Positions 1 to 64,000 of a stretch of DNA of 64,000 nucleotides are shown in pieces (position 1 is the stretch's first letter; each line of letters begins with the position of its first letter). The position numbers and the translations under genes are program-made. The notes below the pieces were generated by a model. The model had not been told where the DNA came from. It worked only from the letters and a program-made list of their open reading frames with translations, and searched no databases. This stretch comes from [Bacillus] selenitireducens MLS10 (GTDB lineage Bacteria; Bacillota; Bacilli; Bacillales; Salisediminibacteriaceae): NCBI RefSeq assembly GCF_000093085.1, contig NC_014219.1, positions 1,426,001 through 1,490,000 on the forward strand, in the 5' to 3' direction.

Positions 1-1
1 T

Positions 2-211
2 GCGGCTTTTCTCGTCAGAAACATGATGCAGGGCTCGTTGGCCATGCTCAGTGAAGGATATGATGCCGAGGCATTAATCGATCAGGTGGCGTCTCCCGGC
101 GGTTCAACCAGGGAAGGACTGAATGTCCTTGAAGATCATGACCTTCTGGGACTCATAAAACAGGCTGTAAAAGCAGCCAACGATCACGCGAGAGCGAACG
201 CACGAAGCTGA
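2..211 (+). CDS. Pyrroline-5-carboxylate reductase family protein, C-terminal part (cut by window edge)
   Basis: Only the last 69 codons lie in the window; the reading frame is open from base 2. The family (ProC, ComER) reduces pyrroline-5-carboxylate to proline with NAD(P)H, or has taken on regulatory roles. What is visible is the helical dimerisation domain: the block VASPGGSTREGL matches the conserved SPGGTT segment, and the tail ends in a basic helix. The N-terminal Rossmann domain is outside the window, so a true ProC cannot be told from a ComER-like paralogue. It runs in the same direction as the next gene with a 57-base gap. Confidence 0.75.
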   Translation, partial: AAFLVRNMMQGSLAMLSEGYDAEALIDQVASPGGSTREGLNVLEDHDLLGLIKQAVKAANDHARANARS

Positions 212-268
212 CAGTTCTGAATGATAACAACAGACCGATCAGCCTGCTTGATTTTAAGGATTGAAAGG

Positions 269-694
269 ATGAGTGTACCTATGCTGATATGGAAAGAAGT
301 CGTCACGTCAAAACGCGATGAGATGATTGACATCACGCAAACGGTTCAGGAAGCCGTGGATCATGCCGGATTCAAAAGTGGTCGTGTGGATGTGTTTTGC
401 ATGCATACGACAGCCGGTCTGACGATCAATGAAAATGCGGATCCGGATGTAAAGCGGGATATGCTGCGACGTTTCGATGAAGTATACCCGTGGGAGATGG
501 CCGCTGACCGTCATATGGAGGGGAATACGGCTGCGCATATGAAGGCATCAACCGTCGGCTCTTCGGAGATGGTGCTGGTTGATGACGGCAGATTGATTCT
601 CGGCACCTGGCAAGGGATCTACTTCTGTGAATTTGATGGCCCGCGCAGGCGCAAAGTGGCGATTCATCTGGCTATGGACGGCTCTTCGTCATAG
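269..694 (+). CDS. yjbQ: YjbQ/UPF0047 family protein (possible thiamine-phosphate synthase-like enzyme)
   Basis: A 141-residue protein of the YjbQ (UPF0047) family, single-domain beta-rich enzymes. Some members have weak thiamine-phosphate synthase activity; the main role is unsettled. The family blocks are present in order: HTTAGLTINENAD near residue 45, the D..RH..GN segment near residue 80, AHMKAS, and LGTWQGIYFCEFDGPR near the end. The histidines and acidic residues in these blocks are the presumed active site. The ATG at 269 has taagga 8 bases upstream; the ATG at 281 is a possible alternative. The open frame extends further upstream but without a ribosome binding site. Confidence 0.85.
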   Translation: MSVPMLIWKEVVTSKRDEMIDITQTVQEAVDHAGFKSGRVDVFCMHTTAGLTINENADPDVKRDMLRRFDEVYPWEMAADRHMEGNTAAHMKASTVGSSEMVLVDDGRLILGTWQGIYFCEFDGPRRRKVAIHLAMDGSSS

Positions 695-762
695 TGGAAA
701 TGGTTCAGACAGGGAGGACAGGTGAACAATGTCATTGGTCTCTTCCTGTGAGGGGATCCCTT

Positions 763-771
763 TGCTATAAT
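763..771 (+). promoter_or_regulatory. Extended -10 promoter for ftsW-rodA
   Basis: The sequence TGC-TATAAT gives a perfect -10 hexamer (766-771) with the upstream TGn extension. No convincing -35 is seen at 16-18 bases, as is usual for extended -10 promoters. Transcription would begin near 778 and give a leader of about 120 bases before the GTG of ftsW. An almost identical tttgctataatag string precedes murC at 29353. Confidence 0.6.
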
Positions 772-898
772 AGAGTGATTCACCCATTCGGCGTGGGAGT
801 GATGCTGCATGCCGAATGAGGTACATAAACGATGATGTAAGAACAGGAAGAGGACTGCCTTAACCGGAACACGATGCAGGCCAGAAGGGGGAGTAGCT

Positions 899-2107
899 GT
901 GGATTCAGATCAGAAAAAATCGTTACATATCGACTGGTATCTGTTAACAGGCACACTCCTGATGGGGATCTTCGGTCTGGTGATGATTTACAGTGCAAGC
1001 TATGTTCAGGGCTATGAACGCTATGGAAATATGACACACTTTTTTGACCGTCAACTGCAGTTTCTGATGATTTCCACGGTCCTCCTCCTCTTCTTTATGT
1101 TCTTTCCATACAGGCGATTTTCGAAAGTGATGAAGCTGATTGTGTTTGGTTCATTCGTGCTTTTGATCCTCGTTTTGATTCCGGGCGTCGGAGTGGAAGT
1201 CAATCATGCAACGCGCTGGATCGATATCCCGGGGATTGGGCGTCTTCAGCCGTCTGAGTTCGTCAAACTTGCGGCGATTATTTATCTGGCACATGTGTAT
1301 TCGCGGAAGCAATCATACATTAATCAGTTTTGGAAGGGTGTAGCTCCGCCACTGCTTATCGTCGGAGGATTTTTCTTTTTGATTTTGCAACAGCCCGATC
1401 TCGGCACAGCGGTCTCCATTATCGGAGTGGCCGTCATCATCGCCTTCACGTCAGGTGCGCGACTTCTTCATCTTGGCGGACTGGCCGGTGCAGTCGGACT
1501 GATTATCGTGTACTATGCACAGTCTGAAGACTACAGGATGAACCGGATCACCGGATTTATGACACCATTTGAGTTGGAACAGACTCAAGGGTTCCAGGTG
1601 GTCCAGTCATACATTGCGATTGCCCACGGTGGACTCACAGGCACAGGACTCGGCCAGAGTGTACAGAAGCTCTTTTATCTCCCGGAAGCCCACACAGACT
1701 TTATCCTGGCGATTGTCAGTGAAGAGCTCGGTATTTTGGGTATCGCCTTCGTTCTCTCCATGATGCTGATGATTATTTCCCGGGGAATATATGTGGGCAT
1801 CAAATCTCGCGATACGTTTGGCAGTCTGTTGGCATTCGGGATTTCCTTTCAGCTTGCCATTCAGGTGGTGTTTAATGCCGGTGCCGTCAATGGCCTGTTG
1901 CCGATCACCGGTATCCCGTTTCCGTTTCTGTCGTATGGTGGTTCATCACTGATGGTGACATTTGTGATGATGGGGATTTTGATCAACGTATCAAGACGGA
2001 TGCAGCGGGAGCGATTTGAGGGCTTTCAGGACCGGAAAGACGCGGATATGCCACAGACGGTGAGTCACGGGCATCCGAGAAGTGATACGGTCCATAATTC
2101 GAACTGA
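899..2107 (+). CDS. ftsW: FtsW-type SEDS peptidoglycan glycosyltransferase
   Basis: A 402-residue SEDS (shape, elongation, division, sporulation) family protein with about ten membrane segments. It polymerises lipid II at the division septum together with a class B penicillin-binding protein. Family marks are RWIDIPGIGRLQPSEFVK (near residue 104), QQPDLGTA, the YLPEAHTDFI loop holding the conserved Asp needed for polymerisation, and the closing LPITGIPFPFLSYGGSS segment. The last ~40 residues form a polar cytoplasmic tail. The start is GTG at 899 with aagggggag 7 bases upstream. A second SEDS gene follows after 17 bases. The assignment as FtsW rather than SpoVE or RodA rests on the PEAHTDF and IPFPFLS variants and is likely but not certain. 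Confidence 0.85.
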   Translation: MDSDQKKSLHIDWYLLTGTLLMGIFGLVMIYSASYVQGYERYGNMTHFFDRQLQFLMISTVLLLFFMFFPYRRFSKVMKLIVFGSFVLLILVLIPGVGVEVNHATRWIDIPGIGRLQPSEFVKLAAIIYLAHVYSRKQSYINQFWKGVAPPLLIVGGFFFLILQQPDLGTAVSIIGVAVIIAFTSGARLLHLGGLAGAVGLIIVYYAQSEDYRMNRITGFMTPFELEQTQGFQVVQSYIAIAHGGLTGTGLGQSVQKLFYLPEAHTDFILAIVSEELGILGIAFVLSMMLMIISRGIYVGIKSRDTFGSLLAFGISFQLAIQVVFNAGAVNGLLPITGIPFPFLSYGGSSLMVTFVMMGILINVSRRMQRERFEGFQDRKDADMPQTVSHGHPRSDTVHNSN

Positions 2108-2124
2108 AGCAGGTGGAACTCATT

Positions 2125-3312
2125 ATGCAAGAACGCAAAACGCCTTTACAACAGCTTGATTTCTGGCTGCTGTTTTACCTTTTTCTATTGATGTGTATCA
2201 GTCTGATTGCGATCTACAGTGCGTCATCTGCCGATCAGTATCAGGTGGGCCCGGCACACTTTACCCAGTTGCAGCTCATTTACTTTGCCATTGGTACGAT
2301 CGTGATGGTGAGTATGGTTGTGATTGATTATGACATGTTCAAGAATTTTTCGATTCCTTTATATGTACTCGGTATGATACTCCTGCTTGCTGTCCATTTC
2401 GCCGGTGTCGAGGTCAATGGCGCACAGCGGTGGATTGATTTGCCTGTTATAGGGCGTTTCCAGCCCTCGGAGTTCGTCAAAGTCTTTGTGATCATTACCC
2501 TCGCACATTTACTCGCGCACATTACGAAGATTCCGCGGGAAAAAGGGTTTCGTTCAGATATTGGGATCGTGGCCAAGATTCTTGCTGTCGGATTGCCACC
2601 ATTTCTCCTGATTCTTGTTCAGCCTGACCTGGGTACTGCTTTGGTTGTTGCCGCAGTCATCTTCATCATGATCGTCATGGCCGGCGTGACGATTCGTATG
2701 ATTACCCTGATCATTTCTCTTGCAGCTGGCTTTATCGGCTTTCTCGTCTTTTTGCACAACTATTTCTATGAGATATTTACAACCTATGTATTCAGACCCC
2801 ATCAGATGTCGAGAATCTATGCCTGGCTTGATCCGAATGCCGATGTGAGCAGTGAGGCCTATCAGCTCGATCAGGCGATGCAGGGCATCGGTGCCGGTCG
2901 CCTTTACGGATCCGGCTTTACCCAGGGCGTCAAAACCCAGTCAGGTTCGATCCCTGAGCTGCATACCGACTTTATCTTTACCGTTATCGGCGAAGAGTTC
3001 GGGTTCGTTGGGGCAACAGTACTGATTGTTGTGTACTTTCTGTTGCTGTACAGAATGATCATCATTGCCTTCACATGCAACAATGCGTTCGGGACTTATA
3101 TTGTTGCCGGGGTTGTCGGGCTCCTGTCATTTCAGATCTTTCAGAATATCGGGATGACGGTCGGACTCGTACCAATCACAGGTCTTGCATTGCCTTTTGT
3201 CAGTTACGGGGGCAGTGCGCTTATAACAAATATGATGGCGGTCGGCCTTGTGTTGAACGTCAATATCAGAACGAGGCACTATATGTTCGGAGAAGAAGAA
3301 GACTATGAATGA
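2125..3312 (+). CDS. rodA: RodA-type SEDS peptidoglycan glycosyltransferase
   Basis: A 395-residue SEDS protein with the same fold as the preceding gene. It carries RWIDLPVIGRFQPSEFVK, VQPDLGTAL, a longer extracellular loop with RIYAWLDP and YQLDQAMQGIGAGRLYG, then SIPELHTDFIF and LALPFVSYGGSAL. The DP-rich loop and the ALPFVSYGG ending are typical of RodA, the elongasome glycosyltransferase that works with PBP2-type transpeptidases. The start is taken as ATG 2125, because aggtgg at 2111-2116 lies 8 bases before it; an in-frame GTG at 2113 lies inside that site. Only 17 bases separate it from ftsW, so the pair is probably co-transcribed. Confidence 0.82.
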   Translation: MQERKTPLQQLDFWLLFYLFLLMCISLIAIYSASSADQYQVGPAHFTQLQLIYFAIGTIVMVSMVVIDYDMFKNFSIPLYVLGMILLLAVHFAGVEVNGAQRWIDLPVIGRFQPSEFVKVFVIITLAHLLAHITKIPREKGFRSDIGIVAKILAVGLPPFLLILVQPDLGTALVVAAVIFIMIVMAGVTIRMITLIISLAAGFIGFLVFLHNYFYEIFTTYVFRPHQMSRIYAWLDPNADVSSEAYQLDQAMQGIGAGRLYGSGFTQGVKTQSGSIPELHTDFIFTVIGEEFGFVGATVLIVVYFLLLYRMIIIAFTCNNAFGTYIVAGVVGLLSFQIFQNIGMTVGLVPITGLALPFVSYGGSALITNMMAVGLVLNVNIRTRHYMFGEEEDYE

Positions 3313-3329
3313 CAAGGAGGGAAGCCGTC

Positions 3330-4040
3330 ATGAGAGTGGATAAGCTGTTGGCCCATGTCGGATACGGTTCCCGTAAGGACGTCAAACAACTCCTGAAGAA
3401 AGGCCTTTTTACCGTCAACGGCGAGGTGGTGAAGAGCGCAAAGGCGCATGTCGACCCGGAGACGGATGATTTGGCCTTTGGCGGGGAGCCGATCCTGTAT
3501 CGGGAGCATCTGTACGTCATGATGCACAAACCGGCAGGGGTCCTTTCAGCTACTGAAGATGTGTCCGAGCGCACGGTCGTGGATCTTCTCGAGGAGGAAG
3601 ACCGGCTCTTTCAACCGTTTCCTGTCGGAAGGCTCGATAAAGACACGACGGGTCTGTTGCTTTTAACGAACGACGGCAAGTGGGCGCATGGTATCACATC
3701 CCCCGCTCGGAAAATACCGAAAACGTACGAAGTTCTGACGGCGGAACCTGTGACCGATGAGATGGCTGATCAATTGCAACAGGGTGTGACGCTTGATGAC
3801 GGCTATGAAACGAGACCTGCCGGCGTGGCATTTCCTGATGAGTCCCGTTCACGTCTCTATTTGACGATCGATGAAGGCAAATACCATCAGGTAAAACGGA
3901 TGCTTGCAGCGGTGGGGAATCATGTCGATGGACTGAAGCGGATCCGGATAGGTGGATTGCCCCTCGATGAATCCCTTGAAGCGGGCACATACAGAGAACT
4001 GACAGAAAAAGAAATCGAGGCTTTTCAAAACGGACAGTGA
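3330..4040 (+). CDS. rsuA: RsuA-family 16S rRNA pseudouridine synthase
   Basis: A 236-residue protein with an N-terminal S4 RNA-binding domain (residues 1-50) followed by the pseudouridine synthase domain. The catalytic motif GRLDKDTTGLLLLTNDG near residue 95 holds the nucleophilic Asp. KTYEV and the GKYHQVKRM motif follow as in RsuA/RluB enzymes. By family it should isomerise U516 of 16S rRNA. The start is ATG 3330, because aaggaggg at 3314-3321 is 8 bases upstream; the ATG at 3309 contains this ribosome binding site in its codons. It follows rodA by 17 bases and precedes a small DeoR-type gene on the other strand, as ytzG and ytzE are neighbours in B. subtilis. Confidence 0.9.
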   Translation: MRVDKLLAHVGYGSRKDVKQLLKKGLFTVNGEVVKSAKAHVDPETDDLAFGGEPILYREHLYVMMHKPAGVLSATEDVSERTVVDLLEEEDRLFQPFPVGRLDKDTTGLLLLTNDGKWAHGITSPARKIPKTYEVLTAEPVTDEMADQLQQGVTLDDGYETRPAGVAFPDESRSRLYLTIDEGKYHQVKRMLAAVGNHVDGLKRIRIGGLPLDESLEAGTYRELTEKEIEAFQNGQ

Positions 4041-4049
4041 TGATCATAC

Positions 4050-4087
4050 AAAAAAGGATGGCGCCCTTGAAACTGGCGTCATCCTTT
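4050..4087 (-). terminator. Rho-independent terminator, best for the minus strand
   Basis: The stem is made by ggatggcgcc and ggcgtcatcc with flanking A/T pairs. Six A residues at 4050-4055 give a run of six U when read on the minus strand, so it ends the small regulator gene. On the plus strand the tail after the stem is only moderately T-rich, but it may also stop rsuA transcripts. Confidence 0.75.
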
Positions 4088-4146
4088 CAAATTTTCGTTT
4101 GATATTGTTTGCCGATACCCTGCATGTGACCTTGGGTCGTTTATGG

Positions 4147-4368
4147 TCAGGAAGACAGCTTGACTTTCCTGTCAGTGGTCGTCCATATACCGCGTTCTTT
4201 GGATTCAACGAGGTCATTGTAATGGAGAATGTTCAAATCCCGTTGGATCGTTCGTTCCGTTGTGCCAAATTCCTCGACGAGTTCTTTGGTTGTTACAACG
4301 TCATGCTTTTCGATGAACAGGTAAATGGATTTGATTCGAGTCAACATACGGTCCGTTGAATTATTCAA
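4147..4368 (-). CDS. ytzE: Small DeoR-type helix-turn-helix regulator (YtzE-like)
   Basis: A 73-residue protein consisting almost only of a DeoR-type winged helix: LTRIKSIYLFIEKHDVVTT, then KELVEEFGTTERTIQRDL as the recognition helix-turn-helix. There is no effector-binding domain, so it is a stand-alone DNA-binding module of unknown target. The start is inferred as TTG at 4368: reading on the minus strand, aaggag lies 8 bases before it, and the resulting length matches B. subtilis YtzE, which also sits beside rsuA. Longer in-frame ATG starts upstream lack a ribosome binding site. The 266-base gap to the divergent MFS gene could be its target; that is conjecture. Confidence 0.75.
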   Translation of the reverse strand: MNNSTDRMLTRIKSIYLFIEKHDVVTTKELVEEFGTTERTIQRDLNILHYNDLVESKERGIWTTTDRKVKLSS

Positions 4369-4634
4369 ATTCACCACTCCTTGTGTGTATCGGCGGATTG
4401 CCAACTGGTCAAACATACGGTGCCACTGGTCGAACCAGCGGCTGATCCACTCTTTTGTTGTATTCATCATACCGCAAATCAGCTTTGGGGTAAAGCGGAT
4501 CGGAATGAATTTACAATTACTTAACGTTTTTAACAATCGATGGATTCGACTTTCCTTCTGGTGTAACAGGGCGTATACTGTAGAGTGGAAAAGGTCAGAC
4601 AACATCAGGAAACCAGTGAAAGCAGGGAAGTGCA

Positions 4635-5828
4635 ATGAGTGAAAAGCGTATGTTTTTGAATATGAAACTGTTCTATTTTTTCGCCTATTTCGGGTTTGGC
4701 GGGCTGTTCCCGCTGCTCAGCGTGTATTTGCAGGAGGATGTCGGTCTGAGAGGCTCGCAAATTGGTGTCATCACTTCGATCGGTCCGATTGTGATGATCA
4801 TGATCCAGCCGGTCTGGGGGATGCTCAGTGATGTGACGAAGAAACCGAGACTCCTGCTAACGTTTTCGGTGATCGGTGCAGGACTTGTCGGATTCAGCTA
4901 TCTCTTTGTGGAGGAGTATGCGGTTCTCGTGGCGGTGGCTGCAGGGGTTGCAGTGTTTCAAAGTGCGATGATTCCACTTTCCGACAGCATGGCCATGAGC
5001 TATGTCCGTCAAAACGGCGGCGATTACGGGTCGATCCGGATGTGGGGCGCAGCGGGCTTTGCCGTGTCGGTCTGGCTGATGGGGACACTGTCAGATCTCT
5101 ATGGGATGCAGGTCATCTTTTACGGCTTCTTTATTGTATTACTGATCAGCGCCTATTTTGCCGCAGGCATGCCGAAAGAAACGGAGACGACGAAAGTGGA
5201 TTTGAAGAATGGCTTGAAGAAACTGTCCACCATTCCGGAATTCATGATCTTTCTGGTTGTGACGTTTCTGGTTTTCGGACCAATTATGGCGAATAACTTT
5301 TATTTTGGGCTGTTGATTCAATTTGCAGGCGGGACGCTCGCAGGCGTGGGCCTGGCCTTCCTGCTTGCTGCAGGGAGTGAAATTCCGTTTATGCGGATGG
5401 CAGGAAGCTGGATCAGCCGGATCGGTATTTTGGGCGTTCTCCTCATTGCTGCAGCCGCATCAGCTGTCCGCTGGATCTACTATGGAACCGGACCGTCTCA
5501 TGAATGGATTTATGTGACGACCATTATTCAGGGACTCAGTATCGGACTGTTTGTTCCTGCGGCTCTCCAGTATGTCAGTGACCTTGCACCGGCAGAAGTC
5601 AAAGTGACGGCGGTTGCTATTTATTCCGCGATGGGGAACGGTGTCGGAGCCTGGTTTTTCAGTATCAGCGCGGGGATGATCATGGAATGGTCATCGATTG
5701 TTACCGTCTATGTCTTCTATGGCGCCATGTCCGCTCTGGGTGCACTATTGACACTGTGGATGATCGTCCGTCAGAAGAAATACGGAAAACCTGTCTTGCA
5801 GCACGAGGGGCCTGAAATCATCGGGTAA
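4635..5828 (+). CDS. MFS permease, sugar/nucleoside symporter-like
   Basis: A 397-residue protein with twelve predicted membrane segments in two bundles around a cytoplasmic loop near residue 190 (PKETETTKVDLKNG). FPLLSVYLQEDVGLRGSQIG and the GMLSDVTKKPRLLL loop (the MFS G-x-x-x-D motif) place it in the MFS_1-like/LacY-type group that includes B. subtilis YwbF. The substrate cannot be told from the sequence. ATG 4635 has gggaag 6-7 bases upstream. A TATACT hexamer at 4574-4579 is a possible -10 without a good -35. It is divergent from the small DeoR-type gene and ends at a shared terminator with cysK. Confidence 0.75.
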   Translation: MSEKRMFLNMKLFYFFAYFGFGGLFPLLSVYLQEDVGLRGSQIGVITSIGPIVMIMIQPVWGMLSDVTKKPRLLLTFSVIGAGLVGFSYLFVEEYAVLVAVAAGVAVFQSAMIPLSDSMAMSYVRQNGGDYGSIRMWGAAGFAVSVWLMGTLSDLYGMQVIFYGFFIVLLISAYFAAGMPKETETTKVDLKNGLKKLSTIPEFMIFLVVTFLVFGPIMANNFYFGLLIQFAGGTLAGVGLAFLLAAGSEIPFMRMAGSWISRIGILGVLLIAAAASAVRWIYYGTGPSHEWIYVTTIIQGLSIGLFVPAALQYVSDLAPAEVKVTAVAIYSAMGNGVGAWFFSISAGMIMEWSSIVTVYVFYGAMSALGALLTLWMIVRQKKYGKPVLQHEGPEIIG

Positions 5829-5841
5829 ATGATCCCTGCAG

Positions 5842-5895
5842 AAAAAAACATCCGGTTTGCCCGTTCGTTCGGGCAGCCGGATGTTGTCGTTTTAC
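5842..5895. terminator. Bidirectional terminator between MFS gene and cysK
   Basis: Stem aacatccgg (5848-5856) pairs with ccggatgtt (5877-5885), extended inside by gcccg/cgggc. Seven A residues at 5842-5848 form the U tract for the minus strand, and gtcgtttt serves the plus strand. The convergent genes stop on either side. Confidence 0.8.
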
Positions 5896-6830
5896 TGCTT
5901 ATCAAATTCAAACAAATCGGTGGATAAATACCGCTCGCCGGTATCGCAGGCAATGGCAACGACGGCCTGATCGGGAGAGAGTCGTTTTGCGACCTGCAGG
6001 GCTGCATAGCAGGCGGCACCGGAGGAAGGCCCGACAAGGACCCCTTCTTCACGGGCGAGACGGTGTGTGGTCTCATAGGCGTCTTCGTCGGAGATACAGA
6101 AAATCTCGTCGTAGACGTCCTGATTTAAGATTGGAGGGACGAAGCCGGGACTTGTGCCCACGAGTTTATGCGGCCCCGGTTTGCCTCCGGATAGAACGGG
6201 AGAACCTTTTGGTTCGACGACATGAACGGTGAGATCCTCGTACCGCTTTTTCAGTTCTTCACCTGTACCTGTAACAGTACCGCCGGTTCCTGATGCGGCA
6301 ACGAAGGCGGAGAGGTCTTTACCGATGCTGTCCATGCATTCGATGATTTCCCGGGCTGTTGTATCCCGGTGTACATCGGGATTGGCACTGTTTTCAAACT
6401 GCATCGGCATAAAACTGCCCGGAGTTTCTTTGATGATTTCGTGGGCGCGTTCGATGGCGCCTGGCATTTTTTTATCGCCCGGAGTCAATTCGACTTTGGC
6501 ACCATAGGCTTTCAGCAGATTGATGCGCTCTTGACTCATCGTATCGGGCATGACGAGGATCGCTTTGTAGCCTTTGGCAGCGGCGGCCATCGCGAGACCG
6601 ATTCCTGTATTGCCGGAGGTGGGTTCGACGATGATGGAGTCCGGGTTCAGGTGCCCCTGCCTTTCCGCTTCGGTAATCATGTTGGAGGCTGCGCGGTCTT
6701 TGACACTGCCGCTTGGATTCATAAATTCGAGTTTCAGATAGACATCTGCACTGTCCTCCTCTGTCAGTTGGTTTAATTTCAATAGCGGTGTATCGCCAAT
6801 CAGTTCTGCAATGTTCATTACGACTTTCAT
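5892..6830 (-). CDS. cysK: Cysteine synthase A (O-acetylserine sulfhydrylase)
   Basis: A 312-residue PLP enzyme that makes cysteine from O-acetylserine and sulfide. The PLP lysine is Lys44 in NPSGSVKDRAA. Also visible are the substrate loop PTSGNTGIGLA, the phosphate-binding GTGGTVTGTGE, and the C-terminal GPSSGAA serine that contacts the pyridine ring. Length and motifs match CysK rather than cystathionine beta-synthase-like paralogues. ATG 6830 is chosen because aaaggg lies 8 bases before it on the minus strand; a GTG three codons upstream sits inside that site. The 112-base divergent gap to the thpR gene probably holds both promoters, but I could not define them. Confidence 0.92.
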   Translation of the reverse strand: MKVVMNIAELIGDTPLLKLNQLTEEDSADVYLKLEFMNPSGSVKDRAASNMITEAERQGHLNPDSIIVEPTSGNTGIGLAMAAAAKGYKAILVMPDTMSQERINLLKAYGAKVELTPGDKKMPGAIERAHEIIKETPGSFMPMQFENSANPDVHRDTTAREIIECMDSIGKDLSAFVAASGTGGTVTGTGEELKKRYEDLTVHVVEPKGSPVLSGGKPGPHKLVGTSPGFVPPILNQDVYDEIFCISDEDAYETTHRLAREEGVLVGPSSGAACYAALQVAKRLSPDQAVVAIACDTGERYLSTDLFEFDKQ

Positions 6831-6942
6831 TTTCGTCACCCTTTCAGTATAATATTGGTATCCGGAATGTTTAATCCCGATTTTTCGTGTCGGATTAGCA
6901 TCAGTTTATCACAAACCTGAGTTGAAAAGAAAGGTGATGCCT

Positions 6943-7503
6943 GTGAATCCGCATCTGTTTATCGGATTGCCCGTCAATGAGGCGTTAAAGGCATGCGCCC
7001 TCAAGTGGCAGCGAAACTTGAATGGCCATCAGCATTATAAGCGGTTGATGCATCCCGATGATCTGCATCTGACACTGGCTTTTTTGGGGGCAACACCGGA
7101 TACGGACGCGGCGCTTCTCTGGGAGGATTTCAAACAGCATGTGCGCGGATTTCAGCCCTTTACGCTCTGTTTTGACCGTATAGACGGTTTTGGTCATCCG
7201 GATCATCCGAGGGTACTGTATCTGTCTCCAAAGCCCTCAGAGAGCCTGACGAAAATCAAACATCTGACAGACGCCCATATACAAGCCGCCGGGCTGCACG
7301 TATCGTACAAACCCTTTCACCCGCATGTTACACTGATGAAGAAGTGGCAGGGCAATGAAACGGTTTTTGACAAGGGGTATTCACTGCCTGTTTTCTTGGA
7401 AGAGCCTGTACAGGTTGGTATGGATCAGATCTGTTTATACCGGATTCATCCTGGCAAGACCCCGTCCTATGAGGTGACGGGAATAATCAGTGGAAGCAGG
7501 TGA
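6943..7503 (+). CDS. thpR: RNA 2',3'-cyclic phosphodiesterase (2'-5' RNA ligase family)
   Basis: A 186-residue member of the 2H phosphoesterase family. The two catalytic HxT motifs are visible as HLTL (near residue 45) and HVTL (near residue 128), about 80 residues apart as expected. The family opens 2',3'-cyclic phosphates on RNA ends and can join 2'-5' linkages in vitro. GTG 6943 is preferred: gaaaggtg precedes it and the protein then begins with NPHLFIGLPV, the usual beginning. Four bases separate it from the next gene, a pairing known as ytlP-ytlQ in B. subtilis. Confidence 0.85.
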   Translation: MNPHLFIGLPVNEALKACALKWQRNLNGHQHYKRLMHPDDLHLTLAFLGATPDTDAALLWEDFKQHVRGFQPFTLCFDRIDGFGHPDHPRVLYLSPKPSESLTKIKHLTDAHIQAAGLHVSYKPFHPHVTLMKKWQGNETVFDKGYSLPVFLEEPVQVGMDQICLYRIHPGKTPSYEVTGIISGSR

Positions 7504-7507
7504 ACCT

Positions 7508-8458
7508 GTGGCACAATTAATTAAACTGTCTGAATATGTCTCACGATATGAAATTGATATATACCGTTACCCGAGCCGTTATGTCCGATTAAAAAAAGAA
7601 CGCTGGCAACGCCTGAAACAGGACTGGGAGGCCAGACAAAAGCGTCAGCGCCTCATGCAGCCATGGATCAGGAGAGATCCTGATGATCCGTCGAAGCTGA
7701 GGCAGGCTGTAAGCAAATGGCGGAAACTGTTCTCCTCGGATGCGGCGGATGATTTTGACTGGGAGCTTGAAGATCAGTCCGAAGAGAAAACATTTGAAGA
7801 ACTGAAAGACAAGTTCAGAGATGAATTGTTCCGATTTCAGATCAGCTGGGCAAGCTCGACGGTTTCGGAGATTTCTCAGGTAAAAAAAAGTTATTATTAC
7901 GACGGATTCTTGCGTTTTCTCACCCAGGAACTTCCGGATACGGTGTTTGTGATGTATCATCCCGTCTGTTATTTAAAGAAAGCACCGGTGGATATGGATG
8001 TCTTGTTGATTACCCCTTCAGAAATCTGGATCATCCGGCATTTGCGCGGGTCTGATCAGACGATCTTCAACCGTGAATCAGACCGGCACTGGGTACAGAC
8101 GAAACAGGACAGAAAAGAACGGTTTATGAATCCCTATGTTGATCTTCGGCGTATGAAGCAGGTACTGGATTATCTGCTTGAAGGAAGTGATACGGTTATG
8201 CCGGTCAGACAGGCTGTTCTGTCGATGGAAGGATTTATCGATGTGTCCAAGCTCAGTACGAAAACCTTTCTTTATGATCGCCGGACGATCCATGAGTTCA
8301 AAGAAAAATTGCTACGCAGCTCCGCTCCGATTAAATCACATCAGTTAAAGATCGCGGATAAACTGCTTGCTAACAGTATGACCATTTCGAGTATTCGGGA
8401 TAATATGGAACTTGAGGAAGAACCCCTTGATTCGAATCCTGAAAACCGCTATGATTAA
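7508..8458 (+). CDS. YtlQ-like protein, possible NERD-related domain
   Basis: A 316-residue soluble protein with no signal peptide or membrane segment. The first 120 residues are highly charged, with Arg/Lys/Trp-rich helices (LKKERWQRLKQDWEARQKRQR). The second half contains a compact alpha/beta region with DVLLITPSEIWIIRH and the basic block KQDRKERFMNPYVDLRRMKQ, which resembles NERD-type nuclease-like proteins. I infer relation to YtlQ from its place directly after the cyclic phosphodiesterase gene. The start is GTG 7508, with gcaggtg 5-6 bases upstream; a GTG at 7490 would overlap the previous gene. The biochemical role is unknown. Confidence 0.65.
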   Translation: MAQLIKLSEYVSRYEIDIYRYPSRYVRLKKERWQRLKQDWEARQKRQRLMQPWIRRDPDDPSKLRQAVSKWRKLFSSDAADDFDWELEDQSEEKTFEELKDKFRDELFRFQISWASSTVSEISQVKKSYYYDGFLRFLTQELPDTVFVMYHPVCYLKKAPVDMDVLLITPSEIWIIRHLRGSDQTIFNRESDRHWVQTKQDRKERFMNPYVDLRRMKQVLDYLLEGSDTVMPVRQAVLSMEGFIDVSKLSTKTFLYDRRTIHEFKEKLLRSSAPIKSHQLKIADKLLANSMTISSIRDNMELEEEPLDSNPENRYD

Positions 8459-8497
8459 CCTTGTGTGATTTTCAGTGAGGATAGGGGTTTTACAGTG

Positions 8498-8755
8498 ATG
8501 AATCGATACAGGACCGGCACTCGAACGATCATGATTCGAAGAGCCTTTGACTGGACCGGGCAAACAGGGTATGAGGCATGGACAAAAGAGCATGCTTCCA
8601 TTTTCGCCCCTGTGATCGGTCTGTTAATACGGGATTTACAAGAGCTTTCTGTCATTCGCGATGGTGAAACGATCCTCTGGCAGATTGAAGCACCGATGGA
8701 AGCTGAAGAGATGAATGCAATCAATGACGAAGTCAGAGCGTTCAAATTTGAATGA
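8498..8755 (+). CDS. Uncharacterised small protein (85 aa)
   Basis: Not recognised. The 85-residue product has a basic N-terminus (MNRYRTGTRTIMIRRAFDWTG) and an acidic, helix-prone C-terminal half ending in EAEEMNAINDEVRAFKFE. No cysteine clusters, signal peptide or membrane segment are present. agggg lies 10 bases before the ATG; a GTG immediately upstream (8495) is an equally possible start. It follows the ytlQ-like gene by 39 bases in the same direction and is closed by a strong terminator, so it probably belongs to the same transcript. Confidence 0.55.
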   Translation: MNRYRTGTRTIMIRRAFDWTGQTGYEAWTKEHASIFAPVIGLLIRDLQELSVIRDGETILWQIEAPMEAEEMNAINDEVRAFKFE

Positions 8756-8758
8756 GCA

Positions 8759-8826
8759 ATCACCGCTTATGCGGTGATCGACAAAGAGGCCCTTTACCGT
8801 AATCGGTAAAGGGCCTCTTTTATACA
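8759..8826. terminator. Two hairpins, the second a strong bidirectional terminator
   Basis: Hairpin 1 (8759-8778) pairs atcaccgc with gcggtgat around ttat. Hairpin 2 has a perfect 17-base-pair stem (8783-8799 with 8804-8820, loop taat) starting in aaag and ending in cttt. It works on both strands, ending the small gene on the plus side and the glycogen operon on the minus side. Confidence 0.85.
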
Positions 8827-8838
8827 GGTAATCGAATC

Positions 8839-11259
<2,421 letters not shown>

Positions 11260-11264
11260 CTCTT

Positions 11265-12698
11265 TCACTCTCCTTCTGTGTGTGAAGCGGCAAGATCTTT
11301 GTACAGTTCCGCATATTGAACGGCGGAATCTGTCCAGCTGAACTTGCTTTTGTTGACGTTTTTCAAAAGGGTTTGCCATAGCTTGTCACTGTGATAGATC
11401 TTCAATGAATACTCCATCTGCTCGAGAAGCTCGTGGGCATTGTAATTTTGAAAACTGAAGCCGTTCCCTTCGCCGGTGAATTCGTTAAACGGATGCACGG
11501 TGTCTTTCAGACCACCGGTTTCGCGGACGATGGGAACCGTTTTGTACTGGAGGGAAATCAGCTGCGACAGGCCGCAAGGTTCGAATTTGGATGGCATCAA
11601 AAAGAAATCCGCCGCCGCATAAAGCTGTCTTGCAAGGCCTTCATCAAATTTGAGGAGCGTTGCCATCTTCTCCGGGAAGTTCTGGGCAAACCATGAGAAG
11701 GATGACTCGAATTCATATTCACCGGTTCCGAGAATCACGACCTGGACATCCTGTTGGAGGAAATCATGGAGAATGTGCTCCACCAGGTGAAAGCCTTTTT
11801 GCTCCACGAAGCGGGAAATGGCGATGTACATCGGCACATCCGGTTTTACCGGGAGCCCGATCATCTCCTGGAGCTTCTTTTTATTTTCTTTCTTCTTCAC
11901 TCTTGAGTGCTGATAGTTGGCATGGATATACGGATCCTTCATCGGATTGTAATCATCGGTATTGATCCCGTTGATGATGCCGCTCAGATCCCCCTGTCTG
12001 TCCCGCAACAGGGACTCAAGTCCCTCGCCATAAAAAGGCTCTTTAATCTCTTCGGCGTAGGTGGGGCTGACGGTCGTGATCTTGTCCGCATGAAAGATCC
12101 CGCTCTTCATGGCGTTCAACATGCCGTTCCACTCAAAACCGGCAAAGTGTTCTCTCGGAATGTTGAAGAGATCATCGAAGGCCTCATAATGAAGCATCCC
12201 CTGATATTTGATGTTATGAATCGTAAAGATGGTCTTCATGTTTTTGACCGGCTGCAGGATGTTGGCAAACGCGACGGCCAATCCCGCCTGCCAGTCATGG
12301 GCATGCAAAATATCCGGTACGAAATCCAGATAAGGCAGGCTTTCGATCACGGCTTTTGAATAGAAAACAAAACGTTCTCCGTCATCGTAATAGCCGTAAA
12401 TGCCGTGCCTTTCAAAATAGTGGTGGTTTTCAATGAAGTAAAACGTGATGGCATCATGTTCGAGTTTGAACAGTTTCGCCCCCTGATTGCGCCAGCCGAT
12501 TCTGACAGGGAAGGATGCGATCTCCTCCATTTGTTCGTGCCACTGATCCGGGATTTCCCCGTATTTAGGGAGAATCACCCTGACATTTGCGAGATTCTCT
12601 TTGACGAGGGCCTGTGGAAGAGACCCGATAACATCCGCAAGGCCCCCTGTTTTAATAAAAGGTGTACATTCTGAAGCGGTAAACAAAATGTTTTTCAT
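11265..12698 (-). CDS. glgA: Glycogen synthase (ADP-glucose dependent)
   Basis: A 477-residue GT5 glycosyltransferase that adds glucose from ADP-glucose to alpha-1,4-glucan. The N-terminal KTGGLADVIGSLPQAL (from residue 17) is the ADP-glucose binding KxGGL motif; HAHDWQAGL and SKFEPCGLSQL with the catalytic Glu follow. Length equals that of bacterial GlgA. ATG 12698 is preceded by aaggg at about 8 bases. The gap to glgD is 41 bases and the 3' end abuts the glgP start. Confidence 0.95.
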   Translation of the reverse strand: MKNILFTASECTPFIKTGGLADVIGSLPQALVKENLANVRVILPKYGEIPDQWHEQMEEIASFPVRIGWRNQGAKLFKLEHDAITFYFIENHHYFERHGIYGYYDDGERFVFYSKAVIESLPYLDFVPDILHAHDWQAGLAVAFANILQPVKNMKTIFTIHNIKYQGMLHYEAFDDLFNIPREHFAGFEWNGMLNAMKSGIFHADKITTVSPTYAEEIKEPFYGEGLESLLRDRQGDLSGIINGINTDDYNPMKDPYIHANYQHSRVKKKENKKKLQEMIGLPVKPDVPMYIAISRFVEQKGFHLVEHILHDFLQQDVQVVILGTGEYEFESSFSWFAQNFPEKMATLLKFDEGLARQLYAAADFFLMPSKFEPCGLSQLISLQYKTVPIVRETGGLKDTVHPFNEFTGEGNGFSFQNYNAHELLEQMEYSLKIYHSDKLWQTLLKNVNKSKFSWTDSAVQYAELYKDLAASHTEGE

Positions 12699-12739
12699 GT
12701 TCGAATCCCTTCTCCTTTCAGATGTTTGCCATAAACGGT

Positions 12740-13846
12740 TCAGACGCGTTGGCGTTTGGCGACCACGTAGGGCTTGTCTTTTGAACCGATGAGCTGTTGT
12801 CCTGCAGATACATGCACGTCTTTGTCGAGAATGACGTTCTCAAGGTGAACGTTGTCTTCGATCACGCAGCGCTGCATGATGATGGAATTTTTGACCGTCG
12901 CCGTCGGAGAAATTTTGACCCCGCGGAACAGGACGCTGTTATCGACCGTACCCTCGATCACGCAGCCGTTTGATACCATGGATTTCGTGACAGCACTGCC
13001 GTTGACATACTTGGCAGGCGGTTCGTTACTGAGCTTGGTTTTTATTAGCTGGTTCTTGAAAAACAGCTTTTTGTAATTGTCCGGCTGCAAAAGGGACAGG
13101 TTATTCTTGTAGTAGCTTTGAATGGAGTTAATAAACATGCCGTATCCGTTAAAGCTGTAGTGCTGGATTTTCAGGTCTGGTAACTTGCCTCTGACACCGT
13201 CCAAAAAGAAATTGTCTTTATGGTAGGCGATGCAGAAATCAACGAGTTGAAGCAGCACCTCTTTTTTGATGATGTACACATTGGTGAACACTTTGGAGTT
13301 TGCAGGGTCACTCGAGAACCCTTTTACCCAGCCGTCTTCATCACTTTCAATCCGGAGAAGCTGTCGGTGCTCGTCGCCAGGTTCAGGAACATTCGTCTGA
13401 ATCACCGTGACGTCGGCATCCCGCTCAAGATGATACTCATACGCCTTGAGGGCATTGACATTGGTCAGATACTGGCTGCCGGAAATGATGACGTTCTCCG
13501 CTTTTGAGCGGTGAAAGAAGTCACGGTTGTTGTGGAAATGCCGGAGATCACCGCGGGAAATATCCGTCGGGTCGTTCCAGTCCGGCGGCAGAATGAACAC
13601 CCTGCCGTGACGCCTTGCAAGCTCCCAGTCGGCACCGGTTTTGATATGGTCCATTAAAGCGCGGTATTTGTGATTGGTGAAAATGGCCACTTCTTCCACG
13701 CCGGAGTTCACCATGTTGGAAAGCGTGAAGTCAATCATGCGGTAACGGCCTGCAAACGGCGTGGCGGCCCCGCAGCGGAAGTAGGTCAGTTCTTCCAGGA
13801 AATCATGTTCATTGTCTAGGTTGATCAGTCCGAGTAATGGCTCCAT
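12740..13846 (-). CDS. glgD: GlgD, non-catalytic subunit of glucose-1-phosphate adenylyltransferase
   Basis: A 368-residue paralogue of GlgC with the nucleotidyltransferase fold and C-terminal left-handed beta-helix. The N-terminus keeps PFAGRYRMIDFTLSNMVNSG but has lost the GGxGxRL nucleotide-binding loop seen in GlgC, as expected for the GlgD subunit, which in Bacilli tunes the catalytic GlgC partner. ATG 13846 overlaps the glgC stop region (AAG-TGA-G-ATG), with aggggcg upstream as ribosome binding site. This suggests translational coupling and equal subunit dosage. An in-frame extension upstream into glgC has no support. Confidence 0.9.
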   Translation of the reverse strand: MEPLLGLINLDNEHDFLEELTYFRCGAATPFAGRYRMIDFTLSNMVNSGVEEVAIFTNHKYRALMDHIKTGADWELARRHGRVFILPPDWNDPTDISRGDLRHFHNNRDFFHRSKAENVIISGSQYLTNVNALKAYEYHLERDADVTVIQTNVPEPGDEHRQLLRIESDEDGWVKGFSSDPANSKVFTNVYIIKKEVLLQLVDFCIAYHKDNFFLDGVRGKLPDLKIQHYSFNGYGMFINSIQSYYKNNLSLLQPDNYKKLFFKNQLIKTKLSNEPPAKYVNGSAVTKSMVSNGCVIEGTVDNSVLFRGVKISPTATVKNSIIMQRCVIEDNVHLENVILDKDVHVSAGQQLIGSKDKPYVVAKRQRV

Positions 13847-13847
13847 C

Positions 13848-15002
13848 TCACTTCGCCCCTTTCGCAGTGTTGAATGTTGAATAGTCATCCTGATTAATGA
13901 CGACCGGTTCATCGTAGGAAGACCCATCGATGACAATGTCGTCAGGGAGCGTGGTGTTCTCCATCACAATGGCCTGCGTCACCTGGGAGTTCTTTCCGAT
14001 TTTGACGGACGGATGCAGAATGGATTCTTTGACGACCGCTCCTTCATAGACATCGACTTTCTCAAACAGCACAGATTGTGTGACCGTACCATCAATCCAT
14101 GATCCTGAAGTGATGAGGGAGTTCTTGATGACGGCATTTTCGCCGATATATTCCGGCGGATAGTTGGAGTCATGGGAGTATGTGCGCCATTCTTTATTAT
14201 TTAAAGACAGGGAGAGATCTTCCTCGAGGAGATCCATGTTCGCTTCCCAATAACTCTTGATGGTACCAACATCTTTCCAGTACCCGTCGAAACGGTATGC
14301 ATACATCGGAAGGCGGTCATTGAGCATGGCCGGGATGATATCCTTACCGAAGTCATGATCGGATTCTTCGATTTTTTCGTCATCGACGAGATACTGTCTG
14401 AGATCCGCCCAGGTAAAGATGTAAATGCCCATTGAAGCGAGATTGTTCTTCGGTTCTTTTGGCTTCTCATCAAATTCGTAAATTTCAAGGTCCTCTTTTG
14501 TATTTAAGATCCCGAAGCGCGGGGCATCTTCCCATGGTACTTCCATGACGGAGATCGTGGCTGAAGCACCTGTTTCTTTATGGTGATCGAGCATCTTCCG
14601 ATAGTCCATCTGATAGATATGGTCCCCGGAGATCACGAGCACGTAGGTCGGGTTATGCTGGTCGATGTAGTGAATGTTTTTTGTGATGGCATCAGCGGTT
14701 CCGCTGTACCAGCTGGCCCCGTCACTCGCCTGGAACGGTGACAGAATGGACAAACCGTCGGTCTGCCGATCCATATCCCATGGTTTACCAATGCCCATAT
14801 GTTTGTGCAGCTCGAGCGGCGAATACTGGGTCAGTACGCCAACCGTGTGGATTTTGGAATTGGAACAGTTGCTCAGGGTGAAATCGATAATCCGGTATTT
14901 GCCTCCGAAATGAACGGCAGGCTTGGCAATGTCTTCGGTCAGTAAACCGAGACGGGTTCCCTTACCACCGGCCAGAAGCATGCCGATAATTTCTTTTTTC
15001 AT
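13848..15002 (-). CDS. glgC: Glucose-1-phosphate adenylyltransferase, catalytic subunit
   Basis: A 384-residue enzyme forming ADP-glucose from ATP and glucose-1-phosphate, the committed step of glycogen synthesis. Residues 8-22 ([15 protein letters not shown]) form the pyrophosphorylase loop; [26 protein letters not shown] and [11 protein letters not shown] are the catalytic and sugar-phosphate motifs. The C-terminal third is a beta-helix with hexapeptide-like repeats. ATG 15002 overlaps the glgB stop by four bases (ATGA), with gaggaat upstream. Confidence 0.95.
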
Positions 15003-16930
15003 TGGGATTCCTCCTCATCGTTGTGTGTGGATTTTATTTGGAAAATGGAAACGGCTAAAGGTGGTACCATGATTTTCATGTGCTGATCAAAGCCGTGCCA
15101 TTTTTCATCGAAAGTAAAATGATCGCCATCGTTGATCTGATTCGAGCCGCCGAAATGCTCGTAATCGGTATTGAAGACCTCTTTATAGACACCGGGTTCA
15201 GGGACGCCGATTTTGAAATCGTAGTGGACGACCGGTGTGAAGTTGCAGATGATGATGTATTCATCACCCGGCTTTTTCCCGCGACGGATAAACGATGTGA
15301 TACTCTGATCCTGGTTATCTGCGTCGATCCACTGAAACCCTGCCGGGTCATGATCGAGCTCGTAGAGAGCGGGCGAGTTCTTATACATATGATTCAATAC
15401 GCGAATATACTCATGAGCGCCGCGGTGGAGCGGATAGTCGAGCAGGTGCCAGTCCAAATCCTCTTTATCCTTCCATTCGCTGTACATGGCAAGTTCGCCG
15501 CCCATAAAGAGAAGCTTTTTGCCCGGATGGGCCATCTGATAGGCGAGGAGCAGGCGGAAGTTCGCAAACTGCTGCCACTGATCACCCGGCATTTTATTGA
15601 GTAAAGACTTTTTTCCGTGTACGACCTCATCATGGGAGAGTGGCAAGATGAAGTTCTCCGAGTACGTATACATAAAGGAGAATGTCAGGTGGTTATGGTG
15701 ATGCTTGCGGTGAAGCGGGTCATATTCCATGTACTTGAGCATGTCGTTCATCCAGCCCATATTCCATTTGTAATTGAATCCGAGACCGCCGTCATGTACC
15801 GGTGCCGTTACAAGTGGCACATCGGAGCTGTCTTCCGCCATCATCAATACGTCCGGCTCATAGGCGAAGACGGTCTGATTGAGTTTTCGCAAGAAGGCTG
15901 TGGCCTCCAGGTTTTCTTCGCCGCCGTAGGTGTTATAGAGCTTCGGTTTATCTTCCGGACGGTCGAAGTTCAGATACATCATGCTTGCCACGGCATCAAC
16001 GCGGATGCCGTCAAGATGAAATTCGCGGAGCCAGTAAACGGCGTTGGAGATGAGAAAACTCTGGACTTCAGGGCGACCGAAGTCGAAGGTGAGTGTCCCC
16101 CATGAGGGTTTATCCGCTTTATTAATGTCTTGGTACTCATAGCAGGCTTCCCCGTCAAACTGGCGAAGCCCATGTTCATCGCGGCAGAAGTGACCTGGAA
16201 CCCAGTCGAGGAGGACCCCGATCTTATGCCGGTGACACTGATCCACGAAATACTTAAAGTCCTCAGGTGATCCAAAGCGGCTTGTCGGTGCGAAATAGCC
16301 GGTAATCTGATAGCCCCACGAAAGATCAAATGGGTGTTCGGTTATTGGCAAGAGTTCAATGTGTGTGTACCCGAGTTCTTTTACATAGGGGATGAGCGTC
16401 TCTGCGAGTTCGCGGTAGGAATAAAGGGCATCATCTTCAACTTCGCCCGGCTTCTTTCGCCATGTGCCGAGGTGCACTTCATAAATGTTCACAGGAGATG
16501 AATATGAAGAAGTCGATTTTTTTTGTTTGTACCAGTCTTCGTCAGACCACGCGTATTCCGGATCAGCCCACGTAACGGACGCTGTGTTCGGACGGACCTC
16601 TGCATACTGCGCATAGGGATCTGCTTTTAACAGCCGTCGTCCATCGGGGTGCTCGAGACTGAATTTATAGGTGACGCCGTCTTCAACATCCGGGAAGAAT
16701 CCTGCCCAAAGCCCCATATCGGTCAGTTTTTCGAGTGGGTGACTGCCGTGTACCCAGTCGTTGAAGTCACCGGTTACAGAGACCGCCTTCGCATTGGGTG
16801 CCCAAACGGTAAAACGGTAACCGGTTTGTCCGTCAATGGTCATTTTCTTTGCACCCATCAGTTTGTAACTTTGGTAATGGGTTCCTTGATGGAATAAATA
16901 TGTATCCTCATCACTTATTTTCCACTTCAT
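14999..16930 (-). CDS. glgB: 1,4-alpha-glucan branching enzyme
   Basis: A 643-residue GH13 branching enzyme. An N-terminal CBM48-like domain (residues 25-120, with [19 protein letters not shown]) precedes the (beta/alpha)8 barrel. Catalytic residues are visible as the Asp in [13 protein letters not shown], the Glu in [10 protein letters not shown] and the HD pair in [11 protein letters not shown]. The start is ATG 16930, because gagggg lies 9 bases before it; an ATG three codons upstream touches that site. It is the first gene of glgBCDAP, the same order as in B. subtilis. Confidence 0.94.
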
Positions 16931-17252
16931 GTTATGCATCCCCTCTCTCTTTTTTGCTGTTGTTGTACCAGTTCTATTTGATTAAGCGATTTCACATACT
17001 GTCCTATTCCCAAAGAACGTCCTTGTATAACTATTTCGTTAATCATTACATAATTACCTTTGTTTTCAAACGAAAAAGATGTGAATTTTTTAAAAATAAT
17101 CGAATTATTTTATGTAAGCGCATGCATTTCTGCTGAATAAAATGAAATGATGTCAAGGCCGACTGAAATCAGTTACAATCGGGTATAGTGATGCAAAGGT
17201 CGAGGGGCAGTCTGCCACTCGCTACGGTTTGAAAAAGTGAGGAATGATGGTA
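16931..17252. promoter_or_regulatory. Divergent glgB / pullulanase control region
   Basis: This 322-base region separates the glycogen operon from the pullulanase gene and must hold both promoters. It is AT-rich in the middle (17035-17115). A TATAGT at 17184-17189 is a plausible -10 for the pullulanase but has no good -35. I could not identify a convincing vegetative promoter for glgB. A cre-like site is listed separately. Confidence 0.45.
17113..17126. promoter_or_regulatory. Possible cre (CcpA) site
   Basis: TGTAAGCGCATGCA matches the consensus TGWAANCGNTNWCA at all but two defined positions, keeping the TGTAAGCG half-site and the CA end. It lies between glgB and the pullulanase gene, about 58 bases upstream of the possible pullulanase -10. 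CcpA itself is encoded at 37175. Confidence 0.45.
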
Positions 17253-19361
17253 ATGAGAAATGTAATGACGTGGGTTGACAGCCCGCATGACCTGCAGTTA
17301 AACGGAGCGGGCATTGAACAGCGTGTCCATGTGCACCAGAAAGCCATGCTCTATTCAGAAAACGAAGTGATCGAGGCGACGGTTATGGACACGTACGAAA
17401 ACGGGGTGCACCTTGTCACGTCAAAAAAGATTATCCCGGGTAAGCGCATGACACTCGGAGTAGGACGGATCAAGGCACCTGTATCCATCCGGTTCCTTGT
17501 ACATACAGAGTGGTTTCACGAGAACTATTCGGATACCTCCGAAGTGTTCGGAGCGATTTATACGGCGCAAGAGACCATCTTCAGGGTATGGTCCCCGGTG
17601 GCTGTTACGATGGAACTGCTGATCAACGGAAGGGCAATCTCGATGAACAGGTCATGGCGGGGTTCTTGGGAGGTCGCGGTTCCGGGAGACTGTCACGGAG
17701 ATGAATATCTGTTCCGTGCAGAAGTCAACGGGGTCGTTCACGAGGTGGTTGATCCTTATGCCAAGGCACTCACGGCAAACAGCAAGGCCGGTGTCGTCGT
17801 CGATCTAACAAGGACGGATCCGAAAGAATTCCGCTCGACGGACCGCCCTGAGGTGCGTAATCTCCAGGACAGCATCATTTATGAGCTTCATGTGAGGGAT
17901 GCGACCATTCATCCGGACAGCGGGGTCAAGGCGAAAGGAACCTACAGCGGTCTGACTGAAACAGGAACGACGACGGAAAAGGGGTTCAAAACGGGACTTG
18001 ATTATCTGACGGATCTGGGGATGACACATGTTCAGCTCCTGCCGGTGAATGATTTCGGACGGGTGGACGATCTGAAGCCTTCAAAACAGTATAACTGGGG
18101 GTATGATCCGCTCTTTTTTCAGGTGCCTGAAGGGAGTTTTTCAACGGATCCGACCAATCCGTTTGCCAGAATCACCGAATTGAAAGAACTTGTACAGGCC
18201 TTTCACCGAAAGGGCATTCAGGTGATTCTCGATGTGGTCTATAATCATGTCTTTGTTCTTGATGAATCATCGTTCCATAAACTTGTCCCTTATTACTATT
18301 TCCGTTATTCAGCGAATGGTGAGCCATCAAACGGAACGGGTGTAGGCAATGATATTGCCAGTGAACGGCCCATGGTCCGTGCCTTTATCCTTGATACGGT
18401 GAGGTACTGGCTGAAAGAATTCAGGATTGACGGGTTCCGTTTTGACCTGATGGGGATTATGGATATCGATACGGTCAACGCCATCCGTCATGAGGCTGAT
18501 AAAGAGCCAAGACCGGTCATGCTGCTTGGAGAAGGCTGGAATTTGCCGACAGAGCTTGATTTCGATCATAAGGCGACTAATCACAGAGCAGGTGAAATGC
18601 CTGGTGTACGATTTTTTAATGACATGTTTCGCGACACGATCAAGGGAAGCACCTTTGATTTGAATGAACAGGGCTACGCAACAGGCCGCGGAAAATGGAT
18701 CGAACGGATGTATCAGCTGACCTCGGGTTCTGTTTTGATGGATGAGCCGCTTCCGCCGCATGTGGCGGAAATCACGCAGACGGTGAATTATGTGGAATGC
18801 CATGATAATCACACCCTTTGGGACAGGCTTCTCATTTCCAATCAGGAAGATTCGGTTGAGACTAGACAGGCGCTGCACAGGCTGGCCACAGCCATTACAA
18901 TCTTCAGTCAGGGTGTTCCGTTTCTTCATGCAGGACAGGAATTTTTCCGCACGAAAGGCGGAGATGGGAACAGCTACATTTCCCCTGATGAGGTGAATCG
19001 TCTTGACTGGAATCTCGCAGAAGAAGCGTCAGAAAATATCCGTTACATCCGGGATCTGATTGCTCTTAGAAGAAGCAGGCCGGGTTTCAGGCAACTTTCT
19101 GCATCTGCATTCAGAGAGCGGACACGGGTGTTGCAAACGGAATTTCCTGTCTTCGGCTATATTCTGTTTGAATATGAAGAGGAGATTGTCATCTTTTTTA
19201 ATCCGGGTGATGAGCAGCAGGAAGTGCATCTGCCTTCTGTAGGACAATGGCAGGTTCTGTCATCCCCGTATCGCTCAGCTGTCATAACGGAGCCGTCGAT
19301 GCTCGGCCTAAAGCTTGACATGAAGCCGTTTGAATGTCTGGTACTCGGTAAAAAAAGATAG
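17253..19361 (+). CDS. pulA: Type I pullulanase (alpha-1,6 debranching enzyme)
   Basis: A 702-residue intracellular GH13_14 enzyme that cuts alpha-1,6 branches in pullulan and limit dextrins. A CBM48-type domain is near residues 100-180 (IFRVWSPVAVTMELLING). The barrel carries the type I pullulanase hallmark YNWGYDP, the nucleophile Asp in FRIDGFRFDLMGIMD, the acid Glu in LLGEGWN, and VECHDNHTLWDRL. There is no signal peptide, so it acts in the cytoplasm, fitting the neighbouring glycogen operon. gtgagga at 17237-17243 suits ATG 17253 best (9 bases); in-frame ATGs at 17244 and 17247 are too close. It corresponds to AmyX of B. subtilis. Confidence 0.9.
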   Translation: MRNVMTWVDSPHDLQLNGAGIEQRVHVHQKAMLYSENEVIEATVMDTYENGVHLVTSKKIIPGKRMTLGVGRIKAPVSIRFLVHTEWFHENYSDTSEVFGAIYTAQETIFRVWSPVAVTMELLINGRAISMNRSWRGSWEVAVPGDCHGDEYLFRAEVNGVVHEVVDPYAKALTANSKAGVVVDLTRTDPKEFRSTDRPEVRNLQDSIIYELHVRDATIHPDSGVKAKGTYSGLTETGTTTEKGFKTGLDYLTDLGMTHVQLLPVNDFGRVDDLKPSKQYNWGYDPLFFQVPEGSFSTDPTNPFARITELKELVQAFHRKGIQVILDVVYNHVFVLDESSFHKLVPYYYFRYSANGEPSNGTGVGNDIASERPMVRAFILDTVRYWLKEFRIDGFRFDLMGIMDIDTVNAIRHEADKEPRPVMLLGEGWNLPTELDFDHKATNHRAGEMPGVRFFNDMFRDTIKGSTFDLNEQGYATGRGKWIERMYQLTSGSVLMDEPLPPHVAEITQTVNYVECHDNHTLWDRLLISNQEDSVETRQALHRLATAITIFSQGVPFLHAGQEFFRTKGGDGNSYISPDEVNRLDWNLAEEASENIRYIRDLIALRRSRPGFRQLSASAFRERTRVLQTEFPVFGYILFEYEEEIVIFFNPGDEQQEVHLPSVGQWQVLSSPYRSAVITEPSMLGLKLDMKPFECLVLGKKR

Positions 19362-19395
19362 TCTTGATTCTCTATATAAACTTCTTTACAATGAG

Positions 19396-19420
19396 AAAAG
19401 GCGCTATGCGTCTTTTTCCT
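19396..19420 (+). terminator. Terminator after pullulanase
   Basis: aaaaggcgc pairs with gcgtctttt (one G-U) around a tat loop, followed by a short T-rich tail (tttttcct). Confidence 0.65.
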
Positions 19421-19525
19421 GTTTTCTCTCCTTTTTTTGACTCGAAGAATGTTGTCGCATCAAATAAGGGAGTTAACGGAAGTGAATACGTACAGATCAT
19501 GTTACAATAAATGAGGGTGAACCAT

Positions 19526-20314
19526 TTGGAACAGTTTCTTGGAGAAGGATGGGAATTGCGCCCTGCCGGTGGCGCTACCGGTGAAGCGTATATTGCCGAG
19601 AGAGGACAGCAGAAGATATTTGTTAAACGAAATTCATCCCCGTTTCTGGCTGTTCTGTCCGCCGAAGGTATCGTTCCGAAACTCCTTTGGACCAAGCGGC
19701 TGGAAAATGGTGATGTTGTCACTGCCCAGGAATGGGTGGAAGGACGAAAGCTTGACAGGCATGAGTTGAATTCAAACCGGGTCGCAAGACTTTTGTCCAA
19801 GATTCACCGCTCGTCGGAGCTTTTGGAGATGTTCAAGCGAATGGGGAACACGCCTGTGATGCCTGAGCATGTCATTGATTACGCCAAAAAAGCGATGGCG
19901 AAGATGACGAGTCATCAGCCGCAGGTATTACATGCTTTGCATTGGCTTGTCGATCAGGTTCCGGTTCACGATGAAACATGTTTTGTTGTCTGCCATGCGG
20001 ATGTGCATCACAACAACTGGATTCATTACAACGATCACGATAAAGATGAGCTGTATCTGATCGACTGGGACGGGGCAAAGCTTGCGGATCCGGTGATGGA
20101 TATCGCACCGATCCTTTACTTATATGTACCGGAGGCGGATCGCGCAGAGTGGCTCTCGCAATACGGCATCAGTCAGACACCTGAGCTCGATAACAAAGTC
20201 CGCTGGTATTTAACGGCACTTTGCATTGAAAACATTGCCTGGTACGACTGCCGGGGTCTTGATGGGGAACGGGATCAGTGGCTGGATCGTCTGAACAGGG
20301 TCATGAACGAATAG
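19526..20314 (+). CDS. YtmP-like aminoglycoside/choline kinase-fold phosphotransferase
   Basis: A 262-residue protein of the APH/choline kinase fold. GGATGEAYIAERG is the glycine-rich loop, KIFVKRN supplies the ATP-binding Lys, CHADVHHNNW is the catalytic loop (HxD....N) and LIDWDGA the metal-binding Asp motif. The natural substrate is unknown. The start is most likely TTG 19526, because gagggtga at 19513-19520 is 5 bases before it and the protein then begins EQFLGEGW; ATG 19511 precedes the ribosome binding site. The next gene is trmB, the same neighbour pair as ytmP-trmB in B. subtilis. Confidence 0.8.
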   Translation: MEQFLGEGWELRPAGGATGEAYIAERGQQKIFVKRNSSPFLAVLSAEGIVPKLLWTKRLENGDVVTAQEWVEGRKLDRHELNSNRVARLLSKIHRSSELLEMFKRMGNTPVMPEHVIDYAKKAMAKMTSHQPQVLHALHWLVDQVPVHDETCFVVCHADVHHNNWIHYNDHDKDELYLIDWDGAKLADPVMDIAPILYLYVPEADRAEWLSQYGISQTPELDNKVRWYLTALCIENIAWYDCRGLDGERDQWLDRLNRVMNE

Positions 20315-20328
20315 GAACAAATACAGGA

Positions 20329-20363
20329 ACGCACCTGACAGGTTTTACAGGTGCGTTTCTCTT
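20329..20363 (+). terminator. Hairpin between ytmP-like gene and trmB
   Basis: Perfect 9-base-pair stem acgcacctg (20329-20337) / caggtgcgt (20348-20356) with the T-rich tail ttctctt. It may attenuate rather than fully stop transcription, because trmB follows closely without a clear promoter. Confidence 0.6.
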
Positions 20364-20422
20364 CTGTAGAAAAGAGCCCTTCGCAAGGGCAGATCAGCAA
20401 AAGGTGAAAGGATGAAGTTAAA

Positions 20423-21082
20423 ATGAGATTACGCAAGAAGCCTTGGGCAAAGGAGTATATGGGGAAGTTTCCTGAACTGGTCACCGATCAGCCGTATGAG
20501 AAAAGAGGCAAGTGGCGCACGCTTTTTCCGGGGACAGATCCCGATGCACCGTTGCATGTGGAAATCGGAACCGGGAAAGGACGTTTTATTACGGAAATGG
20601 CAATGGCCTATCCCGACAGATGCTTTATAGGGGTCGAAAAACACAGCAGTGTCCTTGTGACGGGTGTACAGCGCGTAGAAGAAAATCCGCCACCGAATCT
20701 GAAGCTGATTGAAGCGGACGTGAAGCATATTGAGGAACTGTTTGATGAAGGGGAGATCGATCGTCTGTATATCAACTTCACCGACCCGTGGCCAAAAAAG
20801 CGCCACGCAAAACGGCGGCTGACGCATCCGGATTTTCTGAATAAATACAGGACGGTGCTGAAGTCTGACGGGGAGATTCATTTTAAAACGGATAATCAGG
20901 GCCTGTTTGAGTATTCGCTTGCGAGCATGAGCCAGACCGGTATGGCCTTTCAGAACGTCAGCCTTGATCTTCATAACAGCGGCATGGAAGAAAACATTAT
21001 GACCGAATATGAAGAAAAATTTGCAAGCCTGGGAATGAGGATTTACCGGCTCGAATCATGGTATAGTGAAGGTGAATTCTAG
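20423..21082 (+). CDS. trmB: tRNA (guanine46-N7)-methyltransferase
   Basis: A 219-residue SAM-dependent methyltransferase that makes m7G46 in tRNA variable loops. [16 protein letters not shown] (near residue 45) is the SAM-binding motif [24 protein letters not shown] is the TrmB signature with substrate-binding acidic and basic residues; [17 protein letters not shown] follows. Length is that of the family. ATG 20423 has aaagga about 10 bases upstream. Confidence 0.95.
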
Positions 21083-21107
21083 TAAGTATTCTTCAGGAGG
21101 GATCACG

Positions 21108-21971
21108 ATGGCAATGGAACAGTGGAAGGTGAACGAAGAAGTGACCATGACCTGGCTTGATGGCGGTGTTACCCATCTCGACGGCGGAGCGATGTTTGGA
21201 GTCGTGCCGAAGCCGCTCTGGTCAAAGCGTTATCCCGTCAATGACAACAATCAGATTGAGCTCCGCTCTGATCCGATTTTGCTTCAGGTTGACGGCAAGC
21301 ACATGCTCATTGAATCAGGCATCGGAAACGGCAAATTTTCAGAGAAAGCCATGCGGAATTACGGCATCACGTCCGAATCCAAAGTGAAAGAAAATCTTGC
21401 GGAACTGGGACTTACTCCTGCGGACATTGATGCGGTGCTGATGACGCATATGCACTTCGATCACGTCAGCGGGCTGACTGAACCCGTTGATGGCAAACAA
21501 CAGCCTGTGTTTCCGAATGCCGTGATCTATGTGGAGGAAAAGGAATGGGCGGAGATGAGACAACCGAATATCCGCTCGAAAAACACGTACTTCAGGGAAA
21601 ACTGGGAGGCGATTGAGCATCAGGTGAAGACCTATGCCGGTCAGATTGAAGTGGCACCGGATGTCCGGATGATCCATACAGGCGGACACAGTTACGGTCA
21701 TGCCATCATCCATATCAGTTGCGGGAATGCCAATATTTGGCATATGGCGGATCTCATGCCGACCCACGTACATTTACCTTCACTGTGGGTGCTTGCTTAT
21801 GATGATTATCCGATGACATCGATCCATCAAAAAGAGCAGTATATTCAGGCGAATTTGCCAAACAGTCCTGTCTTTACGTTTTATCATGATGCCCATTACC
21901 GCTGGGTACAGTTTTCTGAGGACGGGAAGCAGATTAAGCATTGCCTTGAGCGGAACCGGGAGAACGAATAA
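21108..21971 (+). CDS. ytnP: YtnP-like metallo-beta-lactamase-fold hydrolase
   Basis: A 287-residue metallo-beta-lactamase-fold hydrolase. The zinc-binding motif THMHFDHVSG lies near residue 128, followed by distal His/Asp in HTGGHSYGH and HMADLMPTH. It matches the YtnP type, of which the B. subtilis member degrades quorum-sensing signals of other bacteria as a lactonase. The exact substrate here is inferred only. ATG 21108 is supported by aggaggga at 21094-21101; an in-frame ATG at 21066 lies inside trmB. The trmB-ytnP neighbourhood is conserved in B. subtilis. Confidence 0.82.
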   Translation: MAMEQWKVNEEVTMTWLDGGVTHLDGGAMFGVVPKPLWSKRYPVNDNNQIELRSDPILLQVDGKHMLIESGIGNGKFSEKAMRNYGITSESKVKENLAELGLTPADIDAVLMTHMHFDHVSGLTEPVDGKQQPVFPNAVIYVEEKEWAEMRQPNIRSKNTYFRENWEAIEHQVKTYAGQIEVAPDVRMIHTGGHSYGHAIIHISCGNANIWHMADLMPTHVHLPSLWVLAYDDYPMTSIHQKEQYIQANLPNSPVFTFYHDAHYRWVQFSEDGKQIKHCLERNRENE

Positions 21972-22012
21972 CTCAGCTGAAGGAGAACCTGCGCAGTTCT
22001 TGACAACATAAC

Positions 22013-22040
22013 AAAAAAGCCTGCATCTGCAGGCTTTTTT
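22013..22040. terminator. Bidirectional terminator
   Basis: Symmetric aaaaaagcctgc / gcaggctttttt stem with loop atct. It serves ytnP on the plus strand and the PepSY-like gene on the minus strand. Confidence 0.85.
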
Positions 22041-22059
22041 ACATATGATCGGGTCTTGG

Positions 22060-22377
22060 TTACTGTTTTTCAAGAGAGAGGATGGTCCCTGATGCTGCAT
22101 CCACATAAAAATCGTAAGCGGAAACTTCTCCCAGATCATTACCAACGGTAACGCCGCCGCGGTACACATTATACACAAGATGATCCGTTTCGAATTTCTC
22201 AGTCACCATGTGAACCCAGGATCCTTCAATGGTTCCGAGCTCTGAGGCCTGTTTCTTAACCGTTTTCAATGCTTTCTCTGCAGAAATGCCCATGTCGCTC
22301 CGGTCCATCTGTTTTTTTGCCAGAACCGTCACGGCGACACCTGCACCGATACCTGCGGCAAATTTCTTCCAACTCAT
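22060..22377 (-). CDS. Small membrane-anchored PepSY-like protein
   Basis: A 105-residue protein. The N-terminus (MSWKKFAAGIGAGVAVTVLA) is a single hydrophobic anchor or uncleaved signal. The remainder reads like one PepSY-type domain: helix AEKALKTVKKQ followed by strands including LVYNVYRGG and a closing YDFYVDAASGTILSLE, the typical D..TG..L ending. Such domains often inhibit peptidases. It lies between ytnP and an M42 peptidase gene, and may correspond to B. subtilis YtzB; that identification is from memory of the neighbourhood. ATG 22377 has gcaggtg 8 bases before it; longer in-frame starts lack support. Confidence 0.65.
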   Translation of the reverse strand: MSWKKFAAGIGAGVAVTVLAKKQMDRSDMGISAEKALKTVKKQASELGTIEGSWVHMVTEKFETDHLVYNVYRGGVTVGNDLGEVSAYDFYVDAASGTILSLEKQ

Positions 22378-22568
22378 ACCTTCAACACCTGCCCTTATCA
22401 AGTTCATTGACGTGTGATATACAGTTACAGTATAGCGAATTCTGCCGGTTAATGCCAATCCTTTTCAATGCTGTTTCTTTCGGCTTCCGAATAATTGTGG
22501 CATTCAGAGCCGGATTTCGATAAAATGATAGTTGGCAGACGTTAATTCAAATTCGGGAGGTTTACATA

Positions 22569-23642
22569 ATGAACGAAGAAACGTATCAAATGTTTGAAAC
22601 ACTGACAGCCTTGCACGGTGCTCCGGGGCATGAACACGATGTCCGGAAGTATGTCAAAAAACAATTGGAAGCATATAGTGATGAGGTGATTCAGGACCGT
22701 CTCGGCAGCGTGTTCGGCGTGAAACGCGGTGCAGAAACAGGACCCAAAGTGATGGTGGCGGGCCATATGGATGAAGTCGGATTTATGGTAACAGCGATCA
22801 ACGAAAAAGGGCTGATCCGCTTTCAGCCACTGGGCGGCTGGTGGAGCCAGGTGCTCCTTGCACAAAAGCTGCAGATTATGACGGACAACGGTCCGGTGAC
22901 AGGTGTGGTAGGATCAATTCCTCCGCATCTCCTCGATGAGGCAAAACGGGCCAAGCCGATGGAAATGAAAAACATGTACATCGATATCGGTGCCGATGAT
23001 AAGGCGGATGCAGAAAAGATCGGCATCCGTCCGGGGCAGCCGATCGTCCCGATCTGCCCATTAGAGAAGATGGCCAATGAGAAAAAGCTTTTGGCCAAAG
23101 CCTGGGATAACCGGTATGGCGTCGGTCTGTCCATTGAACTGTTAAAAGAGCTGCAGGGGGAAAGCCTGCCAAACACCCTCTATTCCGGGGCAACGGTGCA
23201 GGAAGAGGTCGGGCTTCGCGGGGCGCAGACGGCGGCAAACATGATTCAGCCTGACTTGTTTTATGCCCTTGATGCAAGCCCTGCAAACGATGCGTCTGGG
23301 GATAAGGACGCCTTTGGTCACCTCGGAAAAGGGGCCCTCTTACGGATTTTTGACCGGACGATGATTACGCACCGTGGCATGCGTGATTTCGTGCTGTCGA
23401 CGGCGGAAGATCATAACATCCCTTATCAGTTCTTTATTTCTCAGGGAGGAACGGATGCCGGCCGGGTTCATATGTCCAACAGCGGTGTGCCGTCTGCGGT
23501 CATCGGGATCTGTTCGCGCTACATCCATACGTCCGCTTCCATTATTCATGTAGATGACTATGCAGCGGCGAAGGAACTGATCACAACCCTCGTCAGACAG
23601 ACCGATCAGAATACGCTTGAACAGATCCGTTCGCAAGTATAA
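22569..23642 (+). CDS. M42 family aminopeptidase (YtoP-like glutamyl aminopeptidase)
   Basis: A 357-residue cytosolic metallopeptidase of family M42, tetrahedral aminopeptidases that trim peptides. Metal and catalytic motifs in order: AGHMDEVGF (near 65), AWDNRYGVG with the bridging Asp (near 180), QEEVGLRGA (general-base Glu, near 213), DASPAND, GGTDAG and RYIHTSASI near the end. This full set indicates an active enzyme. ATG 22569 has gggaggttt upstream. Confidence 0.92.
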
Positions 23643-23672
23643 GCGTAAGAATCAGTTCGAATCAAACAGAAA

Positions 23673-23710
23673 AGTCCGGAGCCTCACTGATGAGGTTCCG
23701 GACTGTTTCA
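23673..23710. terminator. Convergent terminator after the M42 peptidase gene
   Basis: A 14-base-pair stem agtccggagcctca / tgaggttccggact with one G-U pair and loop ctga. The tail is only weakly T-rich on either strand. It sits between converging genes. Confidence 0.6.
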
Positions 23711-23754
23711 GGTTAATCACGATCGGGTTCGACGGTTGCAATATTATGAAAGGA

Positions 23755-24201
23755 TCAGTCTGTTTCAAACAAGTAAGCCAGGCATTTTACTGCCTGTTCA
23801 GCTGTTTCCACGGTCACCTGTGCGCGTTCACTGAGTTCTTTCAACGGATGATGCAGGTTCTTTGGGCGAATAAGAATCAGCGGTTTTCCGAGTGTCACAG
23901 CCGCAGAAGCATCCATGGCGCTGTTCCACTGTTTATAGGATTCGCCGAATTTGGCAATAACCACGTCGGATTTCTCCATAAGCAGTCGGGTTCTCAGGTT
24001 ATTGAGCTGTGACGCAGCTTCATCTTTTGCGATGGGATCCGCCTGTTTACCGAGAATTTCTTCACCGATGTTATCGGAGCGGTCGTGGTTTTCCATGGGG
24101 CCGAAAAAAGACAGTGGGAGCTTCTTTTTTTCAGCCTCCTGTTTGATTTCCGTTCGCCAGTCATCATGAATTTGACCGGCCAAGTATACATTGATGTGCA
24201 T
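23755..24201 (-). CDS. ytoQ: YtoQ family protein
   Basis: A 148-residue protein matching B. subtilis YtoQ in length and neighbourhood. The N-terminus HINVYLAGQIHDDWR and the later SDVVIAKFGESYKQWNSAMDASAAVTLGKPLILI resemble nucleoside 2-deoxyribosyltransferase-like folds (YLAG loop; DA.....GKP). Catalytic competence cannot be judged. ATG 24201 is chosen because aagggag lies 9 bases before it on the minus strand; two in-frame ATGs upstream overlap or precede that site. Confidence 0.85.
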   Translation of the reverse strand: MHINVYLAGQIHDDWRTEIKQEAEKKKLPLSFFGPMENHDRSDNIGEEILGKQADPIAKDEAASQLNNLRTRLLMEKSDVVIAKFGESYKQWNSAMDASAAVTLGKPLILIRPKNLHHPLKELSERAQVTVETAEQAVKCLAYLFETD

Positions 24202-24383
24202 GTTGATCATCTCCCTTTGCATTCTCACCGTTTTCATCCCCTGCTTTTTGCTTTCATAAACAGGCTGTAAAAGCGAATGAGTGGGACTTTATCCTTATTT
24301 TGAAAAGCGTAAATGACATAACAATGATCAATTGAGATTTTTGATGTTTTTTCGACAAATTCTGCGAAAACGACATGGTTTTA

Positions 24384-24392
24384 TGATAAAAT
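24384..24392 (+). promoter_or_regulatory. Possible extended -10 before lipoprotein gene
   Basis: TGA-TAAAAT has the extended -10 form, with transcription expected near 24399 and the lipoprotein start at 24438. No -35 is evident. A second TATAAT at 24406-24411 lies too near the gene to be the main signal. Confidence 0.35.
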
Positions 24393-24437
24393 AATCGAGG
24401 GACAATATAATGATATGGAAAAAGGGGGAAGAACCTC

Positions 24438-24959
24438 ATGATGAAAAAGCGGTGGATGGGTTTTGCAGCAGCTGCAACTCTCTTCATAACTGCGGTTTCC
24501 GGTTGTGCTGTATCTGAAGAACAGATCGAAGAAGAAGCCCGGGCTTTGATTGAACAGAAGATGTCTGGTGATCCGAATGATACCAATGCCTCTGATGAGG
24601 GACTTGAATTCTATTCAGACAGAGCGATTGATATTGAACATGTCAATGAGTTCAATTACGTGTTATCCGCAAATGACATGACCTATTTATTATTCAAAAA
24701 TGATGACATTGATTATGCTGATCCGAACGAGATTGAAAAGGATCTGATGCTCGATAATGAAGTGATCGTCCTTGAAACATTTACGAACGAAGCGTCTGTC
24801 GACGGATACATTGTTGTTACTCAGTTCGATGAGGACTTATACCGGCTGATTGTGGCGGTGGACGGTCGGAAAATGACGACGGTTCTCGGCATTGAAGACT
24901 TACAGGATCATGCCGAATTTATGTTTGACTTCGTCTATTCGATGGCGGAAGATGAATAA
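24438..24959 (+). CDS. Uncharacterised acidic lipoprotein
   Basis: A 173-residue predicted lipoprotein. A short KKR start and hydrophobic stretch lead to the lipobox VSGC, with Cys near residue 23 as the lipidation site. The mature part is strongly acidic (EEQIEEEARALIEQKM, then many Asp/Glu) and reads as one mixed alpha/beta domain without recognised motif. It would be anchored to the outer face of the membrane. The start is supported by aaagggggaag; the ATG at 24438 or the one directly after could be used. A terminator follows at once, so it is probably monocistronic. Confidence 0.7.
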   Translation: MMKKRWMGFAAAATLFITAVSGCAVSEEQIEEEARALIEQKMSGDPNDTNASDEGLEFYSDRAIDIEHVNEFNYVLSANDMTYLLFKNDDIDYADPNEIEKDLMLDNEVIVLETFTNEASVDGYIVVTQFDEDLYRLIVAVDGRKMTTVLGIEDLQDHAEFMFDFVYSMAEDE

Positions 24960-24966
24960 GAGCACG

Positions 24967-24996
24967 CCCTCAATGATCTCATTGAGGGGTTTTCTT
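24967..24996 (+). terminator. Terminator after lipoprotein gene
   Basis: ccctcaatg (24967-24975) pairs with cattgaggg (24980-24988) around atct, followed by gttttcttt. Confidence 0.75.
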
Positions 24997-25086
24997 TATA
25001 CTCCATAAAAAAGGTATCACGTGCACGTTTGTGATCCAAAAAAGAAATCGCGTTTAGGCGCACGTTCATCAGAGAGGGGCACAGTC

Positions 25087-26115
25087 ATGGTTTTTTTGAA
25101 AAAGAAAGGGATACAGCCGGGGGTTCATTCGTACGTGATTACCGCACTCAGTTACATGGCGCTTGGGCTCTTCTCATCGTTAATTATGGGGCTGATGATG
25201 CAAACCGCCGGGGAACGGATGCTGATGCCGTATTGGGCGGAAGGCGGACAGTTCCTGGTCGATATGGGCGAATTGGCCATGAGTCTGATGGGGCCTGCCA
25301 TCGGTGTGGCAATTGCCTACGGTCTGAAGGCACCGCCACTCGTGATCTTTTCGGCTGTAGTGACAGGTGCTGCCGGAGCCGAACTGGCCGGCCCTGCAGG
25401 CAGCTATCTCGCTGCACTCTTGTCTGTTGAGATCGGAAAACTCGTCAGTGGGGAAACGAAGGTCGATATTATTGTGACCCCTTTTGTGACCATTGCGACG
25501 GGCTATTTTACCGCAGGGCTGATCGGACCTCCGGTTGCCGCAACTCTTGAACAGTTCGGTTCATTTATTATGTGGGCGACAACCCAGCAGCCGCTCGCGA
25601 TGGGGGCTCTGGTTGCCGTCCTGATGGGGCTCGCACTGACGGCGCCGATTTCGAGTGCAGCCCTTGCGTTTATGCTTGGGCTCGACGGTTTGGCCGCCGG
25701 TGCAGCGGCAGTCGGGTGCTCGGCTCAAATGATCGGTTTCGCCGTAAGCAGCTACAGGGAAAATAAATTTGGCGGTCTGATTGCTCTTGGGCTCGGAACT
25801 TCCATGCTGCAGATTGCGAACATCATTAAGCGGCCGTTGATTTTGATCCCGCCTACGTTGACGGCAGCGATCCTCGGGCCGCTTGCAACCGTCGTATTTG
25901 TCATGGAGAACAACCAGGCCGGGGCAGGAATGGGCACGAGCGGCTTCGTCGGTCCGGTAATGGCCATGAATGTGATGGGGACGGAAACAGAAACCCTTGT
26001 CGCGATAGCCCTTTTGTTTTTCATCCTGCCGGCTGTGATCAGTCTTTTTCTTTCGGAACTTCTCAGAAAAATGAATTGGATAAAACCGGGTGACATGACG
26101 ATTCCAAAGGGATGA
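25087..26115 (+). CDS. PTS EIIC-like membrane protein
   Basis: A 342-residue integral membrane protein with about eight to ten hydrophobic segments rich in Gly and Ala. Segments such as GVHSYVITALSYMALGLFSSLIMG and TAPISSAALAFMLGLDGLAAGAAAVGCSAQMIGFAVSSY are typical of the stand-alone EIIC-like family (PTS_EIIC_2), which lacks attached EIIA/EIIB domains. Substrate and phosphotransfer partner are unknown. ATG 25087 has agagagggg upstream; an in-frame GTG at 25021 lies before a strongly basic stretch and is less likely. Confidence 0.7.
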   Translation: MVFLKKKGIQPGVHSYVITALSYMALGLFSSLIMGLMMQTAGERMLMPYWAEGGQFLVDMGELAMSLMGPAIGVAIAYGLKAPPLVIFSAVVTGAAGAELAGPAGSYLAALLSVEIGKLVSGETKVDIIVTPFVTIATGYFTAGLIGPPVAATLEQFGSFIMWATTQQPLAMGALVAVLMGLALTAPISSAALAFMLGLDGLAAGAAAVGCSAQMIGFAVSSYRENKFGGLIALGLGTSMLQIANIIKRPLILIPPTLTAAILGPLATVVFVMENNQAGAGMGTSGFVGPVMAMNVMGTETETLVAIALLFFILPAVISLFLSELLRKMNWIKPGDMTIPKG

Positions 26116-26215
26116 CGGAGCAGTGTCTGTCAATGAGCGTTCTTCGAGTCGCTCTCATTTGAAGGGCACCGCTTACGTGATAAAATAGAAGCATTGAAAG
26201 GAGTGCAGATATACG

Positions 26216-27031
26216 ATGAAACCAATTGAAATAAAACGGCTGATCGAAGCGGAGATTACCAATGAAAACTGGACAACTTCGTTTGATCGGGATCATGATA
26301 CGCTCAAAATCACGGATAAACGGGTGGATAAAGGGGTCACGATTCAGCTGACAAATTTGAGGAAGAAGTTTGAAGAGGACGCCGACAGAGACGCCACGTT
26401 GAAAGAAACGATGCAAACGATCACGGAAGGCATGCGGCTCCTCGTTGACAAGGTATCGATTACCGGCAGGGAAGACAGCATTTACCCGGTGCTCAGGACC
26501 GGTTCCTTTCAAAAAGAAAAGGGAGACGGTACGGCCCTTGTATATGATGAGCATACGTCGGAAACGGTGATTTTTTATGCCGTTGATGAAGGCGCTTCTT
26601 ACACGATGATCGATGAACAGATGCTCGAAGAATCCGGGAAAACCCACAGCGAGATTCGCGAAATGGCGCACTTTAACCTGAGAAAACTGCCGACGGAGAT
26701 GAAGTCGGATCAGGTAGCCGGGAACACATTTTACTTTTTGAATACGGATGACGGCTATGATGCGAGCCGGATCCTGAATCAGCAGTTTCTGAACAACATG
26801 AAAGAACAGGTGCACGGGGAAATGGCCATTGCCATCCCTCACCATGATGTCCTGATCATTGCGGATATCCGTAATGAAGCGGGGTATGATGTCCTTGCCC
26901 AGATGGCCTTTCAGTTCTTTTCAGAGGGACGGATCCCGCTGACGGCTTTGTCATTTTTCCTTGAAGAGGACGAGCTTGAGCCGATCTTTATTCTCGCTCA
27001 GCGCAAGCCGAAGGATCAGCCAAAGCAGTAA
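26216..27031 (+). CDS. ytpQ: YtpQ family protein (DUF1444)
   Basis: A 271-residue soluble acidic protein of the DUF1444/YtpQ family, whose function is unknown. The beginning (KPIEIKRLIEAEITNENWTT), the LTNLRKKFEED block and the closing HHDVLIIADIRNEAGYDVLAQMAFQFFSEG are as in YtpQ, and the length fits. aaaggagtg about 11 bases upstream supports ATG 26216. In B. subtilis ytpQ lies between ytpP and ytpR; here neither neighbour is present. Confidence 0.82.
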   Translation: MKPIEIKRLIEAEITNENWTTSFDRDHDTLKITDKRVDKGVTIQLTNLRKKFEEDADRDATLKETMQTITEGMRLLVDKVSITGREDSIYPVLRTGSFQKEKGDGTALVYDEHTSETVIFYAVDEGASYTMIDEQMLEESGKTHSEIREMAHFNLRKLPTEMKSDQVAGNTFYFLNTDDGYDASRILNQQFLNNMKEQVHGEMAIAIPHHDVLIIADIRNEAGYDVLAQMAFQFFSEGRIPLTALSFFLEEDELEPIFILAQRKPKDQPKQ

Positions 27032-27113
27032 CTGTCCCTTTATTTTGATCCCCGGGGGGTTTGAACGTGGGGGAACAGTGGAATGTGTCTGTAAGGAAAT
27101 TTAATTTGCACTA

Positions 27114-27152
27114 CACATCATGCGCTGTTTGACTTACAATATACATGATGTG
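27114..27152. repeat. Nine-base inverted repeat upstream of the nicotinate gene cluster
   Basis: cacatcatg (27114-27122) and catgatgtg (27144-27152) are perfect inverted copies, 21 bases apart. The spacer includes TTGACT (27129-27134) and a TACAAT-ATA stretch that look like promoter parts, though not at standard spacing. It could be an operator; no known motif is claimed. The rest of the 27032-27282 gap shows no gene. Confidence 0.5.
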
Positions 27153-27282
27153 ATGGTCTTATGGATCAGAACACCGCTTCATCTCAAGAATGACAGTGTT
27201 TGACTGTTTCACAGACGGAAGAGAGCTTTTTCAGCAAAACAGGAACGTGATTGAACACTATTTTTCCAGGGAGGGATTTGTT

Positions 27283-27471
27283 ATGCAACACATGCCTTTA
27301 GGAAATATCGTTCTATCCGTTGCTCCTGATTTAATGAATCTGTTAACTTCAGAAGAGCGGACGCATGACATTGTATTGAGAAACGGTACAGAGCATTTAA
27401 GCACTCATGACGTTGAAGAAATCGTTGAAGCAGTGATTCAAAGAATGAAAGGCAGTACACGCTACCACTGA
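27283..27471 (+). CDS. Uncharacterised 62-residue protein
   Basis: Not recognised. The sequence starts MQHMPLGNIVLSVAPDLMNL and ends in an amphipathic helix DVEEIVEAVIQRMKGSTRYH; it has no cysteine, signal peptide or membrane segment. agggaggg lies 7 bases before ATG 27283, a very good translation start, which argues that it is real; the open frame extends upstream without such a site. It precedes the nicotinate phosphoribosyltransferase gene by 35 bases, likely in one operon. Confidence 0.6.
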   Translation: MQHMPLGNIVLSVAPDLMNLLTSEERTHDIVLRNGTEHLSTHDVEEIVEAVIQRMKGSTRYH

Positions 27472-27506
27472 ATCTGTGACTATGTAGGAACCATGAGGAG
27501 ATTGTG

Positions 27507-28625
27507 ATGAAAGAAATTCAACTGAAGCTTCAAGGAAAGATCAGGCGATTGACAAACAAGACGTTCAAGTTTGATGAGCGGGTCGGCGAAGGCTGGTTTT
27601 CAGCAGTGTATTTTCTGAAGACCAAAGAGATTGCCAGAAAGTATAAGCCGGATAATATCGTGACGATGCAGTTTTTTCAAAAGAAAAACGCAGTCGTTTG
27701 CGGTACCGATGAAGTACTGGCGCTGCTCGAAACCTTTGCCGACAGCCCTGATCAGCTTGACGTCTATTCGCTTGAAGATGGTGACAAAATTGAACCGTTT
27801 GAACCGGTCCTCAAGGTGACCGGCCCTTATCAGCACTTTGGTTACCTCGAAGGGGTTATCGACGGAATACTGGCAAGACGGACATCTGTCTCCACCAATG
27901 TCTATGAGGTCGTTCGCTCTGCGCAGAGCCGGGTCCCGGATAAACCGGTCATCTTTATGGGAGACCGTGATGATCATTTTATGATGCAGGCAGGGGACGG
28001 GTATGCGGCATACATAGGCGGATCAAAAGCGCAGGCAACCCATGCCATGCATGAATGGTGGGGAAAGAAGGGGATCGGCACGATGCCACATGCCCTGATT
28101 CAGCTTTTTGAGGGGAATCTCGTCGAGGCGTGCAAAGCTTACAGGGAGACGTTTCCTGAAGATGATTTGCTGGCGCTTGTGGATTACAACAACGACGTGA
28201 TTACGGACTCTCTCAATGTCGCGCGGGAATTTGGTGACGATTTAAAAGGGGTTCGCCTTGATACGTCAAACCATATGGTGGATGCGTATTTTTCAAGACA
28301 CCCTGAAGTGCTTGGGACATTTGATCCGAGAGGGGTGAATCCTGAGCTGTTGTTTGCTTTACGGAAAGCACTCGACAATGAAGGTTTTCACCATGTGAAA
28401 ATCGTAGCCTCAGGGGGATTTGATGCGGATCGCATTGCCCGCTATGAAGAGCTTGGCGCTCCGGTGGACATGTATGGTGTCGGAAACAGTTTACTCAAAA
28501 TACATATCGGCTTTACAGGTGACAATGTAACGCTGAACGGCAGACATGAGGCAAAGATGGGCAGAACGGAACGGATTAACAGCCGGCTGCAGAAGGTGGA
28601 ACTTGGCCGGAATGGGTATGAGTAA
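27507..28625 (+). CDS. Nicotinate phosphoribosyltransferase (short type)
   Basis: A 372-residue enzyme of the type II phosphoribosyltransferase family (NadC/NAPRTase fold), expected to join nicotinate and PRPP to give nicotinate mononucleotide in NAD salvage. Diagnostic parts are the TMQFFQKKNAVVCG block, EGVIDGILARRTSVSTNVYEV with the catalytic-site Arg residues, GTMPHALIQLF with the conserved His, ALVDYNNDVITDS, GVRLDTSNHM and VASGGFDADRI, and the closing GAPVDMYGVG. It is shorter than classical PncB (about 480) and resembles the short archaeal/Gram-positive type. ATG 27507 with agga upstream; a GTG one codon earlier is possible. Confidence 0.85.
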   Translation: MKEIQLKLQGKIRRLTNKTFKFDERVGEGWFSAVYFLKTKEIARKYKPDNIVTMQFFQKKNAVVCGTDEVLALLETFADSPDQLDVYSLEDGDKIEPFEPVLKVTGPYQHFGYLEGVIDGILARRTSVSTNVYEVVRSAQSRVPDKPVIFMGDRDDHFMMQAGDGYAAYIGGSKAQATHAMHEWWGKKGIGTMPHALIQLFEGNLVEACKAYRETFPEDDLLALVDYNNDVITDSLNVAREFGDDLKGVRLDTSNHMVDAYFSRHPEVLGTFDPRGVNPELLFALRKALDNEGFHHVKIVASGGFDADRIARYEELGAPVDMYGVGNSLLKIHIGFTGDNVTLNGRHEAKMGRTERINSRLQKVELGRNGYE

Positions 28626-28662
28626 TCAGGGTGAAGATGCAATGAAGAGAGGCGCATGAACT

Positions 28663-29322
28663 ATGAAAGATAAAAAAATGGAGTTCGTAATCGACGCGGA
28701 TCGGGTTCGCGCGGAACAGGAGAAGCGGCTGGTAAAGCTCTTTACAGAACTGTACGATGATCTGTTCAGTTATATCGAATACGATACGAATCTGAGGGAA
28801 AAAGTCAGGGCTAAGCACACGTATCGCTACCGTACGGGGCTTCCGGATCATTTTCCGCTCCCGGAAGATGAAATGATCTTTTTTCAGGAGTGGTTTGCCT
28901 TTGATTACGTTACGGTGAGCGGTGCGCGGATTTTTGATTTGTTTGTGCGCAATAATCAGGGGGTGTTCAACCGCCAGATGCTCGAACTTGCCGGTGTGCT
29001 CATGCTGATGCATTTGCAGCCGGTGCGCATCACAGGTAAGAATTCCAAACATCTCCTTGTGTCTCCTGCTTTTGAGGCGGAGAAGGAGTGGCATGTGGAG
29101 AGCAATCAGGATCTGGCTCAGTTGAACACGGGTGATTTAATCTTTACGAGAATCACTCAGGTCGGTTCAAGGCGACTTGTTGTCGGAACCCCTTTCACGA
29201 TAGCCCCGGAGCAGGAAGCGCCGGTACTTGAAAAGCTTTCAGGTATTTATCAGCAGGGAGACAGCAGTTTCAGGAAATATATGAAAGAATTCGGGATTGA
29301 TTTTCGCAAATATGCGCTTTAA
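28663..29322 (+). CDS. Uncharacterised cytoplasmic protein (219 aa)
   Basis: I do not recognise this protein with confidence. It is 219 residues, soluble and charged. The segment EDEMIFFQEWFAFDYVTVSGARIFDLFVRNN resembles the short W-F-x-F-D-Y block seen in several uncharacterised SEC-C-associated proteins, but no SEC-C cysteine motif is present. The rest alternates strands (GDLIFTRITQVGSRRLVVGTPF) and a C-terminal helix. ATG 28663 lies 37 bases after the nicotinate phosphoribosyltransferase gene with agaggcg upstream, so the two are likely co-transcribed. A terminator follows immediately. Confidence 0.65.
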   Translation: MKDKKMEFVIDADRVRAEQEKRLVKLFTELYDDLFSYIEYDTNLREKVRAKHTYRYRTGLPDHFPLPEDEMIFFQEWFAFDYVTVSGARIFDLFVRNNQGVFNRQMLELAGVLMLMHLQPVRITGKNSKHLLVSPAFEAEKEWHVESNQDLAQLNTGDLIFTRITQVGSRRLVVGTPFTIAPEQEAPVLEKLSGIYQQGDSSFRKYMKEFGIDFRKYAL

Positions 29323-29354
29323 CACATCGACGATAGTCGATGTGCTTTTTTTTT
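29323..29354 (+). terminator. Strong terminator before murC
   Basis: cacatcgac (29323-29331) pairs with gtcgatgtg (29336-29344) around gata, followed by c and nine T residues. Confidence 0.88.
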
Positions 29355-29362
29355 GCTATAAT
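29354..29362 (+). promoter_or_regulatory. Extended -10 promoter of murC
   Basis: TGC-TATAAT directly follows the T tract of the preceding terminator. Transcription would begin near 29369, giving a leader of about 58 bases before the murC ATG. The same string is found upstream of ftsW. Confidence 0.6.
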
Positions 29363-29426
29363 AGACTTCGCATGTTCATTCAATTTGCAGGAATATGTAA
29401 TGGAACAGGAATGTGGAGGTTCAACG

Positions 29427-30743
29427 ATGACGAACTATCATTTTATCGGAATAAAAGGCTCAGGCATGAGTGCCATGGCACAAATTTTGAGTGATATGAA
29501 GAAAACCGTTCAGGGTTCGGATGTGGAGAAAGTCTTTTTTACCCAGAAACCCCTTGAGAGAAAGGGAATTCCCATCCTCCCTTTTCAAAAAGAAAACATT
29601 GATGACAATCAGACGATTATTGCGTCACCGGCATATAACGAAACCAATCCGGAAGTGAAAGAGGCTCTTACCAGAGGGATCAAGGTTCATTCCTATCCGA
29701 AATTCCTCGGCGAGTTTATTAAGGGGTTCACGAGTATTGCCGTTACGGGTTCTCACGGAAAGACATCGACAACGGGTCTCCTTGCCCATGTCCTTGAAAA
29801 TGCGAAACCGACGTCTTATCTGATCGGAGACGGCACAGGCAAAGGGATGGAGAACAGTGAATACTTCGTTTTCGAAGCATGTGAATACCGCAGACACTTT
29901 TTGAACTACTATCCAAACTATGCGATTATGACGAACATTGATTTCGATCACCCTGATTATTTTAAAGATGCAGAGGATGTCTTTCAGGCATTTCAGGAAA
30001 TGGCAAACCAGGTCAACAAAGCGATTATCGCCTGCGGAGATGATGAATCCCTGCAGCGTTTGACGGCGTCTGTCCCCATCGTGTACTACGGTTTCAGTGA
30101 AGACCATGACTTTTCTGCGCAGAACGTGGACTATGACCCCGAAGGGACCCATTTTGATGTCATGATCCGGGGGGCTTTCTATGGCCGCTTCACGATTCCG
30201 GGTTACGGAAACCATCATATTCTGAATGCTCTTGCTGTCATTGCGATCTGTCATTATGAAGAGGTCACTCTCGAAACCATTCAGACCCATATCGCCACTT
30301 TCGGGGGTGTGAAAAGACGGTTTTCCGAAACCGAAATGAACGGTCAGATCTTGATTGACGACTATGCCCATCATCCGACAGAGATTGCCGCAACGATTGA
30401 ATCGGCCAGAAAAAAATATCCCGATCGGCAGGTTGTGGCTGTTTTTCAGCCGCATACGTTTTCGAGAACAGAAGCGTTTCTTGATGATTTTGCAAGGAGC
30501 CTTGAGAATGCGGACCATGTCTATTTGTGCGATATTTTCTCATCTGCGAGGGAGTTTAAAAGTGATTTGACGATCAACCATCTTCAGGAGCGAATAGACG
30601 GCGCGAAGCTGATCACAGAGGATGGCACACTTGTACTGAACAGCCATGAGCATGCAGTCCTGCTGTTTATGGGCGCAGGAGACGTCCAGAAATTCCAGAC
30701 GGCTTATGTAAGCGGCTGGGAAAACAGCGGAACGGAGAGCTGA
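29427..30743 (+). CDS. murC: UDP-N-acetylmuramate--L-alanine ligase
   Basis: A 438-residue Mur ligase that adds L-Ala to UDP-MurNAc, the first stem-peptide step. [16 protein letters not shown] (residues 2-17) is the MurC UDP-binding loop; [15 protein letters not shown] is the ATP P-loop; [15 protein letters not shown] and [11 protein letters not shown] carry metal-binding residues; [14 protein letters not shown] and FQPHTFSRT are C-terminal domain marks. The start is ATG 29427 with gtggagg 5-6 bases upstream. In B. subtilis murC (ytxF) lies next to ytxGHJ; here an M29 peptidase gene on the other strand separates them. Confidence 0.95.
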
Positions 30744-30757
30744 CGGCTCTCCGTTTG
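30731..30757 (+). terminator. Hairpin overlapping murC stop
   Basis: aacggagagc (30731-30740) pairs with gctctccgtt across the TGA stop of murC. The tail is short (ttg), so it may act together with the next hairpin. Confidence 0.5.
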
Positions 30758-30804
30758 CTGACAAGTATTCAACCCGGATGTAACTGTGCAAACGGGCCAA
30801 ACAA

Positions 30805-30842
30805 CAACCACAGCCAGGATCTTCCGGGCTGTGGTCGTTTTG
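30805..30842. terminator. Convergent terminator murC / M29 peptidase
   Basis: ccacagcc (30808-30815) pairs with ggctgtgg (30827-30834), followed by tcgttttgcg on the plus strand. The complementary A/C-rich side gives a weaker tail on the minus strand. Confidence 0.6.
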
Positions 30843-30859
30843 CGTCTTTTGTAACTGTT

Positions 30860-31975
30860 TTATTTCAAGTTTTCCGGGTTCAATCCTTTCAGATCATCGG
30901 TGACGAACCGGCCGTTTTCACGAATCAGTTCACCGTCAAAATAAATGTTGCCGCCTCCATATTCGGGACGCTGGATATTCACGATATCCCAGTGGATGGC
31001 TGAGGTGTTGCCGTTATCAGCATTCTCATAGGCCTGTCCTGGAGTGAAATGGAAGCTGCCATCGATTTTTTCATCAAAGAGTATATCCTGCATCGGGTGA
31101 AGGATATACGGATTGACGCCAATGGCAAATTCGCCGATATAGCGGGCGCCCTCGTCCGTGTCGAGTATCTCATTGATTTTCTTATCATCAGAACTTGAAG
31201 CAGCAATGATTTTGCCGTTCTCAAACGTAAAGCGGATATTCTCGAAGGTTGTTCCCTGATAAGGAGACGCTGTGTTGTAGGCGATGGTACCATTAACGGA
31301 ATCACGTACCGGTGCGGTATAGACTTCTCCATCCGGAATGTTTAATTTGCCGGCACATTTAATGGCGGGAATATCTTGTATGGAGAAGGTCAGATCCGTG
31401 CCTTCACCTGTGATGCGAACCTGATCGGTGCGGTTCATTCGTTCAACCAGGGCATCCATCGCCCGGTCCATTTTGGCATAGTCAAGGTTGCATACGTTAA
31501 AGTAGAAGTCCTCAAAGGCCTCGGTGCTTTTTCCTGAGAGCTGTGCCATGGATGCATTCGGATAGCGGAGGACGACCCATTTCGTGTGCGGCACACGAAT
31601 TTGACGGTGGACCTTCGTCCCGACAGTTTGCTGGTGCAGGCTCATGTTCTCAGACGGAACGTCGCTCAGTTCATTGATGTTATCGCCGGAGCGAAGGCCG
31701 ATGTAAGCATCCATTTCCTTCATAACAGTCGCTTCAAACGTCGCCTGCATGTCCTGCTGTTCTTTCGTTGCGCCCATAAGGAGGGCCCGGTTTACGGCAG
31801 GCTCTTTCAGGGAAACAAATGGGTGTGCACCCGCTTTGTAGGCCTCTTCGATCAGAGCTTTTACGAGTTCTTCCTGTACACCGAAGTTTTCAATGAGAAT
31901 GTTTTCTCCCTGTTTCATTTCAGTGGAGTATTCGATCAGATTCTTTGCGAGCTGATTGATTCTTGGATCACGCAT
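30860..31975 (-). CDS. M29 family aminopeptidase (AmpS/PepS-like)
   Basis: A 371-residue metallo-aminopeptidase of family M29. The N-terminal RDPRINQLAKNLIEYSTEMKQGENILIE is the family start; FENGKIIAASS, IGEFAIGVNP, and the GNTSAIHWDIV and FDGELI blocks at the end are the usual catalytic-domain marks, with Glu and His metal ligands. It is somewhat shorter than B. subtilis AmpS (about 410). ATG 31975 has aggaggcg about 8 bases before it on the minus strand; an in-frame start 13 codons upstream is unsupported. Confidence 0.9.
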   Translation of the reverse strand: MRDPRINQLAKNLIEYSTEMKQGENILIENFGVQEELVKALIEEAYKAGAHPFVSLKEPAVNRALLMGATKEQQDMQATFEATVMKEMDAYIGLRSGDNINELSDVPSENMSLHQQTVGTKVHRQIRVPHTKWVVLRYPNASMAQLSGKSTEAFEDFYFNVCNLDYAKMDRAMDALVERMNRTDQVRITGEGTDLTFSIQDIPAIKCAGKLNIPDGEVYTAPVRDSVNGTIAYNTASPYQGTTFENIRFTFENGKIIAASSSDDKKINEILDTDEGARYIGEFAIGVNPYILHPMQDILFDEKIDGSFHFTPGQAYENADNGNTSAIHWDIVNIQRPEYGGGNIYFDGELIRENGRFVTDDLKGLNPENLK

Positions 31976-32096
31976 GTGATTCGCCTCCTGTAACGTTTTT
32001 GTGGACAGTTCCATTGTACAGGAGTGGCGAAGCTTGTGCCACCTGAGGAAAGATCAAAAAAACTAGTCAAAGAACGCTGTCAATAAAACGCAGCAG

Positions 32097-32105
32097 TGGT
32101 ATACT
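32097..32105 (+). promoter_or_regulatory. Extended -10 promoter of ytxGHJ
   Basis: TGG-TATACT, with a start expected near 32112 and the first gene at 32154. No clear sigma-B (GTTTAA/GGGTAT) or sigma-H elements could be aligned, although ytxGHJ of B. subtilis is under stress and transition-state control. Confidence 0.4.
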
Positions 32106-32153
32106 GAGGAGGTAGCAGGCGAGTCAGATTAATCAATAAAGGAGATGAATCAC

Positions 32154-32597
32154 ATGGAATGGTTAATGTATGTAAGCGTCGCGATTATTGCCATCGCATT
32201 TGCAGTTCTGGTCTTTTATATCATCCAGACACTTCTCTCACTGAAGAAGACAATGGAGAACATTTCCACAACCGTGGAAGATATGAAGGGGCAGGTTGAA
32301 GGGATTTCGAATGAATCCACCCAGTTGTTACATAAAACAAATAAGCTGACGGAAGATCTTCAGTACAAGTCAGACCGGCTGAACTCTGTCTTTCATGCCG
32401 CTGAGGATCTGGGGTATTCCTTTCAGCAGTTAAACGGTTCAATCAGAAAGATGAGTGACACCGTGAATAAGCAGACGGAAACAAATGATGAAAACATGGC
32501 CAAAGCTGTGAAATGGGGCAGTGTGGCGATGTCATTCTGGCAGAAATGGAAGACTGAAAAAGCAACTGAGGGACAGACTGAACAGGAGGCGAAGTAA
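32154..32597 (+). CDS. ytxG: DUF948 membrane-anchored coiled-coil protein (YtxG)
   Basis: A 147-residue protein with one N-terminal membrane segment (about residues 3-25) followed by a long heptad-rich coiled coil (KKTMENISTTVEDMKGQVEGISNES...) and a short basic/acidic tail. This is the DUF948 pattern of YtxG, encoded with YtxH and YtxJ in a general-stress operon in B. subtilis. The start is ATG 32154, nine bases after aaaggag; the in-frame ATG at 32145 directly abuts that site. The gap to ytxH is one base. Confidence 0.85.
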   Translation: MEWLMYVSVAIIAIAFAVLVFYIIQTLLSLKKTMENISTTVEDMKGQVEGISNESTQLLHKTNKLTEDLQYKSDRLNSVFHAAEDLGYSFQQLNGSIRKMSDTVNKQTETNDENMAKAVKWGSVAMSFWQKWKTEKATEGQTEQEAK

Positions 32598-32598
32598 G

Positions 32599-33039
32599 AT
32601 GAGCAGCAGTGCTAAGAACTTCATTGCCGGCGTCGTTGTCGGGGCAACAGCAGGTGCCGTTGTGACTCTGTTTATGGCACCGAAGGCAGGATCTGAACTG
32701 CGCGAGGATTTTTCCGAGCAGGCGAGGGCTGCCAAACACAAAACATCAGACTTCACGTCGCAGGCTGTGGAAAAAGGAAATCACCTTGCAACCCGTGTAT
32801 CTGATCAGTCGTCGAATCTTGTGCATAAGGTCAAGGACTTATCGCGCTCATTAAGAAAAGATATGAATGAATTGAGTGAATCCGCAGATAGTCTGATGGA
32901 CGATATGGAAGGGCTCAGTGACGAAATCGCAGCATCTGTAAAGAAAGAAGTGGAAGACCTCCAGCGCTCTGTCGAGCAGCTGGTCAAAGAGGTTGAGGAA
33001 CGTGAGCGTAAACGCAATCAGGAGTCAAAGGAGATATGA
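32599..33039 (+). CDS. ytxH: YtxH family protein
   Basis: A 146-residue YtxH-like protein. The N-terminal FIAGVVVGATAGAVVTLFMAPKAGSELR is the hallmark: a glycine-rich membrane segment followed by AP..G...R. The rest is a charged coiled coil (EVEDLQRSVEQLVKEVEERERKR). Related gas-vesicle-like stress proteins share this layout; a structural role at the membrane is inferred. aggaggcg precedes ATG 32599. It overlaps ytxJ by four bases (ATGA). Confidence 0.88.
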   Translation: MSSSAKNFIAGVVVGATAGAVVTLFMAPKAGSELREDFSEQARAAKHKTSDFTSQAVEKGNHLATRVSDQSSNLVHKVKDLSRSLRKDMNELSESADSLMDDMEGLSDEIAASVKKEVEDLQRSVEQLVKEVEERERKRNQESKEI

Positions 33040-33380
33040 GAGTGAGCGTTGATAAAATCACCACATGGGATGAGCTCGATGCGAAGAAAGCAACCGGTCG
33101 TCCGCTGTTCATCTTCAAAAACAGCACGACGTGTCCGGTCAGCCGTGAAGCGTTCTCTGAAGTGAAAGGGTTCGTGCAGGGCTATGACGGTGAGGCGCCT
33201 GTTGTCTATCTGAATGTGCAGGAAGCAAGAGAGCTGTCAAATCGGATCGCGGAAGAGTATGGCGTGAAGCATGAATCTCCGCAACTTCTTCTGATTGATG
33301 ATACCGAAGTAAAATGGCATGCCTCCCATTGGAAGATCACCGAAAAGGCAATCAGTCGGGCGTTGTCCGATCAAACGTAG
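33036..33380 (+). CDS. ytxJ: Bacillithiol system redox protein YtxJ
   Basis: A 114-residue monothiol thioredoxin-fold protein. NSTTCPVSREAF carries the single active Cys33 in the TCPVS motif that defines YtxJ, thought to remove bacillithiol from proteins. VVYLNVQEARELSNRIAEEYGVKHESPQLLLI is the usual second half with the cis-Pro. ATG 33036 overlaps the ytxH stop (ATGA), giving translational coupling; aaaggagat lies upstream. Confidence 0.9.
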   Translation: MRVSVDKITTWDELDAKKATGRPLFIFKNSTTCPVSREAFSEVKGFVQGYDGEAPVVYLNVQEARELSNRIAEEYGVKHESPQLLLIDDTEVKWHASHWKITEKAISRALSDQT

Positions 33381-33393
33381 TAAATCATGATAC

Positions 33394-33430
33394 AAAAAAA
33401 GCGGTCCTCATTCCGGCGGGACCGCTTTTT
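33394..33430. terminator. Bidirectional terminator ytxJ / FtsA-like gene
   Basis: gcggtcc (33401-33407) pairs with ggaccgc (33419-33425), flanked by seven A and five T residues, so both converging transcripts get a U tract. Confidence 0.85.
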
Positions 33431-33454
33431 GCTGTATGTGTCTCACTGTATAGG

Positions 33455-35620
33455 TTATGTCCAACGCAACTGCAGGGAATCACCGTGGTGAATTTGTGCC
33501 GAGAACGATGTCTCTTCTTCGTTACGGAGTATGACCGGTTTGACGTTCGTCGATCTCTCCGGTTTTTTGACCTGCACCTTGGCAAACACATCCTGAAAAA
33601 TAAAGGAGACGTTTGTCCGTTCTCTGATTTCCACCCGATCGCCATGCTTGACGCTGCTGTGGAGAGCGGCGGATTCTCCATTGATGGTGCAGTCAAAGAG
33701 AGATTTTTCGAGGCGGACGGGTTCATCATTGAAGGTAACGATGATTTCCCGATTTGCCTGATCATGCGTCTGCAACAGCACATCCTGAACGCTGAAAGAC
33801 TCCTCAGTGCTGCCATTAAGGGTGATTCGGTCCCCATTTTTGACAGGACTCTTTAATGAGGCAGGCTCGCCATTGATGAGATACGTTGCTTCATCGCGCT
33901 TCAGACTCATACGGTGCTGATTGACGGTAATGCTGATGGTTCCTTGTGCCTCAGGATCAGTTTTGAGGCCTGCAAGACGAAGTACTTCATCCAGGGTATC
34001 AGGAAAATGAAAGTCAAGACGGTCCCGGTCTGAAAGGGTTGAGTCAGGTGTGACAGTGCTGTCATTCAGGGTGATCACCGGTTCGATCCAATAGGTTTCC
34101 TCATTGATCTCGACCGTGATCGCTTCCGGAAGCTCCAACACATCGGATACAGTGGCGGTTGCATCGGCACCGCTTACACCTTTTTCGACAAAGATGACAT
34201 CCCCGTGTTCAAGGGGATCATCGAGGGAGACGTCGTGTCCGTTTTTCTTCAGGACTGGCGGGGTGCCGTGTTCACCAGGTATGGTGACAACGCGTCCGTT
34301 GACTTTTACCATCATCGCCATTCCCGGTTTTCCGAAGAGCCTGTTCAGCTCAACGCCGCTTGAGAGAATGCCGTCTCCGACTGTCAGTTTTTTGATGTCA
34401 AACAGCCTGACGGTCTCTTCATTAACCTTGATGCTGATATATTCAACAGGATTTTCCCTTGCAGCAATGGCAATACCGATCGGTGTGACGAGTTCCGGGG
34501 TCGGTTCGAACTCCTTCTCAAAGGTCAGGGATTTAATCGCATCAATGCCCCGGATCGCAACACGATTCGCAGGGAGTTCAAGTCGTTCGGCGATTTTCTC
34601 TGAGAGAAGAGGGGTCATGCTCCCTCCTCCGACAAGCATCACAGCCTTTGGCGTACGCGTATTCAGACTTAAAATTTCGGCACTGATCTGATCGGCAAGG
34701 TGATCTATTGCAGGAAGGATGGGTGTCAGGATCTCCTCTTTTGACATGGTCGTTTCCATACCGAGAATATCCTGCATGATGATTTCTTCATTGTCATTGA
34801 GCTGCCGTTTTACGGCTTCCGCATCCGGAAAATCCAATAAAAATTGGTCGCTGATAGCCTCAGTGATTTCATCACCGGCATTTGGGACCATTCCGTAGGC
34901 TGTCACGGTACCTGAGTCTGTAATGGCGATATCCGATGTGCCGGCCCCGATATCGACAAGGGCGACGTTCAGGCGCCTCATGGATTGTGGGATCAGGACG
35001 TTGATGGCGGCAATCGGCTCGAGGGTTAAAGCTTCAAGTTCGAGATCTGAGCGCTGCAGGGCGGCAATCAGTGATTCCACGACGACTTTCGGAAGGAACG
35101 TCGCAATGACCTCCACGGCAGCGTTTCGTCCCTTTTGATCAACGAGACTCCCGATCTTTTCGCCATCGAGGTGATAATCGAGTACGGAATATCCGACACA
35201 ATATTCATTTACTGCACCGTTCGTCTGTCCGGACTCATCGCTTGCGAGTTTGAACTGGGCTTTTTGAACAGCGCTCAGTTCGAGAGCAAGGAGCGCTGTC
35301 CGGTCGAAAATCGGTTTTCCGGTAATATTAAGCTCTTCGACTGCTTTGACGGTCTTCAGTGAGCGGCCTGCCGCGGCGACGCAGACTTTCTTTAAAGGGC
35401 CGTAGCGTTCTTCGAGGTGTTGTTTAACAAGTGTAATGGTTCTCGCCACTTCAATGACGTTATGTATTTGGCCGTCAAGCATGGAGCGTTCCGTATGTTC
35501 AATACTGTGCACATCGAGGACGTGATAACCGGTCTCTGTGCTTTGAATGATCAGGCCGACAATGGAGCGTGTTCCGATATCGAGGCCGAAAATCAGGGAT
35601 TCCGGGTCGGGTTTTGTCAT
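33455..35620 (-). CDS. Long FtsA/PilM-like actin-fold protein with repeated C-terminal modules
   Basis: A 721-residue protein. Residues 1 to about 390 form an actin-like ATPase of the FtsA type: LIFGLDIGTRSIVG is phosphate loop 1, an SHS2-like insert follows (AAAGRSLKTVKAVEELNITGKP), then LVDIGAGTSDIAI and VMLVGGGSMTPLLSE. The remaining 330 residues are unusual. They begin with a strand-rich part (YISIKVNEETVRLFDIKK) and contain at least two related beta modules, one with YLINGEPASLKSPVKNGDRI and one with CTINGESAALHSSVKHGDRV, each followed by FSVQDVLL/FIFQDVFA. No amphipathic C-terminal membrane helix like that of FtsA is seen. The start is ATG 35620, eight bases after agaaaggtgg. A role in the cell envelope or division is only inferred. 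Confidence 0.75.
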   Translation of the reverse strand: MTKPDPESLIFGLDIGTRSIVGLIIQSTETGYHVLDVHSIEHTERSMLDGQIHNVIEVARTITLVKQHLEERYGPLKKVCVAAAGRSLKTVKAVEELNITGKPIFDRTALLALELSAVQKAQFKLASDESGQTNGAVNEYCVGYSVLDYHLDGEKIGSLVDQKGRNAAVEVIATFLPKVVVESLIAALQRSDLELEALTLEPIAAINVLIPQSMRRLNVALVDIGAGTSDIAITDSGTVTAYGMVPNAGDEITEAISDQFLLDFPDAEAVKRQLNDNEEIIMQDILGMETTMSKEEILTPILPAIDHLADQISAEILSLNTRTPKAVMLVGGGSMTPLLSEKIAERLELPANRVAIRGIDAIKSLTFEKEFEPTPELVTPIGIAIAARENPVEYISIKVNEETVRLFDIKKLTVGDGILSSGVELNRLFGKPGMAMMVKVNGRVVTIPGEHGTPPVLKKNGHDVSLDDPLEHGDVIFVEKGVSGADATATVSDVLELPEAITVEINEETYWIEPVITLNDSTVTPDSTLSDRDRLDFHFPDTLDEVLRLAGLKTDPEAQGTISITVNQHRMSLKRDEATYLINGEPASLKSPVKNGDRITLNGSTEESFSVQDVLLQTHDQANREIIVTFNDEPVRLEKSLFDCTINGESAALHSSVKHGDRVEIRERTNVSFIFQDVFAKVQVKKPERSTNVKPVILRNEEETSFSAQIHHGDSLQLRWT

Positions 35621-35648
35621 AGTCATTCCCACCTTTCTCTTCACCTAT

Positions 35649-35654
35649 ATTATA
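35649..35654 (-). promoter_or_regulatory. Possible -10 of FtsA-like gene
   Basis: TATAAT on the minus strand about 30 bases before the ATG; no convincing -35 was found at standard spacing. Confidence 0.35.
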
Positions 35655-35700
35655 CATGATTCCCAGTCTGGTGCATCCTCCGAGAGGAAAAAAACCAAAC

Positions 35701-35730
35701 TTAAACGCTTTAACGCTTAAAAGCGTTTAA
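35701..35730. repeat. Compound direct/inverted repeat upstream of aroA
   Basis: Two direct copies of aacgctt (35704-35710 and 35712-35718) are followed by its inverse aagcgtt (35721-35727). The outer arms ttaaacgcttt (35701-35711) and aaagcgtttaa (35720-35730) form a perfect 11-base inverted repeat. It lies just upstream of the aroA -35 (35749), at about -55 to -83 from the expected start. The arrangement suggests a protein-binding site; the factor is not known. Confidence 0.65.
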
Positions 35731-35748
35731 TTATTAAAGAAAAAAGGG

Positions 35749-35777
35749 GTGACATTCACGGATTCATGATATATAAT
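35749..35777 (+). promoter_or_regulatory. Vegetative promoter of aroA
   Basis: GTGACA (35749-35754, five of six consensus bases) and TATAAT (35772-35777) are separated by exactly 17 bases. Transcription would begin near 35784, giving a leader of about 52 bases. Confidence 0.75.
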
Positions 35778-35835
35778 AGTCCGTAAATCGTTCAGCAAGC
35801 GATGGAACAAATGTATTGAGAGGAGTTTTTTTCAA

Positions 35836-36933
35836 ATGGGTAATGAACAGTTGGAAGAGTTGAGAGGCCAGTTGGATGAAGTCAATGAAAAACTGGTGGA
35901 GATGATGAATGAGCGTGCGCGTCTTGCTCAGGAGATAGGACGAGTGAAGAGCAGCCAGGGCATGAACCGCTTTGATCCGGTTCGTGAACGTAAGATGCTC
36001 GATATGATTCAGGAGAAAAATGAGGGACCGTTTGAAACAGCGACTCTGCAGCATCTGTTTAAACAAATTTTTAAAGCGAGTCTCGAACTGCAGGAAGATG
36101 ACCACAGAAAGGCGCTTTTGGTATCGCGTAAAAAGCACCCTGAAGATACGATTGTTGATGTCAATGGCACGAAGCTCGGTAACGGCGAGCAGCATCTGAT
36201 AGCCGGTCCATGTTCCGTGGAGAGCTACGAACAGGTGGAAGCCGTGGCGAAGGAGTTGAAGGCACGGGGGCTGACAATGATGCGCGGCGGAGCCTACAAG
36301 CCGAGAACATCACCTTATGACTTCCAGGGACTCGGTCAGGAAGGACTCGAGATTCTGAAAGATATTTCCGACAAGTACGGTCTGTCTGTCATCAGTGAAA
36401 TTGTTACACCCGGCGATATTCAAAATGCGGTGGACTACCTCGATGTGATTCAGATCGGTGCGAGAAACATGCAGAATTTTGAGCTTCTGAAGGAAGCGGG
36501 ACGCACGAACAAGCCGATCCTCCTGAAACGCGGCCTTTCTGCAACCATTGAAGAGTTCATCAATGCGGCAGAATACATCCATTCACAGGGGAACGGTCAG
36601 ATTATTCTCTGTGAGCGCGGTATCCGTACTTATGAGAAAGCAACAAGAAACACGCTGGATATTTCAGCTGTACCGATTCTCAAGCAGGAAACGCATCTGC
36701 CGGTGTTTGTTGATGTCACACATTCCACAGGCCGAAGAGACCTCTTACTGCCAACAGCCAAAGCGGCGTTCGCAGTCGGTGCTGACGGTGTCATGACGGA
36801 AGTTCATCCGGATCCGGCTGTTGCCCTGTCTGATTCTGCCCAGCAGATGGACATTCCGCAGTTTGGTGAGTTCCTGAAAAACCTTGAGGAATCCGGACTT
36901 TTTAAAGTCAATAAAGCAGCTTCAAAATCATAA
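35836..36933 (+). CDS. aroA: Bifunctional chorismate mutase / DAHP synthase
   Basis: A 365-residue fusion. Residues 1-90 are an AroQ-type all-helical chorismate mutase ([32 protein letters not shown], with Arg and Lys active-site residues). Residues 105-355 are the type Ibeta DAHP synthase ([68 protein letters not shown]). It starts the shikimate pathway; in B. subtilis the mutase part mediates feedback inhibition by prephenate and chorismate. Directly upstream is a good promoter, and ccpA follows as in B. subtilis (aroA/aroG-ccpA). The start is ATG 35836 with gagaggag upstream. Confidence 0.94.
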
Positions 36934-36941
36934 GCAGCAGG

Positions 36942-36975
36942 AAAAGGACTGAATGCCTCATTTCAGTCCTTTTTT
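36942..36975 (+). terminator. Terminator after aroA
   Basis: aaaaggactgaa (36942-36953) pairs with ttcagtcctttt (36962-36973), with a T tail to 36975. Confidence 0.85.
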
Positions 36976-37084
36976 ATGCTGAGATGCCCTGTCAGTCGAC
37001 AGGAGATTTCATGAAAAAAGGGATTCTTTTGACTCAATGCTTCATATTTGTCTGGGATGATCCGATATAAATAGTCAGAGAGGT

Positions 37085-37114
37085 TTGCATATGGCTGTTG
37101 AAGTGTCGTATTAT
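37085..37114 (+). promoter_or_regulatory. Possible ccpA promoter
   Basis: TTGCAT (37085-37090) and TATTAT (37109-37114) with 18 bases between. Both hexamers are imperfect. The 36976-37174 gap holds no gene. Confidence 0.35.
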
Positions 37115-37174
37115 ATCCATACATAGACTTTTATGAAAACCATTTAATGTTAATTTGAAGGAGGCAATAAAATT

Positions 37175-38182
37175 ATGAACGTAACCATTTATGATGTAGC
37201 CCGTGAAGCAGGTGTCTCCATGGCAACCGTTTCCCGTGTAGTAAACGGCAACCCGAATGTAAAGCCTGCAACAAGAAAGCGGGTACATGAGGCCATTGAA
37301 CGCCTCGGTTACCGGCCCAACGCGGTGGCAAGAGGATTGGCAAGCAAAAAAACAACCACAGTTGGTGTGATTATCCCGGATATTTCGAGTATATTTTTCT
37401 CTGAACTCGCACGTGGCATCGAAGATATTGCAACGATGTATAAATACAATATCATCCTTTGTAATTCGGACCACAACAAGGACAAGGAAATTCATCTGAT
37501 CAACACGCTGTTGGAAAAACAGGTGGACGGCATTGTTTTTATGGGCAGTGAAATCACCGCTGAGCATGAAGAGGCATTTAAGATGTCGCCGGTACCGGTT
37601 GTCCTGTCTGCGACGATCGATAACCATAAGAAGCTCCCTTCCGTAAATATTAATTATGAACAGGCTTCTTATGACGCAGTTAAGGCTCTGATTGAAGAAG
37701 GCCATGAGAAGATTTCCATGCTTTCAGGAACGCTTGAGGACCCGATTAACGGCTACATGAAATTCTCGGGTTATAAGAAAGCCCTCCTCGAGGCCGGAAG
37801 AGAAGTGGATGATGAGTATGTCTTCATCGGTGATTACACCTACGATTCCGGTCTTGAGGCCATGAATCAGATTCTGAAACTCGAAGAGCCGCCTACAGCG
37901 ATCTTTGCATCCACGGACGAGATGGCCCTGGGGCTGATCCACGGTGCTCAGGACAACGGCAAGCGTGTTCCCGGAGATTTTGACATCATCGGTTTTGACA
38001 ATACGAGACTTGCAACGATGGTGCGGCCAACGCTGACGACGGTCGTGCAGCCAATGTATGACATTGGGGCTGTTTCGATGAGACTCTTGACGAAATATAT
38101 GAATAAAGAAAAGGTCGATGAATCCGTCGTCCTTCTTCCACACCGTCTTGAATACCGGCAGTCCACAGGGTTTCAGCGCTAA
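37175..38182 (+). CDS. ccpA: Catabolite control protein A
   Basis: A 335-residue LacI-family regulator. Residues 1-22 ([21 protein letters not shown]) form the helix-turn-helix, with hinge helix [11 protein letters not shown]. The core has the HPr-Ser-P contact region typical of CcpA and the closing [15 protein letters not shown]. CcpA binds cre sites when complexed with Ser-phosphorylated HPr and governs carbon use. gaaggagg precedes ATG 37175. Position between aroA and motPS agrees with B. subtilis and separates it from other LacI paralogues. No terminator is seen before motP, so read-through is likely. Confidence 0.93.
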
Positions 38183-38270
38183 CGTGTAAGCATGTGCGGA
38201 TCCCTGAGCATGGGGATACGGTGATTCAGATCAGAACGGTTATCATCACAGTGACGTTAGGGAGAGGATT

Positions 38271-39083
38271 ATGAAAAAATTCGACTTACTTACACCTGTC
38301 GGGATCTTTTTAGGGTTAACGGCAGTGTTGATGGCGATCTACGTAAATGAGGCAGGAGACGGTTCGATCCTTGACTTTGTTCAGGTCGCATCGCTTCTGG
38401 TTGTCTTCGGGGGGCTGATCGGTGCGTTGACCGTCAATTTCTCCATTGGAGACCTCAAACTGCTGCCGAGGGTGTTTAAAGAAACTTTTCAGACAAAGGA
38501 AAACGATCTTGAAGAACTGATAGATACGTTTGTGGATCTGTCCACCCGAGCCCGCCGCGAGGGGTTACTGGCCCTTGAAGCAGGACTTGAGGACGTGGAT
38601 GATCCGTTTATTCAAAAAGGTGTGCTACTTGCCGTTGACGGCATTGAACCGGATATCATTAAGGATATTATGATGGCCGAAGTGGTGGCCATGGAAGAGC
38701 GTCACCGTAAAGGACGGAGTATTGTGGAGAAAGCCGGTGAGTATGCGCCTGCATGGGGAATGATCGGTACTCTTGTCGGTCTTGTTCTCATGCTTCAAAA
38801 CCTGAATGATCCGTCCACACTCGGACCGAATATGGCTATCGCCCTTCTGACGACACTTTACGGGACGCTGATGGCGAACCTCGTCTTTTTGCCGATGGCA
38901 AACAAGCTTGAACTGAGCACAGAAGAGGAAGTGTTCAGAAAGCAGGTTGTTGTAGAAGGGGTTATCGGCGTACAATCCGGACAAAACCCGAAAATTCTCC
39001 AGGAAAAACTCAGCGCATTCCTTCCGAACCACGTGAAGGATAAAAAAGACGAAGAACCGGAGGAGACTGAGGAGAATGAATAG
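38271..39083 (+). CDS. motP: Flagellar motor stator MotP
   Basis: A 270-residue MotA-family protein with four membrane segments: residues ~8-25, ~38-58, then after the cytoplasmic loop ~155-178 and ~185-207. The loop carries RARREGLLALE and the charged residues that contact the rotor. Two conserved Pro residues border the last pair. Being next to ccpA and motS, it is the MotP type, which pairs with MotS in sodium-driven stators. The C-terminal tail is strongly acidic (KDKKDEEPEETEENE). ATG 38271 has agggagagg upstream. It overlaps motS by eight bases. Confidence 0.9.
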   Translation: MKKFDLLTPVGIFLGLTAVLMAIYVNEAGDGSILDFVQVASLLVVFGGLIGALTVNFSIGDLKLLPRVFKETFQTKENDLEELIDTFVDLSTRARREGLLALEAGLEDVDDPFIQKGVLLAVDGIEPDIIKDIMMAEVVAMEERHRKGRSIVEKAGEYAPAWGMIGTLVGLVLMLQNLNDPSTLGPNMAIALLTTLYGTLMANLVFLPMANKLELSTEEEVFRKQVVVEGVIGVQSGQNPKILQEKLSAFLPNHVKDKKDEEPEETEENE

Positions 39084-39846
39084 GAAGAAGAAACAGGGCC
39101 CAAAAGGCGCTCCGAAATGGATGGTCACCTTTTCCGATTTGATGACGCTGATCCTCGTATTCTTTATTCTGTTATTCTCCATGTCCGTTGTTGATGCGAA
39201 CCGGTTTGAAGCGATTGCAGAATCTTTTCAGGAACGGGCGATTTTTGATTTCTATCCGTCGCTGATTCCATTTGAGAATCCTGCTGAAGACCGGGATGTG
39301 AGGGATGATCCGTTTGACGCAGACGTGGATCCGTTTGAATCCCACATGGAAATGGATGAAGTGGAGATGAGTGAACAGCTCGATGATCTTCTTGAAGAAG
39401 TGAATGAGTTCATAGAAGACAACGATCTGACGGAGAATATCTCTGCAACGAGGGACGACCGCGGTGTGGTGCTCGTTCTGCAGGAACAGGCGCTGTTTGA
39501 GACAGCCCGTGCGGAGATCCTTCCCCAGGCAGAACCTTTCCTTGAAAAGGTGGGAACCCTGGTTACAACGGTTCCGAATATGGTGAAGGTGGAGGGTCAT
39601 ACGGACAGCCGTCCGATTAACACCGTTCAGTTCCCTTCAAACTGGGAATTGTCAGGTGCCCGTGCAAGCAGCGTCATCCGTTTTATTCTCTCAAATTTTG
39701 ATGTGGATGAAAGACGCTTTCTCGCTGTCGGATACGGGGAAACAAGGCCTGTTGCCCCGAACACGACGCCGGACAATCTCCAGCAAAACCGGAGGGTGGT
39801 TATTGTCATTTCCGATCCGTCCTATGATGAGAGCGAACTGTTCTAA
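39076..39846 (+). CDS. motS: Flagellar motor stator MotS
   Basis: A 256-residue MotB-family protein. A short basic start leads into one membrane helix (residues 16-38) whose Asp21, in MVTFSDLMTLILVFFILLFSMS, is the ion-carrying residue. A long acidic plug/linker follows (DPFDADVDPFESHMEMDEVEMSEQ), then the OmpA-like peptidoglycan-binding domain (VEGHTDSRPINTVQFPSNWELSGARAS, GYGETRPV). With MotP it should form a sodium-coupled stator, as known for B. subtilis MotPS and alkaliphiles; ion choice is inferred, not read. Confidence 0.9.
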   Translation: MNRKKKQGPKGAPKWMVTFSDLMTLILVFFILLFSMSVVDANRFEAIAESFQERAIFDFYPSLIPFENPAEDRDVRDDPFDADVDPFESHMEMDEVEMSEQLDDLLEEVNEFIEDNDLTENISATRDDRGVVLVLQEQALFETARAEILPQAEPFLEKVGTLVTTVPNMVKVEGHTDSRPINTVQFPSNWELSGARASSVIRFILSNFDVDERRFLAVGYGETRPVAPNTTPDNLQQNRRVVIVISDPSYDESELF

Positions 39847-39862
39847 TCATTACCGTCGCTTG

Positions 39863-39892
39863 CACATCCCTGTTTTCAGGGATGTGTTTTTT
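39863..39892 (+). terminator. Terminator after motPS
   Basis: cacatccctg (39863-39872) pairs with cagggatgtg (39877-39886) around tttt, followed by six T. Confidence 0.9.
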
Positions 39893-40027
39893 CGATTTAT
39901 ACACTTCCGCTCCTTGTCTGCAGGCAAGAGATGCGGTACGGGGGTAAAGGGAAGAACGACTGAAAAGAAAGAGGTCCAAAATGATCGTGCATTTCGTGAT
40001 TTCTCATTCATCTTTTCTGACTGATTA

Positions 40028-40036
40028 TGGTATAGT
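40028..40036 (+). promoter_or_regulatory. Extended -10 promoter of acuABC
   Basis: TGG-TATAGT with a start near 40043, about 30 bases before acuA. No good -35 and no convincing cre were seen in the 225-base gap before acuA. Confidence 0.45.
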
Positions 40037-40071
40037 GAAAGAAACGATACTTGACTGAAGGTGGGATGCCG

Positions 40072-40707
40072 ATGAAACATCATAAAACGTACCACTCGGT
40101 TACGGTCAAAGGCAAAGACGGCACCGAGTACCTGGTTGAAGGTCCGATCTCCAAAGAGACAATGGAACGCTGTGAGTTTGACGAAGGATTATTGGCCTTC
40201 CGAAAGCCCGAGCAGCAGAAAAAGGCTCTTCTTGAGGTAATGGATCTTCCCGAAAGCCGCATTATTGTGGCACGGGTTGGCGATTTGATCGTCGGCTACG
40301 CCACATATCTGTTTCCTGATCCGCTTGAGCGATGGTCCGAAATACAGCTTGAAAACCTTCTTGAACTTGGTGCGATAGAAGTTTCATCGAGTTACAGAGG
40401 AGCAGCTCTTGCCAAACATATTCTGAAGGTTACGATGATGGATGAAGCTGTGGAGGATTACATTATCATCACGACGGAATATTACTGGCATTGGGATCTC
40501 AGAGGAACAGGGCTTTCTATTTGGGAATACAGGGACATTATGGAGAAAGTGATGAAATCAGGCGGGTTGGAGTGGTTCGCGACTGATGACCCCGAGATTT
40601 GTTCGCATCCTGCAAACTGTTTAATGGCGAGGATCGGGAAAAACGTATCACCGTCGGATGTGCATGAATTTGACAGAGTCAGGTTTAAACATAAATATAT
40701 GCTGTAA
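40072..40707 (+). CDS. acuA: Protein acetyltransferase AcuA
   Basis: A 211-residue GNAT-fold acetyltransferase. RIIVARVGDLIVGYATYLFPDP and the SSYRGAALAKHILKVTM block (the acetyl-CoA binding R-G-x-x-x-A motif) are visible, with the AcuA-specific YYWHWDLRGTGLSIWEYRDIMEKVM. In B. subtilis AcuA acetylates and silences acetyl-CoA synthetase. The length equals AcuA when ATG 40072 is used, with gaaggtgg 7 bases upstream. The acsA gene, normally divergent from acuA, is not in this window. Confidence 0.92.
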   Translation: MKHHKTYHSVTVKGKDGTEYLVEGPISKETMERCEFDEGLLAFRKPEQQKKALLEVMDLPESRIIVARVGDLIVGYATYLFPDPLERWSEIQLENLLELGAIEVSSSYRGAALAKHILKVTMMDEAVEDYIIITTEYYWHWDLRGTGLSIWEYRDIMEKVMKSGGLEWFATDDPEICSHPANCLMARIGKNVSPSDVHEFDRVRFKHKYML

Positions 40708-40762
40708 TGGGAATGGCGTGACCGCCATGTTCACCGATCAGTAATCAGGGGAGAGTGAAACC

Positions 40763-41407
40763 ATGAATGTAAGCGATATCATGGTAAAGGATGTCATTAC
40801 TGCCAAGGCAGATATGGCCGCAGGCGATGCCTTGGAATTTATGAAACATAAACATATCAGACATCTGCCGATTGTCGATGATGACGGTCAATTTATCGGC
40901 ATTGTATCGGACCGTGACTTAAAAGATGCGGCGCCGTCGATTTTCGAGAAAGCGCATGATGATTTCATCCATGTGCCGGTTTCAAAAGTTATGATCACCG
41001 ATGTGATTACGGCACTGCCGCTCGATTTTGTGGAAGAGGCGGCCTACACGATGGTCGAACATCAGATCAGCTGTCTGCCTGTCGAAGATGATGGCAGACT
41101 GGTCGGCATTATCACCGAAACCGATCTGTTAAATGTCCTTGTCAAACTGACAGGTGCTGCTTTGCCGAGCTCACGTCTTGAAATTGAAGTGTCAAACGAA
41201 AGTGGTAATCTGTGCATGGTCACACAGCTGATTCGCGATCAGGGCATGAACATACAGAGCGTCCTATTGTATCCGTCCCATCGTGATGATACGAAAAAGG
41301 TGCTTGTATTCAGAATCCAGGCAATGGATATGAGACCGTTACTCGACAGACTCAAGAATGCAGGCTACAATGTCAAATGGCCTCAGGATCTGGAGATGGG
41401 CATATGA
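40763..41407 (+). CDS. acuB: AcuB, CBS-ACT domain protein
   Basis: A 214-residue protein with two CBS domains (residues ~7-60 and ~77-134; HIRHLPIVDDDGQFIGIVSDRDL and QISCLPVEDDGRLVGIITETDL) and a C-terminal ACT-like domain (~140-212). It is expected to sense adenosine nucleotides and act with AcuA/AcuC; the molecular role is still unclear. ATG 40763 has ggggagag upstream. Its stop overlaps the acuC start (ATGA). Confidence 0.92.
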   Translation: MNVSDIMVKDVITAKADMAAGDALEFMKHKHIRHLPIVDDDGQFIGIVSDRDLKDAAPSIFEKAHDDFIHVPVSKVMITDVITALPLDFVEEAAYTMVEHQISCLPVEDDGRLVGIITETDLLNVLVKLTGAALPSSRLEIEVSNESGNLCMVTQLIRDQGMNIQSVLLYPSHRDDTKKVLVFRIQAMDMRPLLDRLKNAGYNVKWPQDLEMGI

Positions 41408-42573
41408 CAGACGATCACGTTTTTATTTATTCACCGGAACAACTGAAATACCGGTTTCATCAGGAGCATCCCTTTAATCAGAAGAGGCTGTCGATTACGA
41501 AAGATTTGTTAATTAAGCTTGGGGCCTTGGACGAGGACCGGATCGTGCCTGCAAGAGAGGCCAGCATTGAAGAGCTGCTTCTTGTTCATGATGAGGATTA
41601 CATTCAGGCAGTGTTGAATGCCAGTGAGGGGCAGGTCCGTTCATCTTACCGCACTGCGTTTGGCATAGGGACAGATGATACGCCTGCATTCACGGATATG
41701 CACCAGGCTGCGGCCTGGCTCGTTGGCGGAACCCTTGAAGCTGTGGATCAGGTGTTTGAGAAAGGGCATAAACACGCCTTAAATCTCGGAGGAGGGCTTC
41801 ATCACGGGTTTAAAGGCAAAGCGTCCGGGTTCTGTATTTATAACGACAGCTCCATTGCCATTGAATATATCCGCCGCAAATACGGAGCGAGGGTACTGTA
41901 TGTGGATACGGATGCCCACCATGGAGATGGTGTGCAGTGGGCGTTTTACAACGATTCGGATGTCTGTACATTTTCCGTCCACGAAAGCGGCCGATTTCTG
42001 TTTCCGGGTACCGGAAATGTTAATGAGCGTGGACACGGGGACGGCTATGGCACATCGTTTAATATCCCGGTTGAAGCCTTTACAGAGGATGAGTCGTTTC
42101 TGCACGTCTATAAAGAAGCGATGCGAAGCATCGTGGATCATTTTAAGCCGGACGTCATTCTGACCCAGAATGGGGCGGATGCCCATTACTATGATCCGCT
42201 CACACATCTGTGCGGAACGATGAGTCTGTATCATGAGATTCCGAGAATCGCTCATGAACTGGCCCATGAATACTGCGACGGGCGCTGGATCGCTGTTGGC
42301 GGGGGGGGCTATGATATTTGGCGTGTCGTTCCGAGAGCCTGGTCGCTCGTATGGCTGGAGATGTCCAATCAGCGCGGGCTGTTGAAAAAGGGTATACCGG
42401 GAGACTGGCTCAATGCATGGCAGGAAGAATCCCCGGTATCTCTCCCTGAGGGATGGTATGACCGGACGGATATGTATCCGGATATTCCGAGAAAAAAGGA
42501 AATTGAGCAGAAAAACCAGCGAACGCTCGACAACAGCTTAAAGGTGATTGAAAAGATCAAGCAGAATCAGTAA
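41404..42573 (+). CDS. acuC: AcuC, zinc-dependent (histone deacetylase-family) protein deacetylase
   Basis: A 389-residue class I/II histone deacetylase-like enzyme. Active-site blocks are GGGLHHGFKGKASGFCIYNDSSIAI (His-His charge relay), VDTDAHHGDGVQWAFY (zinc ligands Asp and His), GTGNVNERGHGDGYG, and QNGADAHYYDPLTHL. In B. subtilis AcuC removes the acetyl group placed by AcuA on acetyl-CoA synthetase. ATG 41404 overlaps the acuB stop; an earlier in-frame ATG at 41377 lies well inside acuB. Confidence 0.93.
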   Translation: MTDDHVFIYSPEQLKYRFHQEHPFNQKRLSITKDLLIKLGALDEDRIVPAREASIEELLLVHDEDYIQAVLNASEGQVRSSYRTAFGIGTDDTPAFTDMHQAAAWLVGGTLEAVDQVFEKGHKHALNLGGGLHHGFKGKASGFCIYNDSSIAIEYIRRKYGARVLYVDTDAHHGDGVQWAFYNDSDVCTFSVHESGRFLFPGTGNVNERGHGDGYGTSFNIPVEAFTEDESFLHVYKEAMRSIVDHFKPDVILTQNGADAHYYDPLTHLCGTMSLYHEIPRIAHELAHEYCDGRWIAVGGGGYDIWRVVPRAWSLVWLEMSNQRGLLKKGIPGDWLNAWQEESPVSLPEGWYDRTDMYPDIPRKKEIEQKNQRTLDNSLKVIEKIKQNQ

Positions 42574-42577
42574 CAGG

Positions 42578-42615
42578 AAAAGGGGCTCCCGGATTCGTTC
42601 CGGGAGCCCCTTTTT
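42578..42615. terminator. Bidirectional terminator acuC / penicillin-binding protein
   Basis: A long GC-rich stem, aaaaggggctcccgg with ccgggagcccctttt, around a ttcg-type loop; a T tract follows on the plus strand and four A provide the minus-strand tail. Confidence 0.88.
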
Positions 42616-42620
42616 GACGA

Positions 42621-45600
42621 TTACTCGTCATCATCTTCTCTTGTCGCATCATTGTTTGCATTTGAACCATTTGATTGGTTCTCATCGTTGGATGAAGAAA
42701 CATTTTCGTCGTTGCCGGAATTGGAGTCGTCATTGTTTGACTCATTATTGTCCGGGGTGTTATTCGGGTCATTTGTATTATTGTCCGGTTGATTGTTGTT
42801 TTGGTTATTATTTGAACTGTTGTTATTTTGGTTGTTGTTGTTTTGATCGTTATCTTCATTTTCATTTTGGTTATTGTTTTCATTGTCCGGTGTTTCTTCC
42901 TCAGGTTCTTCGTCCTCTTCCTCATCTTCAGGAGAAACATATTCACCAACGATAACAGGTTCTGAATAACTGGATTCACGCCCGGCAACATCAACAGCCG
43001 TAATGAAGTATGCCCCCTCCGGGCCACGGAATGTCCGGTCATCATCCCAAATGAAACTGTCGATGAGAGCAGGGTCTGCGTCTTCTGACGGACTGTGGTA
43101 AAGACGGTAGCCAATCACGTCGCTCTCAGGATGAGCACCCCAGGTTACCGAAGAGCCATCAGTAGAACCGGATGTGAGAACGTCTGGCGTTCGTCCGTTG
43201 TCCGGTGCATCAATATCCGGAACGAGATCATCCCAGTCATCAGGGAGATATTGTGTGATATCACCATCCGCAAACTCGAAATACTCCTCTTTGACGGATA
43301 CACCCGGTTTTGTGAATTCTTCAGGTGTTGTATCAAGAGCTTTGTAATGGTCGTCTTCCACGCGTACATACCGGACACGGGTCAGACTGTCATCTTCTTC
43401 AGTTGGTGCGTAGCGTGAATTAAACAGGTCGGTCTCGACAAGTCCTGCTTCACGGCACAGATCAGACGGCAATTTACCGGAGATGGCGCAGACGGACTGT
43501 GATACAATCCCGCCAGGTGATGATTTGGTTTCAGACGGTCCGATCAGGTCAGGATCAATTTCGTATGCGGCGTTCATCAGATCGGCCCAGAGCATCTGGT
43601 TACGGATGCTGTAACTGAAGCCGCTGCTGTGTGTCCTGTCCAATTGGGCGTTGTTATAGTAGCCAATCCAGCTTCCCATTGTAATATTAGGATTTATACC
43701 AATGAATAGCACGTCGCTGAACCCTTGAGACGTTCCGGTTTTCCCTGCCCAATCGCTGCTGAAGTCGAGATAGGAGGGGAGATTTCTTGCTGTACCATTA
43801 TTCGCATTAACAACGTCCCTCATAACATCGTACATCAGATAGCTGGTTTGAGGAGACAGTACTTCAATTTCTTGAGTTTCGTGTTCATACAAAACTTCTC
43901 CATTAGCATCGGTGATTTTTTCAATGATATACTGCTTGTTTCGGATTCCGTCATTGGCATAAGTTGAAAATGCACTCACCTGCTGATCGAGTGCGACATT
44001 GTCAGGTCCAAGAGGGAAACTGTGTCTTAGATTGTTACGGCTGTTATACTGATCAAGTCCGAAACGATCCAGCATCTCCCCGACTTCATCCCAATCCATT
44101 TCCGCGAACTCTCTCACTGCGGGTGTATTTCTTGATTGGATTAATGCTTCTCTGCTAGTAATTAGACCTCTGTAGTTAAGTCCATCAAAGTTCCTGACGT
44201 CCTGATCGGTGCCAGGATAAATGTAAGGAGTATCCGGAGCAAGAATCCCGGGCTGAAGCTGACCTGTTTCAAATGCAAACGGGTAAGTGGTCAGTGATTT
44301 CATGGTCGATCCGGTTGGTCGGCCGGAATATCCGGAATTTCGGATAGCTGTATTTGTTTGTCTTTCTTCAAAATCTCGTCCGGCTACGAAGCTGACGATG
44401 GCGCCGGTCTGGTTGTTAATTAAAACGGATGAAGCTTCTTCCGGCTGTGTTTCACCACCTTCTGGAGGACTTTTATCAGGCCCGTAATAATCAAATTCTC
44501 TGATGACCTCTTGCTGTGCGTCATAAATGTCTTTGTTGATCGTCGTATGAATCTGGTAGCCGTCCTGCATCATGGACCGTTCCGCCAATTCGGTGTATCG
44601 GTTCAGTGTCAGCTGTCGCTGATCGTCATCTTCAATGTCGTCAATGTTGATGTCATCCTGTTCGAGGAGGATATCCCGGATGACGGGAATCGCGTACTCT
44701 CTTGCAATTTCAAGTACCCAGGGATACTGCTGTCTGCTAGAAGGTTGACGATCCCGAAGTTCATTTTCAAGGTCGAAGTCAAGTGCCTGTTCACGCTCCT
44801 CTGCCGTGATGTATCCACTGGCGTACATCCGGTTTAACACGGTATTCATCCGGCTCAGACCGGAGCTCAGATCTTCTTTGACCTCTCCGCTCGATGTGAA
44901 AGGAGTATGTGCAAACGGGCTTTGTGGCAAACCGGCGATATAGGCTGCCTGAGAGAGTGACAGTTCACTGGCTGATACATCGAATAGGCCTCTTGCAGCG
45001 GCTTCAACACCCGCAACCTGACGGCCGTTCGAATTGCGTCCGAAAGGCACGATGTTCATGTAGGCTTCGAGAATATCTTCTTTGTCCAGATGGTGCTCCA
45101 GCCGCATGGCGTAAAGGATTTCAATGGCCTTTCTGTCATGCGTGACTTCACTCGTGAGAAGCTGGTTTTTGACGAGCTGCTGGGTGAGGGTGCTTCCCCC
45201 GGTCTGTGTGGCGGCATTGGAGAAATCCTGATACAAAGCACGGAACAACGCCTTTGGAACAACGCCCTCATGCTCAAAGAAATATTCATCTTCCGTGGCA
45301 ATCACTGCATTGATCAGGTGATCACTGATTTGATCGATGCTGACTTCCCGGCGCTCAAGCGGGCTCGGCAAATCACCGAGAAGAACTTCGTCTGCAAAAT
45401 AGACTTCCGTCGCTTCTTCATAGTTATAGATGCTTCGCTCCATCTCTTCAAAAGCCGGTATCGGTTCGTCCTTGACGAGCGATGCAAAATAGCCTGCAGC
45501 AGCTCCCCCGGCAAAGGCTCCCATGATGACAGTCAGGGTCAAAAAGAGCAGCACGAGGTTCCAGGCCACTTTTGTCGTGATCCGAACGCCTTTTATGACT

Positions 45601-45656
45601 ACTTGAGGCTCTTTCCTCGAAAAGAGCTGTTTGATTGTTGAGAAGAAATCATTCAT
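42621..45656 (-). CDS. Class A penicillin-binding protein with FN3 domain and Asn/Asp-rich tail
   Basis: A 1011-residue bifunctional peptidoglycan synthase. One membrane anchor (~residues 32-60) is followed by the GT51 transglycosylase with Glu122 in ATEDEYFFEHEG and QTGGSTLTQQLVKNQ, then the transpeptidase with S450-TMK, SRN (508-510) and KTG (639-641). Near residues 800-900 lies a fibronectin type III-like domain (SSVTWGAHPESDVIGYRLYHS...AYFITAVDVAGRES). The last ~102 residues are almost only Asn, Asp, Glu, Gln and Ser. ATG 45656 is the first plausible methionine but lacks a Shine-Dalgarno; TTG/GTG codons upstream in frame (45725, 45716) cross the hairpin left by the IscB element. The start is therefore uncertain. 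Confidence 0.88.
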   Translation of the reverse strand: MNDFFSTIKQLFSRKEPQVVIKGVRITTKVAWNLVLLFLTLTVIMGAFAGGAAAGYFASLVKDEPIPAFEEMERSIYNYEEATEVYFADEVLLGDLPSPLERREVSIDQISDHLINAVIATEDEYFFEHEGVVPKALFRALYQDFSNAATQTGGSTLTQQLVKNQLLTSEVTHDRKAIEILYAMRLEHHLDKEDILEAYMNIVPFGRNSNGRQVAGVEAAARGLFDVSASELSLSQAAYIAGLPQSPFAHTPFTSSGEVKEDLSSGLSRMNTVLNRMYASGYITAEEREQALDFDLENELRDRQPSSRQQYPWVLEIAREYAIPVIRDILLEQDDINIDDIEDDDQRQLTLNRYTELAERSMMQDGYQIHTTINKDIYDAQQEVIREFDYYGPDKSPPEGGETQPEEASSVLINNQTGAIVSFVAGRDFEERQTNTAIRNSGYSGRPTGSTMKSLTTYPFAFETGQLQPGILAPDTPYIYPGTDQDVRNFDGLNYRGLITSREALIQSRNTPAVREFAEMDWDEVGEMLDRFGLDQYNSRNNLRHSFPLGPDNVALDQQVSAFSTYANDGIRNKQYIIEKITDANGEVLYEHETQEIEVLSPQTSYLMYDVMRDVVNANNGTARNLPSYLDFSSDWAGKTGTSQGFSDVLFIGINPNITMGSWIGYYNNAQLDRTHSSGFSYSIRNQMLWADLMNAAYEIDPDLIGPSETKSSPGGIVSQSVCAISGKLPSDLCREAGLVETDLFNSRYAPTEEDDSLTRVRYVRVEDDHYKALDTTPEEFTKPGVSVKEEYFEFADGDITQYLPDDWDDLVPDIDAPDNGRTPDVLTSGSTDGSSVTWGAHPESDVIGYRLYHSPSEDADPALIDSFIWDDDRTFRGPEGAYFITAVDVAGRESSYSEPVIVGEYVSPEDEEEDEEPEEETPDNENNNQNENEDNDQNNNNQNNNSSNNNQNNNQPDNNTNDPNNTPDNNESNNDDSNSGNDENVSSSNDENQSNGSNANNDATREDDDE

Positions 45657-45662
45657 AAGATA

Positions 45663-45709
45663 CGTCCACAGGAACCCCCCGAATTCATTTGTGGGGAGGA
45701 ATGTGGACG
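45663..45709 (-). repeat. Hairpin resembling an IS200/IS605-type right end
   Basis: cgtccaca (45663-45670) and tgtggacg (45702-45709) pair perfectly, with an inner C-rich/G-rich pair (cccc with gggg). On the minus strand it overlaps the last codons and stop of the IscB remnant and ends seven bases before the penicillin-binding protein ATG. Subterminal imperfect palindromes with a CTCCCC...GGGG core are common at the ends of such elements; this identity is inferred. Confidence 0.5.
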
Positions 45710-46095
45710 GTTTCACTCCTTTCAAAAAGCCACGACGTGGCTTTTTCTTTTAACGCTAGTTTTTTATAACTTTTCCCTCTGCTGATAACTGTGCCATCAA
45801 GCAATCTCAAATCAAACGACCCTGTTTTTCGTCGTCCGAAAATGAAGCAGGGTTGCCCTTCGCAAAGCACCTTATCGAATAATTGGAAACCTTTCACGAA
45901 ACGTTCCGCTTTGTTTGCCTTGCGAATCCCGCCTTTTAAAATCGTCGTCTTGTGTAATTGCCGGTTGTTCTTGCGAACCTGCTTGTACTGATACGTGGCT
46001 TCGCTTGGTTTTGCCGTCGGATGACCACTGATACAACGGGCATCGACAGCATGAGATTTCTCTAAGCTGTGTTCTATGCGGGTATTCTTCGTCAA
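45685..46095 (-). pseudogene. iscB: Truncated IscB (RuvC-III and C-terminal region only)
   Basis: A 136-codon frame homologous to the C-terminal end of IscB, the RNA-guided nuclease ancestral to Cas9. EKSHAVDARCISGHP carries the RuvC-III H..DA motif (His15, Asp18). RKNNRQLHKTTILKGGIRK, VKGFQLFDKVLCEGQ, CFIFGRRKTGSFDLRLLDG and SYKKLALKEKA are the conserved C-terminal, TAM-contact-like region. RuvC-I, bridge helix, RuvC-II and HNH (about 280 residues) are missing, so it cannot be a nuclease. Yet a consensus AGGAGG (46106-46111) lies ten bases before a TTG start and a TGC-TATAAT lies upstream, so it may still be translated. It is classed as a remnant, possibly an internal deletion that joined leader to 3' end. 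Confidence 0.8.
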
Positions 46096-46124
46096 GTTTC
46101 GTCAACCTCCTAAAATTCATACAC

Positions 46125-46133
46125 ATTATAGCA
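46125..46133 (-). promoter_or_regulatory. Extended -10 promoter of the IscB remnant
   Basis: On the minus strand TGC-TATAAT (a perfect -10 with extension), with a start expected near 46118 and the ribosome binding site at 46111-46106. No clear -35. Confidence 0.5.
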
Positions 46134-46171
46134 CATCGGACCGCTTCGTGATAGAGATTGAAGAATCAGTC

Positions 46172-46201
46172 TTGACAATCTTTCAGCCGTTATGATAGAA
46201 A
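46172..46201 (+). promoter_or_regulatory. Promoter of the tyrS T-box leader
   Basis: TTGACA (46172-46177) is perfect. TGA-TAGAAA (46193-46201) is an extended -10 with four of six bases, at 18-base spacing. Transcription would start near 46208, giving a leader of about 290 bases. Confidence 0.55.
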
Positions 46202-46207
46202 TAGTAA

Positions 46208-46475
46208 TAACGTTTTGAATTAACGCATATGAAAATGTCGATGAGAAAGAATCAGTAGTCTGACTCTCCATGGCCAAGAGAACCGGTGGTGCTGCGAACC
46301 GGTCCACAGAGTGAGATGAATTACACCTTTTGAGACAGGCAAGGTGAAACTTGCCCGCCGGTAAATCCGGCGTTGTTTGAAGAGCGTATCTTTATTTGGG
46401 TACGTATCAAGGGTGGTACCGCGATCATTCGCCCCTTGCTTTCGATTGTCGGAAGCAAGGGGCGTTTTTTATTTT
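46208..46475 (+). ncRNA. Tyrosine T-box leader of tyrS
   Basis: A T-box riboswitch that reads uncharged tRNA-Tyr. The antiterminator T-box aagggtggtaccgcg is at 46409-46423. The likely specifier is TAC (Tyr) at 46322-46324 within gaattacacc, on the 3' side of stem I. The terminator is a 14-base-pair hairpin, 46430-46443 with 46451-46464, followed by six T and more T-rich sequence. Loss of charged tRNA-Tyr should favour antitermination and tyrS expression, as established for this class. Confidence 0.9.
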
Positions 46476-46501
46476 TACTACAAACAGATGAGGTGGAAGG
46501 C

Positions 46502-47776
46502 ATGAATTTAATCGAAGATTTACAGTACCGGGGTCTGATGCACCAGGTAACAGATGAAGAGGGATTAAAACGGCTGTTGGAACAGGAACAGGTGAAACTG
46601 TATTGCGGGTTTGATCCGACGGGTGACAGCCTGCACATCGGTCATTTGTTGACGATTCTGATGCTTCGCCGTTTTCAGCTTGCAGGCCATAAACCGTTTC
46701 CACTCGTTGGCGGCGCGACGGGACTGATCGGTGACCCGAGCGGGAAAAAAGCGGAACGGACGCTCAATGAACAGGAAGTCGTCGAAGGCTTTGTTGAGAA
46801 AATTCAAGGCCAGCTCCAGCGTTTTCTCGATTTTGAAGGCGCCAATGCTGCGGAAATGAAAAACAATTACGATTGGCTCGGTTCCATGACGCTGACGGAT
46901 TTTCTCCGCGACGTAGGGAAGCACTTCAGCGTGAACTACATGCTCGCGAAAGATTCGGTAGAATCCCGAATCCAGACGGGAATCAGCTTTACAGAATTCA
47001 CATACCAGATTCTTCAGTCCTACGATTTTCATAAACTGTACACGGAAGAACAAGTGAAACTGCAGATCGGTGGCAGTGACCAGTGGGGGAATATTACTGC
47101 CGGACTCGAGCTGATCAGACGACTCTCCGGCGGTGAAGAAGGGGAGCGTCCAGATGCATACGGCTTTACGATCCCTCTTGTCACTAAGGCAGATGGCGAG
47201 AAGTTTGGAAAATCGGAAGGTGGCGCGATCTGGCTTGACCCGGAGAAAACGTCTCCCTATGAGTTTTACCAGTTTCTCCTGAATACGGATGATTCAGATG
47301 TGATCCGTTTTCTTAAATACTTTACCTTCCTGGAAAAACAGGAGATCGATGCCCTTGAAACGGAAGTCCAGGAACGGCCGCATGAGCGACAGGCTCAAAA
47401 GAAGCTTGCCGAGGAACTGACCCGTTTCGTTCATGATGAAGCAGCACTTGATAAAGCACAAAATATCACCAATGCGCTCTTTGGCGGCGGAGACTTAAAA
47501 GAGCTGACAGCGGATGAAGTGCAGGAAGGCTTCAAAGATGTGCCGGGCTTCGAAGTTGATCAGCCGGATAAACTGCTGCTTGATGTGCTCGTCGAAGCCA
47601 AAGTCGCCTCTTCAAAACGCCAGGCGAGAGAAGACATCCAGAACGGTGCCATTTATCTCAACGGAGACCGCTGTCAGGATCTTCAGAAAACCCTTGGGGA
47701 AGACGATAAAATTGACGGGGCATTCACGGTCCTTCGTCGCGGAAAGAAGAAATTTTTCCTGATTCATTATAAATAA
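46502..47776 (+). CDS. tyrS: Tyrosyl-tRNA synthetase
   Basis: A 424-residue class Ic aminoacyl-tRNA synthetase. HIGH is seen in GDSLHIGHLLT, KMSKS appears as KFGKS (in DGEKFGKSEGGAIWLD), and tyrosine recognition uses YQILQSYDF and GGSDQWGNI. A C-terminal S4 domain (VASSKRQAREDIQNGAIYLNG) completes TyrRS. The start is ATG 46502, seven bases after gaggtgg. Control is by the T-box directly upstream. Confidence 0.96.
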   Translation: MNLIEDLQYRGLMHQVTDEEGLKRLLEQEQVKLYCGFDPTGDSLHIGHLLTILMLRRFQLAGHKPFPLVGGATGLIGDPSGKKAERTLNEQEVVEGFVEKIQGQLQRFLDFEGANAAEMKNNYDWLGSMTLTDFLRDVGKHFSVNYMLAKDSVESRIQTGISFTEFTYQILQSYDFHKLYTEEQVKLQIGGSDQWGNITAGLELIRRLSGGEEGERPDAYGFTIPLVTKADGEKFGKSEGGAIWLDPEKTSPYEFYQFLLNTDDSDVIRFLKYFTFLEKQEIDALETEVQERPHERQAQKKLAEELTRFVHDEAALDKAQNITNALFGGGDLKELTADEVQEGFKDVPGFEVDQPDKLLLDVLVEAKVASSKRQAREDIQNGAIYLNGDRCQDLQKTLGEDDKIDGAFTVLRRGKKKFFLIHYK

Positions 47777-47795
47777 AGAATCATTAGGAAGCTGA

Positions 47796-47826
47796 AGAAA
47801 GCAGGTGCATATGCCTGCTTTTTTCT
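47796..47826 (+). terminator. Terminator after tyrS
   Basis: aaagcagg (47798-47805) pairs with cctgcttt (47814-47821), followed by further T residues. Confidence 0.8.
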
Positions 47827-47928
47827 GTTGACCGATCAGCATCGTCTGACGGGGTTGTGACGGCCATCACTGCAAGGGCTGCTTTTCCCTGCTATTGTAA
47901 CTGTATCAGACATGTCAGGGGGAATTTG

Positions 47929-48303
47929 ATGAAAGATTGTCAGGATAAGCTTCTTGTATATGCCTGTTCAGGCTGTTCATCGGCAGCGCAGACGGCAAAC
48001 AACATTGCACTGAAGATGGACAGGGAGGACGTTGCTGAGATGTCCTGTATTGCAGGGGTTGGCGGTGACGTTAAACCACTTGTAAAAACAGCCACATCAG
48101 GCAGACCGATCATTGCCATTGACGGCTGCCCGCTACACTGTGCAAAGCACTGCCTCGCACGGCATGATGTGTCTCCAGAGTGGCATGTGGATCTGTCGAC
48201 ATATGCGATCAAGAAGCAAAAAGGTGTCGATCCGGATCCTGAGGAAGTGGACAGGACCTATACACTTCTGATCAGGGAAATGCCAAAACAGATGAATGAC
48301 TAA
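47929..48303 (+). CDS. DGC-domain putative zinc-binding protein
   Basis: A 124-residue protein of the DGC family, named for the Asp-Gly-Cys motif. Four or more conserved cysteines: YACSGCSSAAQTAN, MSCIAG, IDGCPLHCAKHCLA. The DGCPLxCA signature is complete. The family is thought to bind zinc or act in redox chemistry and often accompanies molybdopterin or denitrification genes; here no link with the nar operon 7 kb away is shown. ATG 47929 has agggggaa 7 bases upstream. It is flanked by terminators, hence probably monocistronic. Confidence 0.85.
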   Translation: MKDCQDKLLVYACSGCSSAAQTANNIALKMDREDVAEMSCIAGVGGDVKPLVKTATSGRPIIAIDGCPLHCAKHCLARHDVSPEWHVDLSTYAIKKQKGVDPDPEEVDRTYTLLIREMPKQMND

Positions 48304-48311
48304 ACAGAAAG

Positions 48312-48350
48312 CAGACCTCCGAAGCCGGTTCGGAGGTCTGTTCTTTTTTG
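48312..48350 (+). terminator. Terminator after DGC gene
   Basis: cagacctccgaa (48312-48323) pairs with ttcggaggtctg (48329-48340), followed by ttcttttttg. It lies against the converging ABC permease gene and may serve both. Confidence 0.85.
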
Positions 48351-48361
48351 AATCAAATGAC

Positions 48362-49963
48362 TCAGGTGCGGATATCTCGTCTTCTGAAGGCCACTGCACC
48401 GGCTGCCATCAGGATACCTGCGAGGATCAGTGTGATCAAGAGCGGTGTCATGGCGGCGTCTTCAACCGGCACCTGTGAAACGTAGCCAAATGGTGAGAGT
48501 TTTCCTGTCCATTCGGGGAAATCCATCAGTTGGCCGAGATAGAGAACAAAGAACGTATACAGCAAATAGAACCAGACAAACGATGTCCGTTTAGGGAAGA
48601 ATCCTGTCAGTAACGCGTTGATGCCGATGAAAAACAGAATTGCAGGGAAGTAGGAAAACCCGGCTTCCATCATCATGGTGAGTGACATCCCTTCCTCCAT
48701 GACGGCATCAGCTGCAATCCAGAAGCCGAACATCGCCATGAATACCATCAAAGCTGCATTGACAACAGCCAGTAAGAGGTATCCTCCGAACAGACGGTAC
48801 TGTGAGACGGCATGAGCGAGTATAGGTTCAATGCGGTCTTTCTTCTCTTCGCTGCGAAGTTTATTCATCGCCATGACCGGAGGGACAGCGGCAAGGATCG
48901 ACATGACAATCACAAGCATGGGGATAAACTGATCTGTCAGTGTCATGCCGTCTGAACCGGAAAGCATCTGTTCAAACATCTCGTTGCCGGCAAAGAATGC
49001 TTCCATATCGCCCATAACCGATCCGTAGGCGGCGCCAATTACAAACATCCCGATGGCCCAGTAAAGAACCGTCATCCGCTGTAAGCGCCATGCTGCGCCG
49101 AGCGGGCTTCTGAGGAATGGAGATGCGTGTCTTCGTCCGGCACGATCCGGTAAAAAGCCCCGATCCATATCACGGATCGACTGCAGATAGTTGGCAAGAA
49201 TAAATAATAATAAACTGAATACGATCATCAGAAGAACAGGCCACCAGTTGTTTGATGAATAAGCTTCCGTTTTGGTTGACCATGCGAGCGGTACAACCCA
49301 GGACCAGGCCGCTTCACTGATATCTGTTACCGCGCGGATCAGATACATCGCGACGAGGACACCGACGGAGAGTCCGACCGTCCCTCTCGATGTACTGGTC
49401 AGTTGGGCAAAGACGGCAGTAATCCCTGCAAAAATGAGTGCTGTACCGCCAAGTGATGCACCGTAGAGCATGGAGCCGTTCACGTCCATGGATTCGATCA
49501 TCAGGACCGAAAGCCCCGCACCGATTACGATGCTCAACAGAATACTTGTGATCGTAAGCATGAGAATACCTGCATTCAGGTAGCTTAAGCGTCCCGTCGG
49601 CAAAGAGCGGATCAGTTCAATCCGTCCGTCTTCTTCGTCACCGCGTGTATGCCGGGCGAGGAGAAGAATGCTCATGAGACCTGCCACAACGGCTGTCATC
49701 AGGAGCATCTGATGAGTGGTCATGGCGCCAATGGTATAATTGTCAAGCTCGCCTGGTCCCACCATGGCGATCATGGCCGGATTTTCCATCGTTTGCGCCA
49801 TCGCAGCCCGGTCCCTTTCGGAATCATACAGGCCCAGGAAGGCAAGGGGGACGATCAGGGTGAAAAAGGTAAAGCCAGTCAGCCAAAGGGGGATCTTCAC
49901 CCGGTCGAGTCTGAACATAAATTTGACAAGCTCGATGGTGCCGGTCGAGTATTTGGCGAGCAT
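48362..49963 (-). CDS. ABC exporter permease (ABC-2 type)
   Basis: A 533-residue membrane protein with about twelve hydrophobic segments arranged as two similar halves; each half has an amphipathic start (SPLGAAWRLQRMTVLYW for the second) and six membrane helices. This is the layout of antibiotic or multidrug ABC-2 exporters encoded with one ATPase gene. The cytoplasmic segments HTRGDEEDGRIELIRSLPTGR and KLRSEEKKDRIEPILAHAVSQY are the paired coupling regions, again showing internal duplication. Its start overlaps the ATPase stop by one base. The substrate is unknown. Confidence 0.8.
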   Translation of the reverse strand: MLAKYSTGTIELVKFMFRLDRVKIPLWLTGFTFFTLIVPLAFLGLYDSERDRAAMAQTMENPAMIAMVGPGELDNYTIGAMTTHQMLLMTAVVAGLMSILLLARHTRGDEEDGRIELIRSLPTGRLSYLNAGILMLTITSILLSIVIGAGLSVLMIESMDVNGSMLYGASLGGTALIFAGITAVFAQLTSTSRGTVGLSVGVLVAMYLIRAVTDISEAAWSWVVPLAWSTKTEAYSSNNWWPVLLMIVFSLLLFILANYLQSIRDMDRGFLPDRAGRRHASPFLRSPLGAAWRLQRMTVLYWAIGMFVIGAAYGSVMGDMEAFFAGNEMFEQMLSGSDGMTLTDQFIPMLVIVMSILAAVPPVMAMNKLRSEEKKDRIEPILAHAVSQYRLFGGYLLLAVVNAALMVFMAMFGFWIAADAVMEEGMSLTMMMEAGFSYFPAILFFIGINALLTGFFPKRTSFVWFYLLYTFFVLYLGQLMDFPEWTGKLSPFGYVSQVPVEDAAMTPLLITLILAGILMAAGAVAFRRRDIRT

Positions 49964-50859
49964 CAGTCATCCCCTCCTGACAACCCTTCATAATGACGCA
50001 TAAAGACATCTTCGAGCTTTGGCGGCATGCTTTCAAGACGGAGGAGACCTTTTGGTGTAAGCTGATGCATAACATCTTCCATATATTCATTGTCCACTTG
50101 GAATGACCAGCCGTCTTCTTCTTTCGTCAGCTCATGTACGCCTTCAACCTCATCGAATCCATCTAGGGACTCCCTCGTTTCAACAAAGAAGCGGTTTCGT
50201 GTCAAATGCCGCAAATCGTCGAGGGTACCGGATTCGATAATGGAACCGTCGCGGATAATGACGACCTTATCGCACAGTCGCTCGACTTCAGAGAGGATAT
50301 GGCTCGACAGCAGTACGCTGCTTCCCCGTTCTTTGGCCTCCATGACACATTCCTGAAAAACCCGTTCCATCAGAGGATCAAGACCTGACGTGGGTTCATC
50401 GAGAATGTAGAGATCGGCTTCTGTGGAAAAAGCGGCAACGAGGGCGACTTTTTGCCGGTTCCCTTTTGAATATGTCCGACATTTTTTCGTCGGATCGAGC
50501 TTGAACCGCTCAATCAGCTCTTCGCGACGTCCGCTTTCCTTTCCGCCCCGGAGACGGATGAAAAGATCGATAACTTCACCACCGGTCATGTTCGGCCACA
50601 GGTTGACATCCCCTGGAACATAGGCGACGTTTCGGTGGATCTCAACGGCGTCTTCCCACACATCCTGACTGAAGATTTGGGCCTGTCCGGAATCAGCCCG
50701 GAGAATCCCGAGAAGCACACGGATTGCTGTTGATTTTCCGGCACCGTTCGGACCGATAAATCCGACGATTTCCCCTTTGTTTACTTCAAGATGGATGCCG
50801 TTCAGTGCTTTGACTTTGCCGAATGATTTGTGCAAATTGTGTACGTTAATGAGATTCAT
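49963..50859 (-). CDS. ABC exporter ATP-binding protein
   Basis: A 298-residue ATPase. Walker A is GPNGAGKST (from residue ~37), the Q-loop region NVAYVPGDVNLWPNMTGGE, signature YSKGNRQKVALVAAF (a variant of LSGGQ), Walker B LYILDEPTSGLDP, and switch SSHILSEV. The C-terminal ~80 residues form an accessory domain. ATG 50859 lies 8 bases after aaggag; an ATG two codons earlier is too near that site. It overlaps the TetR gene by 14 bases and the permease by one, so the three genes form one operon. Confidence 0.88.
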   Translation of the reverse strand: MNLINVHNLHKSFGKVKALNGIHLEVNKGEIVGFIGPNGAGKSTAIRVLLGILRADSGQAQIFSQDVWEDAVEIHRNVAYVPGDVNLWPNMTGGEVIDLFIRLRGGKESGRREELIERFKLDPTKKCRTYSKGNRQKVALVAAFSTEADLYILDEPTSGLDPLMERVFQECVMEAKERGSSVLLSSHILSEVERLCDKVVIIRDGSIIESGTLDDLRHLTRNRFFVETRESLDGFDEVEGVHELTKEEDGWSFQVDNEYMEDVMHQLTPKGLLRLESMPPKLEDVFMRHYEGLSGGDD

Positions 50860-51493
50860 CGCCATTTCTCCTTTGACTGTGATCCTTGTAATAACTGTTT
50901 TTCAGAATTGCTGCATAGTCCTCCCATTCCTCGAGGAGTTCGGGGCCGACGTCTTTAAAGGTGGCCAGTTTATTTCGGTATTTCTCTGAAAAGCCCATCA
51001 TGGTCCAGTTCAGGATCTCAGTGGCTTTTTCCACATTGATCGTATCTTTGAACAGGCTCCAGTCCACGTTGACATAGAGCTGGTTGAAACCGGATTCCTG
51101 CATGGCGGCGAGTTTTTCGCCGGCAAACTGACGCACATCTTCGGCAGGTTCATTTAGGACAGACGTCAGGAAATCGAAGGTCTGAGGATACTGTTGCTGG
51201 ATCTTCATTTTAGCGAATCCAATTTTTGAGAGACGTTTAAACAAGTCAGGTTCTTCAAGATCGATTGCTTCATAGACGTCCTGAATCACGATGTTCGTAT
51301 GGTCAATCAGAAAGAGATACAGGTCTTTTTTATTCGAGAAATAATGAAAGAGCGACCCTTTTGAAATACCGGCATCTTTTACTATCGTGTTGGTGGAGGC
51401 ACTGGTATACCCATTCGCGACGAATTCCTGCATCGCAGCATTGATAATCCGCTTCCTTTTGTCTGATTGCAGGTTAAAAAAAGCCTCGTTCAA
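50846..51493 (-). CDS. TetR-family repressor of the ABC exporter
   Basis: A 215-residue TetR-type regulator. DKRKRIINAAMQEFVANGYTSASTNTIVKDAGISKGSLFHYFSNKKDLYLFLID is the helix-turn-helix domain (residues ~10-60); the C-terminal helical part binds the unknown ligand. The start is TTG 51493, because agaagggag lies 8 bases before it on the minus strand; in-frame ATGs further upstream lie within the operator and promoter. It probably represses itself and the exporter through the two palindromes at 51521-51573. Confidence 0.85.
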   Translation of the reverse strand: MNEAFFNLQSDKRKRIINAAMQEFVANGYTSASTNTIVKDAGISKGSLFHYFSNKKDLYLFLIDHTNIVIQDVYEAIDLEEPDLFKRLSKIGFAKMKIQQQYPQTFDFLTSVLNEPAEDVRQFAGEKLAAMQESGFNQLYVNVDWSLFKDTINVEKATEILNWTMMGFSEKYRNKLATFKDVGPELLEEWEDYAAILKNSYYKDHSQRRNGDESH

Positions 51494-51520
51494 TGGACAA
51501 TCTCCCTTCTCTGACGCTGT

Positions 51521-51573
51521 ATTGACCATTGTGGTCAATACCATTATACAGTGATTGACCATAATGGTCAATC
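51521..51573 (-). promoter_or_regulatory. Promoter with two TetR operators
   Basis: On the minus strand TTGACC (-35, 51571-51566) and TATAAT (-10, 51548-51543) are 17 bases apart. Two near-identical palindromes flank it: ATTGACCA-ttg-TGGTCAAT (51521-51539), covering the start point, and gATTGACCA-taa-TGGTCAATc (51553-51573), covering the -35. Their centres are 33 bases apart, about three helical turns, so two dimers could bind the same face. Confidence 0.85.
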
Positions 51574-51620
51574 AGAATTTAAAGACTGTGTAAATGGAAG
51601 ATGGATCGCTTTTTGCCCGC

Positions 51621-51653
51621 AAAAAAAAGCCGGGAAGTATCAGACTTCCCGGC
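51621..51653 (-). terminator. Terminator overlapping the end of the 107-residue gene
   Basis: gccgggaagt (51629-51638) pairs with acttcccggc (51644-51653); eight A at 51621-51628 give a run of eight U on the minus strand. The stem includes the last codons and stop codon of the gene. Confidence 0.85.
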
Positions 51654-51963
51654 CCTTTCGCTGTTCATAATCGAGTGTTACGCCACCGCTTCCTTCTTCA
51701 AGAATCTGAAGTTCTTCGGTCCAGCGTGAGAGATTCAGTTTATGATGCATGATAAAGTCTTCTGGTGAATCCGTGTCTTTCAGAATGTCTGAAAAGGAAC
51801 GGATCTCTTCGATGGTTCCGGTGAAATTCTCATTCACAGAAGAGGTCTCCAACGCGGTCAAATGGCTGATCATGTCGTCTATGCCTTTGTCACTGACAGT
51901 CCTGTCTGTTTTGATCAGGTCAAGCAGGGTTCTCAAGTTTTGAACATGCTGACTGATAGTCAA
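51640..51963 (-). CDS. Uncharacterised small helical protein (107 aa)
   Basis: Not recognised. The sequence is soluble, acidic and predicted to be all helical (ISQHVQNLRTLLDLIKTD..., then EEIRSFSDILKDTDSPEDF). It has no cysteine or signal peptide. The start is TTG 51963 with gggaggg six bases before it. It is monocistronic between its own terminator and a divergent or unrelated region; it does not seem to belong to the TetR operon, from which it is separated by that terminator. Confidence 0.6.
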   Translation of the reverse strand: MTISQHVQNLRTLLDLIKTDRTVSDKGIDDMISHLTALETSSVNENFTGTIEEIRSFSDILKDTDSPEDFIMHHKLNLSRWTEELQILEEGSGGVTLDYEQRKGREV

Positions 51964-52092
51964 TGTGATCCCTCCCAGAGAAAGTGTCTCTGCTTGTATT
52001 GTACCCGATATTTCTGTCGCTACACTTCTTTGAGCGTTAAAAAATGTGTAAATAAACCAGATGGGTATGAAAGAGACCTATAGAAACGGGCT

Positions 52093-52680
52093 TCAGTCGA
52101 AACGGACGTCCTGAAATTCAAGAAAGCGGACACCGTCGTCCTGCAGGACGGCGGTCTGAATCTCCAAGGCATATTTGTAATCCCCGTTTTCGTAGAGCGG
52201 CGCTTCCACAACGACATCAAAATAGGCGTCGGTGACTTCATTGTATAAGTCGATTTCGAAGTTGCCGATTTCATAGTCTTCTTTGGCACGGGTCATCAAG
52301 TCAATCAGTGGTTCCACATTGTCAAAACGATCGCTAAGGTGAGAGAATGAACGGATATGATCATAGCCGTCTTCACCGGTTTCGAAGATATTGACCCCGT
52401 CCGGATACAGGAGTGCTTCGATTAAATTCAGGGCTTCTTGTGTCGCCGGGTTCGATGGATCGAGATCCACATCAATGTCAAACGAGTACCCGCCCTGATC
52501 AGGTTCGGACGATTCGTCACTGTCGTTATGAGCGGGCTCTTCGTTTTCGACCTCCTCGGTCATGTTGGACGTGTTTTCGGATAGGGCGTCGTTGTTTTCA
52601 TCTGTATTCCCTTCATCTGAACAGGCCGACAGTGTAATGGCTGCTGCGGTAAGAACGATTAGGTGAATGGTTTTTTCCAT
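52093..52680 (-). CDS. Uncharacterised acidic lipoprotein (195 aa)
   Basis: A predicted lipoprotein: hydrophobic LIVLTAAAITLSAC with lipobox LSAC, followed by a ~45-residue disordered Glu/Asp/Asn/Ser-rich linker and a globular domain with FDIDVDLDPSNPATQEALNLIEAL and DAYFDVVVEAPLYENGDYKYALEIQT. No known motif. The acidic linker resembles those of other secreted proteins of alkaliphiles. ggagg lies 8 bases before ATG 52680 on the minus strand; the ATG directly before it is possible. Confidence 0.65.
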   Translation of the reverse strand: MEKTIHLIVLTAAAITLSACSDEGNTDENNDALSENTSNMTEEVENEEPAHNDSDESSEPDQGGYSFDIDVDLDPSNPATQEALNLIEALLYPDGVNIFETGEDGYDHIRSFSHLSDRFDNVEPLIDLMTRAKEDYEIGNFEIDLYNEVTDAYFDVVVEAPLYENGDYKYALEIQTAVLQDDGVRFLEFQDVRFD

Positions 52681-52750
52681 CATTGATTCCTCCATATGTA
52701 TGAGTGACATTTATGATATACAGGTGATTCATCCCGTGAGCTCCCGGTGC

Positions 52751-53026
52751 TTAAGGCAGGCTGTCAATGTCCTGATTATTGATAAAGTCCTCGAAGGGAT
52801 CGGGGCGGAAAAAGGTGTCGTACCCTGTCTGAAGAAGTAAAAATGACCAAAAAATCATTCCGAGTACGGTGCCGACCCGGATGGTTTTTTTATGAAGATC
52901 AGAGATTTCGGGGGTTCTTTCATAGCGCCATCTTCGCATAAACAGATACGACTCTTCCGGTTCAAACAGGGTCCAGATGCTGAAGATAAAAAAGGGGATC
53001 GAAAAGACGAGTAAAACAAAAAACAT
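52751..53026 (-). CDS. Small two-helix membrane protein
   Basis: A 91-residue protein with two membrane segments (residues 1-20 and ~53-68), joined by a charged loop FEPEESYLFMRRWRYERTPEISD. It resembles the short DUF6199-type membrane proteins, but the match is only by layout. aaggg lies 8 bases before ATG 53026; a GTG three codons upstream lies within that region. Function unknown. Confidence 0.6.
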   Translation of the reverse strand: MFFVLLVFSIPFFIFSIWTLFEPEESYLFMRRWRYERTPEISDLHKKTIRVGTVLGMIFWSFLLLQTGYDTFFRPDPFEDFINNQDIDSLP

Positions 53027-53178
53027 ACCTATCACCCTTCAGGCTTTTTCAATCAATCTGTTGCTATTGTATCAGAGCGAAGACAGCCGGTCGATGGATG
53101 TCGCTTGCTTCTGTATTTGTGAAATCATAAACTGAAGAAAGAGGCAGGTAATTTTGAACAGATAGGCGGAGATATAGG

Positions 53179-54267
53179 ATGTATTTGAAATTACTGAAAG
53201 TGGGCTCGCTATTGATAATGCTGTTTTTGCTGATTTATCTCGGTTCCCTGATCGACTGGGTCTTTACCCCGATCAGCGTCTTTATTTCAACAGCGTTTTT
53301 CCCACTATTATTTGCAGGGGTGCTGTATTATCTGTTCAGACCCATTGTGAATCTTCTGAGCCGTAAGTTCCCGAGAGGATTCTCCATCGCATTGTTATAC
53401 ATAGGATTTCTCGGTCTGGGGGCGGGGGCCATATCCCTGATCGGCCCTGAACTGCAAAAGCAGTTTTATAATCTGATGGACAGCGTTCCCGGTATTATGA
53501 ACGATTTGCAGTACGTGTTTATGCAGCTCCAGGAGACCGATTTGATAGAAGGAAGCGGATTGGAAGAATGGCTGGATGTGGAAGACCGGCTCGAGGAGAT
53601 CGGGGCGATGATCAGTACCATTGCCGGAGGGCTTGTGTCGAATACGATGGCGTTTCTCGGCACGCTGTTCAACACGCTGCTTTTGTTTTTTATCGTGCCG
53701 TTTATTCTGTTTTTCCTGTTAAAGGACGGGGACCGGCTTGCACCTTATGCGCTGAAGTTCTTCAGTGAAGAGAAGCAGGAAGAGATTCGTCCGGTGCTTC
53801 AGAACATGGACTTCACCATCAGCCGCTATATTCAGGGGATCCTGATCGTCTGTACGTTTATCGGGGTTCTCTATTATACCGGCTTCACGATCATTGGCGT
53901 TGAATACTCCCTGATCCTTGCAATTATCGGGATGTTCACCAATGTGATTCCGTACGTCGGTCCCTGGCTTGGCGCCGTGCCGGCGGTCATTGTTGCGCTG
54001 ATTCACTCTCCCTTGCAGGCCTTCCTTGTCATCGTGCTCGTCGTGATCATCCAGCAGGTGGAAAGTATCCTGATTCAGCCGAATGTCATTGGCAGAGTGA
54101 TGAGGATTCACCCGGTGACGGTGCTGCTTTTAGTCCTGGTGGCAGGTCAATTTGCAGGAATCCTCGGGATGATTCTCGTGATCCCGGTCTACGCTGTGAC
54201 GAAGGTGGTTGTCACCCATCTGTATGAAATCTGGCGTGGGCGTGATCCGAAAAAGGTGTCGATATGA
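53179..54267 (+). CDS. AI-2E family transporter
   Basis: A 362-residue membrane protein of the AI-2E (PerM/YtvI) family with about eight helices. FPLLFAGVLYYLFRPIVNLL is the N-terminal part, a long extracytoplasmic helical stretch (residues ~95-155) follows, then SRYIQGILIVCTFIGVLYYTGF, MFTNVIPYVGPWLGAVPAVIVAL and VESILIQPNVIGRVMRIHPVTVLLLVLVAG, the family signature. Members move small molecules or sodium; the substrate is unknown here. ATG 53179; its stop overlaps the next gene (ATGA). Confidence 0.85.
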   Translation: MYLKLLKVGSLLIMLFLLIYLGSLIDWVFTPISVFISTAFFPLLFAGVLYYLFRPIVNLLSRKFPRGFSIALLYIGFLGLGAGAISLIGPELQKQFYNLMDSVPGIMNDLQYVFMQLQETDLIEGSGLEEWLDVEDRLEEIGAMISTIAGGLVSNTMAFLGTLFNTLLLFFIVPFILFFLLKDGDRLAPYALKFFSEEKQEEIRPVLQNMDFTISRYIQGILIVCTFIGVLYYTGFTIIGVEYSLILAIIGMFTNVIPYVGPWLGAVPAVIVALIHSPLQAFLVIVLVVIIQQVESILIQPNVIGRVMRIHPVTVLLLVLVAGQFAGILGMILVIPVYAVTKVVVTHLYEIWRGRDPKKVSI

Positions 54268-55031
54268 CAGGCCGGGTGATCGGGATCGGCTGGGACGTAG
54301 GCGGCTGGATGGGATCGAACCATGGTCTTGCTGTTTGTGAGTGGATAGCGTCTGAAAACAGCGTATTCTGGCACGGATCACAGGTGGGCACGTCATTGCC
54401 AACAGACAGGCTGATGGGAATCGGGGATATCCTGGCTGCAACAGACAGCGGGTTATCCCTCACCGAAACGGACAGGGTAACGCTCGGAATCGACGCTCCG
54501 CTCGGGTATCCGGTCGCCTTTCAGAAGCTTCTCCATGAAGAGGCGCACGAGGCAGTGACGCGTCCTGAGCGGGAGATCGACAATCCCTACGCTTACCGGC
54601 TGACAGACCGGCTGATTCACCGCCGCTTTATGAAAAAACCGTTGTCGGCTTCCTTTGACCGGATCGGCAACAATGCGACCGTGGCGCTGAGCCATGCCGC
54701 AGAGTGGCGGGAAGAAGGATTCAAAAGGATGCCTCATGAAGAAACTGCATACGGCAACAGCCTGAGGCAATTGATTGAGGTGTATCCGGCGCTTGTCAAA
54801 ACCGGTCGATTTAAAGAAGCGACGGAACCGTTCCGCTCCGTGATGCCCCCGCTTCTTGAGGTCGGCACCGATGTCTATGATGCAGCGATCTGTGCTTTGT
54901 ATGCACTGGCGTTCAGTATCCCGGAACCATCCCGGCTTCTGAAACTGGAACGGCCATCCGAACGGGACATGACTCTTGCCCGGACAGAAGGATGGATCTA
55001 TCATCCATTTGTCGATCGCAACACTATGTAA
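54264..55031 (+). CDS. DUF429 family protein
   Basis: A 255-residue protein of DUF429, a predicted RNase H-like fold. GIGWDVGGW at the start and LGIDAPLG near residue 75 hold the acidic residues at the expected positions. YRLTDRLIHRRF and LIEVYPALV are further family marks, and DVYDAAICALYALAF gives the last conserved Asp. Activity has not been established for the family. ATG 54264 overlaps the transporter stop by four bases, implying coupled translation, though no functional link is obvious. Confidence 0.8.
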   Translation: MTGRVIGIGWDVGGWMGSNHGLAVCEWIASENSVFWHGSQVGTSLPTDRLMGIGDILAATDSGLSLTETDRVTLGIDAPLGYPVAFQKLLHEEAHEAVTRPEREIDNPYAYRLTDRLIHRRFMKKPLSASFDRIGNNATVALSHAAEWREEGFKRMPHEETAYGNSLRQLIEVYPALVKTGRFKEATEPFRSVMPPLLEVGTDVYDAAICALYALAFSIPEPSRLLKLERPSERDMTLARTEGWIYHPFVDRNTM

Positions 55032-55060
55032 AGACATTCTGTCTTGAATGGACCCTTATG

Positions 55061-55091
55061 GGGCCTGGCGCAAAGCCGGGTCTCTTTTTTT
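55061..55091 (+). terminator. Terminator after DUF429 gene
   Basis: gggcctggc pairs with gccgggtct (with G-U pairs) around gcaaa, followed by seven or more T. Confidence 0.7.
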
Positions 55092-55125
55092 GTTCACAAA
55101 ATCGTCATAAACAGCGGGTTTTTCG

Positions 55126-55141
55126 TGTGACAATGATCACA
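55126..55141. promoter_or_regulatory. FNR-type box 1 (perfect)
   Basis: TGTGA-N6-TCACA, the exact symmetric Bacillus Fnr/CRP-type consensus, centred at 55133.5. It lies 58 bases upstream of box 2 and about 130 bases before narG. Confidence 0.8.
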
Positions 55142-55183
55142 AAAATACCGGTTTTCGTTGCGAATTCTTGACAACCGCTCTGG

Positions 55184-55199
55184 TGTGATTTTTGTCACT
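55184..55199. promoter_or_regulatory. FNR-type box 2 at class II position
   Basis: TGTGA-N6-TCACt, one base off perfect, centred at 55191.5. With a -10-like TTAAAT at 55222-55227 and a start near 55233 it would sit at -41.5, the standard activating position for Fnr in B. subtilis narG and narK promoters. Confidence 0.75.
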
Positions 55200-55263
55200 A
55201 GAGGAATGCACCGGGGCTTGGTTAAATGTATGTGTATTCAAAACGAGACAAGGAGTGAGTCAC

Positions 55264-58200
55264 ATGGCGAATCATCGACCGAGAGTCTGGGACAAATTCA
55301 AATACCTGAAACCGACAGAGAAGATCGCGAATGCGCACACACAGATCACGGAAGAGAGTAGAAGCTGGGAGGCTATCTACAAACGGCGCTGGCAGCACGA
55401 CAAGGTTGTACGCAGCACGCACGGTGTCAACTGCACCGGCTCCTGCAGCTGGGATATTTATGTGAAGGACGGAATCGTGACCTGGGAAGGGCAGGCGCTG
55501 AATTATCCGACGACGGGTCCGGATATGCCGGAGTATGAACCGCGAGGCTGTCCGAGAGGGGCGAGTTTCTCCTGGTATATATACAGCCCGCTTCGGGTTA
55601 AATACCCGTACGTCCGAAAGGTGCTCCTCGATCTCTGGCGAGAGGCGAAAAAGGCCCATGCGTATCCTCTTGATGCATGGAAGAGCATCGTCGAAGACCC
55701 TGAGAAAGCCAAATCCTATAAACAGGCACGGGGAAAGGGGGGGCTTGTGAGAGCGGACTGGCAGGAATCAAAAGAGATGATCGCCGCGTCCATGCTTTAT
55801 ACGTCACTCACCTACGGACCGGACCGAAACGCCGGGTTCTCTCCAATTCCGGCGATGTCCATGGTCAGTCATGCAGCCGGAGCGAGGTTCATGAACCTGA
55901 TGGGTGGCCCGATGCTCAGCTTCTACGACTGGTATGCGGATCTTCCGCCTGCTTCTCCGCAGATCTGGGGCGATCAGACGGACGTGCCGGAGAGTGCGGA
56001 CTGGTTCAACAGCAGTTACATCATGACCTGGGGATCCAACGTCCCTCTGACACGGACGCCGGACGCCCACTTTCTGGCGGAAACGCGTTACAAAGGCACA
56101 AAAGTCGTGTCCGTCAGCCCGGATTACGCAGAATCCACCAAGTTCTCCGACAGCTGGCTCTCTGTGAAACAGGGAACCGACGGTGCTCTGGCCATGGCGA
56201 TGGGGCATGTGATCTTAAAAGAGTTTTACCATGACCGGAAAACCCCCTACTTTGAACACTATGCACGGGAATATACCGATCTGCCTTTTCTGTTGACGCT
56301 TCGTGAAACTGACCAGGGTCTGACACCGGACCGTTATCTTCACGCGACGGATGTGGGGATGGAAACCGGTCATGATGAGTGGAAGCCGCTCGTATACAAC
56401 ACTCTTACAGGCGACTTTGCTGCGCCAAAGGGAACGATGGGAACACGCTGGGAAGACAAAGCAAAGTGGACGCTTGAGATGGTGGATGAAACGACAGGAG
56501 AAGAGATTGATCCGACGCTCAGTTTCATTGACGGCAACGATGATGTCAAAGAGATCATCCTGCCGAACTTCACCGATGAGACAGAAACCGTCAACTACCG
56601 TGCCGTGCCGGTGAAAGCCGTTGAGCGAGAGGGTGAAACAGTGTATGTCACGACGGTGTTTGACGTAATGATGGCCAATTACGGCGTTGACCGCGGGCTC
56701 GGTTCGCAGGCTGCCAAAGATCTTTCAGACGTACATCCGTACACGCCGGCCTGGCAGGAAGCCGTTACCGGTGTTCCGAAAGAACAGGTCATTCAGATTG
56801 CAAGGGAATTTGCCCAGAATGCCATTGATACAAACGGTCGCTCGATGATCATCATGGGTGCCGGGATCAACCACTGGTACAACTCGGATACGATCTACCG
56901 CACGGTCATCAATCTGATTCTTCTCGTCGGGGCACAGGGCGTCAACGGCGGGGGTTGGGCGCACTATGTGGGTCAGGAAAAGCTTCGTCCGGCAGAAGGC
57001 TGGCAAACGGTCATGTCGGGGAAAGATTGGCAAGGTCCGCCACGCCTGCAAAACGGCACGTCGTTTTACTACTTTGCGACGGATCAATGGCGCTATGAAG
57101 ATCAGGGCATGGAGGAACTTGCTTCTCCGACAGGCGGCGGTGCCCGCTATAATCATCCGGCGGACTACAACGTCATGGCTGCAAGGCTCGGCTGGCTGCC
57201 TTCGTACCCGACCTTTAACCGTAACGGCATGCATCTCTATGAAGAGGCCGTTGCCGAGGGTCACAGCGATCCAGCGGCGATTGGCTCCTATATTGCGGAT
57301 CAGCTGATGAAGAAGAAGCTGCAGTTCGCCATTGAAGATCCCGACGATCCGGTGAACTTCCCGAGAAACCTGTTCGTCTGGCGGGCCAATCTCGTGTCGA
57401 GCTCCGGCAAGGGTCATGAGTATTTTCTGAAGCATCTTCTCGGCACGACACACGGCCTCCTCGGTGACGACTCAGAAAGTCTCAGACCGGAAGAGATCAC
57501 ATGGCGTGATGAAGCACCTGAAGGAAAACTCGATCTCCTGATTAATCTCGAGTTCAGGATGTCCGGAACGGCACTGTACTCGGATATCGTGTTGCCGACA
57601 GCCACCTGGTATGAGAAGAGTGACCTTTCAAGTACGGACATGCATCCGTTCGTACATCCGTTCAATCCGGCGATCCCGCCCTTATGGGAATCGAAGTCAG
57701 ACTGGATGATCTTCACATCGATTGCCAAAACCGTTTCTGAAATGGCAGAGGCCCATGATATTGAGTCCCGGAAAGAAGTTGTGGCCACTCCGCTGCTGCA
57801 TGATACACCGCAGGAACTTTCGCAGCCTCTCGGGCAGATCAAAGACTGGTCCAAAGGTGAAACAGAGGCGATCCCGGGATGCACGATGCCGCAGATCCAT
57901 GTCGTGGAGCGGGATTATAAGAATCTCTACGCGAAGATGACGTCCCTTGGACCAAACGTCGGCAGTCAGCCATTTGGCATCAAGGGCATGAACTGGTCGA
58001 TGGAGGAAGAGTATGAAGACATAAAGAAACGGAACGGCACCGTCAAAGAAGGCTTTGCCAAAGGATGTCCGGAAATGGGGACGGATCTTGAAGTGGCTGA
58101 AACGATCCTGTCACTCGCATCGACGACGAATGGCAAGGTGGCGGTGAAAGCCTGGGAAGCCCTCAGTAAGAAAACCGGCCGCAACTATGAAGAGATCGCC

Positions 58201-58944
58201 AAGGAACGGGAAGGGGATCACTTTACCTTTGATCAGATTTCCGCACAGCCGAAAACCGTCATCACGTCACCGGCCTTCAGCGGCAGTGAAAAAGACGGCA
58301 GACGCTATTCGCCGTTCACGATGAACGTCGAACAGCATATTCCGTGGCGAACGATTACCGGACGCCAGTCGTTTTTCCTCGATCACGACATGATGCATGA
58401 GTTCGGGGAATCACTTGCTACGTATAAACCGATTCTGAAGCATAAGCCGTTTTTATCCGGTCAGCCGAACAAAGAAGGCAAAGAAATTACCCTGAACTTT
58501 CTGACGCCCCATAACAAATGGTCCATCCACTCGATGTTCTTTGATTCCAAGCCGATGCTCAATCTCTTCAGAGGCGGCCCGACGGTATGGATGAACCTCG
58601 ATGACGCTGCGGATGCGGATATTGAGGACAACGACTGGATTGAAGTCTACAACCGAAACGGCGTCGTCGTCGCCCGTGCCGTCGTCTCACACAGGCTGCC
58701 TCGGGGCATGGCCTTCATGCATCATGCCCAGGACCGGCATATTCACACACCCGGGACCGATCTCACGAAGAACCGCGGCGGGACGCACAATTCACCGACA
58801 AAAATCCACGTCAAACCGACGCATATGATCGGGGGATACGGTCAGCTGAGCTACGGGTTTAACTACTACGGACCGACGGGCAACCAGCGTGACATCAACG
58901 TCGTCATCCGCAAAATGAAGGAGGTCAACTGGTATGAGAATTAA
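55264..58944 (+). CDS. narG: Respiratory nitrate reductase alpha subunit
   Basis: A 1226-residue molybdenum bis-MGD catalytic subunit that reduces nitrate to nitrite on the cytoplasmic side. HGVNCTGSCSWDIYVKDG (near residue 50) gives the His/Cys ligands of the FS0 [4Fe-4S] cluster; YPTTGPDMPEYEPRGCPRGASFSWY follows as in NarG, with the Asp that can bind Mo. The C-terminal molybdopterin-binding domain includes NRNGVVVARAVVSHRLPRGMAFMHHAQDRH. The length matches B. subtilis NarG. The start is ATG 55264 with aggagtgag upstream; earlier in-frame codons lie in the leader. It overlaps narH by 11 bases. Confidence 0.97.
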   Translation: MANHRPRVWDKFKYLKPTEKIANAHTQITEESRSWEAIYKRRWQHDKVVRSTHGVNCTGSCSWDIYVKDGIVTWEGQALNYPTTGPDMPEYEPRGCPRGASFSWYIYSPLRVKYPYVRKVLLDLWREAKKAHAYPLDAWKSIVEDPEKAKSYKQARGKGGLVRADWQESKEMIAASMLYTSLTYGPDRNAGFSPIPAMSMVSHAAGARFMNLMGGPMLSFYDWYADLPPASPQIWGDQTDVPESADWFNSSYIMTWGSNVPLTRTPDAHFLAETRYKGTKVVSVSPDYAESTKFSDSWLSVKQGTDGALAMAMGHVILKEFYHDRKTPYFEHYAREYTDLPFLLTLRETDQGLTPDRYLHATDVGMETGHDEWKPLVYNTLTGDFAAPKGTMGTRWEDKAKWTLEMVDETTGEEIDPTLSFIDGNDDVKEIILPNFTDETETVNYRAVPVKAVEREGETVYVTTVFDVMMANYGVDRGLGSQAAKDLSDVHPYTPAWQEAVTGVPKEQVIQIAREFAQNAIDTNGRSMIIMGAGINHWYNSDTIYRTVINLILLVGAQGVNGGGWAHYVGQEKLRPAEGWQTVMSGKDWQGPPRLQNGTSFYYFATDQWRYEDQGMEELASPTGGGARYNHPADYNVMAARLGWLPSYPTFNRNGMHLYEEAVAEGHSDPAAIGSYIADQLMKKKLQFAIEDPDDPVNFPRNLFVWRANLVSSSGKGHEYFLKHLLGTTHGLLGDDSESLRPEEITWRDEAPEGKLDLLINLEFRMSGTALYSDIVLPTATWYEKSDLSSTDMHPFVHPFNPAIPPLWESKSDWMIFTSIAKTVSEMAEAHDIESRKEVVATPLLHDTPQELSQPLGQIKDWSKGETEAIPGCTMPQIHVVERDYKNLYAKMTSLGPNVGSQPFGIKGMNWSMEEEYEDIKKRNGTVKEGFAKGCPEMGTDLEVAETILSLASTTNGKVAVKAWEALSKKTGRNYEEIAKEREGDHFTFDQISAQPKTVITSPAFSGSEKDGRRYSPFTMNVEQHIPWRTITGRQSFFLDHDMMHEFGESLATYKPILKHKPFLSGQPNKEGKEITLNFLTPHNKWSIHSMFFDSKPMLNLFRGGPTVWMNLDDAADADIEDNDWIEVYNRNGVVVARAVVSHRLPRGMAFMHHAQDRHIHTPGTDLTKNRGGTHNSPTKIHVKPTHMIGGYGQLSYGFNYYGPTGNQRDINVVIRKMKEVNWYEN

Positions 58945-60418
58945 AGCACAGATCGGGATGGTCATGAATCTCGACAAATGCATCGGCTGTCATACATGCA
59001 GCATTACGTGTAAAAACACCTGGACGAATCGCCAGGGTGCAGAGTATATGTACTTTAACAACGTCGAAACAAAGCCAGGCATCGGCTATCCGAAGCAGTG
59101 GGAAGACCAGGACCGTTACAAAGGGGGCTGGGAGCGGCGTAAAGGAAAGCTAGAGCTGAAATCCGGCGCCAAGGCAACGCGGCTATTGAACCTGTTTTAC
59201 AATCCGTATCAGCCGTCAATCGAAGATTACTTTGAGCCGTGGTCGTACGATTATGAGAACCTTTTTGACGCGAGAGAGCGGAAAACCCAGCCTGTCGCAA
59301 GAGCAAAGTCCCAGCTGACACAGGATTTTATCGATCTGAACTGGGGGCCGAACTGGGAAGATGACCTGGCAGGCGCGCATATTACCGGCCTGCAGGACCC
59401 GAACGTCAAGAAGATGGAGGAATCGATCCGTACGGAGTTTGAAGACGTCTTTATGATGTACCTGCCGCGGATTTGTGAACACTGCATCAATGCGCCGTGT
59501 GTGGCATCATGCCCGTCCGGTGCGATTTACAAACGGGATGAAGACGGGATCGTCCTTGTCGATCAGGAAGCGTGCCGGGGCTGGCGCCACTGCATAACAT
59601 CCTGCCCGTACAAAAAGGTGTATTTCAACTGGGAGACGAACAAAGCGGAAAAATGTACGATGTGCTTCCCGCGTATTGAAAACGGCCAGCCGACGATCTG
59701 TTCTGAAACGTGTGTCGGCCGTATGCGATACATGGGGGTCATGCTCTACGATGCGGATCGCGTCGAAGAGATGGCGAATACCGAAAATGAGCAGGATCTG
59801 TATCATAAACAGCTGGAGATTTTTCTCGATCCGAATGACCCGGCGGTCTATGAACAGGCCGTTCGTGACGGGATACCCGCTGATGTCCTCGAAGCGGCAA
59901 AGGCATCGCCGATCAAGAAGATGATCACCGACTGGAAGGTGGCGCTGCCTCTTCATCCGGAATACCGGACGATGCCGATGGTCTGGTACATCCCGCCGCT
60001 CAGTCCGATTATGAATCTCATGGATGATGCCGACACAAAGAGTGGCGCGGATCAGCTGTTTCCGGCTATTGATGAGATGCGGATTCCAATCGAATACCTG
60101 GCCGGGCTTTTGACGGCGGGGGACACGTCTCATATCCGTCATGTGCTGAAAAAGATGGCGGTCATGCGGGATTATATGAGAACAAAACAGACAGGCCGTG
60201 CCTTTGACGGCAAGGTGACCGAAGAGCTCGGTCTCACTGAGCAGGACATTGAAGACATGTACCGATTGTTGGCGATTGCGAAATATGACGACCGCTTTGT
60301 GATTCCGGTCAGTGAGAAGGAATATGCGGACGATTTATACCAGATGCAGGGCGAATGCGGTCTCGATTTCGATGGAGGACCCGGAAGCTGCTCGGTCCTG
60401 CAAAATCAGAGAGGATGA
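58934..60418 (+). CDS. narH: Respiratory nitrate reductase beta subunit
   Basis: A 494-residue iron-sulfur subunit. Four cysteine groups: CIGCHTCSITCKNTW (residues ~16-30), CEHCINAPCVASCPSGAIYK, CRGWRHCITSCPYKK with Trp in place of a Cys, giving the [3Fe-4S] cluster, and CTMCFPRIENGQPTICSETC. These form the FS1-FS4 electron wire from NarI to NarG. ATG 58934 lies within the narG end with aaggagg upstream. Confidence 0.97.
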   Translation: MRIKAQIGMVMNLDKCIGCHTCSITCKNTWTNRQGAEYMYFNNVETKPGIGYPKQWEDQDRYKGGWERRKGKLELKSGAKATRLLNLFYNPYQPSIEDYFEPWSYDYENLFDARERKTQPVARAKSQLTQDFIDLNWGPNWEDDLAGAHITGLQDPNVKKMEESIRTEFEDVFMMYLPRICEHCINAPCVASCPSGAIYKRDEDGIVLVDQEACRGWRHCITSCPYKKVYFNWETNKAEKCTMCFPRIENGQPTICSETCVGRMRYMGVMLYDADRVEEMANTENEQDLYHKQLEIFLDPNDPAVYEQAVRDGIPADVLEAAKASPIKKMITDWKVALPLHPEYRTMPMVWYIPPLSPIMNLMDDADTKSGADQLFPAIDEMRIPIEYLAGLLTAGDTSHIRHVLKKMAVMRDYMRTKQTGRAFDGKVTEELGLTEQDIEDMYRLLAIAKYDDRFVIPVSEKEYADDLYQMQGECGLDFDGGPGSCSVLQNQRG

Positions 60419-60423
60419 GCCGG

Positions 60424-60969
60424 ATGTTCAGAAAAAAAGCGATTGACGCACAGACGGTTTACAGCATCATCAGTTACCTGCTTCAGTATCCGTCAGACGA
60501 GATCAAACGGGCCATGCCGGTTATCAAGGAGACGATCGGCGGAATGGAGCACCCGCAGCTTTACATGCACATCTCCTCGTTCTTTCACTGGATCAATGAT
60601 CTCAGTGAAGCGGACTGGGAGGAAACGTATATCCAGACCTTTGACTTCGGCAAGAAAACGAACCTCTACATTTCCTATGACCTGAAAGGGGAGGATAAAG
60701 AGCGGGGGACGGTGCTGTTAAATCTGAAGCAGGCGTATCAGGCCGGAGGCTTCAAGATGGACTGTGACGAACTGCCTGACTATCTGCCGATGATGCTTGA
60801 ATTTTGTGCCCACGCAGATCCCGAGGACAGACGGGCAATGATTGCGACGTACCTGCCTCAAATCAGCGGTATCCGCGAGGGGCTTGTCGAGGCACAGAGC
60901 GGTTATACATTTATCCTGGATGCACTGCTGGTGACGTTCGAAAGTGACGGTATCCGGCGTGCAGCCTGA
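60424..60969 (+). CDS. narJ: Nitrate reductase assembly chaperone NarJ
   Basis: A 181-residue all-helical TorD/NarJ-family chaperone needed for cofactor loading and membrane attachment of NarGH. SIISYLLQYPSDEIKRAMP, YIQTFDFGKKTNLYISYDLKGEDKERG (the DF....LYL/ISY...D...R motif) and LPDYLPMMLEFCA are typical. ATG 60424 has gagg nine bases upstream; an ATG at 60415 overlapping the narH stop is adjacent to that site and less likely. Confidence 0.93.
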   Translation: MFRKKAIDAQTVYSIISYLLQYPSDEIKRAMPVIKETIGGMEHPQLYMHISSFFHWINDLSEADWEETYIQTFDFGKKTNLYISYDLKGEDKERGTVLLNLKQAYQAGGFKMDCDELPDYLPMMLEFCAHADPEDRRAMIATYLPQISGIREGLVEAQSGYTFILDALLVTFESDGIRRAA

Positions 60970-60987
60970 CAAAAAAGGGAGTGAATC

Positions 60988-61674
60988 ATGATGGAATGGC
61001 TACTTTGGGGCATCTTGCCCTATGCGGTGCTGGTCATCTTTATCGGCGGTCATCTGATCCGCTATCAGTATGATCAGCTGGGTTGGACGGTGAAATCCAG
61101 TGAATTCCTGAGTAAAAAAGACTTACGCTACGGTATTTTACTGTTGCACTGGGGGATCATCTTTGTCTTGATCGGTCATGTGCTCGGACTGATCGTGCCA
61201 AAAGGGGTCTATGATGCCCTTGGGATTACGAAGGATGCGTATCATTACCTGGCGATCGGGGCGGGCATTCCGGCAGGGATTGCGGCCCTGATCGGGCTCC
61301 TCCTCCTCGTGAGGCGGCGGTTGACCAATCCGAAAGTGAAACAGACCACCTCAAAGGCCGATACAGTGGCTTTACTTGCTTTGTTGGTCGTTGTGGGATC
61401 AGGCCTGTCTGCGACCTTTATGAATATAGACTCACAGGGATTTGATTACAGAACGACGATCTCGCCCTGGTTCAGAGGGCTGTTTTATCTCAACGTACAG
61501 CCGGAGCTGATGACAGAAGTGCCGGTATGGTTTAAGACGCATGTCCTGGCAGCGTTCGCTTTCTTTGCCATCTGGCCGTTTACGAGAATGGTGCACGTAT
61601 TCAGTCTGCCGTTTATGTATCTGACTAGAAGTCCAATGATTTTCCGGAAAAAGAGAAAAAACAACGCAGCCTGA
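60988..61674 (+). CDS. narI: Nitrate reductase gamma subunit (cytochrome b)
   Basis: A 228-residue membrane cytochrome with five helices that oxidises menaquinol and passes electrons to NarH. Haem ligands are the His residues in LIHWG-type segment LLHWGIIFVLIGHVLGL and in FKTHVLAAFAFFAIWPFTRMVHVFSLP, two per haem. The basic C-terminal tail (RKKRKNNAA) faces the cytoplasm. ATG 60988 with gggagtg upstream; a second ATG follows directly. Confidence 0.95.
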   Translation: MMEWLLWGILPYAVLVIFIGGHLIRYQYDQLGWTVKSSEFLSKKDLRYGILLLHWGIIFVLIGHVLGLIVPKGVYDALGITKDAYHYLAIGAGIPAGIAALIGLLLLVRRRLTNPKVKQTTSKADTVALLALLVVVGSGLSATFMNIDSQGFDYRTTISPWFRGLFYLNVQPELMTEVPVWFKTHVLAAFAFFAIWPFTRMVHVFSLPFMYLTRSPMIFRKKRKNNAA

Positions 61675-61713
61675 TTACGGCTGCATGAAAAGACGATAAG
61701 GGAGGCGTATCCA

Positions 61714-63012
61714 ATGGGACGCACGCACATTGACTACTGGGACCCGAATGATCAGGAATTTTGGGAGCGCGAGGAGAAGCGCCATGCCAGACGGAATCTG
61801 TGGATTTCAGTACCGGCCCTGTTTCTGGCTTTTGCCGTCTGGCAAATCTGGTCCGTTGTAGCGGTGAATCTGAACAGTGTCGGGTTTGATTTTACCCCGT
61901 CTGAACTGTTCACACTCGCCGCTTTACCCGGATTAACCGGGGCTACATTACGTATCTTTTTTACCTTTTTACCGGGTATTGTCGGTGGACGGAATTTTAC
62001 CGTCATCAGCACGGCTTTACTGCTTTTGCCGACAATCGGTATCGGCATTGCCGTTCAGAATCCGGATACATCCTTTGCCACAATGGCGATTCTCGCTGCA
62101 CTGTGCGGGATCGGAGGAGGCAATTTCTCTTCATCGATGGCCAACATCAGCCCATTCTTCCCGAAGAAAGAACAGGGAGGAGCTCTCGGCATTAACGCAG
62201 GGATTGGCAACCTCGGGGTCAGTGCCGTTCAGTTTCTGACACCGGTCGTCATCGGTCTCGGTTTGATCGGTGCGATGACGGGCTCCTCCCAGACCATGTC
62301 TGACGGACGGGAAGTCTGGATTCAAAATGCTGCCTTTGTCTGGGTGATTCCGATTGTGATCGTCACGGTCGCCGCTTACTTCGGGATGAACAACCTCCCA
62401 GGAACGAAGCGGAGCTTCAAAGAACAGTCTGTCATTTTCAAAAACAAGCATACCTGGATCATGACCTGGCTCTACACGATGTGTTTTGGCTCCTTTATCG
62501 GCTATGCCGCAGCATTTCCACTGTTGATCAATTCGCAGTTTCCGGAGCTTGGCATGAGCGGACTGGCCTTTTTGGGGCCGCTGATCGGTGCATTGATCCG
62601 TCCTGTTGGGGGATGGATTTCGGATAAACTCGGCGGTGCCATCGTCACTTTTTGGGACATTGTCATTATGATCCTGGCCACTGCAGGGGTGATTTTCTTT
62701 ATCCAGATCAATCATTTTCCAGGCTTTCTCGCCATGTTCCTGATTCTGTTCATGACAACCGGGATTGCCAACGGCTCTACCTTCAGAATGATTCCGGTGA
62801 TCTTTCCTGCGAATGAGGCACCGGCTGTACTGGGATTTACTGCGGCGATCGCCGCCTACGGTGCATTTTTGATCCCGAACATTTTCGGCTGGTCGATTGA
62901 TACGATGGGAACATCGGTTGTCGCACTGATCATCTTTATTGTGTACTATGTGATCAGTCTTTGGATTACCTGGTACTATTATGCACGTAAACATGCGGAA
63001 GTGAAGTGCTGA
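61714..63012 (+). CDS. narK: Nitrate/nitrite transporter NarK
   Basis: A 432-residue MFS protein with twelve helices. The two nitrate signatures are complete: GGGNFSSSMANISPFFPKKEQGGALGINAGIGNLG in helix 5 and GIANGSTFRMIPVIFP in helix 8-10 region. Substrate arginines are expected in GATLRIFFTF and FRMIPVIF. A ~30-residue charged N-terminal segment (DPNDQEFWEREEKRHARR) is typical of Bacillus-type NarK. ggaggcg precedes ATG 61714. It is the fifth gene of the nar cluster, 39 bases after narI. Confidence 0.94.
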   Translation: MGRTHIDYWDPNDQEFWEREEKRHARRNLWISVPALFLAFAVWQIWSVVAVNLNSVGFDFTPSELFTLAALPGLTGATLRIFFTFLPGIVGGRNFTVISTALLLLPTIGIGIAVQNPDTSFATMAILAALCGIGGGNFSSSMANISPFFPKKEQGGALGINAGIGNLGVSAVQFLTPVVIGLGLIGAMTGSSQTMSDGREVWIQNAAFVWVIPIVIVTVAAYFGMNNLPGTKRSFKEQSVIFKNKHTWIMTWLYTMCFGSFIGYAAAFPLLINSQFPELGMSGLAFLGPLIGALIRPVGGWISDKLGGAIVTFWDIVIMILATAGVIFFIQINHFPGFLAMFLILFMTTGIANGSTFRMIPVIFPANEAPAVLGFTAAIAAYGAFLIPNIFGWSIDTMGTSVVALIIFIVYYVISLWITWYYYARKHAEVKC

Positions 63013-63041
63013 AGACACGATTTTGGAGAGGTTGATGAATC

Positions 63042-64000
63042 ATGAGACCAAAACAGGTTATGAATGTGAAGGACCCGCAGATCCGCACGTTGCATTATAC
63101 GTGGATCGCATTCTTCATCGCTTTTTTTGCCTGGTTTAATATGGCCCCGCTGTCCGCGATGATGGCGGCGAGTGAGACGTGGCTGACGAGAGCGCATCTT
63201 GAAGCGCTGGCGATCGTCAACCTGGCCCTGACGATTCCGGCACGGGTCATCATCGGCTCCCTCCTCGACCGTTATGGACCGCGGAAGGTGTTCAGTCTGT
63301 TGTTAATTGTCATGGCTGTCCCGATTTTCATGTTTGCATTTGGGACAGGCTTTATGCAACTGATGATTGCAAGGCTCTTTATCAGCTGTATCGGAGCGAG
63401 CTTTGTCGTCGGGATCCGTATGGTCTCCGAATGGTTCCCGCCAAGGCAGGTCGGATTTGCCGAGGGGTTCTATGCCGGCTTCGGGAATTTTGGTTCGGCA
63501 GCGGGTGCCATTGTCCTTCCGTGGCTCGCCATCTATCTTTTCGGCGGTGAAGAGGGCTGGCGTTATGCGGTGGCACTGACCGGTGCCCTCAGTCTCGGTT
63601 ACGGGATCTTTTACTGGATCGTCGCCCGCGATACCCCGGAAGGACGGACCTTTGTCCCGGCGAAGAAAGCGGCGGCTATGGAAGTTTCGAGCTACCGGGA
63701 TTTGATCTGGCTGATCATCTGGACCGTTCCGCTGAATGCTGCTCTCGGCCTGTTGGCATGGCGCCTTGTAACGATGAATTTTCTGTCCCGTGAGGCCCTT
63801 CAGATCATTGCTGTGTTCCTGATTGCGGCGACCGTGTATCAGATCATCCAGATTCTCCGGGTGAATTTGCCGATTCTCAGAAAGGGTGTTCCGGAAGATG
63901 ACCGCTACAGGTTTAAGAATGTCATCGCACTGAATACCACCTATTTCGCCAATTTCGGGGCAGAGCTTGCGATTGTTTCGATGCTGCCGCTGTTTTTTCT
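63042..64000 (+). CDS. Second MFS nitrate/nitrite transporter-like protein (cut by window edge)
   Basis: The first 319 codons of an MFS protein; the frame is open to the window end. DRYGPRKVFSLLLIV is the MFS loop 2-3 motif; FISCIGASFVVGIRMVSEWFPPRQVGFAEGFYAGFGNFGSAAGAIVLPW has the glycine-rich nitrate-signature helix, so it belongs with nitrate/nitrite porters though it differs clearly from the preceding NarK. A polar loop after helix 6 (ARDTPEGRTFVPAKKAAAMEVSS) precedes a second half that starts at about residue 225. ATG 63042 with ggagagg 10 bases upstream, 29 bases after narK. Two porters in tandem may divide uptake and nitrite export. Confidence 0.85.
   Translation, partial: MRPKQVMNVKDPQIRTLHYTWIAFFIAFFAWFNMAPLSAMMAASETWLTRAHLEALAIVNLALTIPARVIIGSLLDRYGPRKVFSLLLIVMAVPIFMFAFGTGFMQLMIARLFISCIGASFVVGIRMVSEWFPPRQVGFAEGFYAGFGNFGSAAGAIVLPWLAIYLFGGEEGWRYAVALTGALSLGYGIFYWIVARDTPEGRTFVPAKKAAAMEVSSYRDLIWLIIWTVPLNAALGLLAWRLVTMNFLSREALQIIAVFLIAATVYQIIQILRVNLPILRKGVPEDDRYRFKNVIALNTTYFANFGAELAIVSMLPLFF

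Follow-up and report, generated by a model that had tools for sequence, protein, structure and literature searches.

What is a fragment of an IscB gene doing directly in front of a penicillin-binding protein gene, and to which of the two do the expression signals upstream of it belong? The fragment lies on the minus strand of the window, a 64 000-nucleotide stretch of the [Bacillus] selenitireducens MLS10 genome, and comprises 136 open codons (45685-46095; TTG start, TGA stop). The initial annotation, made from the letters alone, took it for a truncated IscB with a promoter, a ribosome-binding site and a start codon of its own, either a fresh remnant or a small protein that has been kept.

To identify the fragment, we searched the genome (G000; one contig of 3.59 Mb) for its homologues. 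Two full-length IscB homologues were found, at 3.06 Mb (L002, with a frame of 422 codons) and at 0.59 Mb (L003). From end to end, the fragment aligned with the C-terminal third of each (E = 4e-89 and 5e-86; 97% and 96% identity), which bears out a truncated IscB with an intact frame. At the DNA level the match runs from TGACGAAG, past the stop codon, to TATCTTATGAA, with 432 and 426 of 443 positions identical (98% identity to L002). RRXRR and HNH domains are present in the full copies, and a profile of full-length relatives matched solved IscB structures, including OgeuIscB, with E-values down to 1e-63. Because the Pfam and NCBIfam scans did not recognise the 136-residue piece, its identification was made through these full copies; phmmer of the piece against solved structures gave a marginal IscB match (E = 0.15). 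IscB model positions ~282-408, from just before RuvC-III to the C-terminus, are the sole part left in the window; RuvC-I, the bridge helix, RuvC-II and HNH are absent from the remnant, as the initial annotation had listed. Taken alone, the flagged piece is an ordinary deletion remnant.

The signals ascribed to the remnant are all present in the sequence: TGC-TATAAT (46133-46125), AGGAGG (46111-46106) and two copies of TTGACGAA. What did not hold was their assignment to IscB. Downstream lies pbp (42621-45656, minus strand), which encodes a class A penicillin-binding protein with transglycosylase and transpeptidase domains (PF00912 and PF00905; Pfam and NCBIfam scans of the protein from residue 2) and starts with ATGAAT at 45656, i.e. 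with the target motif of the element. The pbp start and leader are conserved in relatives. The closest congener (G002, locus L006) has the leader abutting the PBP start codon: its empty site can be written AGGAGGTTGACGATA/ATGAATGAA or AGGAGGTTGACGATA/ATGAATGAATTT, and the start follows directly (AGGAGGTTGACGATA/ATGAATGAATTTTTC). The order there is tyrS with its T-box on the other strand, then ...GTGCTATAATATGATTGAAATTTAGGAGGTTGACGATA, then ATGAATGAATTTTTC; in the window, the IscB remnant stands after the leader ...GTGCTATAATGTGTATGAATTTTAGGAGGTTGACGAAAC, and ATGAATGATTTCTTC is reached 439 bases further on. The motif TGCTATAAT occupies the place equivalent to TGC-TATAAT in relatives, and TGCTATAAT...AGGAGG stands right upstream of the PBP orthologue in the congener and in ~20 further relatives. 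It follows that the promoter, the ribosome-binding site and the first TTGACGA belong to the host. By this comparison, the apparent IscB leader is the displaced leader of pbp, with TGC-TATAAT (46125-46133, minus strand) as its extended -10, and AGGAGGTTGACGAAAC (46096-46111, minus strand) as its original ribosome-binding site, now severed from the start codon at 45656.

The element was thus inserted exactly between the pbp ribosome-binding site and its ATGAA start codon. The piece as first delimited ends within a right-end hairpin (45709-45663), in the loop of which the stop TGA of the remnant falls; the element itself ends at 45657, immediately before the pbp ATG. The earlier observation that no guide RNA gene lies beside the remnant was correct. 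An Rfam search found the tyrS T-box (46232-46439, plus strand; 100.4 bits), which is upstream of tyrS and divergent from pbp, and no other Rfam RNA, and left-end/omega-RNA sequence is absent from the window. A practical caution follows: short ORFs left by such elements may pass for genes, with promoters that are actually the neighbour's.

The form of the full element can be read from the other copies. In both L002 and L003, the left end starts GTCAACAACCC and makes up ~230 bases together with the omega-RNA, and the right end finishes ...GTGGACGTATCTT, or with CTC, directly before ATGAA; both structured ends and the ATGAA motif are present in each. The alignment of the three copies ends at CTT or CTC before ATGAA, and the window has the right end and ATGAA and lacks the left end. 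Left-end and right-end sequences each occur three times in the genome, the left-end/omega-RNA sequence only at the three other copies. One of these is a fourth, partial copy (L083:1260-2740; G000:C1:2931567 onwards), comprising the left end, the omega-RNA and iscB codons 1-164, after which it runs into an apparent IS66-type element; the genome yielded no 3' half to match it. As to a Y1 transposase that might act in trans, the genome has one match to Y1_Tnp, partial (positions 1-80 of 121) and distant from the window.

The intact L003 is placed before tsaD at a position equivalent to that of the window insertion. The empty tsaD site reads GTGGGGTTAAGAG/ATGAAAAAAG in relatives and GTGATGTGGGTGGGGTTAAGAG/ATGAAAAAAG in G002, and a search of G000 turned up no TsaD-like gene other than the tsaD by L003. 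The iscB frame of L003 has no stop before tsaD, giving an in-frame fusion of 776 codons (L003:658-2970; G000:C1:589757 onwards). The right-end hairpin of this copy is now a perfect 21-bp palindrome with the loop TTCA.

Compared with these copies, the window element has, since its insertion, lost its left end, its omega-RNA and all but the last third of iscB. A second locus shows a related event. In L084 (G313:C5:83319-83696), from another genus and on a contig of G313, which groups with the Exiguobacterium loci, the left end and omega-RNA run straight into iscB at the position where the window remnant begins, and 142 codons stay open; this copy lies between an SD sequence, TAAGGAG, and ATGAAAAAACGG of a lipoprotein-like gene. 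The joint lies within a 10-bp sequence common to the omega-RNA 3' end and the flanking part of iscB; in the element family of the window, 11 bp (CGAAGAATACC) are common to the omega-RNA end and the RuvC-III codons. The same cut has thus been made at least two times, probably with a repeat-mediated deletion as the first step. A two-step path is possible, in which the omega-RNA end was fused to RuvC-III as in L084 and the omega-RNA was then lost; the T before TGACGAAG fits this path, although it is one base only. The internal deletion proposed in the initial annotation had the right geometry, but the leader that it joins to the 3' part is the host gene's rather than that of iscB. A simple repeat deletion marked by the two TTGACGAA copies was rejected, since such an event leaves one copy. 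L084 does show an open short form in another genus; because of the 10-bp shared sequence at its junction, recurrent deletion explains L084 better than a conserved short protein does.

Differences between the remnant and the full copies are confined to a few codons, are mostly synonymous and in several cases arose in the full copies, which agrees with the description of a fresh remnant. When changes were polarised with a 75%-identical outgroup (L004), the remnant was seen to keep the outgroup state where the full copies had changed, e.g. CTA at codon 113, and V124F was the one clear coding change on the remnant's own branch. So few mutations have arisen since the deletion that selection on the protein could not be shown from them.

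We gathered relatives from GTDB genomes, from 797 genomes of the same class and phylum and from viral contigs. The family was found in several phyla, and on phages and plasmids too. These yielded 58 right ends in which the inner motif and ATGA could be recognised, of which 54 were left after removal of duplicates. The ends share a common plan: AAAGGAG(G), 0-7 bases, an outer stem of 5-9 pairs enclosing TTCCTCC, an inner hairpin and TTTCC or TCTCC, and, after the 3' arm, usually 6-9 bases and then ATGAA. ATGAA often serves as the start codon of the following gene: an ORF of at least 50 codons was opened by 27 of 46 ATGAA ends, against 23.8% of 909 control ATGAA sites drawn from the flanks of the loci themselves (p = 4e-7; this and the p-values below are optimistic because related sequences are not independent). 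The downstream ORFs belong to known families with domains beginning near the ATG, such as aminotransferase class V (residue 5) and MFS (residue 15); TsaD, SCO1 and radical SAM are further families with a domain in the first residues. Among 22 start-type insertions, 14 have the native SD abutting the left end of the element, a feature that none of 9 other insertions shows (p = 0.0012); the overall figure, 14 of 31, compares with 4.2% of control ATGAA sites (p = 7e-12). The split between native SD and start is seen in, for example, ACTAAGGAGGACATCATTT/.../ATGAAATATGCA (L138) and ATTAAGGAGTAGATT/.../ATGAATAAAGTA (L150). By these arrangements, elements of the family insert between the SD and the start codon of their host genes.

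The right ends also carry an SD of their own. With a score of 13 or more taken as a match, 80% of ends had an SD 5' of the outer stem; the rate was 3.3% for other iscB windows and 14% for shuffles. All three phases relative to the iscB frame are represented, and in 10 ends the SD lies beyond the iscB stop; this mixed phase and the SDs after the stop codon led us to reject the idea that the motif is kept merely as Glu-Arg codons at the IscB C-terminus. The SD-to-stem and stem-to-ATG distances are anticorrelated (Pearson -0.44, p = 0.003): the linear SD-to-ATG distance in the family is 50-64 nt, and the sum with the hairpin excluded is 10.2 ± 2.3 nt in the 43 ends with a strong SD.

The outer stem covaries. 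In this test the arms were placed by the inner motif and not by complementarity, and the MAFFT alignment of the right ends was not structural. Among 40 distinct 5' arms, pairing with the arm's own partner gave 5.38 of 6 Watson-Crick pairs versus 2.97 of 6 with the partners of others, the best of 2000 permutations reaching 3.67. Such covariation alone is no proof of an RNA function, because the right-end hairpin also serves transposition. Distant ISC relatives, mostly with a GTGA-type right flank, keep the hairpin and have an SD in 1 of 11 ends (the low-score list minus the partial ATGAA copies L051, L084 and L085). As these relatives mostly lack the SD and share the hairpin, an SD needed for transposition is disfavoured. 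Against a tie between the SD and start codons, the SD is also found in 15 of 21 non-start ends.

The right end of the window copy follows the same plan. It has an SD, AAAGGAG (45716-45722, minus strand), conserved 5' of the right-end stem in the ~80% of the 54 related ends noted above; a predicted hairpin (45663-45709, minus strand), with the outer stem CGTCCACA/TGTGGACG around TTCCTCCCC...GGGGGGTTCC; and a spacer, TATCTT (45657-45662, minus strand), which forms the last bases of the element, as set by the end of the three-copy alignment before ATGAA, the family's right-flank motif. The region was predicted to fold with a z-score of -2.9 and an outer-stem probability of 0.98. From AAAGGAG to ATG is 59 nt in linear sequence with the 47-nt hairpin between, or ~11 nt with the hairpin excluded. 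The SD of this copy, however, has a predicted unpaired probability of 0.06, against a family median of 0.40, and is mostly paired with early pbp codons. Just before it is AAAAAGCCACGTCGTGGCTTTTT (45724-45746, minus strand), a stem and a T-run that derives from V124F, where the full copies carry CTTGTTG; the terminator scan did not list it, but it is a possible weak terminator and could reduce transcription into pbp. Within the outer stem, next to its 5' arm, the conserved TTCCTCC (45701-45695 in the window) could pair with the element's own SD, and such pairing could allow an on/off switch between two folds.

The explanation that we regard as probable is that the right end acts as a portable, split ribosome-binding site. 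An IscB-encoding ISC element of the IS200/IS605 type landed between the pbp SD and ATGAA, bringing with its right end an SD, a hairpin and a short spacer that runs up to the target ATGAA. On folding of the mRNA, the hairpin would be looped out and the element SD would come to lie ~10 nt from the start codon of the invaded gene, replacing the SD that the insertion had displaced. Insertions at start codons would thereby be tolerable. The host gene would come to depend on the element SD, and selection would then keep the right end while the rest decays; what matters in the remnant would be this end and not the protein. We infer three parts of this scheme: that ribosomes use the element SD, that tolerance is the benefit, and that the right end in the window has been retained selectively rather than through youth. 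On the last point, retention is also expected from recency alone. The enrichment at start codons may likewise reflect purifying selection rather than targeting.

The predicted pairing of the window SD keeps translational coupling as a serious, if unlikely, rival for this copy. Ribosomes would load at the host AGGAGG, which precedes the TTG by 10 nt, translate the 136-codon frame, open up the hairpin and start again at the pbp ATG, 28 nt beyond a stop codon in the hairpin loop to which the frame is open throughout; the short frame would be a leader ORF whose translation matters and whose product does not, and its translation would relieve the sequestration predicted for the SD. In the family, however, the position of the iscB stop varies widely, with extremes beyond the ATG and 76 nt upstream of it (the middle half spans 9-54 nt), and L003, as noted, lacks any stop before tsaD, whereas the SD-to-ATG spacing with the hairpin excluded is narrow (middle half 8.5-11.5 nt). 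Less probable again is a recent deletion derivative without function, with pbp expressed adequately by chance, or poorly and tolerated. The 98% DNA identity to L002 suits such recency, the 11-bp repeat between the omega-RNA end and the RuvC-III codons offers a simple deletion route, and the same cut was made in another genus at a 10-bp shared junction; yet this account speaks of the window copy only, and leaves unexplained the SD, hairpin and spacing conserved in dozens of unrelated ends and the native SD across the element.

That the 136-residue protein has been kept, binding guide RNA or DNA and acting in trans, for instance by controlling the full-length copies, seems to us very improbable. 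The frame is intact, the same 3' piece is open in L084 (142 codons) and there are full-length copies in the genome to act upon. On the other side, the protein lacks the PLMP domain and the bridge helix, which hold the omega-RNA and guide, there is no omega-RNA gene at the locus, the protein shows no sign of selection, and the L084 frame has no SD before it and a junction that points to repeat-mediated deletion. The guide-RNA-binding protein raised in the initial annotation is accordingly not supported.

In returning to the portable ribosome-binding site, it is useful to separate what is known from what may be new. IscB elements, NTGA-type motifs and split ribosome-binding sites are already known. 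The full copies here resemble IscB/ISC elements of the IS200/IS605 superfamily (OgeuIscB, OrufIscB, and IsrB with its NTGA TAM) in having the omega-RNA 5' of iscB, RRXRR/RuvC and HNH domains, hairpin ends and insertion before an NTGA-type motif; DtIsrB prefers an NTGA motif (PMC9581776). The window copy differs in being reduced to the stretch from RuvC-III to the C-terminus and the right end. In T4 genes 38 and 25, mutation and probing showed that a hairpin shortens the SD-AUG distance from 22 to 5 and from 27 to 11 nt, respectively (PMC3014915). The likeness lies in a distant SD brought to a working distance by an intervening hairpin, which here is predicted; the T4 hairpins belong to the phage genes, whereas here the hairpin is longer (40-57 nt) and is part of a mobile-element end with its own SD. 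The ribosome-binding site of E. coli thrS is likewise split in two parts around a structure (PMC3936740). That site is not carried by a mobile element. In IStrons and similar elements, a selfish insertion in a gene is accommodated by preserving expression at the RNA level; the present case would differ in that there is no splicing and the start signal is replaced. The literature searched described neither an IscB/ISC right end with an SD nor an insertion that separates SD from start codon, and held no report joining IscB with start codons or ribosome-binding sites, although a prior description is possible.

With somewhat less confidence than we place in the portable site itself, we favour a wider reading: that an ATGAA-targeting IscB lineage specialises in start codons, that its right end restores translation and that the window remnant and relics like it are 5' leaders domesticated from transposon ends. 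If true, this would explain how an IscB element can survive after landing on an essential gene, tsaD for instance, and the preference for start codons would be niche construction, not accident. The ends of mobile elements would join the known sources of bacterial 5' leaders, and the family would supply many natural split ribosome-binding sites for the study of initiation across structured RNA.

Two further groups were seen among the relatives. Three with a GTGA motif (L099, L107 and L108) end at a GTG that opens a frame (233 codons in L099 and 169 in L107), a hint of the same strategy with GTG starts. On five viral contigs (L132, L175, L177, L163 and L180), a phage-borne iscB without a recognisable right end abuts the next gene's own ribosome-binding site; these look like stand-alone (homing-like) IscB.
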